The position numbers and the translations under genes are program-made. A DNA stretch of 64,000 nucleotides from Sedimenticola sp. (GTDB taxonomy: Bacteria > Pseudomonadota > Gammaproteobacteria > Chromatiales > Chromatiaceae), in assembly GCA_002869585.1 (NCBI GenBank), contig PKUO01000003.1:62001-126000 (forward strand). Reading direction: 5' to 3'. Below the pieces are notes generated by a model. That model made no database searches. It had not been told where the DNA came from and saw only the letters and a list, made by a program, of their open reading frames with translations. Below are positions 1-64,000 of the stretch, piece after piece (the first letter of the stretch is position 1; every line of letters begins with the position of its first letter).

Positions 1-77
1 GGCAACCCTACAGCCTACAAATAGTAAGTCCTGTTTTTTCTATAAAGGGCGTAATACCCGCTCATTCTTGATCAGTC

Positions 78-110
78 GATGTGCTAGTTAAACTTGTCGA
101 AAAGCACATC
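78..110. repeat. Inverted repeat upstream of the nir promoter
   Basis: GATGTGCT at 78-85 is repeated as AGCACATC at 103-110, a perfect 8-bp inverted repeat with a 17-bp spacer. It lies about 150 bp upstream of the expected nirB transcription start. It could be a second regulator site in the nir control region, but its spacing does not match the NtrC consensus. Its function is unknown. Confidence 0.4.
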
Positions 111-149
111 AACAATGTTGCTGGGCTGCCGCTTCGTATTGGTGCGATC

Positions 150-166
150 TGCACCCGCCTAGTGCA
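150..166 (+). promoter_or_regulatory. Putative NtrC binding site upstream of nirB
   Basis: The sequence TGCACCCGCCTAGTGCA has perfect TGCAC and GTGCA arms separated by 7 bp, the geometry of the classical NtrC enhancer (GCAC-N7-GTGC). It is centred about 100 bp upstream of the start predicted from the sigma-54 promoter at 230-245, a normal enhancer distance. That NtrC binds here is inferred from the match; it implies induction of nitrite reduction under nitrogen limitation. Confidence 0.7.
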
Positions 167-229
167 AATCAGATTCTCAATCTTGACCAGTCAATTCTAA
201 TTTATTGATAGATAACAATAATCTCAATA

Positions 230-245
230 TGGCACAAGCCTTGCA
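230..245 (+). promoter_or_regulatory. Sigma-54 (-24/-12) promoter of the nirBD locus
   Basis: TGGCACAAGCCTTGCA matches the RpoN consensus TGGCAC-N5-TTGCA, with the required GG and GC ten bases apart. Transcription should start near 257, giving a leader of about 86 nt before the nirB ATG at 343. With the NtrC-type site at 150-166 it marks the downstream genes as nitrogen-assimilation genes. I did not resolve a clear ANTAR or attenuator hairpin in the leader. Confidence 0.85.
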
Positions 246-342
246 GAATTCTCTGCAAATCAGATCAATGTTGCGGCAATAGGGCTCTTAGCGCCAGGCC
301 AGTTCAGCGGCAACACTCAGGGCTTATTGAGGTACTTCTCAA

Positions 343-2856
343 ATGCAGAAACAAAAACTAGTACTTATCGGCAATGGTATGGCCGGGGTGCGCACACTGG
401 AAGAGCTGCTCAAGCTCGAGCCAGAAAAATACGCTATCACCGTGTTCGGCGACTAACCGCACCCGAACTACAACCGCATCATGCTCTCGCCGGTCCTGGG
501 GGGTGAAAAGCAGTTCGACGACATTATTCTCAACACTCCAGAATGGTATACCGAGCATAATATTCTGCTGCACACAGGATCACCGGTAGTACGCATCGAC
601 CGTATCGCACGTAAGGTCCATGCCGCTGACGGCAGCGAGGCTGAGTACGATCGTCTGTTGCTGGCCACTGGCTCACTGCCGTTCATTCTGCCCGTACCAG
701 GCCATGATCTGGAGGGAGTAGTCGGTTTCCGTACCATAGCCGACGTCGAAACCATGCTCACCGCAGCCAAATCCTATAAGAATGCGGTAGTCATCGGAGG
801 AGGTCTGCTTGGTCTTGAAGCGGCCAATGGCCTGCTGAATCACGGTATGAATGTCACCGTACTCCACCTGCCAGATGTATTGATGGAGCGCCAACTCGAC
901 GAGGAGGCAGCGAAGATACTGCAGAGCGAGCTAGAGGATCGCGGGCTCAATATCCTAACCGGTGCCAATACCGAGAGACTGCTCGGTGAAGGACGCGTGC
1001 AAGCCCTACGCCTGAACGACGGACTCGAGATCCCCGCCGACCTGGTAGTGATGGCCGTGGGCATCCGCCCCAATATCCAGTTGGCAAAGGAAGCCGGCCT
1101 GCATTGCGAACGTGGCGTTGTAGTGAACGATACCATGCAAACCTTCGACCCTGCGATCTACGCTGTGGGCGAGTGTGTTCAGCATCGCGGCACCACTTAT
1201 GGGCTGGTCGCACCGCTGTTCGAACAAGGCAAGGTGTGCGCCAATCACCTCGCTCACCTTGGCTATGGCCGCTACGAAGGCACAACTCTGGCCACCCGGC
1301 TGAAGATTACCGGTATCGAACTCTTCTCTGCCGGTAATTTCATAGGCGGCGAGGATACCGAATCGATTGTACTCAAGGATGCCGCCCGCGGTGTCTACAA
1401 GAAACTGGTCATTCGCGACGAACGCATCGAAGGAGCCTTGCTATACGGTGATACCGTTGACGGCTCCTGGTACTACGAACTGATGCGCGAGGGTTCCGAT
1501 ATCAGCGCCCATCGCGACCAGTTGATGTTTGGCCGTTCTCATCTGGCAGATTCCGGGCATGGCGGTGAAAACAGCGCGGACCACATGGCCGATAGCGCCC
1601 AGGTCTGTGACTGTAACGGCGTATGTAAGGGCGACATCATCAATGCGATTCGCGAGAAGGGACTGTTCACCCTTGATGAGGTGAAGAAACACACCAAGGC
1701 AGCCGCATCCTGTGGCGGCTGTACCGGCCTGGTCGAACAGATCCTTGCCGTCACTGTCGGTGGCGAGTACACATCACCGGACAAGAAACCGCTGTGCGGC
1801 TGTACAGACATGACCCACGACGGCGTGCGCGAGGCTGTCAGAACCCAGCATCTGATAGATCGAGAGATGGCAATGTCGGCGCTTAAGTGGCGCACGCCCG
1901 ATGGCTGTCCCACCTGCCGCCCGGCGCTCAACTACTACATGCTGTCAACCTGGCACAACGAAGCTATTGATGATCCGCATTCGCGTTTCATCAACGAGCG
2001 CAGTCACGCCAACATCCAGAAGGACCGCAGCTACACAGTGGTACCGCGTATCTGGGGTGGCGTCACTACCCCAGCCGAATTGCATGCCATCGCCAACGCG
2101 GCCGAGAAGTACGCCGTGCCCATGGTAAAGATCACCGGTGGCCAGCGCATCGACCTGGTCGGGGTTAAGAAGGAACAACTGCCCGATATCTGGGCCGATC
2201 TTAACAATGCCGGCATGGTTTCCGGTCACGCCTATGGCAAGGCCCTGCGCACAGTCAAGACCTGCATCGGTTCGCAGTTCTGCCGCTTTGGCACCCAGGA
2301 CTCGATTCAGATGGGAATAGATCTGGAGAAGATGACCTGGGGCTCTTGGACTCCCCATAAATACAAGATGGCGGTCTCTGCCTGCCCACGTAACTGTGCT
2401 GAAGCGACGATCAAGGATTTCGGCGTGGTAGGCATTGATGGTGCCTGGGAACTGCATATCGGAGGTAACGGCGGTCTGAAAGTGCGCGTCACTGATCTGC
2501 TTGCCCGCGTCACCACCGATGCCGAGGTGCTCGAGTATGCCGGTGCTTTCATGCAGCTCTACCGGGAGAATGCCCGCTACCTCGAACGCACCGCACCCTG
2601 GATCGAACGTGTCGGCCTGCCGTATGTAAAGAAACACATTGTAGAAGATGCTGCCGGGCGAAGGGCGCTCTATGAACGCTTCATCGATTCACAGCGTATT
2701 TCGCAAAACGATCCCTGGGCTGAACACAGCAAACCCGAACACCGCCTGGAGTTCGTCGCCATGGATGGCAGTACAAGTTTGCCACTGGTGGCTCAACAAA
2801 AGCTAAACATCACTACCCAATCCACGCAGCTGACGAATAGTCATAACCCGGAGTAA
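343..2856 (+). pseudogene. nirB: Assimilatory nitrite reductase large subunit NirB, interrupted by in-frame TAA at codon 38
   Basis: This is the siroheme/FAD subunit of NADH-dependent nitrite reductase, which reduces nitrite to ammonium in the cytoplasm. Reading from the ATG at 343 gives an N-terminus with the Rossmann motif GNGMAG, then a TAA at 454-456 in the middle of the family motif (D-stop-PHPNYNRIM, where homologues usually have Glu), then 799 intact codons. Downstream there are a pyridine nucleotide-disulfide oxidoreductase fold, a BFD-like [2Fe-2S] region with CDCNGVC, and the siroheme/[4Fe-4S] ligands Cys641, Cys647, Cys681 and Cys685. Full length would be 837 residues, normal for NirB. 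The next ATG (481) would give a product lacking the first FAD-binding loop, so a restart product is unlikely to work. A GAA-to-TAA change, real or a consensus error, is the simplest explanation. nirD follows after 5 nt. Confidence 0.9.
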
Positions 2857-2861
2857 AAACC

Positions 2862-3170
2862 ATGTCCGACTGGATCACTGTAGGCAACATTGCTGATATC
2901 CCTCGCCTCGGCACGCGCGTGGTCAATACCGACTCGGGTGAGGTAGCTGTCTTTCGCACCTCCGACGACAAAATTTTTGCTCTGCGCGACCACTGTCCGC
3001 ACAAAGGCGGACCGCTTTCCCAGGGCATCATCTACGGCAACACCGTGGCCTGCCCGCTGCACAACTGGAGCATTAATCTCGAGACTGGAGAGGCGCTTGC
3101 CCCCGACGAAGGGTGCAGCCATAGCTATCCGGTCAAGGTTGAGAACGGTGTGATCCTGCTGGGTGTTTGA
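2862..3170 (+). CDS. nirD: Nitrite reductase small subunit NirD (Rieske-type)
   Basis: A 102-residue protein with the two Rieske motifs CPHKGG and CPLHNW, which place a Cys-X-His plus Cys-X2-His [2Fe-2S] site between residues of about 46 and 68. NirD is the small partner of NirB in the cytoplasmic NADH-nitrite reductase. Its length is typical. The ATG lies 5 nt after the nirB stop, so the two are co-transcribed and probably coupled. It is intact, although nirB upstream carries a premature stop; polarity from that stop could lower nirD expression. Confidence 0.93.
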   Translation: MSDWITVGNIADIPRLGTRVVNTDSGEVAVFRTSDDKIFALRDHCPHKGGPLSQGIIYGNTVACPLHNWSINLETGEALAPDEGCSHSYPVKVENGVILLGV

Positions 3171-3288
3171 AGTACGGGCACACAAGCGGAATAGATCAAT
3201 TCGCACAGCATCAATGAACATCTGTTTTGCGGCATCAGAGCAGCGCTGAAATTTGTAACCATTTTTTATTACACAAGAGGAACTAACC

Positions 3289-4110
3289 ATGTCGTATCTA
3301 GAGCCCAGTGAGTTTGTATCGAAGATGGTCGATCAGGGGGAATCGAAAGTTTACATGTCCACCAAGGACACCCTGATTCGCGCTTTTATGGCAGGTGCGA
3401 TTTTGGGACTTGCCGCCGTGTTCGCCATCACCGTTGCCACAAAGACCGGATCACCCCTGGTCGGCGCATTACTCTTCCCGGTCGGTTTCATCATGCTCTA
3501 TCTGATGAAGTTCGACCTTCTGACCGGTGTCTTCACCCTCGTACCCTTGGCACTTATCGACAAGCGACCCGGTGTGACTTTAGGTCAGGTCATGCGTAAC
3601 TGGGGGCTCGTCTTTATTGGTAACTTTGCTGGCGCACTTACTGTTGCCTTCATGATGTCGTTCATTTTGACCTATGGCTACAGCACGGATGGTGGTGCGC
3701 TTGCAGAGAAAGTCAGCACAATCGGCGAATCGCGTACCCTGGGTTATATGGCGCACGGTGTGGACGGCTGGTTGACCATCTTCATCCGCGGCATGCTGTG
3801 CAACTGGATGGTCTCCATGGGTGTTGTCGGGGCCATGATCTCCACCTCTGCAAGCGGCAAGATGATGGCGATGTGGATGCCGGTCATGCTGTTCTTCTTC
3901 ATGGGTTTCGAACACTCCATCGTTAACATGTTCCTGTTCCCGTTCTCCATGATCATGGGTGGCAACTTCACCTTCATGGAATACATTGTCTGGAATGAAC
4001 TACCCACGGCCCTGGGCAACCTGGTCGGAGGCTTCGTACTGGTTGGTCTGCCACTCTACTACACGCATGTGAGAACCAGTCCTGAACGCATCCTGAAGAA
4101 CAAGGCCTAA
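3289..4110 (+). CDS. Formate/nitrite transporter family channel
   Basis: A 273-residue inner-membrane protein of the FocA/NirC family with about six hydrophobic segments. The conserved family features are visible: the re-entrant segment around LMKFDLLTG, and GFEHSIVNMF carrying the central histidine of the pore. Placed 118 nt after nirD and before a terminator, it most likely imports nitrite for NirBD, so a NirC role is inferred rather than formate transport. The start at 3289 is preceded by an AGAGGA ribosome site. A rho-independent terminator follows at 4129-4158. Confidence 0.9.
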   Translation: MSYLEPSEFVSKMVDQGESKVYMSTKDTLIRAFMAGAILGLAAVFAITVATKTGSPLVGALLFPVGFIMLYLMKFDLLTGVFTLVPLALIDKRPGVTLGQVMRNWGLVFIGNFAGALTVAFMMSFILTYGYSTDGGALAEKVSTIGESRTLGYMAHGVDGWLTIFIRGMLCNWMVSMGVVGAMISTSASGKMMAMWMPVMLFFFMGFEHSIVNMFLFPFSMIMGGNFTFMEYIVWNELPTALGNLVGGFVLVGLPLYYTHVRTSPERILKNKA

Positions 4111-4128
4111 TTTAGTGAGGAATGGAGA

Positions 4129-4158
4129 GTCTCGGCCCCAAGGGGCTGGGACTTTTTT
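4129..4158 (+). terminator. Rho-independent terminator after the nitrite channel gene
   Basis: An 11-bp GC-rich stem with two G-U pairs (arms 4129-4139 and 4142-4152) is followed directly by six T residues at 4153-4158. It ends 6 nt before the ATG of the phosphatase-kinase gene, so that gene is either expressed at low level by readthrough or has its own promoter. It sets different expression levels within the nir locus. Confidence 0.75.
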
Positions 4159-4164
4159 ATATTC

Positions 4165-5901
4165 ATGACGACACAGTTACATATTGCCGTCGGTCAACAT
4201 TCCGACAAAGGTCGCAAACCACTCAACCAGGATTTTCATGCGGTGATGATTCCGCAAGAACCAATGTTGAGCGCGAAGGGTATCGCGGTGGCCCTTGCCG
4301 ATGGAATCAGCAGTAGTTCGGTCAGCCAGATCGCCAGCGAAACCTCGGTCAAGGGCTTTCTGGATGATTACTACTCCACCTCGGAATCCTGGTCGGTAAA
4401 GACCTCGGTACAGCGCGTATTGCATGCCACCAACTCGTGGCTCTATGCACAGACCCGTAGTAGCCCCTACCGCTATGACATTGACCGTGGGTATGTCTGC
4501 ACCTTAAGCGCATTGGTGATCAAATCCACCACCGCGCACATCTTTCATGCTGGCGACTCGCGGGTCTATCGTCTCATTGACAATCATCTGGAACAGTTGA
4601 CTGCTGACCATCGTCTGTGGGTGTCACGCGACAAGAGCTATCTCAGTCGCGCTATGGGCATGCGCGATCGATTGGAGATTGATTACCAGGCACATGTCAT
4701 AGAGGTTGGCGACATCTTTGTTCTGGCAACAGATGGCGTCTATGAATTTATCGAGGACTCCTTCGCTGTTGCCATGATCAGGAAACACCATGACGATCTC
4801 GACCTGGCAGCCAGATTGATTGTGGATAAAGCCCTGGAGAGAGGAAGCACGGACAACCTGACAATCCAGATTGTACGCATCGATCAATTGCCGCATCGCG
4901 ATATCGACGAACTGTATCAGCAGGTATCAGCCCTGCCTTTTCCACCGGAACTCCAGCCGCGGATGGAGTTCGATGGCTACCAGATCATACGCGCCATTCA
5001 TAACAGCAGCCGAAGCCATGTCTATCTGGCAGTTGATATGGAATCAAAGCAAAAGGTCATACTCAAAGTTCCATCTGTCGATCTGCGCGATGACTCCGCT
5101 TATCTGGAGCGTTTTTTAATGGAGGAATGGGTGGCGCGGCGCATTGACAATGTCCATGTGTTGAAACCCTGCAAACAGACACGCAAACGCAACTACCTCT
5201 ACATCGTCACCGAGTATATAGAAGGTCAGACCTTAACCCAGTGGATGACCGACAATCCAAATCCTGATCTGGAAACGGTGCGCAACATCGTCGAGCAGAT
5301 CGCCAAGGGATTGTACGCGCTGCACCACCAGGAGATGCTGCACCAGGATTTAAGACCCAACAACATCATGATCGACACAACGGGTACAGTGAAACTCATC
5401 GACTTTGGTTCTGTGAAGGTTTCCGGCATAGCCGAGATTGGTAACTCCGGGCAGCAACACATTCTAGGAACGGCGCAGTACACCGCGCCTGAATATTTTC
5501 TGGGTGAAGCAGGAACGGTCCGCGCGGATCTGTTCTCGCTCGGCGTGATCGCTTATCAAATGTTATCGGGGCGTCTGCCCTATGGAACACAGGTTGCCAA
5601 GGCCACCAGCAGAGCAGCACAACGCAGGTTGCTTTATCAATCGGCGCTTGATGATGAACGCACCATTCCTGCATGGATCGATGAAACGATACGCAAGGCC
5701 GTCCACCCCGACCCTTACAAACGCTACGACGAGATATCGGAATTTGTACATGACCTGCGCCAGCCCAACCGCAGATTTGTCTATAAGAACCGTCTACCAT
5801 TGCTTGAGCGTAACCCAATCATGTTTTGGAAAGGGCTGTCGTCAATCCTATTTTTCCTGATTGTAATTTTGCTGAGTACTCATCCCGTGTTTACTCAATA
5901 G
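4165..5901 (+). CDS. Fused PP2C-type phosphatase and Ser/Thr protein kinase with C-terminal membrane anchor
   Basis: A 578-residue bifunctional signalling protein. Residues of about 5-240 form a PP2C domain with metal-binding motifs NQD (21-23), ADG (D46), GDSR (D131), ATDG (D190) and DN (230-231). Residues of about 270-535 form a eukaryotic-type kinase with Lys301 in VILKVP, HQD at 393-395 in the catalytic loop, Asn400, DFG at 413-415 and an APE motif at 441-443. The catalytic loop reads HQD instead of HRD. A hydrophobic segment at about 557-572 anchors the C-terminus in the membrane. Similar fusions lie beside nirBD and nitrite/nitrate transport genes in pseudomonads, so a role in nitrite/nitrate assimilation is inferred; its substrate is unknown. 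It starts 6 nt after a terminator. Confidence 0.9.
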   Translation: MTTQLHIAVGQHSDKGRKPLNQDFHAVMIPQEPMLSAKGIAVALADGISSSSVSQIASETSVKGFLDDYYSTSESWSVKTSVQRVLHATNSWLYAQTRSSPYRYDIDRGYVCTLSALVIKSTTAHIFHAGDSRVYRLIDNHLEQLTADHRLWVSRDKSYLSRAMGMRDRLEIDYQAHVIEVGDIFVLATDGVYEFIEDSFAVAMIRKHHDDLDLAARLIVDKALERGSTDNLTIQIVRIDQLPHRDIDELYQQVSALPFPPELQPRMEFDGYQIIRAIHNSSRSHVYLAVDMESKQKVILKVPSVDLRDDSAYLERFLMEEWVARRIDNVHVLKPCKQTRKRNYLYIVTEYIEGQTLTQWMTDNPNPDLETVRNIVEQIAKGLYALHHQEMLHQDLRPNNIMIDTTGTVKLIDFGSVKVSGIAEIGNSGQQHILGTAQYTAPEYFLGEAGTVRADLFSLGVIAYQMLSGRLPYGTQVAKATSRAAQRRLLYQSALDDERTIPAWIDETIRKAVHPDPYKRYDEISEFVHDLRQPNRRFVYKNRLPLLERNPIMFWKGLSSILFFLIVILLSTHPVFTQ

Positions 5902-5942
5902 CACGAGTTTTATTATTAAATGAACCAATAGGGAGTTTCAAA

Positions 5943-6383
5943 ATGCAAAAGATAGAGATGACTGAAACCATTGTTACCGCGAAGACCAAGTCCGGGCTCG
6001 GCTGGGAAGATATTGCAGCCAAGGTCGGACTGGCCCCGGTATTTCTTACCTCCGCCTGCCTCGGCATGAACAGTCTCAAAGCGGAATACGCCAACAAGCT
6101 GTGTGAAGTACTTGGGCTGCTACCTGAGGTTGGCGAAGCACTTCAACAGTTTCCCCACAAACACTGGGACAAGGCTGTGCCCACTGACCCGGTTATTTAC
6201 CGCTGGTATGAAATTGTCGGGGTTTATGGTGACACCATCAAAGAACTGATTCATGAAAAATTCGGTGATGGAATCATGAGCGCCATCGATTTCTCCATGC
6301 ATATAGACAAGGAAGAAAACCCGGCTGGTGATCGTGTTCTGGTTACAATGAGTGGAAAGTTTCTTCCGTATAAAAGCTGGTAA
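5943..6383 (+). CDS. cynS: Cyanase (cyanate hydratase)
   Basis: A 146-residue protein that converts cyanate and bicarbonate to ammonia and CO2 in the cytoplasm. The catalytic region is clear: Arg and Glu in YRWYEIVGVYG and Ser in GIMSAIDF, with the family C-terminus GKFLPYK. The length is slightly under the usual 150-160. The ATG at 5943 has an AGGGAG ribosome site 9 nt upstream; longer in-frame starts upstream lie within the kinase gene and are rejected. It lies 41 nt after the phosphatase-kinase and closes a nitrogen-acquisition cluster, supplying ammonium from a second source. Confidence 0.93.
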   Translation: MQKIEMTETIVTAKTKSGLGWEDIAAKVGLAPVFLTSACLGMNSLKAEYANKLCEVLGLLPEVGEALQQFPHKHWDKAVPTDPVIYRWYEIVGVYGDTIKELIHEKFGDGIMSAIDFSMHIDKEENPAGDRVLVTMSGKFLPYKSW

Positions 6384-6396
6384 AACTCTTTTACAG

Positions 6397-6452
6397 CCTG
6401 CCGGGCCGCAATCACAAACCCATAGGGATTTGAATCAATATGGCCCGGCAGG
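6397..6452. repeat. Long inverted repeat between convergent cynS and fccB
   Basis: CCTGCCGGGCC at 6397-6407 is repeated in reverse complement at 6442-6452, with a smaller AAACCC/GGG(A)TTT stem inside the loop. It occupies most of the 87-bp gap between two convergent genes. No long T-run follows on either strand, so it is at best a weak bidirectional terminator or an mRNA-end stabiliser. Confidence 0.55.
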
Positions 6453-6470
6453 TCAGGTTCGTATGGGTGC

Positions 6471-7766
6471 TTACTCCAGCATGTCGTTAATGACGTTTTT
6501 GAACCAACTGTGGGCGTAACTCACTTCACGCTTGCGTATTTCGGGGCTGGCATTGGCCGGCGACACGCCACCGGAGTTCGGTACGGGTTCAATGGTGTTG
6601 GTACCGGCATCGAGACCATAGACCGCAGCCACCGAGATGCCAAACTCTTCACCCACCACGCTGTAGCAGGTATTGACGAAGGTAGGATCGCCCGGCTCCA
6701 AGCCATGAAAACGACTCACTATCGCCGCCGCAGCCACTTTTGCCTGGGAATTGGCGGCATAGGCCGATTTAGGCATCTTGGCGGCGCTGGAGGCGTCACC
6801 AAGCACATAGATATCCTTATGCCGTAGAGACTCGAAGGTGCGTTTGTCCACCGGACACCAGTCGCCGTCAACCAGATCAGCAGCAAAGGCGATGGCGCCT
6901 GCCTTTTGTGGCGGAATGATATTCACCACATCACCCTGAAACTCCTCGATCTCTGCCTGAATGGTGAGCGTTGACGGGTCAAGTGATTCGACCTTGCCAC
7001 CGCCGGCGGCCCCCACCCATTCAATCATGCTGTTGTCGGTGCCGTAGCCGTAGAGTTTGGTCCAGCCCTCGACATAGAGGCCCTGCTTGGAGAAGGCATC
7101 CTTGGGATCGAGGATGATGATCTTGGCGCCTGGCTTGTGATGCTTGCAGTACATGGCGATCTGCGAGGCGCGCTCATAAGGACCAGGCGGGCATTTGAAT
7201 GGATTGGGCGGTGCGACAATGATCACTCGACCGCCTTCGGGCATAGCCTCGATCTGGCTACGCAGCATCTGGGTTTGAGGACCGGCATTCCAGGCATGAG
7301 GGACAGTCTCCGCGACCTCCTCGTCATACCCCTCGATTGCCCCCCACTTGAAACCTATGCCGGGGGAAACCACGCAGGCGTCATAATCGAAACCCTTGCC
7401 GCCAGCCGTTTGAACCGTCTTTTTCACCGGATCGATACCGACTGCAGTATCTCTGACCACCTCCACGCCATAACGGCGCAGACCATCGTAGCCAAAGGTG
7501 AGTGACTCAAGTGTGCGCTCGCCACTCAGCACCTCGTTGCTCATTAAGCAGGCGGTGTAGCTAGGCTTGGTTTCGATCAGGGTCACGGCGACGGTCGGGT
7601 CCAGTTTGCGCAGGTACTTGGCAATGGTGCTGCCGCCGACGCCGCCACCGACCACGACGACGCGTCGCGCCGCCCCCAGGGCCAGAGAGGGAAAGCCAAT
7701 GGTTGCACCGAGTGCGGCTACGCCACCGGCTGCACGGATAAATGCTCTGCGATGAATATTAGTCAT
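6471..7766 (-). CDS. fccB: Flavocytochrome c sulfide dehydrogenase, flavoprotein subunit FccB
   Basis: A 431-residue periplasmic flavoprotein that oxidises sulfide and passes electrons to the FccA cytochrome. The N-terminus has a twin-arginine signal (HRRAFIRAAGG). A GxGxxG FAD loop follows (VVVVGGGVGGS). All three key cysteines are present: Cys73 in TACLMSNEV (expected covalent FAD site), and the redox pair Cys192 (FKCPPGPYERAS) and Cys367 (VNTCYSVV). The ATG at 7766 is chosen over an upstream TTG because it has a GAGG ribosome site and a compact Tat signal. It starts 23 nt after fccA, the cytochrome partner, in a three-gene operon. Confidence 0.95.
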   Translation of the reverse strand: MTNIHRRAFIRAAGGVAALGATIGFPSLALGAARRVVVVGGGVGGSTIAKYLRKLDPTVAVTLIETKPSYTACLMSNEVLSGERTLESLTFGYDGLRRYGVEVVRDTAVGIDPVKKTVQTAGGKGFDYDACVVSPGIGFKWGAIEGYDEEVAETVPHAWNAGPQTQMLRSQIEAMPEGGRVIIVAPPNPFKCPPGPYERASQIAMYCKHHKPGAKIIILDPKDAFSKQGLYVEGWTKLYGYGTDNSMIEWVGAAGGGKVESLDPSTLTIQAEIEEFQGDVVNIIPPQKAGAIAFAADLVDGDWCPVDKRTFESLRHKDIYVLGDASSAAKMPKSAYAANSQAKVAAAAIVSRFHGLEPGDPTFVNTCYSVVGEEFGISVAAVYGLDAGTNTIEPVPNSGGVSPANASPEIRKREVSYAHSWFKNVINDMLE

Positions 7767-7789
7767 GGTTCTATTCCTCAACGCCGGTT

Positions 7790-8386
7790 TCAATGCTGGC
7801 TGCCGTAGTAATTGATGAGGGCGGGGATAGATTCCTGGCCCTCGTCTGCAATAGCCGCGTCGACCTTACGCTTCATTTTACGCGGCCACTCGCGCTTTCC
7901 ATTGAGGAAGTCATCCATAGTGTATTCCAGGTAGGGCATCCACTGGCCTGCCAGGGTACCGGCGTCACTGGCGCGGCCGCCGTTCTCATGGCACTTCTCG
8001 CAGTGTTTCTTGTGTAACTCCGCGCCCCGCGCAGCCAATGCCGCGTTGAAAACCTGAGGCTTCAGGTACAGTCGCTGGCTGGCGAAGAACCAGGCCATGT
8101 CCTTTATTTGTTCATCACTGTAGCCTTTGGCGATGCGGTTCATGATGGTGGCATTTCGCAGATCCATCTTGTAGTCCTGCATCGCGTCAATGAAGACCTC
8201 GGGGTCCATGCCGGCGATAGCGGGCATCGAAGGCCCCGCGCTGGAGCCGTCGGTGCCATGACAACCGGCACAAGTGAAGGAAAGCGCCTGTCCGGATGGT
8301 CCCGCCAAAACGGTCGCCGGAAGCAGCACCAGCATGGCCAGGAGTAGATAGCGAACGCTCTTGATCATAGTGTCGTCTCTCTGCAT
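7790..8386 (-). CDS. fccA: Flavocytochrome c sulfide dehydrogenase, diheme cytochrome subunit FccA
   Basis: A 198-residue exported diheme cytochrome c. A Sec signal peptide (hydrophobic LLLAMLVLLPATVLA, cut near residue 28) precedes two class I heme sites, CAGCH at 39-43 and CEKCH at 129-133. It carries electrons from FccB to the periplasmic cytochrome pool. A GGAGG ribosome site lies 7 nt before the ATG at 8386, which supports this start over the Met at residue 7. The gene sits between the multiheme-cytochrome b fusion upstream and fccB downstream. Confidence 0.93.
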   Translation of the reverse strand: MQRDDTMIKSVRYLLLAMLVLLPATVLAGPSGQALSFTCAGCHGTDGSSAGPSMPAIAGMDPEVFIDAMQDYKMDLRNATIMNRIAKGYSDEQIKDMAWFFASQRLYLKPQVFNAALAARGAELHKKHCEKCHENGGRASDAGTLAGQWMPYLEYTMDDFLNGKREWPRKMKRKVDAAIADEGQESIPALINYYGSQH

Positions 8387-8399
8387 GTTCTGTCCTCCA

Positions 8400-10379
8400 T
8401 CAGGCCGGTGAAGTCATCAGGCCGATTAACACCAGGGTGAGCAGGGCCAGACCGGCCATGATCAACACACTGGTGATAAAGGAGGCCGCCAGGTCGGCAC
8501 GCCGCGAAGGACGCTTGACCAAACATTTTTCCAATTCACCACTGGCAAGAAGCCGCTCATATTGCATACGGTGATCGTGCTTGAACTCCTCTATGGGGAT
8601 AGCTCCGGTGAAGATGGTAGTACTCATCGGGAAACGCTCTGGTCGGAAATGCACGTTAAAGAAGTGCACCGAGTTGAGGAAGATCGCTGCCAGTAGAGCC
8701 TCTTCAGCATGGACCAGGGTTGCGATATTGAACATCCAGCCCGGCAGAATGAGAGCGGTCTTCTCCGGCATGAACAGCATAAGTCCGGATGTTCCAATGA
8801 TTGCTGCACCCCAGAATGGCGCCCAGTAATCAAACTTCTGCCAATAGGTCCAGTAGGAGAATTCCGGGCGCGGACCGCGACCAAGGAACCACTTGAACAT
8901 ACCGCGCAGATCCTGCCAGTCCTTCCAGTTGGGTAACATGGACGTGCAGCCAAACCATTCGAAGGTTTTACGCTTGCGCCATATGTTGCTGAGGGCAATG
9001 ATCAGGTGGGTAATGAAGATGCCCAGCCAGATCACGGCTGCAGTACGGTGGATGATGCCTTCCATCTCCACACCGCCAAGGAACAACACCACCGCTTTGG
9101 CCCAATCGGTATGCGCGAACAGCAAAGTGGTACCGGTCAGGATCAGGGTCATGGTGGAGATGGCAAACAGGCCATGGATCCAACGCCAGACGGCGGGGAA
9201 GCGGCGGAAGTAAACCACATCGGGCTTATCCAGGTCCTCATTGAAGCCCTTGCCCTGAATACGATCCATCACCTCGCGGTAGAGCCACAGCATCACATGG
9301 ACCCAGAAGAAGGCCATCACGCTGAAGATCAGTATCTGCATGAAGATTTTGAAAGCCCACAGACCAGGGTAGTTTTCCCTGTCGTCTGCATCGCCGTGCG
9401 GCCAGAAGGTCAGGAAATTCTCGTTCGCCTCGGCGTGACAGACCCGGCAATTCTCCAGGCGATTATTGGCATGGATCTCCGATGTCGGATCATCCTCGCC
9501 CTTGATCTCGTGGCTGCCGTGGCAGTCATGACACTTGGCCGTGTTGGTGTAACCCAAACGATGCACCTGACCATGATAGGAGTCAAAATAGGTGCGCTGT
9601 TCTTCCTTGTGACAATCACCGCAATTCTTGGTGATCGCCAGCTTGGCCTTGTCGGTCTCCGGGGAGTCGATAGCATGGGTGGTGTGGCAGTCGGAGCACA
9701 CGGCCGATTCGCTGTTCTTCTCTTCCAGGACCGCCTTGCCATGATCGGATGTGCTGTACACCTCCAGTTGTTTTTCATGACAGCGCCCACAAACCTCGGG
9801 GTTTTTCAGCCGTTTCTCGGCGCGCTGAATGCTGCCGAGTTCGCCGACATTGTGCGCTTCGTGGCAGTCGTAACAGGTAGCATTGGTGCGGGATTGATCC
9901 AGCGCGTTGGGCTGGGCATGGATCGACTGCATGTAGCTGCCGATCGACTCATTGACCACCTTGAGCCGCTCATGCTTGCCTGTCGGGTCTTCCTTGAACT
10001 CGTCCCAGGTATCCCTGTGACATTCGATGCAGCCAACGATTACTTCAGGCGCCTCGCGGTGCGGCACTCGGTCGATAGTGACATGGCAGCTGTTGCAGCT
10101 CTGCTCGCCGTGCACGCTCGCCTCGATCTCCTCCTTATGGACAAAGATCTTTACCGGACTACCATCATCGCGGACATCCGTCTTTTCATTCTCATCGCCA
10201 TGACAGGTCAGGCAACGCTCGTTGGGAATGATTCGTTTACCGGTTTCGGGATCGAAGTTGTGAATCATCAGCTCGCCGTCCGGCTCCGCCGATTCGGCGT
10301 AGACCGCAGGCATGATGAATAGGCTGAGGAGTACCACCCAAAGGCAGGCTACTCGTGTAGATGCTATTCGTCTTGGCAT
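8400..10379 (-). CDS. Nonaheme cytochrome c fused to a cytochrome b-type membrane domain
   Basis: A 659-residue protein. A signal peptide (about 1-29) precedes nine CXXCH heme sites, with first cysteines near residues 56, 95, 117, 169, 197, 228, 253, 283 and 311. A membrane part from about residue 342 follows, with several hydrophobic helices and histidines in the pattern of a b561-type quinol-linked cytochrome (for example WRWIHG, IIHRTAAV, LVHAEEALL, NSVHFFNVHF). The likely role is electron exchange between the quinone pool and periplasmic cytochromes, but the direction and partner are inference. It is the first gene of an operon with fccA and fccB, 13 nt before fccA. The ATG has a GGAGGGG ribosome site. 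I do not recognise a named family member. Confidence 0.88.
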   Translation of the reverse strand: MPRRIASTRVACLWVVLLSLFIMPAVYAESAEPDGELMIHNFDPETGKRIIPNERCLTCHGDENEKTDVRDDGSPVKIFVHKEEIEASVHGEQSCNSCHVTIDRVPHREAPEVIVGCIECHRDTWDEFKEDPTGKHERLKVVNESIGSYMQSIHAQPNALDQSRTNATCYDCHEAHNVGELGSIQRAEKRLKNPEVCGRCHEKQLEVYSTSDHGKAVLEEKNSESAVCSDCHTTHAIDSPETDKAKLAITKNCGDCHKEEQRTYFDSYHGQVHRLGYTNTAKCHDCHGSHEIKGEDDPTSEIHANNRLENCRVCHAEANENFLTFWPHGDADDRENYPGLWAFKIFMQILIFSVMAFFWVHVMLWLYREVMDRIQGKGFNEDLDKPDVVYFRRFPAVWRWIHGLFAISTMTLILTGTTLLFAHTDWAKAVVLFLGGVEMEGIIHRTAAVIWLGIFITHLIIALSNIWRKRKTFEWFGCTSMLPNWKDWQDLRGMFKWFLGRGPRPEFSYWTYWQKFDYWAPFWGAAIIGTSGLMLFMPEKTALILPGWMFNIATLVHAEEALLAAIFLNSVHFFNVHFRPERFPMSTTIFTGAIPIEEFKHDHRMQYERLLASGELEKCLVKRPSRRADLAASFITSVLIMAGLALLTLVLIGLMTSPA

Positions 10380-11066
10380 CGTTCCCCTCCAGTTATCTTT
10401 ATTATTTAAATAATTCTGGGCAAACAGTCACCTGACAAAGGAGACATATCAGCTCATCTGGGATGATTTCGCGGTTTGTGTAAGTACATGGACTGTCTAG
10501 CAATACATCCCCAGATTGCTAACCCTGTCCTTGAATTCACTGCCCTCACTTTGGTTTTCGATTGCCATAGAAAGCTGATATGAAACAAATGGATGGCAAA
10601 TCTTCAGGATTCCCCAACCCAGCCCAATGCAGACAAACGACAGGCTAGCTATCAAAAAGAATCTCTGACCTGCATAGCCGCTTTTATTATTTTTAGCCCG
10701 ACTTTGTCGGGTTTACGGGGTCTTAATCTGTCCAATAACCCTATGAAAACCCATTTTTTAACTAACTACAATTACTTACATTGACTAATATCAAAATCAA
10801 GATTAATTGTTTGACAAATATTTACTTATACATGCCGATCAGTAATCGGCGTAAAACTCTTCATTTTTCTCCATTCCATGTCTTCACAATATCCTGTAGT
10901 ATTATTGTGGTTAATCTAGGTTGCTGCAGAAGAACATCGCCGTTTCATTGCCCCACCTTAAAAGACGGTGTCCGCTGTTGCTCGTGATACATGGCTCTGT
11001 GTAATGCACTGGCCAAGTAACTCATGATTCCATGCGTACTTTGATGATGAAGGGAATGTAGCGGCC
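10380..11066. other. Long AT-rich intergenic region between divergent operons
   Basis: This 687-bp stretch separates the fcc operon (minus) from the large surface-protein gene (plus) and has no convincing coding sequence. Two small hairpins are visible: CCCGAC/GTCGGG at 10697-10711 and GCCGAT/ATCGGC at 10834-10850. Neither has a proper T-run. A TTGTCA box with an AT-rich segment lies about 40 bp upstream of the minus-strand start and may be the fcc promoter. Base composition is clearly more AT-rich than in the flanking housekeeping regions. Confidence 0.6.
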
Positions 11067-14000
11067 ATGAACTTGAGGCTGGAGATAAGAAAAGGATACT
11101 TCTTTTCTCTCAAGACATTGTTCATGCACGTATGCTCTCTGTTTTGGCCATCAGACAAAATCACCAACGCCCTGAGCGATACCCTGCGATTTTCTTTCTG
11201 GGTATTGCCAATAGTCGCGGCGGCTCTGTTTTTCATACCCTATCAATCCGTACTTGCCCAGATCATCGTTAATACCCCACTGTCATTTTCAACTACAGAC
11301 GACAATATGTGGGGGGATCAGAACACAGGATTGACCCAGTCTTTCAGCTACACGCTTATAGATGAGCACTTTCCTGATCACAGTCTCGATGCTTTAGGTA
11401 CGACAACGATAATTAATCCACTCTGGTCAGCCTGGAATGAAGCGCTTACTGTCTGTATGAATCTTGGCGTTTCAAGAGACACATGTATTAACAGCGGTAC
11501 TGTTACCGTTCCGAATCCTGAATGGCTGACCTGGAAAACGGCATACGACAGCTGCCGATTGCTGGGATTTAGTAGTAGTCAGTGCATCAATGGTGGCGCC
11601 ACACTGCCTAATCCGTTGTGGACAACCTGGAATTCCTGCATGAATGTGTGCAGGGCACTTCCTGCTGATTTCTCAGAGGCTGAGTGCAGAAATGGTAAGA
11701 AGATTTATGGCATACGCGCAGCTTGGTTGGTATGGAAAGCATGCAAAGATACCATCAACATAGGTTGTGGATCTGAACCCAAGAAATACTATGTAATCAC
11801 TTCAACGCCAGGATGTGGCGCTCAGCCTGAGCAGTACTTCAGCACTGGGGAAGGACTAGGGCCGGAACCAGCGGAAACTATTACAGTCAATGTAGGCGCA
11901 GAGCCTTATCCGAAGGAGCTGTCGCTGGAAAACGGTGCAAAGCTGGATTTCTCCAATGCCTATCTATATGGCGGATTTAAAGGTGAATTCTCTCTCGCAA
12001 ACGGTTCTGTAAACTCTACCTATAACACCCAGGCCCAGATCACCATGACAGCATCCGGGGATTTGATTGGGGTCTCCACGGCACAGATGCGAGGGGCAAC
12101 CACTTCGCCGACACTGAGCACAGATTTGTCCGGCCTTGAAGCGAAGCTTTCGACATTCATGCGCAGCAGCGGCAAGGTACATCTCAAGGCGGTTGCTGCA
12201 GGGGAATCAGTTGTAGACGAAGACATTGTCGACTTCGATACTGGTCTCCTGAACCAGGATTTGGCAGAGTTGCGAATCGGCGGTACAGCCGAAAATCTAG
12301 AGATGAAGATCTTTGGTGAAACCTTGTTTGAAACCCAGCTGCCCGGTATTGGAACCAACATCAAGGCCCCTGGCATTATTCCACCTCCGTACAGCACGTA
12401 TGCCGGTTTTCCGATGGCGGACGTTGCCGTCTATCTTCCCGATTTGCGTACCCCGCCAAATAGTGAGGTGGATGCTGGAAATCCGGACAAAGTGAACAAT
12501 ACCCAGCTTCCTGTCGAACGCTGGTCACTCTGTACTATCACCAATTGCCCGGAAGGCACCCGCATAGACTTTGCCAAGCTTGATGCGGACTTCGATGTTC
12601 TAACCGTCGTGGCAGGGATCCCCGCTGGCGGCACTTCCCTCCCATTGGGCGGAGTGGCAGGTATTCCACTGGTGGCTAGTGTGGAACTCAATGTGCTTGA
12701 CTGGGATGCAGGCACTTTTTTCAGTCTTGCTCAGGACATGAGTTTGACCGTAAACACGATCAGTGTCAGGTTCAGTTTTGACAAGCCTGTCGAAATCGAA
12801 ACCAGTACTGGTGTGTTCGAGCAGAAAACTGAATTTACGGTTAATCTGGGTGATGATTTTACTTTCCGGCACCCGGGCGGCATTTTGGGGATCACCCCAA
12901 GTTACGTGCTGGACAATGATTTTCACAACAAGACCACGCTCTACCTGCAGCCGACTAAGACCACAACTTTCCTGCAAGCCAAGCTGGGCGGGATACTGTT
13001 TGCTGCAATTGGTGCCTCGGCTGATACCACCCTTGATTGGTCAGTATATAAAGGTGCCTTCCCGTTATGGCCGGAGATCATTCCCATCGCCACCCTGTTT
13101 GATGATACCTATCCACTTCAGGGCTTCAATAGCATACAAGGCAATACAATTACCCTCGAAAGCACTGGAGTCAATCTGGTGTATAGCACGACAACCCAAC
13201 TTAGCGCTTCGACCAACCCAACTCTCTTCGGGCAGGACGTAACCTTTACGGCGACAGTGACAGGAGGGGCAACAGGTACAGTGACGTTTACTGAAGATAC
13301 GAACACCCTCTGTGCCGATGTTGCACTCACTGCTGGCACCGCAACCTGTACGGTGAACACCCCCAGCATGGGTGCGCATACCATTGTCGCAACCTACAGC
13401 GGTGATTCTACACATACTACCTCGAACGACAGCTTGGTACATACAGTCAAAATCGGTACAGGAACAAACATTACGGCAACATCATCCGGGACAAGCGTTG
13501 CAGGTGAGAATGTTACTGTAAATTATGAGGTCGCAGTGATCCCACCAGGAACTGGCACTCCCACCGGCGAAGTGACGGTCAGCGATGGCGTAAGCAGTTG
13601 CGTAGGCACTGTAGCCGTTGGTAATTGCAGTTTGGTCCTAATCACTCCTGGATCACGAAGCCTGACGGCAAGCTATGCCGGGGACGCGATCTTTGCGGCA
13701 AGCAGCAGTGCACCGGTCGCACATGAGGTAACTGTCAGCAATCTGCTTAGCATTACAAAAAATGGGCAGGGCAAGGGTACAGTTGTCGCAGATGTTGCGG
13801 GTGATGAAGGCAATGGAATCGACTGCGGTACGGATTGCACTGAAACCTATGCCCAAGGTGCCGACGTATCGTTAACCGCAACGGCGTCCGACGGGTCATA
13901 TTTCGTTGGGTGGTCCGGAAATCCGGACTGCTCAGATGGACAAGTGACCATGAATGCAGCAACGTCTTGTGACGCTAGATTCGATCCAATTGCGTCAATG

Positions 14001-14513
14001 ACCGTACCTGCTGCAACCGGAACCGGTAATATTCTTCTTGAGACTAACTCACCCGGTTGCGGACTTTATGATGTCTCTACCATAAGGGAACAGGATATTA
14101 CTGACGATCCGGGATATGAATATCCTGATGGGTTAGTGCAATTCAGTATCAGTTGTGCGGCTGAGGATTTAACCATCACCTGGCCCAGTGGTGCAAAAAG
14201 CACACCTTACCGTAAATATGGCCCGACAACGCCCGGTGTCAGCGATACTACAGCATGGTATGACTTTAACAATGTGACCACAGACGGCAGCAATTCCATC
14301 ACCCTGCATCTTGTAGATGGGCAACTGGGAGACGACACCGGTGTTGACGGCAAGATAGTCGATGCGGGAGGCCCGGGTCTGCGGATACAAGTGGGGGTTG
14401 TCACGATTCCTGTCCTGAATAATTTTGGACGGATGTTGCTCGTTGTACTAATTATTTTGGTTGGAGGCTTTAGTCTAAAACGAAAAATACTGAAATCTGC
14501 CGAAGAAGTATGA
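11067..14513 (+). CDS. Large exported protein with Ig-like repeats and IPTL-CTERM-like sorting tail
   Basis: A 1148-residue protein, not a recognised named gene. A long N-terminus with a hydrophobic segment at about 42-60 serves as signal. Residues 117-235 hold a four-fold repeat of NPxW-x2-W followed by two cysteines (Trp/Cys positions near 120/130/140, 153/163/173, 185/195/207 and 220/226/234). Two Big-type Ig-like domains lie at about 707-795 and 798-890, and a glycine-rich bacterial repeat at about 893-975 (NGQGKG to DARFDP). The C-terminus IPVLNNFGRMLL, a hydrophobic helix and KRK resemble an IPTL-CTERM exosortase-type signal. Surface or matrix attachment is inferred. The next gene overlaps its stop by 4 nt. 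Confidence 0.8.
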   Translation: MNLRLEIRKGYFFSLKTLFMHVCSLFWPSDKITNALSDTLRFSFWVLPIVAAALFFIPYQSVLAQIIVNTPLSFSTTDDNMWGDQNTGLTQSFSYTLIDEHFPDHSLDALGTTTIINPLWSAWNEALTVCMNLGVSRDTCINSGTVTVPNPEWLTWKTAYDSCRLLGFSSSQCINGGATLPNPLWTTWNSCMNVCRALPADFSEAECRNGKKIYGIRAAWLVWKACKDTINIGCGSEPKKYYVITSTPGCGAQPEQYFSTGEGLGPEPAETITVNVGAEPYPKELSLENGAKLDFSNAYLYGGFKGEFSLANGSVNSTYNTQAQITMTASGDLIGVSTAQMRGATTSPTLSTDLSGLEAKLSTFMRSSGKVHLKAVAAGESVVDEDIVDFDTGLLNQDLAELRIGGTAENLEMKIFGETLFETQLPGIGTNIKAPGIIPPPYSTYAGFPMADVAVYLPDLRTPPNSEVDAGNPDKVNNTQLPVERWSLCTITNCPEGTRIDFAKLDADFDVLTVVAGIPAGGTSLPLGGVAGIPLVASVELNVLDWDAGTFFSLAQDMSLTVNTISVRFSFDKPVEIETSTGVFEQKTEFTVNLGDDFTFRHPGGILGITPSYVLDNDFHNKTTLYLQPTKTTTFLQAKLGGILFAAIGASADTTLDWSVYKGAFPLWPEIIPIATLFDDTYPLQGFNSIQGNTITLESTGVNLVYSTTTQLSASTNPTLFGQDVTFTATVTGGATGTVTFTEDTNTLCADVALTAGTATCTVNTPSMGAHTIVATYSGDSTHTTSNDSLVHTVKIGTGTNITATSSGTSVAGENVTVNYEVAVIPPGTGTPTGEVTVSDGVSSCVGTVAVGNCSLVLITPGSRSLTASYAGDAIFAASSSAPVAHEVTVSNLLSITKNGQGKGTVVADVAGDEGNGIDCGTDCTETYAQGADVSLTATASDGSYFVGWSGNPDCSDGQVTMNAATSCDARFDPIASMTVPAATGTGNILLETNSPGCGLYDVSTIREQDITDDPGYEYPDGLVQFSISCAAEDLTITWPSGAKSTPYRKYGPTTPGVSDTTAWYDFNNVTTDGSNSITLHLVDGQLGDDTGVDGKIVDAGGPGLRIQVGVVTIPVLNNFGRMLLVVLIILVGGFSLKRKILKSAEEV

Positions 14514-14857
14514 AAAACGCTCTGCTTTTTATTTTAATACTCATTTTAACTGTCCTCGCGGCTATTTCTGGCTGGGCTGTTGGAAAGTTGTCCAATAGCA
14601 GTAGTGAATTAAGCCTTACGCAACGAGAAAAAGAATTAAGCGTTGCAGTGGAAAATTATTCACCCACCTGCGAGCAGTTAAGTAGTGAGGGTGTTCATGG
14701 GCCTGTTAACATAAACAACAATTTACTTATCGTAAAAGTGGAAAAAGACTATTTTCATGTGCTTGGTTTCAATACAGACCCCGGGTTGCCGCCGGTATCA
14801 TGGTGGTGGGGTGCATCCAGGGAGGCCGCAGTTGCACAGGCATGTGATAAGTCCTAG
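14510..14857 (+). CDS. Small membrane-anchored hypothetical protein coupled to the surface-protein gene
   Basis: A 115-residue protein of unknown function. An N-terminal hydrophobic helix (about 4-24) is followed by a polar region with two cysteines (Cys54 and Cys112) and a WWWG motif near residue 99. Its ATG overlaps the stop of the large surface protein (ATGA at 14510-14513), which indicates translational coupling and a related role, perhaps in export, anchoring or maturation. No homologue is recognised. Confidence 0.7.
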   Translation: MKNALLFILILILTVLAAISGWAVGKLSNSSSELSLTQREKELSVAVENYSPTCEQLSSEGVHGPVNINNNLLIVKVEKDYFHVLGFNTDPGLPPVSWWWGASREAAVAQACDKS

Positions 14858-15018
14858 TAATTTGATTTCACAGCGTTATGGATTGCACTCCCTTTAACTT
14901 CGGTTATAAATGGGGTGATTACAGCTGCATTCCACTGCTTGATATCGTCCGGTGTCGTGTATGCACTCCAAACGTCTTCGATGTGTGTAGCAACTGTGCT
15001 CTCAACTGTAATTTTCAT
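14854..15018 (-). pseudogene. Truncated SRPBCC/AHSA1-family gene fragment
   Basis: From the ATG at 15018 the first 33 or so residues read like the start of an AHSA1/START-like protein (MKITVEST, then VWSAYTTPDDIKQWNAA). The frame then runs into unrelated sequence and stops after 54 residues, about a third of the family length. It is best read as a gene remnant whose 3' part was lost. It lies in the accessory stretch downstream of glmS. Confidence 0.6.
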
Positions 15019-15145
15019 GGCTTGTTTCCATTCTTTTATTACAGCTGATACAACCGTTTTAGTGCGGCTGTGAGCTGTCGCACGAATCGGCTTGATGGTT
15101 AATCTCTCCATCAAATGGCCAGAAATATGTGTGCGAAGTCTGGTA

Positions 15146-16240
15146 TCACATCTTGCCAGGTCGCTCCCAGTCATCTTCCAATTCTATTAAAACCGTCACG
15201 CCTTCCTGAGTCACTAGGTTCAGTTGCAGGTACGCAATCAGGAATTTACCGTCAGGACTCAAACTGGCATCTGCCGCTACTGCCGCCTTGTTCCTGAAAG
15301 TCGGTAGATCGGGATTGCTGAAATCGGTGGCTCCTTTGCGGTTGTCCCAGCCGCTCATCCAGATGATTCGTTTCCAGCTGGGGGAGTACAGGGCGTGCTC
15401 GTTCCACTTTTGGTCTGCCAAGCGATCCAGCCGATCCTGGTCGATGTTGTAACGATACACGCTCGAATGAAATGCCTTGTCATATTCAAAGGTCGAGGTG
15501 AACAACAGGGTGCCCTTGTCCAGGGAAAGGCCGTGATTTTCGTACCACCCGGCCTTCCCGGGAACATACGACTTCACATTAGACAGAACCGGACTACCGT
15601 TCTTGAAACTGAAGTCCCCAACTTGGAGCTTCCACTCACCGTAACCATTGAGGAACATTGGCGCCTTATACATCTCGCTCCAAGTCAGCTTGTTGCCGTC
15701 GTGAGAGAAATGAGGGTGCAACACGCCACTGGTATCATCCTCCGGCGTGTCGGTCAGGCGAAAGCAACGCCGCGTCGCCATTTCCATCAACCACAGATCT
15801 GAATGTCTCCCGAATCCAGGCGTGGCTGCCAGATCCCGGCCCCACCTCCCTTGCCTGAACTTCTTTTGGGCCTGAAAGACCATCTACTTACCGGACGGAT
15901 GCCATTCCGGCTGGCCGATATGCCCCTTGCCCAGCACCGCCTGCTGGTCGCAAGTGAGGCAGGTTTCATCGCTCCCGTCTGGACGAATCCGGTAGATGTC
16001 GTAATAGCCGTCTTCGCCCTTTCGGTCCATCAGAATGTATTCGCCGTCGTGGGACCAACTAACCCGTCCACCACTTGCCCTGATTGGCGTGATCTTCTTC
16101 ACCCGTCCGTGCGGTGACCGGGCTGATCCGACGATTTGAGTCAACTCCGGCGTTGTAGTTATCGACGAATCCACTTCTCCTGCATGTGTCGCACCGACCA
16201 AACCAACCATTGCGGAAATAATCAGTAACGGGATTCTCAT
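15146..16240 (-). pseudogene. TolB-like (PD40) exported protein gene with in-frame TAG at codon 119
   Basis: Reading from the ATG at 16240 (AAGGA site upstream) gives a signal peptide (MRIPLLIISAMVGLVGATHA) and beta-propeller repeats of the PD40 type: VSWSHDGEYILMDR, PEWHPSGK, then TAG at 15884-15886, then MVFQAQKK, HFSHDGNKLTWS, ASLSPDGKFLIAY. The stop falls where PD40 blades normally have Tyr (SGK-Y-MVFQ), and the frame is unchanged on both sides, so a single substitution accounts for it. Full length would be about 364 residues. A downstream start at 15883 would give a protein without a signal peptide. The product is probably a periplasmic propeller; partner unknown. Confidence 0.8.
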
Positions 16241-16338
16241 CCTAATTCCTTTATCAACTTTATGCTGATGCCCAAAGCAGCGATGCTGCATTTGCGCGTC
16301 CAGCCCGTAGAGCGATACTGCCTTCGCTTGTTACACGT

Positions 16339-16755
16339 TTACTTGACAGTGTGATCAATAAACAGAACCTCCAAACCAGGCTGCCTAGTACTAATTTTTG
16401 GCTGGTATAAATAACAACTGATTCTGGCGTAGTTATCCAAATCACTACCTACCATACAGGTTTCTTCATAGTCGGTTTTGTCTTCGGTAAACCTTATGCG
16501 CAGAACCTTTACATCGCCGCCTGCCGCAGACTCTATGGCAGCAGTGCCTGTAATAATTTGGCCGTTGATACTCCGTAAAACAGTAAGGCTGCCATCGTTA
16601 TCTTTGATTTGTACCTTTCCATGATAGGTTGCATCAGAATTTAGAGCCTTTCCTACCAATAGATAATTACCCTGAACCATCATGTGCAGAAAATTATCTT
16701 CCGCGACACAGAATATTGGAAATATTGTTAGCAGTAATCCGATTGTTTTTTTCAT
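16339..16755 (-). CDS. Hypothetical exported protein
   Basis: A 138-residue protein with an N-terminal Sec signal (MKKTIGLLLTIFPIFCVAED, cut near residue 18) and two cysteines in the C-terminal half. No domain is recognised. The ATG at 16755 starts the signal cleanly; an ATG 4 codons earlier (16767) is equally possible, and neither has a strong ribosome site. It is a lone gene in the accessory stretch. Confidence 0.55.
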   Translation of the reverse strand: MKKTIGLLLTIFPIFCVAEDNFLHMMVQGNYLLVGKALNSDATYHGKVQIKDNDGSLTVLRSINGQIITGTAAIESAAGGDVKVLRIRFTEDKTDYEETCMVGSDLDNYARISCYLYQPKISTRQPGLEVLFIDHTVK

Positions 16756-16872
16756 GGCGTGTAACATCGAAAATCAGCGACGCCTACCTTTGACGGTGCG
16801 GCGAGTTGTTATGCATATATTTATTGAACATAAAACAAAGCGAGCTTGCGACCGGCTTGAACGATTGTATGG

Positions 16873-17193
16873 CTATGACGTAAAAATTTCATAAACTGCA
16901 GACGCTCCGCCTTCCAGAAAGGTGGTCAAGATAAAAGGAACAAGAGTTCCTATTATTAAGCCCCAGAATAATGAGAATACCAGTGAGTTTTCCTTCCTCG
17001 ATTGTGTTGGCCAGATAGATTCCATATGCATCGCGACAATGATCATTACTAGCGCTGACAGCGCGAAAACATAACCAATGACTGCAGAGGCCTGAGATCC
17101 GAGGAAAACCAAAACAATGACGGCTAACGTTCCGACCAGAGAATTAATTTGGGGCCTTGCAAGGCGTTGGCCTCTAAACATATTCGCATTCAC
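16873..17193 (-). CDS. Small multi-span membrane protein, unknown function
   Basis: About 106 residues with three hydrophobic segments (about 18-36, 38-56, 73-92). No family is recognised. The frame opens with GTG at 17193; an ATG at 17181 (MFRGQRLARP) is an alternative start. The gene lies 38 nt downstream of another small membrane-protein gene on the same strand, so the two may be co-transcribed. Confidence 0.55.
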   Translation of the reverse strand: MNANMFRGQRLARPQINSLVGTLAVIVLVFLGSQASAVIGYVFALSALVMIIVAMHMESIWPTQSRKENSLVFSLFWGLIIGTLVPFILTTFLEGGASAVYEIFTS

Positions 17194-17231
17194 ACCATGT
17201 CAAAGTGCCATAACGATGCGGATCAGGGCGG

Positions 17232-17561
17232 CTATTTACCGTCGCCTGCATCCGTCTTGTTCTGTGATTCCTGTTTCCTGATTGCTTGTTGTTGCCGGTT
17301 GCCGTAGATGATGCCCAAAGGGAGCAGGATGCCGTATGGAATCCACATGAAGTACCGGTAAGGATTGGGTAAGCCTACAAGCAACCCGAGAAAAATAAAA
17401 ATCGCAATCCAGCATATGACCGCCGACTTGATCATGAAGGAACGTTCAAGCGGACCGTTGGTGTTTTTTATACTGAGATACGTTCCGATGATCCCGCCAG
17501 CGAGACCAAGAACGCCACCAACAATTCCGCCGATCCATCCCCACATGACTCCTGAGCTCAT
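17232..17561 (-). CDS. Small glycine-rich membrane protein
   Basis: A 109-residue protein. Its first helix is a glycine-zipper-like segment (GGIVGGVLGLAGGIIGTY), then comes NTNGPLERSFMIK and two further hydrophobic segments, then a charged tail. Comparable small proteins with this glycine-rich start are common as uncharacterised proteins in diverse bacteria. An AGAAAGG ribosome site lies 8 nt before the ATG at 17561. Function unknown. Confidence 0.65.
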   Translation of the reverse strand: MSSGVMWGWIGGIVGGVLGLAGGIIGTYLSIKNTNGPLERSFMIKSAVICWIAIFIFLGLLVGLPNPYRYFMWIPYGILLPLGIIYGNRQQQAIRKQESQNKTDAGDGK

Positions 17562-17750
17562 TTCGTTAACCTTTCTGCAGAACTGCTGTATATGTTACCC
17601 GCACCTATTATCGTGTTATGCCGCCAATTGCTCCATGTATGTTCTCTGTAATCAAGCATCACAGGAGGCGGTCTTTTTCATGGAAACCAGAGAACACCCA
17701 AAGACCATAGAATTGAAACTTTCTGGGCAACAACATTTCCACTCTAAAAA
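17562..17750. other. Region downstream of glmS (attTn7 position)
   Basis: This 189-bp gap lies directly 3' of glmS. Tn7 and relatives insert about 25 bp past the glmS stop, here near 17726-17728. No Tn7-like terminal repeat (TGTGGGCGG) or transposition gene is visible, but the genes beyond the gap look accessory. No promoter or terminator is clear. Confidence 0.4.
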
Positions 17751-19577
17751 CTATTCCACAGTCACCGATTTTGCCAAATTTCTTGGTTGGTCCACATCAG
17801 TGCCTTTAATCACCGCAACGTGATATGCAAGCAGTTGTAGGGGTATGCTGTAGACAATCGGAGCAGTGCCGGGATAGATATCCGACAGTGTCAGATTCTG
17901 GTAGTGGTCCAGTTCTATGTTGACGCTATGATCACTGAACAGAAACAGTTCGCCACCGCGCGCACGTACTTCCTGTAGATTGGAAAGTACCTTGTCCAGC
18001 AAAGGATCATCGGGCAGGGCACAGACCACCGGCATCTCCGCATCGACAAGCGCCAGGGGACCATGTTTGAGTTCGCCCGCTGGATAAGCCTCGGCATGGA
18101 TATAGGATATCTCCTTGAGCTTCAGGGCTCCTTCCAGGGCGATGGGATAGAAGGTGCCGCGCCCCAGAAACAGGGCATTGCGTTTATCGGAAAAGGCATT
18201 GGCCATGGTTTCGATGGCATCGCTGAGTGACAGCACCACCTCCACCTGGCGGGGCAGGGCGTGCAACTCATTGACCAGCCGCTCTTCCTCCTCCGCAGTC
18301 AGTCCCATGCGGCGCGCCAGCGCGATGGTCAACAATCGCAGCGCAACCAGTTGGGTGGTGAAGGCCTTGGTCGAGGCAACGCCGATTTCCGGGCCGGCGC
18401 GGGTCATCAGGCTGACATCGGACTCGCGCACCAGTGAGCTCTCCGCAACATTGCAGATGCACAGGCTGCCGATATAGCCCTTATCTTTAATGCCGCGCAA
18501 TGCAGCCAGGTAATCTGCTGTCTCACCGGATTGGGAGACTGTAAGAAACAGCGAATCCTTGGGCACCACCACATTGCGGTAACGGTACTCACTGGCCACC
18601 TCGATGCTGCAGGGTATGCCCACCTCTTCCAGCCAGTATTTTGCCACCAATCCGGCATGGTAGCTGGTGCCGCAGGCAACGATCTGCACGTGGCGGGTCT
18701 TGTCCAATAGCGCCTTGGTCTCGTGGCCGAAGCTCTCTTCCAGCAACCGCCCCTGATGAATACGTCCCTCCAGGGTTTCGGAAATCACCCCGGGTTGCTC
18801 GAAGATCTACTTGAGCATGTAGTGGCGGTATGGACCCTTGTCGACGTTGGCATCGGACATGGTCGACTGTTTGATCTCGCGTTCGACAAGTTTTCCCGCT
18901 GAGTTGTAGATAGTTACGCCATCGCGCCGCACCTCGGCGATATCGCCCTCCTCAAGGAAGATGAAGCTGCGTGTCACAGGCAGCAGGGCGGTGACATCGG
19001 AGGCGATGAAATTTTCGCCCTCGCCCAGACCTATTACCAGTGGACTGCCGGCGCGGGTAACGACGATTCTGTCGCCATCTTCCGGGCTGGCGACGGCCAG
19101 GGCGTAGGCGCCAGTAAGTTCCTGACTCGCTTCCAGTACGGCGGAAAAGAGATCCCTGCCGGACTCCAGTTTATGGGCCAGCAGATGGGCGATCACCTCG
19201 GTGTCGGTTTCCGAGGTGAAGCTGTAGCCCTGTTCCAGCAGGCGATCACGCAATGTATTGTGATTCTCGACAATGCCGTTATGCACCACTGCCACGCGTA
19301 CGCCGCTCATGTGGGGATGGGCATTGCGTTCGGCGGGGACTCCGTGGGTTGCCCAGCGGGTATGGGCGATACCCAGGTCGCCGGTCACATCGGAACTATC
19401 GACCAGTTGCTTGAGATTCCCGACCTTTCCCAGGGAACGGAAACGCTTCAGTGCTCCGCTCGCTTCCCGTATCGCTACGCCTGCCGAATCATAGCCACGG
19501 TACTCCATCCGTTGCAGGCCATCCATGAGAATCGGGAGTACATTTCTGTCTGCAATAGCACCGACAATACCGCACAT
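17751..19577 (-). pseudogene. glmS: Glucosamine-6-phosphate synthase GlmS, interrupted by in-frame TAG at codon 257
   Basis: GlmS makes glucosamine-6-phosphate from fructose-6-phosphate and glutamine for cell-wall precursors. The frame runs from MCGIVGAIADR (Cys2 is the glutaminase nucleophile) through the glutaminase domain to YRHYMLK, then TAG at 18807-18809, then IFEQPG, two SIS sugar-isomerase domains and the family C-terminus [11 protein letters not shown]. Without the TAG the product is 608 residues, the normal size. The stop sits in the first helix of the synthase half, where homologues have Glu (K-E-I-F/Y-E-Q-P). A GAG-to-TAG change fits. GlmS is essential in most bacteria, so a consensus error, readthrough or a second copy should be suspected. 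It follows glmU after 6 nt. Confidence 0.9.
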
Positions 19578-19583
19578 GCTGGT

Positions 19584-20954
19584 TCAATCCTTGGGTTGTT
19601 TGACGGGCCGCTTCCAGCTTTTCAGGCTCAGCTGTTTGGAGCGGCTCAGGGTTAGGGTCTCTGGCGGGGCTTCCCGGGTGATGGTCGAACCGGCGCCGAT
19701 GGTCGCGCCCTTACCCACCTCGACCGGGGCTACCAGCTGGGTATCCGAACCGATGAAGGCGTTGTCGCCGATCACTGTCTGGTACTTGTTGGCGCCATCG
19801 TAATTGCAGGTAATAGTGCCCGCGCCGATATTCACCGTCTTGCCGACAATCGCATCGCCAACGTAGCTGAGGTGGTTGATCTTGCTGCCTTCATCCACCG
19901 ATGATTTTTTGATCTCGACAAAGTTGCCGACATGGACATGCGCCGCCAGCCGGGTTTCCGGGCGCAGCCGGGAGAAGGGACCGATGATGCAGCCTTCGCC
20001 AATCACTGCCTCTTCGATCACACAGTTCTCTTTGATCTGCACCCCGGCGGCGACTTTGACATTGCGCAGCACCGTGTTGGCGCCTATACGCACGCCATCA
20101 CCGAGCACCACGCGGCCTTCGATCAACACGTTGATATCGATCTCGACATCCTGGCCGGCCTCGAGACTTCCTCGCAGATCGAAGCGTGCCGGGTCGCGCA
20201 GGGTTACACCATCACGCATCAGCCGCTGGGCCTGGGTCTGCTGATAGTGGCGTTCCAGCTCGGCCAGTTGCAGCCGGTCATTCACGCCGATCACTTCATA
20301 CAGATCTTTTGGTTTGGCGCTGAGCACGTTGATGCCCTCGGCGACCGCCAGGGCAACGATATCGGTCAGGTAGAACTCACCCTGGGCATTGCTGTTTTCC
20401 AGGCGCGCTATCCACTGATGCAGGCGTGCGCTGTCGGCGATCAGGATACCGGTGTTGACCTCGCAGATTGTCAGCTCCTCCTCGGAGGCATCTTTCTGCT
20501 CGACGATCCGTTCAATCCGGCCCTCGGCATTACGCACGATGCGGCCATAGCCGGTCGGGTTATCCAGTTCGACGGTGAGCAACACCAGGTCACTCTCGCT
20601 GGCCTTCGCCGTCAGCGATTCGAGCGTTGCCAGGCTGGTAAGGGGGACATCGCCATAGAGCACCATGATGCGTTCAACACCCGCGAGCGCGGGCAGCGCC
20701 TGCTCGACTGCATGGCCGGTGCCCAGCTGCTGTTTCTGTTCCACCCAGGCGAGGCTGTCTACGGCAATCCGCTTCGGCACCTGATCGCCGCCATGGCCAT
20801 AGACCACGGCGATCTTATCGGCGTTGAGGGATTTGGCAGTATCTATAACATGTGCGACCAGCGGTTTGCCGGCCAGTGTATGGAGCACCTTGGGCAGGGC
20901 TGATTTCATCCGTGTGCCCTGGCCTGCAGCAAGAATCACTACACCCAAGTTCAT
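19584..20954 (-). CDS. glmU: Bifunctional GlmU (N-acetylglucosamine-1-P uridyltransferase / glucosamine-1-P acetyltransferase)
   Basis: A 456-residue cytoplasmic enzyme that makes UDP-GlcNAc for peptidoglycan and LPS. The N-terminal half has the nucleotidyltransferase signature LAAGQGTRMKS with PKVLH and the metal-site region VLYGDVPL. The C-terminal half is a left-handed beta-helix of hexapeptide repeats (VRIGANTVL, KTVNIGAGTITCNYDG, NAFIGSDTQLVAPVEVG). Length and both domains are complete. It is immediately upstream of glmS, the pair that runs consecutive steps of the same pathway. Confidence 0.97.
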   Translation of the reverse strand: MNLGVVILAAGQGTRMKSALPKVLHTLAGKPLVAHVIDTAKSLNADKIAVVYGHGGDQVPKRIAVDSLAWVEQKQQLGTGHAVEQALPALAGVERIMVLYGDVPLTSLATLESLTAKASESDLVLLTVELDNPTGYGRIVRNAEGRIERIVEQKDASEEELTICEVNTGILIADSARLHQWIARLENSNAQGEFYLTDIVALAVAEGINVLSAKPKDLYEVIGVNDRLQLAELERHYQQTQAQRLMRDGVTLRDPARFDLRGSLEAGQDVEIDINVLIEGRVVLGDGVRIGANTVLRNVKVAAGVQIKENCVIEEAVIGEGCIIGPFSRLRPETRLAAHVHVGNFVEIKKSSVDEGSKINHLSYVGDAIVGKTVNIGAGTITCNYDGANKYQTVIGDNAFIGSDTQLVAPVEVGKGATIGAGSTITREAPPETLTLSRSKQLSLKSWKRPVKQPKD

Positions 20955-20999
20955 AGTTTCCTTCTCTCCAGATAGTGGGGCCGGCCGATCCGTAGCCCG

Positions 21000-21479
21000 T
21001 CAGTTAATCGAGCAGCTGCCGCCGGACGGCGCCATATCTTCGGGCGTGGCTTCGCGTACCTCGAGGATTGTGACATTGACCTTGAGGTTCTTGCCTGCGA
21101 GAGGGTGGTTGCCATCGACGGTCAGCTTGCCATCCTCGATGCGGGTGACATAGAAGCTCTTCACATCACCCTCGGAATTCTGCATCTGCACCTCTGCGCC
21201 AAGATACCTGAACTGCTCCGGTACATTCGCAATATCATCGGTGAAGGTCAGATTCGGATCATGCGCGCCAAAGCCATCGTCCGGCTCCACGATCACCTCG
21301 ACCTGATCTCCCACGGACTTGCCTGCCACGGCCTTGTCCATGCTGCCGATCAGCTCGGTCTCACCGCCGTGGACATAACTGACCGGAATATCGTTCTGTT
21401 CCAGAATATTGCCATCCATGTCGCTGATGGAATAGGTGAGTGAGACGAATTTTCCGGGCTTGATCACTTCTCGGGTCAT
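21000..21479 (-). CDS. SlyD-like FKBP-type peptidyl-prolyl isomerase
   Basis: A 159-residue protein with the SlyD-type arrangement: a short FKBP domain (VSLTYSISDMDGNILEQ, VSYVHGG) with an inserted IF chaperone flap (about 70-125), closing with GNHPLAGKNLKVNVTI. The metal-binding His/Cys-rich tail of SlyD is reduced to GGSCSIN. It probably acts as a cytoplasmic folding catalyst. A terminator for the upstream maeB lies just ahead of it (21500-21524), so it has its own promoter or depends on readthrough. Confidence 0.85.
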   Translation of the reverse strand: MTREVIKPGKFVSLTYSISDMDGNILEQNDIPVSYVHGGETELIGSMDKAVAGKSVGDQVEVIVEPDDGFGAHDPNLTFTDDIANVPEQFRYLGAEVQMQNSEGDVKSFYVTRIEDGKLTVDGNHPLAGKNLKVNVTILEVREATPEDMAPSGGSCSIN

Positions 21480-21499
21480 AATCAGTTAACTCCACAAAC

Positions 21500-21524
21500 A
21501 AAAAAAAGGCCCTCCCGTGGAGGG
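21500..21524 (-). terminator. Rho-independent terminator after maeB
   Basis: On the minus strand a CCCTCC/GGAGGG stem (21510-21524, 3-nt loop) is followed by CC and a run of T residues (complement of the A-run at 21500-21507). It lies about 60 nt downstream of the maeB stop. Confidence 0.75.
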
Positions 21525-21584
21525 GAGGACCCGTTATTGTACCAGTTTATCGACGATTTTCTGCTGTGGATTGCCTCCCCGCGA

Positions 21585-23846
21585 TCAGTGGGAACGCACT
21601 GCCGCCACCGCCGTCATGTTGAGCAGGCCACGCACGGTGATGCTCGGCGTAACGATGTGCGCCGACTCGGCTGCGCCCACCAGAATCGGGCCGATCGGGG
21701 TACCGTCGGCCAGGGTCTGCAGCAGGTTGAAGGAGATGTTGGCGGCATCCTGGTTGGGCATCACCAGCAGATTGGCCGATTCTGTCAGCTGGGTGTCAGG
21801 GAAACGGGTCTTGAGACCGGTCAGCTTCAGTGCCATATCCGCATGCATTTCACCCTCGATCATCAGATCCGGCTGCCGGGCGCGGATGATCTGCAACGCC
21901 TCGCGCATTTTCTTTGCGGCGGGGGTGTTGCGGGTCCCGAAATTGGATGAAGAGAGCAGCGCCGCGCGAGGTTTCTCGCCAAACCACTTCACCTCCTGAG
22001 AACAGAGCCGGACGATCTCGGCGATATCCGCAGCATCCGGATCATCCTGGACATAGGCGTCAGTGATAAACAGCGTGCCGGCGTGCATCACAATTGCGTT
22101 CAGCGAAGTCATCTTGCTGACTCCGGGCGACAGACCGATCACCTCCTGAATGTGGCGCAGATGATCGGCATAGCGGCCGCGGGTGCCGCAGATCATGGCG
22201 TCGGCGCGGTGGTTGCTGATCATCAGCGAGGCGAGCACCGTTGAGTTGGTACGCACGAAGTAGCGCGCCTCTATCGGCGAGTAACCCATGCGGGATACTT
22301 TGTTGTAGTAGGCCTCGGCGTATTCAAAATAATCATCATGATCCTGGGGATCAACCAGATCGAAATCTTCATCGATCTCGACATTCAGGCTCAGGCTCTG
22401 GATGCGCCGCTCGATCACCGCACGCCGACCAATGAGAATGGGCCTGGCAATCGCCTGTTCCACCACCTGCTGCACCACCTGCAGCACCTTCTCATCTTCA
22501 CCCTCGGCATAGACCACACGCCGCGCCTTGGCGCGGGCGCTGTCAAATACCGGGCGCATGGTCATGCCGGTTTTGAATACCGAGTGGTGCAGTTTCTCGC
22601 GGTAGGCCTTGATGCTCTCCAGCGGCCGCTGGGCCACCCCGGAGTCCATCGCCGCCTTGGCAACCGCTGGGGCGACATACGCCATCAGCCGCTGGTCAAA
22701 GGGCTTGGGGATCAGGTATTCACGGCCAAAGACAATATTCTGTCCGCCATAGGCAGAACGCACAATGTCGGAGGGTTCGGCCATCGCCAGATCGGCAATG
22801 GCACGCACGGCCGCCATTTTCATTGCCTCGTTGATCTGGGTGGCGCCCACATCCAGCGCGCCCCGAAACAGAAAGGGAAAACAGAGGACATTGTTGACCT
22901 GGTTGGGGTAATCGGAACGACCCGTGGCGATGATCGCATCCGGACGGGCCTCTATGGCCAGGTCCGGCATAATCTCCGGCGTGGGATTGGCGAGCGCCAT
23001 GATCAGCGGGTTTTCCGCCATCTCCTTGAGATATTCCGGCTTGAGCACACCGGCCGCTGAGAGGCCGAGGAAGATGTCCGCTCCAGGCAATACCTCCTGC
23101 AGGGTGCGTTTGTCGGTATCGATTGCATAGCGCGCCTTGTAGGGGTCCATCTCCTCCTTGCGCCCCGTGTACACCACCCCGGCGATATCCGTCACTGTGA
23201 TGTTCTCTTTTTTCAGGCCCATCTCCACCAGCAGATCGAGGCAGGCGAGGGCGGCGGCACCCGCGCCGGAGGCCACCAGCCTAACCTGGTCGAAGGATTT
23301 GTTGACCACCCGCAGACCATTGTAGATCGCTGCGGCAACCACGATGGCGGTGCCGTGCTGGTCATCATGGAACACCGGGATACCCATCCGTTCCTTGAGT
23401 CCCTTCTCGATGATGAAGCACTCAGGGGCCTTGATGTCTTCCAGGTTGATACCGCCGAACGGGGGTTCGAGGCGGGCTACCGTTTCGATGAATTTTTCCG
23501 GGTCGAGCTCGTCCACTTCAATATCGAAGACATCGATGTTGGCGAACTCCTTGAACAGAACCGCCTTACCCTCCATCACCGGTTTGGAGGCCAGACTGCC
23601 GATCGCGCCCAACCCCAGAACGGCGGTGCCGTTGGTGATCACCGCCACCAGATTGCCCCGCGCGGTGTAATCGGCCGCCGTGACCGGGTTGGCCTCGATC
23701 TCCTTGCAGGCATAGGCAACACCGGGAGAGTAAGCCAGCGCCAGATCGCGGGAGTTGGCCAGCGGTTTGGTCGCCTTGATCTCCAGCTTGCCCGGCTTCG
23801 GGTAACGGTGGTAGTCGAGGGCGCTTTTTTGCAGATCATCTGACAT
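21585..23846 (-). CDS. maeB: NADP-dependent malic enzyme with phosphotransacetylase-like domain
   Basis: A 753-residue protein. The N-terminal half is malic enzyme ([38 protein letters not shown]), which decarboxylates malate to pyruvate with NADP reduction. The C-terminal part (about 430-753) is the phosphotransacetylase-like regulatory domain of MaeB proteins. The length is typical. A perfect 8-bp hairpin (GACAGGCC, 23894-23917) lies in its leader. Its position close to the dicarboxylate TRAP genes suggests it processes imported malate. Confidence 0.95.
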
Positions 23847-24045
23847 TGCAGCAGATTCCTATCGGTTCTGGTGGAATAGTCCGGTAAACGGAGGACAGGC
23901 CTTCGAGTCGGCCTGTCTGTTCACCAAAAAACATCGCAGTCCATAAGTAAAGTATGCGATATCCATAGATATTACTAATAATTAATTTGCAAAGGCAGCC
24001 TCAAAATAGCGCGCCACTTGTGAATTTTTTTATTTTTCGCCCGTT

Positions 24046-24546
24046 TCAATCCATGTTGACCGGAATCACCAGCACCGGCGTCTTGATGATATGGGTCAGT
24101 TTTCGTGCGGTCGAGCCCAACAGTCCGTGGGTGATGACCTCTTTGGTGTGGGTGCCCATGACGATCAGATCAACGCTGTTTTGATCTGCAAATTTGCGAA
24201 TCTCTTCTGCCGCGTGGCCGTTGACAACCACTATGTCAGATACACATTTAGGATTTACATCGGGCAGAGAATCAGCCAGTTCATCCTTATAGAACCGTTC
24301 CAGACGGTCTTTCATCTTGGCGAGTACTTTTTTCAGTTCGCCCTCTTCACCGATCATATCGGACTTTTTCGACAGATAGGCCTCGAGTACCCACTGACCC
24401 GCTGAGCTTAATGGTTCAACGGCGTGAAACATGATGATCTTGGCATCGTAGTGTTTGGCCAGGCTGATCGCATGGCGCAGCACCGGGCGCATGTTGTCAC
24501 CCAGGTCGGTGGCATACAGGATGGTCTTATATTTTGGAAAACTCAT
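24046..24546 (-). CDS. Universal stress protein (UspA family)
   Basis: A 166-residue cytoplasmic protein with the Usp fold: KTILYATDLGDN at the N-terminus and the ATP-binding loop GTHTKEVITHGLLGSTARKL near the C-terminus, matching the G-2x-G-9x-G-S/T pattern. It probably binds ATP and acts in stress adaptation; the specific role is unknown. It lies between the TRAP operon and maeB on the same strand. Confidence 0.9.
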   Translation of the reverse strand: MSFPKYKTILYATDLGDNMRPVLRHAISLAKHYDAKIIMFHAVEPLSSAGQWVLEAYLSKKSDMIGEEGELKKVLAKMKDRLERFYKDELADSLPDVNPKCVSDIVVVNGHAAEEIRKFADQNSVDLIVMGTHTKEVITHGLLGSTARKLTHIIKTPVLVIPVNMD

Positions 24547-24660
24547 GGGCGTAATGTCTCTCTGTCAAACGGTTGGACCATGACACTGCGCGCGAATCTG
24601 TCAGTGTCCACCAATAGAAGCGGTGAGCCCTGCGGTGCAGGTGGCTATCATTCGAAATCC

Positions 24661-24689
24661 GGCCGCCACCCCGATCCTGGGCGGCGGCC
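24661..24689 (-). repeat. Hairpin downstream of dctM
   Basis: GGCCGCC at 24661-24667 pairs with GGCGGCC at 24683-24689 just past the dctM stop. There is no T-run on the minus strand, so it may protect the mRNA 3' end or act as a weak terminator. Confidence 0.45.
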
Positions 24690-24696
24690 TGACGCA

Positions 24697-26097
24697 CTAT
24701 TTGTACCCCTTGAGGTTATCGATATATTCCGGCAGGAATAGCGATATCTGGGGTATGTAGGTAATCAGGATCAGGAAGAACAGCAGCAGCACAAGCCAGG
24801 GCAAGGCAGCCTTGATCACCCAGCCCATACTGTTGCCGGTGATACCCGCCGTCACGAACAGATTCAGTCCCACCGGCGGGGTCAACATGCCTATCTCCAT
24901 GTTAACCACCATGATGATACCCAGATGAATCGGATCAATGCCCAGTTGCGTGGCAATGGGGAACAGGATCGGGGCCATGATCAGCAGAATAGCCGAGGGT
25001 TCCATGAAATTACCCGCGGCTAGGAGCAGCAGGTTGACCACTATCAGGAACATCCAGGGCGCGAGTCCCCAGGCTACGATGGTTTCCGCAATGGCGTGGG
25101 GTATGCGCTCTGTTGTCAGGACATGGGCGAACAGCATCGCGTTGGCGATGATGAACAGCAGCATGATGCTGACCTTGACCGCATCCATGATGGTCTTGTT
25201 GATCTCCTTGTCAGTGATGCACTTCGGGAACGCCCAGGCGATCTGCATGGCATTGCGCACCAGCATTCTGCCGATCGACTCACCCTTATGACGCCAGGGC
25301 TTGCCCTTGAGAGGCCCCATGTCGCGGTAGCCGAAAACCGAAACCAGAAAGGCATACACGGCCGACACCGCTGCCGCTTCTGTAGGGCTAGCGATACCGC
25401 CATAGATGGAACCCAGAACGATGAAGATCAGCATCAGGCCGCCGGAGGCGCTGAATCCGGAAGCGAGCAACTCCCTGAAACAAGGCCAGGGTTGCGCCGG
25501 CAGTTTTTTGATGCGCGCTGCGATATAGATGGCGATCATCAATATCAGGCCCATCATGATGCCGGGGATAAAGCCCGCCATGAACATGCGCGCTGCGGAA
25601 ACCTCCGTCGCCGCGGCATATACAAGCATCACGATCGAGGGTGGTATCAGGATACCCAGGGTGCCTGCATTGGCGATTACACCGGCAGCGAATTTCTCCG
25701 GATATCCCGCCCTTACCATTCCGGCAATCACGATGGTGCCGATGGCCGCTACCGTCGCTGGTGACGAACCCGATACTGCGGCGAACATCATACAGGCCAT
25801 GACCGATGCCATCGCCAGACCACCGCGAATATGTCCGACGCAATCGATGGCAAAACGGATCAGCCGTTTCGCCACACCACCGGTGGAGAGAAACGCGGAT
25901 GAGACAATAAAGAAGGGAATCGCCAGCAGTGTGTAGTGCTCAGACAACGCCTCGAACAGCTTCAGGGCCACCGAGGCCAGCGAGTCGTTGGAAAACATCA
26001 GGATGGTGGCAATACTCGACAAACCTAGAGCGATTGCAATCGGCATGCTGAGAAACATGCAGCCGAAAAGGAGTATAAAGAGAGCGGCCGTTGTCAT
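24697..26097 (-). CDS. dctM: TRAP transporter large permease DctM
   Basis: A 466-residue inner-membrane protein with about 12-13 hydrophobic helices, the large subunit of a tripartite ATP-independent transporter that imports C4-dicarboxylates using an ion gradient. Family motifs include GSSPATVAAIGTI and GILIPPSIVMLVYA. The ATG overlaps the dctQ stop by 4 nt. A loop of about 40 extra polar residues after VFGYRDMGPLKGK is typical of the DctM subgroup with long cytoplasmic loops. Confidence 0.95.
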   Translation of the reverse strand: MTTAALFILLFGCMFLSMPIAIALGLSSIATILMFSNDSLASVALKLFEALSEHYTLLAIPFFIVSSAFLSTGGVAKRLIRFAIDCVGHIRGGLAMASVMACMMFAAVSGSSPATVAAIGTIVIAGMVRAGYPEKFAAGVIANAGTLGILIPPSIVMLVYAAATEVSAARMFMAGFIPGIMMGLILMIAIYIAARIKKLPAQPWPCFRELLASGFSASGGLMLIFIVLGSIYGGIASPTEAAAVSAVYAFLVSVFGYRDMGPLKGKPWRHKGESIGRMLVRNAMQIAWAFPKCITDKEINKTIMDAVKVSIMLLFIIANAMLFAHVLTTERIPHAIAETIVAWGLAPWMFLIVVNLLLLAAGNFMEPSAILLIMAPILFPIATQLGIDPIHLGIIMVVNMEIGMLTPPVGLNLFVTAGITGNSMGWVIKAALPWLVLLLFFLILITYIPQISLFLPEYIDNLKGYK

Positions 26098-26663
26098 GAT
26101 TTGCGCTCCTCTTTATTCGATTCCGAGACATCTGAGCCCGCCAACTCTTCGGCCAGATGCATACTCTCCTTGGCCTCATCGGCATGGCGAAAACCTTCCG
26201 ACTTGCCGGTTATCACGGCCCAAAGCAATTCCATCAGGCGTAGCACCAGCAGTCCAAAGCCGATCACCAGAATACTGTGCGCTATCCATGCCGGTATCGG
26301 GATGTCCTCCAACTCGATACCGATCTTCTTCATCTTGCTGAGATAGATCCACGAACCATAGATAAACAGTCCGCAATAAATAAGGCTGCCAACCACGGCC
26401 AAAACACTGGCCGAGCGGCGTAGCAGGGGCGGGAGCAGCTTGACGAAGGCATCGACACCGATATGCGCACCCACCTTCAGCCCGTAGGAAGCGCCGAACA
26501 GGACAAACCAGGCCGAGGTATGCAGGGTCAATTCCTGAACCCAGAGATAGCCGGCGCCAAACCCGAAGCGCATAACCACCTCAACGAACACCAGCAGGGT
26601 CATCGCCACCAGAAGAAAGGCAAGTATGCTCTCCTCCGCTTTATTCAAGACACGTATCAGCAT
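26094..26663 (-). CDS. dctQ: TRAP transporter small permease DctQ
   Basis: A 189-residue membrane protein with four hydrophobic segments, the small subunit that pairs with DctM. ELTLHTSAWFVLFGASYGLKVGAHIGVD matches the DctQ family region. It ends with a charged tail of about 45 residues. The gene overlaps dctM by 4 nt and lies 96 nt after dctP, with a hairpin terminator in that gap. Confidence 0.93.
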   Translation of the reverse strand: MLIRVLNKAEESILAFLLVAMTLLVFVEVVMRFGFGAGYLWVQELTLHTSAWFVLFGASYGLKVGAHIGVDAFVKLLPPLLRRSASVLAVVGSLIYCGLFIYGSWIYLSKMKKIGIELEDIPIPAWIAHSILVIGFGLLVLRLMELLWAVITGKSEGFRHADEAKESMHLAEELAGSDVSESNKEERKS

Positions 26664-26722
26664 CGGTAAAATCCTATCTGAGAGTTGCTTGATCTCCTCC
26701 GCAGGCCATCCATGGCATGCAG

Positions 26723-26750
26723 AAAAGCCCAGGGCCTGTAAACAGGCCCT
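26723..26750 (-). terminator. Attenuating hairpin between dctP and dctQ
   Basis: AGGGCCTG-TAAA-CAGGCCCT (26731-26750) forms a perfect 8-bp stem, followed on the minus strand by GGGCTTTTCT. It lies just after the dctP stop, so most transcripts probably end here, giving more binding protein than permease, as expected for solute-binding-protein systems. Confidence 0.7.
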
Positions 26751-26759
26751 GATACTTGC

Positions 26760-29362
<2,603 letters not shown>

Positions 29363-29381
29363 AGTTCTGGCTCTTCTACTG

Positions 29382-31622
29382 TCATTCGTCGCTGGTTTCC
29401 GGTGTCTCGGCCCTGTCCAGCTCAAGGGTGAATACAGCGCCACCCCGTGGATCATTATCGACCTGGAGTGTGCCGTTCATCCCCTCGACAATCCGATGGG
29501 ATATCGATAACCCCAGGCCCAGCCCACGACCTTCCTCTTTGGTGGTAAAAAAGGGATCGAAGATGCGACTGAAATTTTCCTGATCCACGCCTGCCCCACT
29601 GTCACGTATGCGGGTGATCACCCGGCCCTCACGCTCGCTGGCGGCGACTTCGATGGTCTTTATCTGCTCTCCCTCTACCGCATGGATCGCATTGCCGATC
29701 AGATTGACCAGCACCTGCTCCAGTTGCACCATGTCGGCCATGACATACAGCTCCGTGCCGGGCAGGGCGATGTCGATGCTTGCACCGCTCTCTTTGATGC
29801 GTGGCGCAAGGATCTGTACCGAGGTATCGACCGCGGCGGTCAGCGAAACCCTGACCAGCTGTCCCGTGGTCTTTCTGGCAAACGCCTTCAATTGCGCGCT
29901 GATTTGCGCCATGCGCTCGGTGAGTTCGGAGATCTGTTGCATATTCCAATAGGCATCCTCCAGACGGTTATTGTCCACCAGCGCCCGGGCATTATCGGCA
30001 TAGGAGCGGATCGCCGCCAGGGGTTGATTGAGCTCATGGCTGATACCCGTTGACATCTGACCGAGCGCCGCCAGTTTTGCCGCCTGAATCAACTGATCCT
30101 GGGTCTCGCGCAATGCCTTCTCGGTCTGGCGGTGCTCGTCGATCTCCTGGCTCAGGCGGATATTACTGGTGGTCAGATCCCGGGTACGCGCCTCGACCCG
30201 GGCTTCCAGCTGGTCATGGGCATGCTGCAGGGCCTCTTCCTGTGCAACCCGATAGCTGATGTCATGCACCGTGGCGATACGCTTCTCCTCACCCGAGAGA
30301 CGCAGGAGGCCAACCGACAACTCCACCGGGAAGACATCCTGCTTCTGGCGTCTGGCCAGGGTCTCTATAGTTGACACCTGGGGGTGATCAGAGGCGAAGA
30401 TGCGCCTGATCTGCTGCTGACTCTCATCCGGAAAACAGGCGAGAAAGGATTCGCCATCCATCTCGCCGTTTTTGTAGCCAAACAATTCATGGGCCTTGCT
30501 GTTGGCCAGCTCAATGGTGCCGGCCATATTCATCTGTAACAGACCGGCCTGGGTATTTTCCAGAATGGCCCGGATCTTCGACTCGTTCGCCTCGAGATTT
30601 TTCTTCACCTGCTGCTCGAAACGCACCCGGTCGAGCTGTCGCCGGCGGCGCTGATGCAGAATCAGCAGCACCAGTATGGCAACACCGAACAACACCAGGG
30701 AGAGCAATACCGCGCGCCACATCTGAATATAGACGGCATTCATCCGGGCCAGTATGTGGACCTTCCAGCCGGCCTCGGGCATGGCCTGCTCCAGGACCAG
30801 AAATTTTACCGGTTTCGGGACATACACCTGGAGGATCTGCTTGTCCGACAGGGTGCTATCAAACCTGGCCGCCAATGGCGTCAATTGCGCATCTCGATAA
30901 CGCTTACTCTCAATGATCCGCCGGTGCACCTCGGGGGGCAACTGGCGAATGGTTTTAAAGCGCCAGTCGGGATTGGTGGTGATAAAGATAACGCCGTCCG
31001 GATCGGTGACAATGAAATCCGAGTCCGGACGCTTCCAGCTGCTATCGATGTTGCTCATGGTGATTTTCATCACCACCGCGCCAAGTATCTGTTCCTGATG
31101 CCTTACCGGATAGGCAAAATAGTAGCCACGCTTGTTGGATGTTGTCCCCAGCGCGAAATAGCGCCCGAGGTTACCCTTCATCGCCTCCTTGAAGTAGGGC
31201 CGGTAAGAAAAATTCCTGCCCACAAAGGGGCGTTCGGACTGCCAGTTGGAGGCGGCGATGGTCAAGCCGTCTGCGTCCATGAGATAGGTATCTGAGGCAT
31301 CGGCAATGTCATTGATCGTTGCAAGATAACGATTGAGGGCATCGATGCGTTCAGGGTCTGCGGGGTTATTCAATAGCTGCACCAGGCGGGTATTGGTGGC
31401 GAGCAGCTCGGGCAGGAACCGGTATTTTTCCAGCTGTCCCTGGAGACTGGCGACATACAGATTGAGTTGCTGGCGGCTCTCCTCCTCGAGCAACTGGATC
31501 GCCCGGTCACGCGTAAGCAACGCCACCTGCCAGGCGAACACCAGCATACCCAGTACGATCAGTAGCATGGCAGGGCGGGATAGGCCTGTTTTGTTGTCCA
31601 GCGAAACGGGTATTTGATTCAT
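29382..31622 (-). CDS. dctB: C4-dicarboxylate sensor histidine kinase DctB
   Basis: A 746-residue membrane sensor kinase. A TM helix near residues 17-35, a periplasmic tandem-Cache domain (about 40-290; FVGRNFSYRPYFKEA and GYYFAYPV) and a second TM near 310-330 are followed by a PAS domain, a coiled linker, the H-box (GISHELNQPLAAIRSYADNA) and an HATPase domain (DSGAGVDQENFSRIFDPFF, GRGLGLGLSI). It phosphorylates DctD in response to external dicarboxylates. Confidence 0.94.
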   Translation of the reverse strand: MNQIPVSLDNKTGLSRPAMLLIVLGMLVFAWQVALLTRDRAIQLLEEESRQQLNLYVASLQGQLEKYRFLPELLATNTRLVQLLNNPADPERIDALNRYLATINDIADASDTYLMDADGLTIAASNWQSERPFVGRNFSYRPYFKEAMKGNLGRYFALGTTSNKRGYYFAYPVRHQEQILGAVVMKITMSNIDSSWKRPDSDFIVTDPDGVIFITTNPDWRFKTIRQLPPEVHRRIIESKRYRDAQLTPLAARFDSTLSDKQILQVYVPKPVKFLVLEQAMPEAGWKVHILARMNAVYIQMWRAVLLSLVLFGVAILVLLILHQRRRRQLDRVRFEQQVKKNLEANESKIRAILENTQAGLLQMNMAGTIELANSKAHELFGYKNGEMDGESFLACFPDESQQQIRRIFASDHPQVSTIETLARRQKQDVFPVELSVGLLRLSGEEKRIATVHDISYRVAQEEALQHAHDQLEARVEARTRDLTTSNIRLSQEIDEHRQTEKALRETQDQLIQAAKLAALGQMSTGISHELNQPLAAIRSYADNARALVDNNRLEDAYWNMQQISELTERMAQISAQLKAFARKTTGQLVRVSLTAAVDTSVQILAPRIKESGASIDIALPGTELYVMADMVQLEQVLVNLIGNAIHAVEGEQIKTIEVAASEREGRVITRIRDSGAGVDQENFSRIFDPFFTTKEEGRGLGLGLSISHRIVEGMNGTLQVDNDPRGGAVFTLELDRAETPETSDE

Positions 31623-31719
31623 GGTGACCGGGTCAGTCTGTTATTTTCAGAATCTCACTGCCTGTCTGACCGCCCAGTGTAAGACATACTGCCGACTCCG
31701 TCGATTTCCCCCGGCCAGA

Positions 31720-31748
31720 AACAAGAAACCCCGCACTGTGGCGGGGTT
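31720..31748 (-). terminator. Terminator of the atp operon
   Basis: On the minus strand AACCCCGC-CACAGT-GCGGGGTT forms an 8-bp stem (31727-31748) followed by TCTTGTTTC. It lies about 28 nt downstream of the atpC stop. Confidence 0.8.
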
Positions 31749-31775
31749 CTCATGCAGAGGCGGGCTGATGTCCGA

Positions 31776-32204
31776 TCAGCCCTTTTTAATCTTCCGCAGT
31801 TTTTCAATCGCGCGCAGCTGGGCCACTGCCTCGGCCAGTTCGGCCTGGGCCTTGGCATATTCAAACTCTGCCTGCTTACCGGCGAGCGCATCCTCAGCCC
31901 GGCGTTTCGCATCCAGGGCCGCGGCTTCATCAAGATCAGAGGCGCGCACCGCTGTATCCGCCAGTACAGTCACCACATGGGGCTGAACTTCGAGAATACC
32001 GCCAGAGACAAAGTAGTGCTCGATCGGCTTGCCGTCGCCCGGATCAACCCGGACATCCCCGGGTTTAAGGTGGGTAACCAGCGGCGTATGCCTTGGCGCG
32101 ATACCGACCTCACCCATGACAGCGGGTGCGTAGACCATTTCGGCCTGGCCGGAGTGAATCTGGCCCTCTGCGCTTACGATGTCGACATGGATTTTCATGG
32201 ACAT
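31776..32204 (-). CDS. atpC: ATP synthase epsilon subunit
   Basis: A 142-residue central-stalk subunit: an N-terminal beta-sandwich ([36 protein letters not shown]) and a C-terminal helical hairpin rich in Ala, Glu and Lys that can inhibit ATP hydrolysis. The length is standard. It is the last gene of the atp operon, 21 nt after atpD. Confidence 0.97.
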
Positions 32205-32225
32205 ACTCTATAACTCCCGAAGGGA

Positions 32226-33641
<1,416 letters not shown>

Positions 33642-33670
33642 TTAAAGACTAAATTCTTTGCTAACTGGGC

Positions 33671-34531
33671 CTAGACCGCAGCGGCGCCACCCACGATTTC
33701 CGATATTTCCTGGGTAATGGCTGCCTGGCGGGCCTTGTTGTATACCAATTGCAGTTCATCGATGAGATCACCGGCATTGTCTGTCGCCGATTTCATCGCA
33801 ACCATTCGCGCAGACTGTTCACACGCCCCATTCTCTACCACGGCCTGGTAGGCTAGGGACTCGATGTAACGCGTCAGCAAGCCGCTCAGAACATCCTTGG
33901 AATCAGGCTCGTAGATGTAATCCCAGTGATGCTTCAGCTCTTCATTCGACTCACCGGCAATCGGCACCAATTGTTCAACTGTCGGCTCTTGCGTCATGGT
34001 ATTGACGAAGCTGTTGTAGGCGATATTGATATGATCCAACTCGCCGTTCTCATAAGCGTCGAGCATCACCTTGACCGGACCGATCAGGTCCTCAATGTGA
34101 GCCGCATCACCCAGATGCGTGGCTTCCGCCATCACCTTGCCGCCAAAACGCTTGAAAAAGCCCAGGGCCTTGTTGCCAATTACACAGAACTGGACCTGCA
34201 CACCGGCTTCCTGCTGCCCCTTGATATCCTTGACCAGCTTTCTGAACAGGTTGCTGTTCAGGCCGCCACACAGGCCTCGATCGGAGGAGACAACAATATA
34301 GCCCACACGCTTCACTTCACGCTCAACCATGAAGCTGTGGCGATATTCCGGATGCGCGTGATACAGGTGGCCAATCACTCGCTTCATCTTCTCTGCATAG
34401 GGGCGTGTGGACAGCATCCTGTCCTGAGCCTTACGCATCTTGGCAGCCGCCACCATCTCCATCGCAGATGTGATTTTCTGCGTATTCTTGATGCTGGCGA
34501 TCTTCGTGCGAATTTCTTTTGCGCCTGCCAT
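33671..34531 (-). CDS. atpG: ATP synthase gamma subunit
   Basis: A 286-residue rotor shaft with the paired N- and C-terminal helices. Family motifs are [30 protein letters not shown] and [15 protein letters not shown] near the start, and [35 protein letters not shown] at the end. These are the typical contact segments with alpha and beta. Confidence 0.97.
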
Positions 34532-34573
34532 GATTAACCCTTATCTAAATGGATGTCCCAATGGATTCTTTGC

Positions 34574-36115
<1,542 letters not shown>

Positions 36116-36128
36116 GTTGGCTTCTCGC

Positions 36129-36668
36129 TTAGATTCCTAATTCGTGCGCCAGTTGCTGCAGTTGCCCGCTGACTGAAGCGTCAATCACCATATCGCCTGC
36201 GCGAATATGGACCCCTCCGATCAACTCGGCATCCCGTTCGCTGGTAATGGTGATATCGCGTCCCAGCTTGGCCTTTAGCGCTTCGGCTATCTGCTTTTCC
36301 TGTTCGGGCTTTAAGGCGAAGGCCGATCGAACATGCACATTGAGCATGCGCTGATCTTCGGCCTTGAGTGCCTCGAACATCCGGGCAATCTCTCCGGCAA
36401 TGGAGAGCCTGTCATTTTTCACCAGCAGCTTCGCCAGGTTTTGACCCTCTGCATTCAGGTGGTCGCCACTGACTTCCAGCACCAGATTGGTCAGGGTCTG
36501 CTGATCGAACTTGGGGTTGGCAATCGCCTTGCCCATGAGCGGATCTGCAACCATTGACGTCAGAAATGACAAGGCATCAGACCAGGCGGCGAGACTCTCT
36601 GTCTCCTTCGCCCGGGCAAATATCGCCTCTGCATAAGGACGGGCTATTGTGCTCGTTTCACCTGCCAT
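36129..36668 (-). CDS. atpH: ATP synthase delta subunit
   Basis: A 179-residue peripheral-stalk protein. The N-terminal helical domain begins [17 protein letters not shown], and the C-terminal region has the family pattern [25 protein letters not shown]. It links the b subunits to the top of F1. It lies between atpF (9 nt) and atpA (13 nt). Confidence 0.96.
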
Positions 36669-36677
36669 AACAGTGCC

Positions 36678-37148
36678 TTAGATCTGTTTCGCCAAAGCTT
36701 CAACGATATCCTTATGTGCGGCAGCATTGATCTCCTTGCGGAGGATCTTTTCTGCACCGGATAGCGCCAGCTCACCCACCTTTTCACGCAGCTGCTCACG
36801 AGCACGGTTGACCTCCTGCTCGATCTCAGCCTGGGCAGCAGTAACCAAACGCTCCCCTTCAGTGCGGGCATTGACTTTAGCTTCGTCGACAATCTCGGAA
36901 GCACGTTTCTGTGCCTGTGCAACTATCTCGCCCGCCTGGGCTTTAGCCGCATGCAGCACATCTTTTGCGTGTTCTTTTGCCAGCTCTTTCTCGTGTAGTC
37001 CACGTTCCGCAGCGGCCAGGCCATCGGCGATCTCTTTACGCCGGGTATCCAGCGCGCCCATGATGGGTGTCCACACATATTTCATTGTTAACCACACGAA
37101 TACCATGAAGGAGATCAGCTGACCTATAAGTGTCAGATTGATGTTCAT
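36678..37148 (-). CDS. atpF: ATP synthase b subunit
   Basis: A 156-residue peripheral-stalk subunit: one N-terminal membrane helix (NLTLIGQLISFMVFVWLTMKYVWTPI) followed by a long Ala/Glu/Lys/Arg-rich helix that forms the dimeric stalk. Length is the E. coli size. A single b-type gene is present, so the stalk is a homodimer. Confidence 0.97.
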   Translation of the reverse strand: MNINLTLIGQLISFMVFVWLTMKYVWTPIMGALDTRRKEIADGLAAAERGLHEKELAKEHAKDVLHAAKAQAGEIVAQAQKRASEIVDEAKVNARTEGERLVTAAQAEIEQEVNRAREQLREKVGELALSGAEKILRKEINAAAHKDIVEALAKQI

Positions 37149-37206
37149 CCCGGAAATACCTCGCTTCTAGACGAGATGAAAGTCAGTTTGCGGTTGTTGA
37201 TTAACA

Positions 37207-37479
<273 letters not shown>

Positions 37480-37494
37480 CTAAGGTTAAAAAAA

Positions 37495-38379
<885 letters not shown>

Positions 38380-38751
38380 TTAAATGAAAAAATGTGAAAT
38401 AAACATCGGCATCATTGCAACCAGCAGATAAGTGCCGAGCAGGGCGCCCATACTCAAGGCATCCAGCCAGAGTACCGCAGCCGCAAACAACAAACCGGTA
38501 ACGACAAGCTTCAGAAGCTCCCCACCGTAAAACCGAGCCAGCAATTTCCCCGGCTCCTGCGCCTGATAATGCGCGAAAACTCTGTAGGCAAAAACACCGT
38601 TGGCCAGAGCGGCAATTACGCCACCAATGAAGCCGGAGTAGGCCTGCGACCAGCCAAAAACCAGCAAAATCAACCCAGCAATCAACGCCACGGCCAATTG
38701 CATCAAAACTATACGATAGGCTTGGCCTTTTTCCGCCAGATGTATCGACAT
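38380..38751 (-). CDS. atpI: ATP synthase accessory protein AtpI
   Basis: A 123-residue membrane protein with four hydrophobic segments, first gene of the atp operon and probably an assembly factor of the c ring. The ATG at 38751 (MSIHLAEKGQAYRIVLMQ) is chosen over a TTG six codons upstream because it is closer to the sigma-70 promoter at 38794-38822 and gives the usual length. Confidence 0.88.
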   Translation of the reverse strand: MSIHLAEKGQAYRIVLMQLAVALIAGLILLVFGWSQAYSGFIGGVIAALANGVFAYRVFAHYQAQEPGKLLARFYGGELLKLVVTGLLFAAAVLWLDALSMGALLGTYLLVAMMPMFISHFFI

Positions 38752-38793
38752 CGCTACCGGAATCCCCAAAGCCAGACCATCTTAGAGGCGCGA

Positions 38794-38822
38794 AGTATAA
38801 GGGTTCCCAAATATAAGGTCAA
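38794..38822 (-). promoter_or_regulatory. Sigma-70 promoter of the atp operon
   Basis: On the minus strand a TTGACC -35 box and a TATACT -10 box are separated by exactly 17 bp (5 of 6 consensus bases in each). They lie about 45 nt upstream of the atpI start, in the gap between parB and atpI. Confidence 0.8.
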
Positions 38823-38920
38823 ACGATAGGCTAATAAAATTTCTTATGAGCTGGGCAAACTCGATCAATAATACTGACTGAACGGTTGTGGTCTGCCCAC
38901 ACTCAGAAAATCACCCGTCG

Positions 38921-39814
38921 TTACTGGATATGATCAAGAATCCCATCCAGCTCATCCAGACTATTATAGCTGATTACCAACTTACCTTTACCGCCCGATC
39001 CCTGCTGGATTTTTACCTGCGCCCCCAGTTTATCGGTCAGATCGGATTCCAGGCGCACCACGTTCGGATCCGCTTTCGGCTCCACCTTGGTCTCGGTTGC
39101 GGATACCGGCTCGATCCCCTGCAGGCGCCGGACCAGCTTTTCGGTTTCGCGTACCGACAGGCCCAGGGCCACCACCTGTCTGGCCGCCTTGCTCTGGACG
39201 TCATCTTTCAGGCCCAGCAGGGCACGCGCATGACCCATTTCCAGGCGGCGCTCTTCAATGAATTTTTTCACCTCTTCATTGAGATCGAGCAGCCGCAGCA
39301 GATTGGTCACGGTGGTGCGTGACTTGCCCACGGCCTGGGCAATCTGCTGATGGGTCAGTTCGAATTCGTTCAACAGACGGTGTAGAGCCGTTGCCTCTTC
39401 CAGGGGATTGAGATCGTCGCGCTGGATATTCTCGATCAGCCCCATCGCCATGGCGGTCTGATCAGGGACATCCCGGATCACTACCGGAATCTCATCCAGT
39501 CCGGCCTGTTGCGCGGCCCGCCAGCGGCGCTCGCCGGCGATGATCTCGTAGCGCTTGTCATCGATCGGTCGGACGATGATTGGCTGGACAACGCCTTGCG
39601 AGGCGATCGAATCGGCCAGTTCCTGCAGGCTGTCCGGATTGAAATCGCGGCGCGGTTGAAAACGGCCGCGCTGGATCAGATCCACGGGGAGTTTCGACAG
39701 TGAGCTACTATCGCTCGGGCCGGCAGAGTGCCCCGCCGTCTGCTCCTGCTCCTTATCGCCCCCACCAAGGAGGGCATCCAGACCGCGTCCAAGGCCACGT
39801 TTTTTTGCTGCCAT
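38921..39814 (-). CDS. parB: Chromosome partitioning protein ParB
   Basis: A 297-residue CTP-dependent DNA-binding clamp. Motifs include LIQRGRFQPRRDF (N-terminus), the arginine-rich box GERRWRAAQQAG, ENIQRDDLNPLEEA and the HTH region (ELTHQQIAQAVGKSRTTVTNLLRLL), with a C-terminal dimerisation domain. It binds parS sites near the origin. The gene is next to parA, 51 nt apart. No consensus parS was noticed in this window. Confidence 0.96.
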   Translation of the reverse strand: MAAKKRGLGRGLDALLGGGDKEQEQTAGHSAGPSDSSSLSKLPVDLIQRGRFQPRRDFNPDSLQELADSIASQGVVQPIIVRPIDDKRYEIIAGERRWRAAQQAGLDEIPVVIRDVPDQTAMAMGLIENIQRDDLNPLEEATALHRLLNEFELTHQQIAQAVGKSRTTVTNLLRLLDLNEEVKKFIEERRLEMGHARALLGLKDDVQSKAARQVVALGLSVRETEKLVRRLQGIEPVSATETKVEPKADPNVVRLESDLTDKLGAQVKIQQGSGGKGKLVISYNSLDELDGILDHIQ

Positions 39815-39865
39815 ATCTAGTTACCGATTCAGTTTAATGGGGTCACGACGGTTCGACACTGAGCA

Positions 39866-40657
39866 CTACGCTGGAACCTGCAAGACACTGGCCCGCTCAA
39901 TGCGTCTCAGAAACTCACTGGCCAGGGCCATGTAGGAGACTGCGCCGCGCGAGGATTTATCATACAGCAAAACCGGTAATCCATGGCTCGGCGCCTCGGC
40001 AACCCGGACGTTGCGAGGAATGATGGTGCGGAAAACCTGGTCGTTGAAATGCTTGATCAGTTGCGCCGACACCTCGTTGGCCAGGTTGTTGCGGGGATCA
40101 TGCATGGTGCGGACTATGCCTTCAATGCGCAGCCGGGCATTGCGGCTGGACTGGATCTGCTTGATGGTGCTGACCAGGGCGGAAAGTCCCTCGAGGGCAT
40201 AGTACTCGCACTGCAGCGGGATCAGTACGCTATCGGCGGCAACCAGCGCATTCAGGGTCAGCATGTTCAGCGAGGGCGGGCAGTCGATGACAATGAAATC
40301 GTAGCGCTCTTTCGCCCCGGCCAGGGCCAGACTCAGACGTTTCTCCTTGAGCGTGGCGTTCATCAGGCCCACTTCGGCAGCGGTGAGGTCGGAATTGGCG
40401 GGGAGCACATCGAAGCCCGCCTCGGGGGTCTTCATCACCACATCGGCAAATTGCGCATCGCCCAGCAGCACATCACAACTGGAGTTTTCCAGGCTGTGCT
40501 TGTCAACACCGCAGCCCATGGTTGCGTTGCCCTGGGGATCGATATCCACCAGCAGCACCTTGCGCTTGAGCGCGGCCAGTGCGGCGGAGAGATTCACCGC
40601 CGTGGTGGTCTTTCCAACCCCACCCTTTTGATTAGCAACGCAAACAATCTGGCCCAT
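39866..40657 (-). CDS. parA: Chromosome partitioning ATPase ParA (Soj)
   Basis: A 263-residue deviant Walker ATPase. The P-loop KGGVGKTTT starts at residue 11, followed by LVDIDPQGNATMG and FIVIDCPPSLNMLTLNAL. It acts with ParB to segregate the origin region. Its length, without a long N-terminal HTH, is that of the chromosomal Soj type. Confidence 0.97.
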   Translation of the reverse strand: MGQIVCVANQKGGVGKTTTAVNLSAALAALKRKVLLVDIDPQGNATMGCGVDKHSLENSSCDVLLGDAQFADVVMKTPEAGFDVLPANSDLTAAEVGLMNATLKEKRLSLALAGAKERYDFIVIDCPPSLNMLTLNALVAADSVLIPLQCEYYALEGLSALVSTIKQIQSSRNARLRIEGIVRTMHDPRNNLANEVSAQLIKHFNDQVFRTIIPRNVRVAEAPSHGLPVLLYDKSSRGAVSYMALASEFLRRIERASVLQVPA

Positions 40658-40786
40658 GGGTAAGTCCGGTATTTGATGAATAGTCCAATTCAGGCATTTT
40701 CATGGCGCCGGAATGGAAGGGAACTGCTGAGAATATCAGAACAGATGGTGATTAGGTAACCCTCTGGACTATCCCAGGAGTGAGAA

Positions 40787-41074
40787 TCAGAGCTTGAACA
40801 GCGCTTCAGCCGCCTTCAGGGCATCATCGACACTGTTGCCGGCGCGATCCTGGACATCCTCCGTCGGCTCGAAAAACTCACAGTAATTGGCGCGCTCCTT
40901 CTCCTTCACCGGCTCGGCAACCGGCTCCAGACAATCATTGGTTCGACCCGGGGCATACCATCGGCAGTTCTTGCAGGATCGGGTGGGTTTGTTACAGCTC
41001 AGGCAGTTGCTTTCCCGGCCATAATCGTGATTGGCCAGCTCCGCGCCACAACTCCAGCATTTTCCTCCAAGCAT
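40787..41074 (-). CDS. Small zinc-ribbon-like protein
   Basis: A 95-residue cytoplasmic protein with several Cys pairs: CWSC, CLSC and CKNC, plus two further cysteines (NDCLEP and NYCEFFEP). The spacing suggests two structural zinc sites. The C-terminus is a helix of polar and Ala residues. No named function is recognised. It is divergent from the DUF3461 gene, 172 nt away. Confidence 0.75.
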   Translation of the reverse strand: MLGGKCWSCGAELANHDYGRESNCLSCNKPTRSCKNCRWYAPGRTNDCLEPVAEPVKEKERANYCEFFEPTEDVQDRAGNSVDDALKAAEALFKL

Positions 41075-41246
41075 AGCCCCTTCCCCCTGCAGCCAACACC
41101 GAACAAATGATCCGTATATTAACGGCTACACTAACATTAAACAGGGCATTCGCTGTAGCGCTAAAAATTAAAATCTATCCTGTGCCATACTAGATCCCAA
41201 GTTGCGCCATTTTATTCATCAGCTAGAAGATTCTGGAATACTGACT

Positions 41247-41627
41247 ATGTACGAAACACTGAAGGATATGGGAATCACCGACTTCGAAGATATTGAGAAA
41301 TACACCCTTCGCCAGGAGGGTGATGAAGATATTCTCAAGATCTACTTCAGGCGGAAACGGGGGGATCTGTTCGCCCACAGCACCAAATTCCGGCATGGAC
41401 GATCCAAGAAGATGGTCCTGGTGGATAGTGGCAAGCATAAATACAAGGAGGTGAGCGAAATCTCACCCACCATGTTGCATGCGGTCGCGGAACTGGATCA
41501 GATCGTCAAGCACGACCAGAGTGTCCATGACGTCAGACAGCGGATACTCAATGACATCGACCATCTTGAAAAGGTGGTTCTAAGAAAGCTGGAGCAGTTA
41601 CGCAAGGATGTGGAACAGATTGAATGA
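41247..41627 (+). CDS. DUF3461 family protein
   Basis: A 126-residue protein matching the DUF3461 pattern: MYETLKDMGITDFEDIEKYTL, then DILKIYFRRKRGDLFAHSTKF, and a C-terminal coiled-coil-like helix rich in Glu/Lys/Leu. Function is unknown. The ATG at 41247 is preferred because family members start at MYxTLKxMGI; an in-frame TTG at 41202 lies upstream. Confidence 0.8.
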   Translation: MYETLKDMGITDFEDIEKYTLRQEGDEDILKIYFRRKRGDLFAHSTKFRHGRSKKMVLVDSGKHKYKEVSEISPTMLHAVAELDQIVKHDQSVHDVRQRILNDIDHLEKVVLRKLEQLRKDVEQIE

Positions 41628-41691
41628 CAGCCGCTGATCGGCTGGAGGGAGACACAGACCGTCCGCCAGTCTGTGATCCCATATCCAATGG

Positions 41692-42102
41692 CTACTTGCA
41701 GGGGCCCTTGCGTTGGCCGGTCAGTTTCATCTGCATCTGCATGCCCTGCGACGTAAACTGCATATCGCCTCGGGCGGTATTCCCGGAATAGTTCATCCTG
41801 CCCTGGCCGGTTGATACACCCGCCGGTGTGTTGCAGGTGATGCGCCAGCTGACATTGTCAGCCGTCATCTTTATATCGTGCACTTCGCACTCTTCGGTTG
41901 GATTGCGGTTGGTCGGCACCATGTTCTCCCGGGTGATGCACTCCGTATAAGTGGTGGCCGGCATCTGAAACGCCATCCCCGGCATCTCCATCTGTGATGT
42001 CCAGGTCCACATGCCCGGGTTCATATTGATATCCTCGGCGTGCACTGATCCAGTACAGGCGAGCAATCCCATACCAAGCAAAAGATATTTAGTGGTGTTC
42101 AT
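41692..42102 (-). CDS. DUF3617-type exported protein
   Basis: A 136-residue periplasmic protein. The signal peptide MNTTKYLLLGMGLLACTGSVHA is followed by the DUF3617 pattern (PGMWTWTSQMEMPGM, C-rich segments, GDMQFTSQGMQMQMKLTGQRKGPC). Function is unknown. The ATG at 42102 gives the clean signal peptide; the in-frame codons upstream are not used. Convergent with the DUF3461 gene. Confidence 0.8.
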   Translation of the reverse strand: MNTTKYLLLGMGLLACTGSVHAEDINMNPGMWTWTSQMEMPGMAFQMPATTYTECITRENMVPTNRNPTEECEVHDIKMTADNVSWRITCNTPAGVSTGQGRMNYSGNTARGDMQFTSQGMQMQMKLTGQRKGPCK

Positions 42103-42227
42103 CTCTTTAGTCCTTGTGACGAAAAGTGGTGGCAATTCGGGTTTGGTGTTTAAGGCCATCAAAACATAAAACAGAGTTCGCATGCATCAATGATAGCAGC
42201 GGCACTCAATGGAAGGGTGAGACAGGA

Positions 42228-42386
42228 TTAGCGCTTTGCCTTGATTTTCCCGATCCACCCCAGCACGAACAGGAGAAAGGCGCTGAAGGTCAGCGCGATA
42301 CCGGGCAAGGGGAAGAAATAGGTCAGCGGCACCGCGATCACCAACAACAGTAACCAAGCATAAACATTATCGCGAATCAGGCCCAT
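42228..42386 (-). CDS. Small two-helix membrane protein
   Basis: A 52-residue open frame from ATG at 42386 to TAA at 42228, with two hydrophobic segments (YAWLLLLVIAVPLTYFF and LTFSAFLLFVLGWIG) and a basic tail KIKAKR. It starts 6 nt after the UPF0178 gene on the same strand, so it is likely co-transcribed. The length and composition are those of a real small membrane protein; no family recognised. Confidence 0.6.
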   Translation of the reverse strand: MGLIRDNVYAWLLLLVIAVPLTYFFPLPGIALTFSAFLLFVLGWIGKIKAKR

Positions 42387-42392
42387 GAGACA

Positions 42393-42896
42393 TTACCCGC
42401 GCTGGCAGCGGGCCAGTATCCGATCGAGGTGATTGGCAAAGGCCTGGCGCTCGCCCTGGCTCAACGAGGGGGGACCTCCGGTATTGATACCGCTCGCCCG
42501 CATGGTATCCATAAAATCACGCATGGTCAGCTTGCCCCTGATAGAGTCTGCAGAATAGAGTTCACCCCGCGGGTTGAGCGCCTGTCCACCTTTTTCGATC
42601 ACCTCCGCCGCCAGGGGAATATCGCTGGTGATCACCAGATCACCGGGTGATACGCGCTTGACGATTTCATTGTCCGCCACATCGAAACCGGCGGCTACCC
42701 TGAGGCTGTGGATATAGGGCGAGGGCGGGGTTTGCAACGACTGATTGGCGACCAGCGTAATGTGGATGCCGACCCGCTGCACCGCCCTGAACAGGGTCTC
42801 CTTGATCACCTTCGGGCAGGCGTCTGCATCCACCCAGATCTGCATCGCGGGTGTGGAGGTCAAATCCGCCACTCTCTGCTGTTCATCATTCATCAT
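42393..42896 (-). CDS. UPF0178 (YaiI/YqxD) family protein
   Basis: A 167-residue protein with the family motifs [47 protein letters not shown] and [19 protein letters not shown]. It resembles PIN-like folds, but its reaction is unknown. Homologues start at the Met corresponding to position 42845 ([11 protein letters not shown]), so the first 17 residues may not be translated; the longer start overlaps the upstream stop and could be translationally coupled. Confidence 0.85.
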
Positions 42897-43158
42897 TCAC
42901 CAGGCCATTATTGTTCAGCACGGTATAGATCTTTTTACTGGTTTTCACCAGTGCATTGAGATCACCGAAATCGGGTATCTCACCATCATCGAGGCGCCGC
43001 TCCCAGCTGTCCAGCTCGGATTCCAGGAACTCCAGCAGCTTCCTCGAACACCCCTGGCAACCATCCAGGCACATCTGCGCCTCGGGCATGCCAAAGGGGA
43101 TGGTCGATCGCACCTGTGCGATCAGGTTACGCATCGCCGTTGCCGAATCGGGCTTCAT
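42886..43158 (-). CDS. Conserved hypothetical protein with Cys-rich motif
   Basis: A 90-residue protein with a clustered motif [18 protein letters not shown] (Cys-x3-Cys-x2-Cys) that could bind a metal, followed by a helical C-terminal half. The function is unknown. It overlaps the UPF0178 gene end-to-start by about 11 nt, indicating co-transcription. Confidence 0.65.
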
Positions 43159-43173
43159 GATATCCGGCTATTC

Positions 43174-43398
43174 CTATTCCCTGGCGCGCAGCCTTCGCAC
43201 AATGAACAGTGTCACGGCACTGGATAGCACCATCGCCAGTGCAAACAGCGGCCATAACGCCGGTACAATCTCCCAGCCGAGGGCCAGGACGATTTCCAGC
43301 TCTCCCTCGGACTGGGCGGAAAGGGCCAATGATTCAATCACCGAATCACTGTAGATCAGCGCCAGCAGGGTCAAGGCAAGATAGATGGCAACACACAT
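43174..43398 (-). CDS. Small membrane protein
   Basis: A 74-residue protein with two hydrophobic segments (AIYLALTLLALIYS and IVPALWPLFALAMVLSSAVTLFIV) and a basic C-terminus. The ATG at 43398 is used rather than an in-frame TTG at 43404. It lies just after the GFA-family gene on the same strand. Function unknown. Confidence 0.6.
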   Translation of the reverse strand: MCVAIYLALTLLALIYSDSVIESLALSAQSEGELEIVLALGWEIVPALWPLFALAMVLSSAVTLFIVRRLRARE

Positions 43399-43405
43399 CG
43401 GCAAA

Positions 43406-43762
43406 TTACAGCAGATGCAGACCGTCGAACAGATCTGCTTCCAGAGCCAGAGGATCTATGCCGTCGACACAACCGAGATTGACCCGGTAGTGACCCGCCT
43501 TACGCGCCGTTTCATGGAAGGTGTAGATGCCACAGTTTTTGCAGAAGAAGTGCCGGGCGGTTTTCGCCCCAAACTGGTAAAGCCCCAGCGCACCTTCATC
43601 AGCATCGATATTCAGATTCGCTTCCGGGATCATCTCCGGCGACATCATCGCCCCCTTGCGCGAGCAGATGGAGCAGTTACAACGCAGCCCCTTTTCGATC
43701 GGCTCACACTCCAGCGAGAAACGTACCGCGCCGCAATGGCAACTGCCCTGATAGTTTGTCAT
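43406..43762 (-). CDS. GFA-family (CENP-V/GFA domain) protein
   Basis: A 118-residue protein with the zinc-binding motifs of the GFA family: GSCHCGAVRF, CNCSICSRKG and FFCKNCGIYTFH. Family members include glutathione-dependent formaldehyde-activating enzyme, but that activity cannot be assigned from sequence alone. It lies 27 nt downstream of rsmG on the same strand. Confidence 0.88.
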   Translation of the reverse strand: MTNYQGSCHCGAVRFSLECEPIEKGLRCNCSICSRKGAMMSPEMIPEANLNIDADEGALGLYQFGAKTARHFFCKNCGIYTFHETARKAGHYRVNLGCVDGIDPLALEADLFDGLHLL

Positions 43763-43789
43763 CTGCCTCTCCTCTCTCTGTCTTCTTGG

Positions 43790-44433
43790 TTACAGACGCT
43801 GAAGCCGAATCGCGTGGCGCTGGCCGTCTGTCTCGGGAACATACAGCTTTTCAACCTGGATTGCATAACCCGACTGTTCGACCGCGCGGATCTCATCCTC
43901 AGGCACTGTCCCTTTCATTGCCAACAACTGACCCCCATCGGCAATCAGACGGGCGGTCAGTTGTTCCATCCTGGGGAGTGGCGCAAACGCCCTGGCGGTG
44001 ACGGTATCGAAGGGATACTCCGGCCTGAACTCCTCGACCCGGCCGCGCACCACCTCCACATTCGCCAACCCCAGTTCATGCACCGACTGCTGGACGAAGC
44101 GCGTTTTCTTGCCATTGGAATCGAGCAGGGTGAACCGGACATCCGGCAGGGCGATGGCCAGGGGTATGCCGGGCAGCCCCGGGCCGGTGCCGACATCCAA
44201 GACCGTTTTACCCTTGATCAGCCCAAGAATGGAGTAGCTGTCCAGCAATTGACGCTCCACCATCTGCTGCGGATCACGAATGGCGGTGAGATTGAATGCC
44301 TTGTTCCATTTCAGCAGCAGGGCCAGATAGTCCAGCGCCTTCTGCTGCTGTTTATCCGACAGGGCTATGCCCATCGCATCCAGCCCGTCGGCAAGCTGTT
44401 CTTTCCACAGCGGTATAGGGGCTTCCGTCTGCA

Positions 44434-44434
<1 letters not shown>
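43790..44434 (-). CDS. rsmG: 16S rRNA m7G527 methyltransferase RsmG
   Basis: A 214-residue SAM-dependent methyltransferase with NLTAIRDP, the SAM-binding loop VLDVGTGPGLPGIPLA and VRGRVEEF. It methylates G527 of 16S rRNA. The ATG overlaps the mnmG stop (TGATG), the common gidA-gidB arrangement. Confidence 0.95.
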
Positions 44435-46308
<1,874 letters not shown>

Positions 46309-46506
46309 GGTTCTTAAGAATCTGTCTGCTAACAAGGCCTAACTATAGCCCAGGAGGCGCATTGTACCTCAGGAACCACCGATAAATAGAAGATCTTCTA
46401 AAGGTTATTGCCGGTGCCATTCAGGAAAACCTCCATTGCCCCTGAATCGAGAAAGGCGCAAGGTCTGGTAAACGCGTTTTTGACTGAAAAACAGACTGGA
46501 GGAGCC

Positions 46507-47007
46507 ATGCGCCAAAACACCATCACCCCGTTTTTGCTAGCCGTTCTGCTGCTGATCTCAGCTTTTATCTCCCAGGCCAATGCCAGCGATGACAACGATG
46601 GCGCGCACAAGGTGGTCTACCATGCCGATTTTGCCGATCCGCGCCGATTCAGTGCCATGCTGACCAGTATCAACAACATGCTCACCCATTACGAGAACGA
46701 GATGCTCGACTACGATATACGCATCGTTTTCGTCGCCCACGGCATACGCTACGTCACCGATGACAAGCTGACCAAGACCCCGTTCGAGGAGGATGCCGAT
46801 CTGGCCGAGCGACGCGCCAACCTGAAGGGACGGTTGATGAGCCTGCACGATGTGAAGAACGTCAAACTGGAGCTGTGCGATATCACCCGTTCGCAGATCG
46901 GTCTGGACAAGGCGAAGCTCTATCCAGGTGTGACCTCGGTGCCCTCCGGCGTGGTGCGGGTGGCCGAATTACAGCATGAGGGGTTTGCCTACATCAAGGT
47001 GGAGTAG
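46507..47007 (+). CDS. Exported DsrE-like protein
   Basis: A 166-residue protein with a Sec signal (FLLAVLLLISAFISQANA) and a DsrE/DsrF-like fold: KVVYHADF, the helix around INNMLTHYENEMLDYDIRIVFVAHG, and a C-terminal SGVVRVAELQHEGFAYIKVE. DsrE-like proteins handle sulfane sulfur or have unknown roles; this periplasmic version is unassigned. The ATG at 46507 follows a TGGAGGAG ribosome site. Confidence 0.8.
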   Translation: MRQNTITPFLLAVLLLISAFISQANASDDNDGAHKVVYHADFADPRRFSAMLTSINNMLTHYENEMLDYDIRIVFVAHGIRYVTDDKLTKTPFEEDADLAERRANLKGRLMSLHDVKNVKLELCDITRSQIGLDKAKLYPGVTSVPSGVVRVAELQHEGFAYIKVE

Positions 47008-47109
47008 TCTTCGTTATCGGGAAACCTTTTTCGGCGGAACGGGGTCAGAAACTGATAACCCCCTGTTAATCGGGTTGCAGCTCTTGCCCACGAACCGGAG
47101 AAGCATGTC

Positions 47110-47670
47110 ATGACACCCCTGACCCATACCCGGCGACTCTCTGTTGCCACTCTCCTGGTAATCCTGGCCATGCTGCTGCTGTTCAGCGGCCAGGTATCCG
47201 CGAAACACCTGGATACCAAACCAGCCCCTGACTTTCCGCAACGCGCTGCCGATGGGTGGATCAACAGCAGCCCGTTGACGATGGCCGGACTGGCGGGCAA
47301 GGTTCTGCTGGTGGATTTCTGGACCTTTGACTGCTGGAACTGCTACCGCTCCTTCCCCTGGCTGAAAGGGGTCGAAAGACAATTCGAAGAGACCGATTTC
47401 CAGGTCATTGGCGTCCACAGTCCCGAATTCGAACATGAACGCGACCTGGACAAGGTACGCGCCAAGGTTGCCGAGTTCGGGCTGGAGCACCCGATCATGC
47501 TGGACAACGACTTTGCCTACTGGAAGGCGCTGGGTAATCAATACTGGCCAAGCTATTACCTGATCGACAAACAGGGACGCCTGCGCTACAGCTTTATCGG
47601 CGAAACCCACGCCAACACAGGTCAGGCCCAAGCCATCGAAACCGCAATCAAGGCTCTCCTGGCGGAGTAA
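47110..47670 (+). CDS. Exported thioredoxin-like protein with CWNC site
   Basis: A 186-residue protein with an N-terminal signal or anchor (ATLLVILAMLLLFSGQVSA) and a redoxin/TlpA-type domain whose active site is FWTFDCWNCYRS. This resembles the C-terminal domain of DipZ-type proteins (FWTYSCINC). It probably acts as a periplasmic thiol-disulfide or peroxide-related protein. It lies about 100 nt after the DsrE-like gene and may be co-transcribed. Confidence 0.82.
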   Translation: MTPLTHTRRLSVATLLVILAMLLLFSGQVSAKHLDTKPAPDFPQRAADGWINSSPLTMAGLAGKVLLVDFWTFDCWNCYRSFPWLKGVERQFEETDFQVIGVHSPEFEHERDLDKVRAKVAEFGLEHPIMLDNDFAYWKALGNQYWPSYYLIDKQGRLRYSFIGETHANTGQAQAIETAIKALLAE

Positions 47671-47757
47671 CCGCTCACTCCTGTTTACAGCTCCAGTGAC
47701 AAGGCCCACAATTCGCAAGCGATAACAAATACCCAGACTTGAATCAATGGAGCAGTA

Positions 47758-48675
<918 letters not shown>

Positions 48676-48688
48676 GGGAACAGCACCG

Positions 48689-49639
48689 GTGAAGCTTCGT
48701 CCTCCAGAACGTTTTCTGCGTCTGGCCCGTTCCCAAGGGCAATCGGCCGGCACCACTATCGGCGCGCGCAAGATCTATATCTTTCCCACCGGGCCGGGCC
48801 TGGTGTACGGTCTACTGATACTGCTGTTGCTGGCCGGGTCCATGAACTACGCCAATAACCTGGGCTTCATGCTCACCTTCCTGCTCGCTTCCCTGGGCCT
48901 GGTGGCGATACTGCATACCTGGCGCAATCTGCTCGGGCTGGAGCTGATCCCGGGGAGATCCGAGCCGGTGTTCGCCGGGCAGGACGCCCTTTTCGAAATC
49001 CGCCTGCGCAACAGCAGCAGCCACCCGCGCCCGGGGATTCGCCTGGAGATGCCCGGTGTTGAAGCGAGCGAGAGCGACCTTGAGGCCAACAGCACCACAG
49101 CCCTGCATCTCAGCGAACCCTCGGCCAGCCGTGGCCTGCTCAAGCTCGGGCGCTTCAGCGTCTCCAGCCGTTACCCCCTTGGGCTGTTGCGCGCCTGGTG
49201 TTATGTCGAGCTGGATGCCGACTGCCTGATCTATCCGCAGCCCGGCCCAAAAATGCCCGCTGCCGACGCCCCCGACTACTCCCATAGCCAGCAGGGCGAC
49301 AAGGGGGTCGGCGTGGACGATTTTGTCGGTATCCGCCTCTATCGCGAGGGGGATTCACCCAAGCATATCAACTGGAAGGCGCTGGCCCGGGAGCAGGGTC
49401 TGCAAACCAAACAGTTCGGCGGCGACCGCTCCGAGAAGCGCTGGCTCGACTGGGATTCCCTGACCGGGCTGAATAGCGAAGCGAAACTGAGCCGCCTCTG
49501 CCGTGGTGTGCTCGATGCCTGTGACGCACAGCAGGAGTATGGCCTGCGTCTGCCCGGCATCGAGATCCCGCCTGGTCGTGGTCAGCAACACCGTCATCAG
49601 TGTCTGCAGGCCCTGGCGCTTTACGGGGTGAAGGGATGA
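48689..49639 (+). CDS. DUF58 family protein
   Basis: A 316-residue membrane-linked protein: two hydrophobic helices (LVYGLLILLLLAGSMNYANN and LGFMLTFLLASLGLVAIL), then a beta-rich segment and the DUF58 hallmark GVDDFVGIRLYREGDSPKHINWKALARE. It starts with GTG at 48689 (GAGGGA site), 13 nt after moxR. The stop overlaps the next ATG by 4 nt (ATGA), a strong coupling sign. It is the usual partner between MoxR and transglutaminase genes. Confidence 0.9.
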   Translation: MKLRPPERFLRLARSQGQSAGTTIGARKIYIFPTGPGLVYGLLILLLLAGSMNYANNLGFMLTFLLASLGLVAILHTWRNLLGLELIPGRSEPVFAGQDALFEIRLRNSSSHPRPGIRLEMPGVEASESDLEANSTTALHLSEPSASRGLLKLGRFSVSSRYPLGLLRAWCYVELDADCLIYPQPGPKMPAADAPDYSHSQQGDKGVGVDDFVGIRLYREGDSPKHINWKALAREQGLQTKQFGGDRSEKRWLDWDSLTGLNSEAKLSRLCRGVLDACDAQQEYGLRLPGIEIPPGRGQQHRHQCLQALALYGVKG

Positions 49640-51609
49640 TCGGTGGTCTGCAACTGCATCTCAGCCGGCGTGAGCTGAATGCCCTGGCGATCGTGCTGTT
49701 TCTGGCGGTGGCCCCGCACTTTTTCAACCTGAGCATCTGGATCGGGCTGTTTTTCGCCGCAACCGTGGCGCTCCGCCTGGTCCTCAACCGCCAGAAAAAT
49801 CCCTTTCCCGGCCGCTGGCTGGTCTTTCTGCTGATGCTGATCGGACTGGTCAATCTTTTCATCCAATACCCGATTCCCCTGTTTCGCAGCGCCGCCGTGG
49901 CGCTGCTGGTGTCGATGCTCGGGTTGAAACTGCTCGAGGTGAGACGCCGGCGGGATCTCTATGTGGCGGTGTTCCTCGGCTACTTCACCCTGATCACCCA
50001 GTTTCTCTATCGCCAGGATATGCTGCTGGCGGGCTATGCCCTGCTGGTGGTGCTGGCGCTCACCGCGATTCTGGTCGAGACCAGCCGCCACTCCCCCTCG
50101 CGGTCGCTGCTCTCACCTCTCTGGCAATCCTTCAGCCTGCTGGGTCAGGCCATCCCGGTGATGATCATCCTGTTCCTCTTTTTCCCGCGGTTATCCGGCC
50201 CGCTATGGAATCTCGGCCTGGGCGAACAGAGTGGGGTGACCGGGCTGAGCGACAAGATTCGCCCGGGCAGCATCAGCCAGTTGTCCCAGTCGAAAGAGGT
50301 GGCCTTTCGTGCCCATTTCCAGGATCCGATTCCCCCGCCGCAACAGCGCTACTGGCGGGGCCCGGTGTTCTGGGACAGCGACGGCGTGGAGTGGGATCTG
50401 GGGGCGGAGTTGCAACCGCGCGCGCTGAGTCTCAGCATCGGCGAGCAGCAGATCAACTACAGCGTGATTCTCGAACCGACCAATCAGAAATGGTTGTTTG
50501 CCCTGGATCTGCCGGATCGTCTGCCACCCAGGACACGCGTCACCCCGGAGTTCGAGCTGGTTCGCGACGACCCCATCACCCAGCGCATCAGCTATCAGAT
50601 CAGTTCGCGTCCCGTCTACAACACCGGCGAGATCGCCGACGATGAGTGGATTCGCGGGCTGGCGCTGCCGGACAACATCACCCCACGCATGCAACAGCTG
50701 GTCGCGGACTGGAAAAAACAGAGTTCGAATACGGCGGGCATTGTTGACCAGGCGCTCGCCTATTTTCGCCAGCAACCTTTCTATTACACACTGTTGCCGC
50801 CGCTGCTGGGACAGAACCCGGCCGATCAGTTTCTGTTCGAATCACGCCGCGGTTTCTGTGAGCACTACGCCACCAGTTTCACGCTGCTGATGCGCATTGC
50901 CGGCATCCCGGCGCGGGTGGTAACCGGCTATCAGGGGGGCGAGGTCAACCCGATGGGTGATTATCTGATTGTACGCCAGTCCGATGCCCACGCCTGGACC
51001 GAGGTGTGGCTGGAGGGGCAGGGCTGGGTGCGGGTTGATCCAACTGCGGCCGTGGCGCCGGAGCGTATCGAGCGCACCTTCGATTTCGACCTGACCGGCG
51101 ACACCATCGGAACTCCGATCGATTTTAATCTTCAGGAGTCGGATTTCATCAAAAGCATCGCCCGGCAACTGCGCTGGGGCGCGGATGCGCTCAACACCGG
51201 CTGGCATCGCTGGGTACTCGGCTACACCCATGACCGGCAATCCCAGCTGATGCAACTGCTAGGTATGGGCTTTCTCAAGGGTCGTTATCTGGCCATTGGC
51301 ATGGTGGTTTTCACCACCCTGGTGATGCTTGGGATTGGCATCTATCTATGGCGTAATGGCCAGGAGAAGATCGACCCGATCAAGGCCGCCTATCTGCGCT
51401 TCTGCAGGAAATTGGCCAGGCGTGGGATAGTACGCCAGCCAGCGGAAGGCCCCAGAGACTTTGCCCTACGCGTCAACCAGGCAAGGCCCGATCTGCAACA
51501 ACAAACCGACCAGATCACCCGGCTCTATATCGCCTTGCGCTATGGCCGTGTCGATGCCCCGGAAAAACGTCAAAAACTGCAGCGGTTAGTGCGCGGCTTC
51601 AGGGTGTAA
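49636..51609 (+). CDS. TgpA-like membrane transglutaminase
   Basis: A 657-residue membrane protein: about six N-terminal helices (residues 10-185), a large periplasmic part with the transglutaminase core (RRGFCEHYATS with the catalytic Cys, SDAHAWTEVW with His, VRVDPTAA with Asp) and one more helix near residue 560 before a cytoplasmic tail. TgpA proteins are essential in some Pseudomonas. The ATG at 49636 overlaps the DUF58 stop. The substrate is unknown. Confidence 0.9.
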   Translation: MIGGLQLHLSRRELNALAIVLFLAVAPHFFNLSIWIGLFFAATVALRLVLNRQKNPFPGRWLVFLLMLIGLVNLFIQYPIPLFRSAAVALLVSMLGLKLLEVRRRRDLYVAVFLGYFTLITQFLYRQDMLLAGYALLVVLALTAILVETSRHSPSRSLLSPLWQSFSLLGQAIPVMIILFLFFPRLSGPLWNLGLGEQSGVTGLSDKIRPGSISQLSQSKEVAFRAHFQDPIPPPQQRYWRGPVFWDSDGVEWDLGAELQPRALSLSIGEQQINYSVILEPTNQKWLFALDLPDRLPPRTRVTPEFELVRDDPITQRISYQISSRPVYNTGEIADDEWIRGLALPDNITPRMQQLVADWKKQSSNTAGIVDQALAYFRQQPFYYTLLPPLLGQNPADQFLFESRRGFCEHYATSFTLLMRIAGIPARVVTGYQGGEVNPMGDYLIVRQSDAHAWTEVWLEGQGWVRVDPTAAVAPERIERTFDFDLTGDTIGTPIDFNLQESDFIKSIARQLRWGADALNTGWHRWVLGYTHDRQSQLMQLLGMGFLKGRYLAIGMVVFTTLVMLGIGIYLWRNGQEKIDPIKAAYLRFCRKLARRGIVRQPAEGPRDFALRVNQARPDLQQQTDQITRLYIALRYGRVDAPEKRQKLQRLVRGFRV

Positions 51610-51641
51610 CATTGACCGCACAGATCAATCCGGACCATGCG

Positions 51642-52601
51642 ATGAAATCACACTCACTGGAAAACTGGCAGCACCAGCACAACTTTTCAGCCGTCAATGA
51701 AAAGGGTGAACGACGAACGCTCTATGTGCTGATTCTCACGGCCGTCACCATGGTGGTTGAGATCATTGCCGGTTCGGTTTACGGGTCTATGGCGCTGCTG
51801 GCCGATGGTTGGCACATGGGCACCCATGTCGCCGCATTCATGATCACGATTTCCGCCTACCGCTTCGCGCGCCGCAATGTCGATAATCCAGCCTATGCCT
51901 TCGGCACAGGCAAGGTGAGCGTGCTCGGGGGTTTTGCCAGCGCGGTTGCCCTGGCTGTGGTGGCATTGATGATGATGCTTGAGTCGCTGTATCGCTTTAT
52001 CGAACCACAAGCGATTCAGTTCAACGAGGCGATTGCCGTGGCGATTCTCGGACTGCTGATCAATCTCATCAGCGCGCTGCTGCTAAAGGATGAGCATCAC
52101 CAGCCGCACGCAGACAGCGATGATGACGCACATCACCACCATCATCAGGATCACAACCTGCGCGCCGCCTACATGCATGTTCTGGCTGATGCCCTGACTT
52201 CGGTACTGGCGATCGTCGCCCTGTTTTCAGGCAAATATTTTGGCTGGAACTGGCTCGATCCGATGATGGGTATAGTGGGTGCGATCATCATTACCCGTTG
52301 GTCCTATGGACTGGTAAGACAGACCGGTCCGATCCTGCTCGACGCGAGTATCGAAAAGAAGTACCAGGCGGCGGTTGTTGAGACGCTTGAAACCGATGCG
52401 GATAACCGGGTATGCGATATCCACATCTGGAAGGTAGGGGCCAACCATTTCGCGGCGATAATCTCGCTGATGACGCACAGCCCTAAAGCAACTGAACATT
52501 ACAAGGATCTGCTCAAGGACTTTCATCGCTTATCGCATCTCACTATCGAGATCAATACCTGCACCGATGAGGCCTGTCTGCCAGGCAACCGGGCAACTTG
52601 A
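51642..52601 (+). CDS. Cation diffusion facilitator (DmeF-like)
   Basis: A 319-residue exporter with six membrane helices. Metal-site pairs are ADGWHMGTHV and HVLADALTS, and a His-rich loop (DDDAHHHHHQDH) connects helices IV and V. The C-terminal cytoplasmic domain follows (CDIHIWKVGANHFAAIISL). The HxxxH arrangement and His loop resemble DmeF-type cobalt/nickel exporters, but the metal is not certain. The ATG at 51642 is preferred to a TTG 30 nt upstream. Confidence 0.88.
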   Translation: MKSHSLENWQHQHNFSAVNEKGERRTLYVLILTAVTMVVEIIAGSVYGSMALLADGWHMGTHVAAFMITISAYRFARRNVDNPAYAFGTGKVSVLGGFASAVALAVVALMMMLESLYRFIEPQAIQFNEAIAVAILGLLINLISALLLKDEHHQPHADSDDDAHHHHHQDHNLRAAYMHVLADALTSVLAIVALFSGKYFGWNWLDPMMGIVGAIIITRWSYGLVRQTGPILLDASIEKKYQAAVVETLETDADNRVCDIHIWKVGANHFAAIISLMTHSPKATEHYKDLLKDFHRLSHLTIEINTCTDEACLPGNRAT

Positions 52602-52690
52602 ACCCGCTTCATCCAGTCGGTCGCAACGCGGTTCTGGTTCTCCACAGCAGAAAACCCTAACCACGTCTTGACCAGGATGATGGTTAGCGC

Positions 52691-52820
52691 CTAATCCAGG
52701 GGGATACGAATTTTCTGCCCGGGGTATATCAGATCAGGGCCCTTGATGACTTCACGGTTGGCCTCAAGGATTTGCCGATAAGCCGAAGCCTTGGGTGTCG
52801 AACTCAATCTGACGTCGGCA
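52691..52820 (-). pseudogene. Remnant of a LysM-domain gene
   Basis: Read on the minus strand, the frame ending at TAG 52691-52693 gives ASAYRQILEANREVIKG and then PDLIYPGQKIRIPLD, which is the C-terminal half of a LysM domain. There is no start codon or N-terminal LysM half; the frame runs back to the 3' end of the EamA gene at 52834. It is a truncated gene or the remnant of an earlier rearrangement. Confidence 0.6.
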
Positions 52821-52833
52821 CCTCCGCAACAAG

Positions 52834-53739
52834 CTACCCTGGCAGGGTTTTTGGCCGGAAGGCCGTGGCGAGAAAAATCCCGATAAAGATGGTTCCCATG
52901 CCCAGCAGATGGAAGAGGCTCAGCTTTTCATTGAGAAAAATAACGGCCAGGACGCTGGCGTAGACCGAGATCAGATTGCAGTACATGCCAGCCTGGTTGG
53001 CGCCACCCAGCGCGACCGCCTTGTTACAGAAGAAGTAGGAGAGAATGGAAGGGAAGATACCCACATAGCAAAGTATCCATGCGGTAGTACCGTACAGCTC
53101 CAAGCGCGCACCATCGCGGATATCCCACAGGTAGAAGGGAAAGATGCCGGCAATGCCCAGAAAGATCAGAACCAGCAACAGGCCCAGCTTGTCGACATCC
53201 GGCGACATGCGTTTCAGCAACACGGAATAGAGCGCAAAGCTGAACACGGCCGCCAACATCAACAGATCGCCCGGGTTGGCTTCAAGCCCCATCAACACCT
53301 GCAGATCGCCGCGCGAGATGATGATCACCACCCCGAGCAGGGCGAAGATTGCGCCCAGTCTCTGTTTTCCCCGGGTACGCTCCTGACCCAGCATCCAGGT
53401 CATGAGAAAGACCATCAATGGCATCGAGGCAGCAACCACGCCGACATTGATCGCCATGGTCCACTGCAGGGCGAGATACTGGAAGGTGTTGTAGACCGAG
53501 ACCGAAAGAAAGGCGAGCAGAAAGACCATGCCGAAGTTGGCCCGATAGAAGGACATGTCTTTCCAGGCCGCCTTGTAGGCAAAGGGAAACAGCACGACAA
53601 AGGCGATCACCCAGCGCCAGAAGGAGAGTTCCGTGCCGGAAAGGTGATCGACCGCGATCTTGCCGACCACGGCATTGCCCCCCCAGAACAGGGTGGTGAG
53701 TGCCAGCAGCACGGGTGGCGAGTCTTTAAGGTTCAACAC
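52834..53739 (-). CDS. EamA-family (DMT) transporter
   Basis: A 301-residue membrane protein with ten hydrophobic helices and two EamA halves (ALTTLFWGGNAVVGKIAV at the start, LGGANQAGMYCNLISVYASVLAVIFLNEKLS in the second half). EamA proteins export or exchange small metabolites such as amino acids; the substrate cannot be read from sequence. Confidence 0.88.
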   Translation of the reverse strand: MLNLKDSPPVLLALTTLFWGGNAVVGKIAVDHLSGTELSFWRWVIAFVVLFPFAYKAAWKDMSFYRANFGMVFLLAFLSVSVYNTFQYLALQWTMAINVGVVAASMPLMVFLMTWMLGQERTRGKQRLGAIFALLGVVIIISRGDLQVLMGLEANPGDLLMLAAVFSFALYSVLLKRMSPDVDKLGLLLVLIFLGIAGIFPFYLWDIRDGARLELYGTTAWILCYVGIFPSILSYFFCNKAVALGGANQAGMYCNLISVYASVLAVIFLNEKLSLFHLLGMGTIFIGIFLATAFRPKTLPG

Positions 53740-53774
53740 ACTCTACCCGGTAGACCAGCATAGGGAAACAACGA

Positions 53775-54884
53775 TCACTGGGCAATCTCGGCAAAGTCTA
53801 CCACCCTCGGTGTCAGCAGAACCGAATCGCACACCTGTTTGGGCAGACTGGCAATGCAGGCATTGAGATTATCCGTCAGGTCCTTTCCCAGTGCACCGTG
53901 CTTTTCCATGAAGAGATCCAGATCCCCGGCGATCTCATGCAGCATTTCGCGCACGATGGCATGGGTTGCCACTACCTGACCGGGATAGCGATCAAGAACA
54001 TAGGAGAAAGCCAGCGCCGTGTTGATGATCGACTGCACGGCAAAGCGGGGCAGCCCCAACTTCTGTGTCAGCTTGGCGAGATAGATGGCATCAACCACCG
54101 CATGGTGAATGCTGAACCCGGCATCCCAGATGCTCTCCTTGACTCCCTTGCGCATGCCCACATCCCACTGCCGCGTTCCCCCGGCGCCACCGTTGAGAAA
54201 GGTCAAAAAATCGGCCTGGGCATCGCCTCCGAGCTGATGGCCATTGAAATATTCACTGTGTACCGCCGTGCCGGTTGCGATGCCAACCAGGCCGTTGAAC
54301 ACCAGGCAGTGACCAATCAGCTTGGTGACCGAACCCGCCGAGGGCGAACTGCCGAAATAGCGGGGATGTCCCAGCTTCTGCAACAGCGGCTGTACACGTT
54401 GGTAAAGTGCTTCATCGCCACTGGCGAGAATCAGCATCCCCTTGGGGTCTGCACCGCCAAGCTTGGCGCCCAGGGGGCCGCCGGTCAGCGGATAGTTGGC
54501 GTAGCTGACCTTTTTGTCCCGGCAATAACGGCTTGCCGCTTCAGCAAAATCGGGACTGACCGTGGACAGATGCAGAATAAACGGCGAATCCTTGCAACGC
54601 GCCATGAGCAGTGACGCCAGTTCGGCAATCAGGGGAAGATCATCACCATTCTTGCCGGCACAGACCACAACGCCGTCGATATCACCATCGCCCACCAGTT
54701 GCGCAAAACTGTCGACCCTGGCAGCGCCATGGCGATCCCACTCTGCCCGGTACTGATCGCGCAGCCCGCCAGCGCTTCCACGGTCATGCACCCGAACAAC
54801 CTGGGCAACATCACAGGGGGTGAGATGTACCGCGGCGGGACCTGCCATCATTCCCAGACCGCCAACATACGCGAGCTTTAACAT
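53775..54884 (-). CDS. NAD(P)-dependent 3-hydroxyacid-type dehydrogenase
   Basis: A 369-residue cytoplasmic protein related to the 6-phosphogluconate/3-hydroxyisobutyrate dehydrogenase superfamily: N-terminal Rossmann segment AYVGGLGMMAGPAAVHL, GVVVCAGKNGDDLP, the catalytic-site region YPLTGGPLGAKLGGADPKGML and SAGSVTKLIGH (Lys). The ATG at 54884 has an AAGGA ribosome site and gives the Rossmann start. The substrate is not known. Confidence 0.8.
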   Translation of the reverse strand: MLKLAYVGGLGMMAGPAAVHLTPCDVAQVVRVHDRGSAGGLRDQYRAEWDRHGAARVDSFAQLVGDGDIDGVVVCAGKNGDDLPLIAELASLLMARCKDSPFILHLSTVSPDFAEAASRYCRDKKVSYANYPLTGGPLGAKLGGADPKGMLILASGDEALYQRVQPLLQKLGHPRYFGSSPSAGSVTKLIGHCLVFNGLVGIATGTAVHSEYFNGHQLGGDAQADFLTFLNGGAGGTRQWDVGMRKGVKESIWDAGFSIHHAVVDAIYLAKLTQKLGLPRFAVQSIINTALAFSYVLDRYPGQVVATHAIVREMLHEIAGDLDLFMEKHGALGKDLTDNLNACIASLPKQVCDSVLLTPRVVDFAEIAQ

Positions 54885-54984
54885 GAGATTTCCTTGTTGA
54901 TTTTTGGTGCGTCGATTGTTGGGTTGATGATAATGGAAGCGCCGCCAGGTTTCACCGCTATATCGGCCGGTGAATTCCTGCGCG

Positions 54985-55737
54985 CTACCGATCCAGGCGC
55001 GCCACGCGCAGACTGAGCGGCCAGGAGACGGGCAGGCTCGTGCTCTCTGCTGGCCAGGCATCACGCAGTGCCGGAGTGATCCCGGCAACGCCATCCCGTA
55101 CGGTCGACTGGTTAAAACGTTTCACCGCCGACCAGGTGTTCAGATAACCCAGCAGGTGCTCCAGACTCCACTCTGCGGTCATGGCGAATTCCGGTGTATC
55201 GATTTCACCGGCGGGGAAGGGCAGATCGCGGTATCCGTTCTCGACAAATTGACGCTCTGGGGGCCAGTAATCCTCCAGGGTCACCCGATAAAAGTGCTCG
55301 ATCACCCGATCAATTTCGGGCGTCAGGCGAAACAGGTTGTAGCTCCAGACCGCCAGAACCCCCTCTGCCTTCAGCACGCGTCTGACCTCGGTGTAAAAGG
55401 CATCCAGATCGAACCAGTGCAACGCCTGGGCGACTGTCACCAGATTCTGGCTGTCGTCTTCCAACCCGCTGTTCTCGGCACGGGCGATGCGAAAGCTGAT
55501 TTTCTCGTGCCGCGGCGCATTCTCAATCTGACTCGCGCTTGCATCCGTTGCCAGAACACGGTCGAAATAGCCCGTCAGGGCAACAGCCGCCTGGCCGGAA
55601 CCGGTCGCGCAGTCCCAAACCGCCGCATGTTCATCGACCAGGCTGGCGAGATAGACAAACAACTCCGCTGGATAGCTCGGGCGATAGGCGGCATAACCGC
55701 TTGATAGCGCGGAGAAATGATCTTTGAAATTGGTCAT
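54985..55737 (-). CDS. Class I SAM-dependent methyltransferase
   Basis: A 250-residue enzyme of the YcgJ/UbiE-type small-molecule methyltransferase group: FKDHFSALSSGYAAYRPSYP, SAM-binding loop VWDCATGSGQAAVAL, ATDASASQIENA, and VAQALHWFDLDAFYTEVRRVLK. No specific substrate is indicated. It is upstream of the dehydrogenase on the same strand, 100 nt apart. Confidence 0.9.
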   Translation of the reverse strand: MTNFKDHFSALSSGYAAYRPSYPAELFVYLASLVDEHAAVWDCATGSGQAAVALTGYFDRVLATDASASQIENAPRHEKISFRIARAENSGLEDDSQNLVTVAQALHWFDLDAFYTEVRRVLKAEGVLAVWSYNLFRLTPEIDRVIEHFYRVTLEDYWPPERQFVENGYRDLPFPAGEIDTPEFAMTAEWSLEHLLGYLNTWSAVKRFNQSTVRDGVAGITPALRDAWPAESTSLPVSWPLSLRVARLDR

Positions 55738-55833
55738 GACAAGGACTTCCGATTTGCTTCGCGTACTGGCCTGAACTCCATCCTAACCTGTTTCCTGCTG
55801 GTGGAGCGGGAAACAGCCCGTGAACTAAATGAT

Positions 55834-55860
55834 TAAAGTTTCTCACCGGTACGCCGAAGA
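55834..55860 (+). promoter_or_regulatory. Sigma-28 (FliA)-type promoter upstream of rhodanese-chemoreceptor genes
   Basis: TAAAGTTT at 55834-55841 and GCCGAAGA at 55853-55860 are separated by 11 bp, matching the flagellar sigma consensus TAAAGTTT-N11-GCCGATAA (8 of 8 and 6 of 8). It lies about 118 nt upstream of the exported rhodanese gene and upstream of the chemoreceptor. Confidence 0.7.
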
Positions 55861-55978
55861 TAGGATCAAGTGCCTGTCGTTTCGCCTGTTTGCACTGCTC
55901 TTGCTCTGAGGAACAACTCCTCCAGCAAGGGTCGATAACTATATAGAGCCATTAATTCTTCTGAATCAGGAGCATAGG

Positions 55979-56389
55979 ATGAAAACCACGATCAAGCTAT
56001 TTGCTGCATCCCTTCTAATGTTTATCTCGTTCGCGGTGCTGGCCGAGGAGGCGGCAATGAACATCGACGGCGCCACCACGGTCGATGCGGCCAAGGCGAA
56101 GGAGCTGTTTGACCAAGGCGCGCTGTTCGTTGATCCCAGGCGGGAGACCGAATATGAGGCGGGTCGTATCCCGGATGCCGTCAGCCTGGAGCTGAAATCC
56201 GTATTCAGTGAAGCCGCCCTGGCAGAGCATGCCAAGCCTGATGACGCCGTGGTTTTTTATTGCAACGGACCAAAATGCCCACGCTCGGCCAAGTGCAGCG
56301 AACTGGCTGTCAGCTGGGGCTATAAACAGGTCTTCTATTTCCGTGACGGATTCCCTGCATGGCAGGACGCAGGCTATCCGGTCGAATAA
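55979..56389 (+). CDS. Exported rhodanese-like protein
   Basis: A 136-residue periplasmic protein: Sec signal MKTTIKLFAASLLMFISFAVLA, then a single rhodanese domain with FVDPRRETEYEAGRIPDAV, active-site loop FYCNGPKCPRSAK (the catalytic Cys is the first of the loop) and the C-terminal helix FPAWQDAGYPVE. It can carry or transfer sulfane sulfur. An AGGAG ribosome site precedes the ATG. It lies 65 nt upstream of a chemoreceptor gene, a pairing that suggests a sulfur-related chemotactic role by inference. Confidence 0.9.
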   Translation: MKTTIKLFAASLLMFISFAVLAEEAAMNIDGATTVDAAKAKELFDQGALFVDPRRETEYEAGRIPDAVSLELKSVFSEAALAEHAKPDDAVVFYCNGPKCPRSAKCSELAVSWGYKQVFYFRDGFPAWQDAGYPVE

Positions 56390-56397
56390 TGAAAACA

Positions 56398-56425
56398 GGG
56401 CCAGCGGGATAAAACCGACTGGCCC
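56398..56425. repeat. Hairpin between rhodanese and chemoreceptor genes
   Basis: GGGCCAG at 56398-56404 pairs with CTGGCCC at 56419-56425 around a 14-nt loop. No T-run follows, so it may modulate rather than end transcription into the chemoreceptor gene. Confidence 0.45.
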
Positions 56426-56454
56426 ATCGGCATAAGCACCGAAAGGATCTGCAC

Positions 56455-58320
56455 ATGTTACTGCGTACACGCATCATTCTCACTGCCATAGTCAGTATAC
56501 TTTTTATCGCCCTGGTACTGGTGATCTCCGGTCAGATCATGCAGAACCAGGTCGAGCAGCGATTCATCTCCGCCACCATCCAGGGGCAGGACCTGTTGTG
56601 GGGGAAGATAGTCGAGAGTCAGCAGGATGCCATGGAAGCGAACATGTCGGGGATCACACGCGACCGGGATATCCGTAAGGGTCTGGCAAGCAGCGATACG
56701 ACATCCCTGCAACAGACGGCATCTCCGGCCTACAAACGCCTGAGCACCTCGAACGTCCTGACTAAAATGCAGTTGGTCGATCTCCAGAATAATGTCGTCT
56801 TCTCTGCACCGGATAACTACACCGGCAAGACGCGCATCACCCTGGCGGCAAAGGCGTTGAGTGAAGGCAAGATTGTCCGCGGTATCGAACGCGGAGATTC
56901 GGGTGAGCTGGATATCGTTCTGGCCTTCCCGCTGATCACCCGCGGAAAGCCTGTCGGCGTTGGTATCTACATACGCGATTTCAACGGCGCAATTAATTCC
57001 ATGAAGAAGAGCGCCCAATCAGAGGTGACTGTCATCAATGCCGATGGCGCGCTTGAGTACAGTACCGACCAGGCGTTTTTCAGCAATCTGGACCTGGAGA
57101 TTCCGGGCCTCACTGAGTCGACTGTCAGCATCAATCACATCGACGACAAGACCTACACCTCGGCCATTTCGCCCATCTTTGATCCTGCCGGTGCCCCCAT
57201 CGCCCAGCTGATCAGCTCAAGCGACTACACCGAGAGCTATACAAAGCAGCAGAACACCAATCTCTTCAGTTACCTGATCGTAGTCGCCGGGCTGATCGTG
57301 ATAATCGCGGGCTTCACCTGGTACATACGCAAGGCATTCTTGCCCCTGCAGAGGGCGGTATTCACCCTGGAAAAGATTGCCGAGGGAGATCTGACCCACG
57401 ATGTCGAGGCCAAGCGTAACGATGAGATCGGCAAGCTGGTGACTTCCATGGAACGTATGGTGGTCAGCCTGCGGCAAATCATCTCTCAGTTCCGAGACAT
57501 GGGCGATCACCTGACGGTTTCATCCGGTGAAATGCAGACCATCGCTATAGACACCACCCAGGGTATCGAGCGCCAGTCAGCGGAAACAGAACAGGTGGCG
57601 ACCGCCATGCGTCAGATGACCACCACCGTCCAGGAGGTCGCACGCCACGCCGAAGAGGCCGCCAGCGCAGCGCTGGCCGCCGACAAGGATGCCAACAACG
57701 GCCGTGCGATCGTCAAGAAAACCATCGATTCGATCAATGTTCTTTCCGGTGATATCCATAACGCCACCTCGGTCATTCAGAAACTGCAGTCGGAAAGTAA
57801 TGAGATCGGCAGCGTGCTCGACGTGATCCGCGGCATCGCCGAGCAGACCAACCTGCTCGCCCTCAACGCGGCCATCGAAGCGGCCAGGGCCGGTGAACAG
57901 GGACGCGGTTTTGCCGTCGTCGCCGACGAGGTCAGAACCCTGGCCAGCCGTACCCAGCAGTCCACCCAGGACATTCAAAAGATGATCGAAAAGCTCCAGT
58001 CCGGCGCCGATGATGCGGTCAAGACCATGGAACACAGCCTCTCCCAGGTCAGCAGCAGTGTCGAGCAGGCCAACCAGACCGGCAACTCGCTGGATACCAT
58101 CACCACCGCGGTAAGCACCATCAACCAGATGAATGTGCATATCGCCAGTGCCGCCGAGCAGCAGCGTCTGGTAGCGGAAGAGATCAATCGCAATATTGAG
58201 AATATCAGCCAGATCTCAGAAAAAAGCGCCAGTGCAGCCCGAGAAACCTCTTCAGCCAGCGAGGAGTTGCAGAACTGGACCCTGCGTCTGAACAACCTGA
58301 TTGATCATTTCAGGATATAG
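56455..58320 (+). CDS. Methyl-accepting chemotaxis protein
   Basis: A 621-residue membrane chemoreceptor. TM1 (about 7-27), a periplasmic Cache-like sensory domain (about 28-270), TM2 (about 274-293), HAMP (about 294-350), and a long signalling coiled coil with the hairpin tip [31 protein letters not shown]. The hydrophobic start [11 protein letters not shown] marks TM1. Ligand unknown. It ends in TAG 4 nt before the end of the convergent mnmE. Confidence 0.94.
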
Positions 58321-58324
58321 CCGG

Positions 58325-59674
58325 TTATTTACCGATACAGAAACTGGAAAAGATCTTCCCCAGCAGATCATCGGCGGTGAATTCGCCGGTGATCTCAGAC
58401 AACGCCATCTGCGCCTGGCGCAGATCATCGGCCATCAGTTCGCCGGAACCGGTCTCCAGAAATACCCGCTGACCCTGCCGCAGATGGGCATCTGCCCTCT
58501 CCAGGGCATCCAGATGACGGCGGCGGGCAATGAACTCGCCTTCCTGGTTGCCGGTATAACCCATGCTTGATTTCAGATGCTCACGCAGCCGATCCATTCC
58601 CGCACCGGTTTTTGCCGATACAGCGACTTCTGTGACGCCGGTATTCACATCGATGCCGGCGGTGGTTCCGGTAATATCGATCTTGTTTCTCACCAGGGTC
58701 ACCGGGATATCCTGCGGCAGGCTGGCGCGGTCATAGGTATCGTGGTCCGGATCGACCTGATCATCAAATATCCAGAGGATTCTGTCGGCCTGGGCAATTT
58801 GTTCCCGTGCGCGCCTGATCCCCTCCTGTTCAACCCGATCCTGGCTGTCGCGCAGACCAGCGGTGTCAATCAGATGCAGCGGCATGCCATCGATCTGGAT
58901 CTGCTCACGCAACAGGTCGCGGGTGGTCCCTGGAATGTCGGTGACGATTGCCGAATCGCGACCGACCAGGGCATTCAAAAGGCTCGATTTTCCGGCGTTG
59001 GGACGACCGGCGATAACCAGTGTCATGCCATCGCGTAGCAGTCGGCCAAGCCGGGCGCTTTTTTGCACGGCTGAGAGACTGTGCAGGATTGCGTGTAAGT
59101 CAGTACTTACTTTTCCATCGGAGAGAAAATCGATCTCCTCCTCGGGAAAGTCGATGGCCGCCTCGACATACATGCGTAACTGGGTAACCGATTGCACCAG
59201 TTGATGGATGCGGCGGGAAAACTCCCCTTCGAGTGAACGCACCGCGAGTCGCGCCGCTGTAGCGGTGCCACTCTCGATCAAATCGGCTATCGCTTCGGCC
59301 TGAGCCAGATCGAGCTTGTCATTGAGAAAGGCCCGTTGACTGAACTCGCCGGGATGGGCAAGCCTGGCGCCACAGGCCAGTACGGACTGGAGCAGCAGAT
59401 CCATCACCACCGGACCGCCATGGCCCTGCAGCTCAAGGACATCTTCGCCGGTGAAAGAGTGGGGCGCCGGAAAGTAGAGGGCGATACCCTCATCGATCAG
59501 CTCGCCATCGAGACTGCGGAATTTGCAGAACATCGCCAGACGCGGCTCCGGGCTTTTACCGGTAACGGTCCGGGCTATCGCCGAGACAAAACTGCCTGAG
59601 ATGCGGATGATGCCCACCCCGCCCATACCGGGCGGGGTGGCGATTGCGGCAATGGTATCCTGTGTGTTCACCAT
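58325..59674 (-). CDS. mnmE: tRNA uridine-34 modification GTPase MnmE (TrmE)
   Basis: A 449-residue GTPase that works with MnmG. An N-terminal folate-binding domain ([14 protein letters not shown]), the G1 loop [14 protein letters not shown]3 DTAGLR, G4 NKID and the C-terminal FCIGK (Cys) motif are all present. The ATG at 59674 replaces a TTG one codon upstream. It lies 18 nt downstream of yidC. Confidence 0.97.
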
Positions 59675-59692
59675 CAACCGGGGATCAGACGC

Positions 59693-61354
59693 CTATTTAC
59701 CGGCCTTTTCGATCTGATGCGTGATGTACCACTGCTGGGTGATGGACAGAATATTGTTGACCACCCAGTAGAGCACCAATCCCGCCGGGAAAAAGGCGAA
59801 GAAGATGGTAAACACAAAGGGCAGGCTCATCATGATCTTCGCCTGCATCGGGTCGGGTGGTGCTGGATTCAGTTTCTGCTGGATGAACATGGAGATACCC
59901 ATGATCAGCGGCAGCACGAAATAGGGGTCCTTGACCGACAGGTCGTTGATCCAGAGCATGAAGGGCGCCTGGCGCATCTCCACGCTCTCCAGCAGCACCC
60001 AGTAGAGGGCGATAAATACCGGAATCTGCACCAGAATCGGCAGGCAGCCACCCAGGGGATTGACCTTCTCGGTCTTGTAGATATCCATCATCGCCTGGTT
60101 GAGACGCTGCTTGTCATCCCCATAGCGATCTTTCAGGGCCTGGATGCGCGGGGTCAGTTTGCGCATGTTGGCCATGGATTTGTAACTGGTTTCGGAGAGC
60201 TTGAAGAAGGCCAGTTTGATGAGCATGGTCAGAAAGATGATCGTCCAGCCCCAGTTGCCGACAACGCTATGGATCTTTTTCATCAACCAGAAAATCGGTT
60301 GTGCGAGCACCGTCAGCCACCCGTAATCCACGGTCAGATCAAGGCCGGGGGCAATCGCAGCCAGTTCTTCCTGGAGTTTTGGCGCAGCCACAAACCCGGT
60401 TGCAAAACTATGGGTACCCCCCGCAGCCAGAGACACAGCAGGTGAGTAAGCGCCCACTACGTAGCGCCCATTGGACAACACATTGGTATAGAACTTGTCC
60501 AGTTCATCGGCCGCCGGCACCCAGGCCGCCATGAAATAGTGCTGCAGCATACCGACCCAGCCGCCTTTCACATCGCGTTCGAGCTTGCTGTCAGCCATGT
60601 TGTCAAAAGGCATCTTTTCAAATTTCTCTTCCGGGCTGTAAATGGCGGCGCCGGTGTAGGTATAGAGAAATTTGTTGTCGCCGCTGGTTTCCGCCGGTTC
60701 ACTGCGTACCAGCTGGCGGTACTCGCGTCCGCTCCAGGCGTTGCCCGATGCATTGTCCACAATGTGCTGCACCTTAACCAGGTAGCTGCCGCGCTGAAAA
60801 CTGAATCGCTTGGTGACCTTGACGCCGCTGTTGTTGGTCCAGACCAGATCGACATCCAGTGCATCGCGGCCATCGGCCATGGTGTAACTGGTCTGCTCTG
60901 CGCTGTAGATCGACTCGTGCGTAGGCGCACTCTCCTTGTCGCTGCCGATCAGGCCGGACTGGGCGACAAACAGGTTGGGCGTCTGGGGGCGCATCAACTG
61001 GAATTTCTGCTCGGGGTTTTTCAGGGTCTCAGGATAGTCGTTGAGAAAAACCTTGAGAATATTTCCGCCGCGGGTATCGATCTCCATGCGATACAGATCG
61101 GTTAGCACATTGATTTTCTGACCAGCGGACTCCGCATTCACCGCACCAGTGGCGGCCGGGACATCTCCACTTACCGAGGGAGTTACGGGTATGGATCCAT
61201 CCGATGCCTGGGGGACGGCAGAAAGCTCACTATTGGCAGACGGGACAGTTTCAGCCTGTGGCGGTTTTGGACCATAGTCCTCGTTCCATGCCTGCCACAA
61301 CATCAGCAGAATGAATGCCAGAGTAAAAAACAATATAAGACGAATATTATCCAT
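59693..61354 (-). CDS. yidC: Membrane protein insertase YidC
   Basis: A 553-residue inner-membrane insertase. It has an N-terminal TM helix (NIRLILFFTLAFILLMLW), a large periplasmic domain (about 60-340), and the conserved five-helix core containing LIKLAFFKLSETSYKSMANMRKL and PLGGCLPILVQIPVFIALYWVL. It inserts proteins alone or with SecYEG. It lies 123 nt downstream of rnpA; yidD, which usually lies between them, is not found. Confidence 0.97.
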   Translation of the reverse strand: MDNIRLILFFTLAFILLMLWQAWNEDYGPKPPQAETVPSANSELSAVPQASDGSIPVTPSVSGDVPAATGAVNAESAGQKINVLTDLYRMEIDTRGGNILKVFLNDYPETLKNPEQKFQLMRPQTPNLFVAQSGLIGSDKESAPTHESIYSAEQTSYTMADGRDALDVDLVWTNNSGVKVTKRFSFQRGSYLVKVQHIVDNASGNAWSGREYRQLVRSEPAETSGDNKFLYTYTGAAIYSPEEKFEKMPFDNMADSKLERDVKGGWVGMLQHYFMAAWVPAADELDKFYTNVLSNGRYVVGAYSPAVSLAAGGTHSFATGFVAAPKLQEELAAIAPGLDLTVDYGWLTVLAQPIFWLMKKIHSVVGNWGWTIIFLTMLIKLAFFKLSETSYKSMANMRKLTPRIQALKDRYGDDKQRLNQAMMDIYKTEKVNPLGGCLPILVQIPVFIALYWVLLESVEMRQAPFMLWINDLSVKDPYFVLPLIMGISMFIQQKLNPAPPDPMQAKIMMSLPFVFTIFFAFFPAGLVLYWVVNNILSITQQWYITHQIEKAGK

Positions 61355-61477
61355 TGACTGTCTCAGCTTGGAGCAATTGAAAAACAGGTCGATTAACCAA
61401 CCCTTTGAACAAGGGCCGTATTATGACGGAAATGGCCGGGTATCGGAAAACAATCTGAACATCGATCGAAAGCATGG

Positions 61478-61843
61478 TTATGGATTGGCCATGTATTTAG
61501 CCAACCGGGCCCAATGTTTTTCCAGGGAAGCGTGCAGCAATGGTTTATCCCCTGCGGGTATCCCCTTGCGGCTCAATACCACGATATCCAGGCCTTCGAG
61601 CTCTGGCTGGTGCGACCGGAAGCTCTCACGGACAACACGCTTGACCTGATTTCGGTCTACCGCGCGTTTCAGGTTCTTTTTAGCAATAGCCAGACCCAGC
61701 CTGGCCTGATTCAGATCGTTGACCCTATAGAGAACGGTAAAATAGTCGTCGACAGATTTTTGGGCCCGGTTGAAAACCCGGCTATAGTCTTTGGGACTGA
61801 TTAACCGGGCTGACCTTGGAAAGCAGGCTTTAATTTCTGACAA
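61478..61843 (-). CDS. rnpA: Ribonuclease P protein component
   Basis: A 121-residue basic protein with the RNase P signature KKNLKRAVDRNQVKRVVRESFR. It binds the RNase P RNA to process tRNA 5' ends. It lies 10 nt after rpmH, the universal arrangement. Confidence 0.95.
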   Translation of the reverse strand: MSEIKACFPRSARLISPKDYSRVFNRAQKSVDDYFTVLYRVNDLNQARLGLAIAKKNLKRAVDRNQVKRVVRESFRSHQPELEGLDIVVLSRKGIPAGDKPLLHASLEKHWARLAKYMANP

Positions 61844-61853
61844 CAGCTAGTTT

Positions 61854-61988
61854 TTAAGGAGTCAGGCGGGCACGACCTTTTGCGCGACGCGCGTTGATCA
61901 CTTTGCGACCGTTACTGGTTGCCATGCGAGCACGAAATCCATGGGTACGGGCACGCTTGAGGGTACTGTGTTGAAATGTTCTTTTCAT
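61854..61988 (-). CDS. rpmH: 50S ribosomal protein L34
   Basis: A 44-residue frame from ATG at 61988 to TAA at 61854: [20 protein letters not shown], followed by [20 protein letters not shown] and RLTP. This matches L34 throughout. It is divergent from dnaA and followed by rnpA. Confidence 0.97.
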
Positions 61989-62065
61989 GACTATCTACCG
62001 GTTAGGAGTTTCAGACTTTTCCCCGATCGCCGGGAGCAAGAAAAGTCGTTTGAAAAAAGGCGCAT

Positions 62066-62095
62066 AGAGTACTTTGTAAAGATGCAATCTGTCAA
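62066..62095 (-). promoter_or_regulatory. Putative rpmH promoter
   Basis: On the minus strand a perfect TTGACA -35 is followed after 18 bp by TACTCT (3 of 6 for -10), about 78 nt upstream of the rpmH ATG. The -35 match is strong and the -10 weak, so this is a candidate only. Confidence 0.5.
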
Positions 62096-62194
62096 TATGC
62101 GATTGTGCTGATTCCCGCATATTTCCTGTTCTCAGGTACCTGCTGTGTTTCCAGGCTGGTGAACCGAAAAGGGGTTAAAAAGCGGGAATTAGCC

Positions 62195-62203
62195 TGTGGA
62201 TAA
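62195..62203 (-). promoter_or_regulatory. DnaA box upstream of dnaA
   Basis: TGTGGATAA on the plus strand (TTATCCACA on the minus strand) matches the R-type DnaA box exactly. It suggests DnaA autoregulation of the dnaA promoter. Confidence 0.85.
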
Positions 62204-62382
62204 CTCTGCAAAACCGGAGTAGACTGATCCCGAGAAAGCGATCAGAAATACCCTGTCGACCACCGGCAGTAATATAAACCTTTAACTGATCCTATTCCAT
62301 GTTTTAAACGGTTTTCCTGCGAACGGGATTCAGCGGGCAAGTTTTAGTTTAATAATCATTCAGAAATCAAAATTAGAGAGTA

Positions 62383-63765
62383 ATGTCTGTGGATCTTTGG
62401 GACAAGTGTGCGAAACGCCTTGAGGGGGATCTTCCTCCCCAGCAATACAACACTTGGATCCGGCCACTACAGGCAGAGGTCGATGCAAACACCATAAAAC
62501 TCTTTGCCCCCAACCAGTTTGTACTGAATTGGGTGAAGAACCACTATCTCTCCACCATCAATGACTACCTGGCGGATAATGCCGGCAACGATGCCCCCAA
62601 GTTGGTCCTGGGCATTGGCAGCAGTTCAAAAAGCAGTGAATCCAGCCGCAAACAGTCAACCGCCGGTAATGATTCACATTCGGAATCATTACAAACCAGC
62701 AGCAAACCACGTATCACCATTCGTCCTGCGGCGGAACGGCTCGCCAGCAACCTCAATCCCGAATTCACCTTTGATACCTTCGTCGAGGGTAAATCGAATC
62801 AGCTGGCCAGGGCGGCTTCGATGCAGATTGGCGAAAACCCCGGTACGGTCTACAACCCCCTGTTTATTTACGGTGGTGTAGGTCTGGGTAAAACGCACCT
62901 GATGCATGCTGTCGGTAACTCGATCCTGCGTAATAACCCGGATGCACGCGTCATCTATCTGCATTCGGAGGGTTTTGTCGCGGAAATGGTAAGGGCGCTA
63001 CAGCACAATACTATCGATGAATTCAAACGCCGCTATCGCTCGGTGAATGCCTTGCTGATCGATGATGTGCAATTTTTTGCGGGGAAAGAGCGTTCCCAGG
63101 AGGAGTTCTTTCATACCTTCAATGCGTTGTTTGAATCACAACAGCAGATCATTCTCTCCAGTGACCGTTTCCCGAAAGAGGTGGCGGGCCTGGAAGAGCG
63201 GTTGAAATCCCGTTTCGGCTGGGGATTGACGGTCGCCATCGAGCCACCGGACCTGGAAACCCGGGTCGCCATTCTGAAGAGCAAGGCCTCCCAGCTGTTC
63301 GGTGTGGAACTGCCCAACGAGGTCGCTTTCTTCATCGGTAAACGCGTGCGCTCCAACATTCGCGAGTTGGAAGGCGCACTACGCAGAATCATCGCCAATG
63401 CTGAATTCACGGGCAGACCCATCACCCAGGAGTTTGCCAAGGATGCCTTGCGCGATATGCTGGCGGCCCAGGACAAGATGGTGACCATAGAAAATATTCA
63501 AAAGACGGTTGCTGAATATTTCAAAATCCGTGTCTCTGATTTAACCTCGAGCAAACGTAACCGTACTGTGGCCCGGCCCAGGCAGATAGCGATGACCCTG
63601 GCCAAGGAGCTGACCAACCACAGTCTGCCGGAAATCGGCGAGGCCTTTGGCGGACGCGACCACACCACGGTTCTCTATGCCACCCGCAAGGTGGCCGAGC
63701 TGAAAGAGAGTGATCATCGGGTAGAGGAAGATTTTGGAAACCTGTTAAGAACCCTAACGAGTTAA
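62383..63765 (+). CDS. dnaA: Chromosomal replication initiator DnaA
   Basis: A 460-residue AAA+ initiator. It has an N-terminal domain I ([26 protein letters not shown]), a variable linker, Walker A in [13 protein letters not shown] (about residue 164), Walker B in [14 protein letters not shown], and domain IV for DnaA-box binding ([23 protein letters not shown] and [15 protein letters not shown]). Length is typical. It lies directly before the likely oriC and dnaN. Confidence 0.97.
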
Positions 63766-63986
63766 TGTGGATAAAATGTTAACTGTTTTAACCATGCTTG
63801 ATAAACTAAAGTTATCCACAGTTGACTGACAGAGATAAAGCCAAATATAAATAAGTTATACACAGCTGAAATTGAATATAATCTATTGAAATATATAGAA
63901 AAATAATAGTTATTCAGGGATTTTGAGCTGCTTAATAACAATAACAGATTAATAAATATACTTTATATTAATTAAGAGAGCTTCAT
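63766..63986 (+). other. oriC: Likely chromosomal origin (oriC) with DnaA-box cluster
   Basis: Three DnaA boxes follow dnaA directly: TGTGGATAA at 63766-63774 (reverse), TTATCCACA at 63812-63820 (forward) and TTATACACA at 63856-63864 (forward). A strongly AT-rich stretch of about 120 bp follows up to dnaN, suitable as the DNA-unwinding element. The dnaA-dnaN gap is the origin in many gammaproteobacteria. That replication starts here is inferred from these features. Confidence 0.75.
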
Positions 63987-64000
63987 ATGAAGATCGTTAC
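63987..64000 (+). CDS. dnaN: DNA polymerase III beta clamp DnaN, first codons only
   Basis: ATG at 63987 and AAGATCGTT give MKIV before the window ends. The identity as dnaN rests on its position directly after dnaA and the origin; four residues cannot prove it. The purine-rich GAGAG upstream is a plausible ribosome site. Confidence 0.5.

Follow-up and report, generated by a model that had tools for sequence, protein, structure and literature searches.

Flavocytochrome c sulfide dehydrogenase (FccAB) is described as a sulfide-oxidising enzyme (PMC12010331, PMC11171427). In the purple sulfur bacterium A. vinosum the genes Alvin_1092 to Alvin_1095 were all strongly induced on pyrite, and Alvin_1095 was associated with a 4-heme cytochrome (PMC11267869). 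FccAB need not be a main sulfide route, since A. vinosum fccAB mutants oxidise sulfide at wild-type-like rates, and the same study describes the role of FccAB in this organism as unresolved (PMC11267869). The fusion of c-type hemes with a cytochrome b is a known architecture, and CbcL, MtrH and MtoC are of this type (PMC6295460). CbcL is described as an inner-membrane quinone oxidoreductase required for low-potential acceptors (PMC9129911). Members of its family were found in Fe(III) reducers and in Fe(II) oxidisers, and the description of the family identified no feature that distinguishes quinol oxidation from quinone reduction (PMC6295460).

In a stretch of 64,000 nucleotides from Sedimenticola sp. 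(contig PKUO01000003.1), hereafter the window, a gene for such a fusion stands next to fccAB. The genetic tie of this cytochrome to FccAB in many sulfur bacteria suggests that the cytochrome mediates an exchange of electrons between FccAB and the quinone pool of the membrane.

Gene order and domain make-up of the locus

The gene order on the minus strand is cytochrome, fccA and fccB (Table 1). The identities of fccA and fccB are regarded as certain from their sequences. FccB matched the Pfam families FCSD_central and FCSD-flav_bind (PF21706, PF09242) with E-values of 3.3e-46 and 2.5e-25, and its best PDB match was 3vrd_B (E 1.4e-144). The gene fccB probably starts with the ATG at 7766 and not with the TTG at 7793, which leaves 13 nt between the cytochrome gene and fccA and 23 nt between fccA and fccB. 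The initial annotation, which did not give the strand, was thus correct in placing the cytochrome ahead of fccA and fccB with short gaps. Residues C73, C192, C367 and W421 were invariant in the 10 FccB proteins compared; the three cysteines we take, by analogy to A. vinosum FccB, to be the flavin-linking cysteine and the redox/catalytic cysteine pair. The hairpin 3' of fccB had a folding energy of -33.6 kcal/mol (z -3.48), and none of 200 shuffles was equally stable. It is a possible terminator, albeit one with no clear T run, and was not among the three sites of a simple terminator scan. Scans for promoter and terminator consensus sequences revealed no excess (5 vs 3.7 expected and 3 vs 4.5 expected, respectively).

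Table 1 Features of the cytochrome-fccAB locus (positions in the window)
Feature	Position	Strand	Basis
fccB, flavoprotein subunit, RRxF Tat-like N-terminus	6471..7766	-	FCSD domains; 3vrd_B
fccA, diheme cytochrome subunit of flavocytochrome c sulfide dehydrogenase	7790..8386	-	two CXXCH; 1fcd_C, E 4e-44
Nonaheme cytochrome c fused to diheme-type cytochrome b (CbcL/MtrH/MtoC type)	8400..10379	-	659 aa
Probable Sec signal peptide, residues 1-28	10296..10379	-	hydrophobic segment 10-28, ends VYA (by inspection)
Periplasmic domain with nine c-heme sites, residues 50-330	9390..10232	-	CXXCH and invariant His
b-type membrane domain with six helices, residues 338-655	8415..9368	-	AlphaFold helices, FdnI match, invariant columns
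Stable hairpin where fccB and cynS converge	6397..6452	-	folding energy vs shuffles

The cytochrome contains exactly nine CXXCH motifs (residues 56, 95, 117, 169, 197, 228, 253, 283 and 311). In an alignment of 48 rows, made up of the protein from the window plus homologues from 47 of the 80 fetched loci, Cys and His of all nine motifs were invariant. The same applied to nine further histidines (H90, 107, 154, 176, 213, 235, 269, 290 and 328), which by their conservation are possible distal heme ligands. Among the homologues left out of the alignment were L230, L236 and L270, the three whose aligned part contains eight CXXCH but lacks a CX3CH; L230 starts at a contig end. Counted over whole frames, 139 of 162 homologues had nine CXXCH motifs and 23 had eight. 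By aligned part, eight motifs were present in 22 homologues, 19 of them with a CX3CH.

In the b domain H402, H444, H557, H572 and H577 were invariant in all 48 rows. The AlphaFold model (pLDDT 77.9) exhibited six membrane helices besides the signal peptide (338-374, 396-420, 437-468, 512-534, 548-577 and 626-655). Its best structure match was E. coli FdnI (1kqf_C, Z 13.0 over 202 residues), followed by hydrogenase-1 cytochrome b (Z 9.1); a Z of 13.0 is still reachable by unrelated helical bundles, and the search used the full-length model, where length can mask single domains. The FdnI-like fold is credible because of sequence matches to the b561 and formate-dehydrogenase gamma families. Pfam searches with the window cytochrome gave multiheme and b561 matches, and Ni_hydr_CYTB matched the C-terminal half under the gathering score (E 2.6e-5) and relatives above it (L101: 9.9e-14). 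Sequence, model and FdnI match together confirm the earlier reading of nine CXXCH sites and a b-type membrane domain in one protein.

The family of CbcL, MtrH and MtoC has multiple N-terminal CX2CH motifs, 3 to 23 in the family and nine in CbcL. With nine CX2CH motifs, six helices in the C-terminal half and a HydC/FdnI-like b domain with conserved His, the window cytochrome has, to judge from its sequence, the make-up of these quinone oxidoreductases of extracellular electron transfer. This domain structure favours the connection to the quinone pool proposed in the initial annotation. As an architecture the fusion was known before (PMC6295460).

Linkage to fccAB and its relatives

A search for the arrangement in other genomes, as the initial annotation had proposed, showed that in 41 of 41 evaluable fetched loci of the cytochrome clade within the order the cytochrome gene is followed by fccA and fccB in the same orientation. 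Three more loci of the clade were cut by contig ends, with fccA still visible in two of them, and the trio was also present in L190, L204 and L207, which were fetched otherwise (fccB is cut in L204). The named strain Thiorhodococcus minor DSM 11518 (L209) possesses the gene set. Cytochrome and fccAB also occurred together in three betaproteobacterial MAGs (L211, L212 and L225, affiliation taken from the record titles), twice in the same gene order and once divergently; their FccAB was very different from the order's type. The flanking genes were scrambled, with any shared homologue within 3.2 kb in 12 of 708 different-genus locus pairs, a comparison in which sides of <900 bases were dropped, so that for part of the loci a single side was assessed. 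The linkage of cytochrome and fccAB is conserved far beyond the window genome. No description of a fixed partnership of the two was found in the open-access literature searched, mostly without full texts.

The cytochrome was absent from the fetched flanks of all 33 canonical fccB loci, hand-picked for spread from the list of fccB matches (L182 is cut close above fccA). A NapC/NirT-like tetraheme cytochrome gene was located upstream on the same strand in 23 of these 33 loci (family checked on one).

The FccB rows beside the cytochrome (an order-type set of 42, plus 3 at contig ends) fell on one side of a 100/95 branch in a tree calculated without three repeat loci (L181, L185 and L190) and without FccB matches covering <=380 residues. 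In the cytochrome tree, which carries a long-branch warning for L262, L101, L104, L222 and L212, core and betaproteobacterial rows were joined and the L068/L072 group remained outside (support 100/98; p-AU of the alternative 0.015). The FccB data rejected core and betaproteobacterial rows as one clade (p-AU 0.0043) as well as the core without the L068/L072 group (p-AU 0.0095); the groups of all these tests were named after the first trees had been seen, and the p values are lenient. The FccB branch uniting the core with the L068/L072 group without the betaproteobacterial rows reached 94/88 and was not starred. Given this conflict between the FccB and cytochrome trees, the pairing has survived an exchange of partners.

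These observations bear on a mere co-regulation of the genes, in which FccAB reduces a soluble cytochrome c, following the textbook scheme, and the nonaheme protein serves some other co-induced sulfur or redox reaction. Gene order alone cannot demonstrate electron transfer; however, the persistence of the linkage through changed flanks and partner exchange, together with the different quinone-type cytochrome upstream of fccAB in 23 of the 33 sampled canonical loci, renders this explanation improbable.

Membership in the Fcc-linked cytochrome clade (quick-method SH-aLRT of 90, unstarred) was decided by the tree, because identity alone failed as class border: L075 (61%) lies outside and L072 (60%) inside. 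Homologues outside this clade adjoined HAO-like octahemes, decaheme cytochromes or nothing recognised. A clade of 38-42% identity within the order adjoins octaheme proteins, two of which were searched and matched the IhOCC (4qo5) and HAO structures best; of its 15 tree rows 13 were HAO-linked and two lay at contig ends. Two other relatives outside the Fcc-linked clade (L216 and L222) also had fccAB nearby, at a distance of up to about 4 kb and on the opposite strand. The contexts of the 162 homologues (Fcc 57, none 44, edge 30, HAO 21, Mtr 10) include genomes counted twice and do not serve as frequencies. As relatives adjoin HAO-like octahemes or decaheme cytochromes, the wider family is not specific to sulfide. 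An exclusive tie of the homologues to another pathway, considered in the initial annotation, was therefore retained for these parts of the family and rejected for the Fcc-linked clade. The HAO-linked relatives presumably carry electrons outward from quinol, and both directions may therefore occur in the family.

Proposed electron transfer between sulfide and quinone

We consider it rather probable that the three genes encode one electron-transfer unit leading from sulfide to quinone via FccAB and the cytochrome. FccB would oxidise periplasmic sulfide at its FAD and hand the electrons on to FccA with its two hemes. From there they would enter the nine-heme domain and be relayed from heme to heme toward the b hemes of the FdnI-like domain in the membrane, where they would be exchanged with quinone. 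Such a periplasmic sulfide:quinone route would be assembled from separable parts, with a CbcL-type cytochrome replacing the NapC-type tetraheme of most sampled canonical loci. The sequences directly show the parts, the family's domain make-up, the order and conserved linkage of the genes and the conflict of the partner trees; the docking of FccA on the nine-heme domain, quinone as partner and the direction of flow are what we infer.

Given a coupling of FccAB and cytochrome, a flow from sulfide to quinone appears quite likely. The opposite course, with quinol electrons passing through the cytochrome to FccAB and reducing periplasmic sulfur or polysulfide, is unlikely. Flavocytochrome c reduces sulfur in vitro, and the potentials of FccA are near zero. 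For the periplasmic domain of CbcL from Geobacter, titration gave -194 mV (PMC9129911), a low potential for accepting electrons from FccA should it also apply to the window cytochrome. CbcL is treated as a quinol oxidase with a low-potential c-domain (PMC9129911, PMC6295460), the menA match in the window genome makes a low-potential quinone likely, and the HAO-linked relatives are probably reductive. Against these points, FccAB is described as oxidising sulfide (PMC12010331, PMC11171427), and the dsrA and soxB matches of the window genome, which has one fccB match at E <= 1e-40, resemble a sulfur oxidiser.

Alternatively, the cytochrome could link quinone and periplasm as a general hub, in the manner of extracellular electron transfer, with FccAB as one of several clients. 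Homologues from Rhodoferax sp. (MAG) and Ramlibacter lithotrophicus (44-45% identity to the window cytochrome, about 630 residues) are encoded at loci with decaheme and NapC-like cytochromes, and the window genome encodes a DmsE-type decaheme beside an MtrB/PioB-type porin, an MtrA/MtrB-type pair to which the cytochrome may connect. This pair is located on another contig, however, and the fccAB linkage is complete among the evaluable clade loci. Of the 45 genomes of the order with the clade's cytochrome, only 4 had a match to the porin; it exceeded the cut-off in two, one of them the window genome. An outer-membrane conduit was thus rejected as conserved partner, the outer electron carrier suggested in the initial annotation is weak as a conserved function, and the hub as a whole seems unlikely.

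Such a route from sulfide to quinone would take a family so far known from metal respiration into sulfur oxidation. If quinone receives the electrons of sulfide from FccAB, they could join the chain ahead of the bc1 complex, and this would change the expected energy yield of many sulfur bacteria and symbionts, e.g. Ca. Thiodiazotropha, for which substantial expression of an FccAB was reported (PMC11171427). More tentatively, and at somewhat less than even chance, FccAB could generally form the catalytic head of a quinone-linked sulfide complex of modular build and not a soluble sulfide:cytochrome c reductase, the two alternative membrane arms of the complex being the CbcL-type nonaheme-b protein in one lineage and the NapC-type tetraheme in the other.

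Comparison with known systems

The canonical FccAB operon known from purple sulfur bacteria, represented by Alvin_1092-1095 of A. vinosum and considered here from published descriptions, shares the diheme FccA and the flavoprotein FccB with the window, and the window FccB keeps the cysteines presumed to be catalytic in the canonical protein. Instead of the nonaheme-b fusion, canonical-type loci in the order mostly have a NapC-like tetraheme cytochrome, many together with an ankyrin-repeat protein. Sulfide:quinone reductase (SQR) is a single flavoprotein that reaches the quinone itself. Its net reaction would be the same if the sulfide-to-quinone reading holds, but SQR lets the flavoprotein meet quinone directly, whereas the window system would interpose a cytochrome chain.

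CbcL of Geobacter sulfurreducens, compared by description only, resembles the window protein in its nine N-terminal c-heme sites, six membrane helices and HydC/FdnI-like diheme b domain, and is described as an inner-membrane quinone oxidoreductase (PMC6295460, PMC9129911). Unlike the window protein, it hands electrons to PpcA and serves extracellular acceptors. MtrH and MtoC (Rhodoferax ferrireducens, Dechloromonas, Gallionella) share family and domain order, again by description only, and the homologue of Rhodoferax sp. (L262, 44% identity) comes from a locus with a decaheme, a NapC-like and a further triheme cytochrome. The genes mtrH and mtoC sit in mtr/mto clusters (PMC6295460), whereas the window gene sits with fccAB.

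Linkage of the nonaheme cytochrome to fccAB

Both elements that the initial annotation had ascribed to a single protein, nine CXXCH sites and a b-type membrane domain, are present in the window cytochrome (659 aa), which begins with a Sec-like signal; its nine CXXCH sites fall between residues 56 and 315, and its hydrophobic helices start at residue 338. The neighbouring FccA and FccB match the flavocytochrome c whose structure has been solved from purple sulfur bacteria. Four FccB residues (C73, C192, C367 and W421), functional in A. vinosum FccB, were invariant across ten FccB of the lineages examined. In the 48 aligned cytochrome rows, nine further histidines of the periplasmic domain were invariant besides the nine c-heme sites, which makes bis-His ligation of all nine hemes plausible; the hemes of CbcL, a quinone oxidoreductase of extracellular electron transfer, are bis-His ligated according to PMC9129911.

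Positions of the cytochrome-fccA-fccB trio and of further features in the window and its genome
Feature	Position	Strand	Remark
Nonaheme cytochrome gene	window 8400-10379	minus	
fccA	window 7790-8386	minus	
fccB	window 6471-7766	minus	
PP2C phosphatase-Ser/Thr kinase fusion protein	window 4165-5901	plus	between formate/nitrite transporter and cyanase genes
DmsE-family decaheme, then MtrB/PioB-type porin	locus L282, 6805-9750 (contig C85, 286804-289749)		decaheme over the TIGR03508 cut-off

Relatives of the cytochrome (E <= 1e-10) were found in 123 of the 210 genomes of the order searched. Forty-four window-type loci were fetched with their flanks, and in all 41 that were long enough for judging, fccA and fccB lay downstream on the same strand, so that the arrangement, which was to be sought beside fccAB elsewhere, recurs well outside the window; in one of these loci fccA and fccB are 1.6 kb apart. 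The trio is present also in L190, L204 and L207, with the fccB of L204 interrupted by a contig end. Flanks were compared over 3.2 kb around the trio in 44 loci (the 41 evaluable ones, L203, L211 and L225). Any common homologue outside the trio was shared by 12 of 708 different-genus pairs, and by 50 of 238 pairs from the same genus. Given the complete linkage in the evaluable loci and the rarity of common flanks between genera, the trio is conserved amid changing surroundings.

Two loci deviate in detail. In L116 (genome G181) the initial part of the cytochrome gene, containing one TGA, continues directly into fccB from residue 69; this stretch yielded neither fccA nor any further piece of the cytochrome and resembles a deletion remnant. 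In L181 (genome G008) the complete fccB is followed, about 4.3 kb further downstream, by a second, partial copy (residues 100-440; 82% identical to the window fccB), for which the stretch contains no separate cytochrome.

FccB was detected at E <= 1e-40 in 166 of the 210 genomes. The nonaheme cytochrome was absent from the fetched flanks of all 33 canonical fccB loci, chosen by hand for spread. A NapC/NirT-like tetraheme gene lies upstream on the same strand in 23 of them (including L163, L166 and L172), mostly with an ankyrin-repeat protein between it and fccA-fccB, both assignments having been checked by family in one example each; the tetraheme gene is downstream in one locus and not in view in nine. 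Transcripts of the canonical operon of A. vinosum (Alvin_1092 to 1095) are jointly raised on pyrite according to PMC11267869; this agrees with FccAB and the upstream tetraheme acting together.

History of the pairing

In the FccB tree, proteins adjoining the cytochrome occupy one side of a branch with support 100/95 (42 rows plus three at contig ends), whereas three betaproteobacterial rows fall outside; in the cytochrome tree, a single group with SH-aLRT 90 unites the Fcc-linked rows (34 plus three at contig ends), these three betaproteobacterial MAGs among them. Their FccB are 48-49% identical to that of the window and sit on their own long branch; L211 and L225 retain the order cytochrome-fccA-fccB, and in L212 the pair is divergent. 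The conflict between the trees is statistically supported, with groups defined once the first trees had been inspected and a long-branch warning on the cytochrome tree, and its simplest account is that the pairing arose anew or gained a new partner at least once. Such an event is hard to explain without a functional tie. The rows nearest to the window in the cytochrome tree include a Sedimenticola MAG, a grouping with weak support.

Relatives occur in other contexts as well. A more distant clade in the order (L098-L114) adjoins HAO-like octaheme cytochromes, with an ammonium-transporter-like gene in between in L101 and L110 (Pfam match in L101), and the two cytochromes are a possible quinol-fed nitrogen reductase. 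Some betaproteobacterial relatives have decaheme cytochromes nearby, a search for partner genes at L217-L219 (Thiocapsa and other Chromatiaceae records) found none, and fccAB lies within about 4 kb of two relatives outside the Fcc-linked clade (L216 and L222). From this range of contexts, the cytochrome module is a general one and its FccAB-linked version one specialisation.

Proposed electron route and genomic setting

The sequence data support a chain in which electrons would pass between FAD, the FccA hemes, the nine c hemes, the b hemes and quinone. We infer flow from sulfide to quinone: this direction is favoured by the sulfur-oxidiser setting and by the activity described for FccAB, but the low potential of Geobacter CbcL, if valid here, would speak against it.

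The window genome (3.93 Mb, 109 contigs) contains matches to dsrA, soxB and menA and a single fccB. Its MtrAB-type decaheme-porin pair, on a contig other than that of fccAB, is a possible outer-membrane electron conduit away from fccAB. The sole soxB match (contig C100:26243-27970) has one in-frame TAG, which may reflect either an assembly error or decay. On contig C17 (3566 bases; L125), genes for an octaheme (421 aa), a triheme (215 aa) and a b561-type protein (277 aa) are consecutive, the last being related to the membrane domain of the window cytochrome.

Family and fold of the cytochrome

Multiheme c domains of Pfam matched the window cytochrome and the b561 family remained below the cut-off; in L101, a relative from the same order, the b561 match is well above it. 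The Rhodoferax sp. homologue (locus L262), 44% identical to the window protein, weakly matched formate dehydrogenase gamma models, and its locus further encodes decaheme, NapC-like and additional triheme cytochromes. CX3CH occurs in 19 of the 22 homologues with eight CXXCH in the aligned part (Rhodoferax-type, e.g. L262); aligned with the fifth heme site in L262, it suggests an unusual heme attachment site in such relatives.

The AlphaFold model, built with 48 rows (pLDDT 77.9, pTM 0.70), has six membrane helices. Foldseek returned nothing for it at 0.001, its top match being FdnI, the gamma subunit of formate dehydrogenase N (E 2e-3, probability 1.00); FdnI also ranked first in VIA-align (Z 13.0, 202 residues), followed by the cytochrome b of hydrogenase 1.

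PMC6295460 places MtrH, MtoC and CbcL in one group of quinol oxidases or quinone reductases with members in 15 phyla; its main text lacks the word 'sulfide' and names one sulfur oxidiser, Sulfuricaulis. CbcL as published combines nine c hemes with six helices and a HydC/FdnI-like domain, as does the window cytochrome, and on this make-up and the identity to the Rhodoferax sp. homologue, the nonaheme c/cytochrome b fusion is an already known kind of protein.
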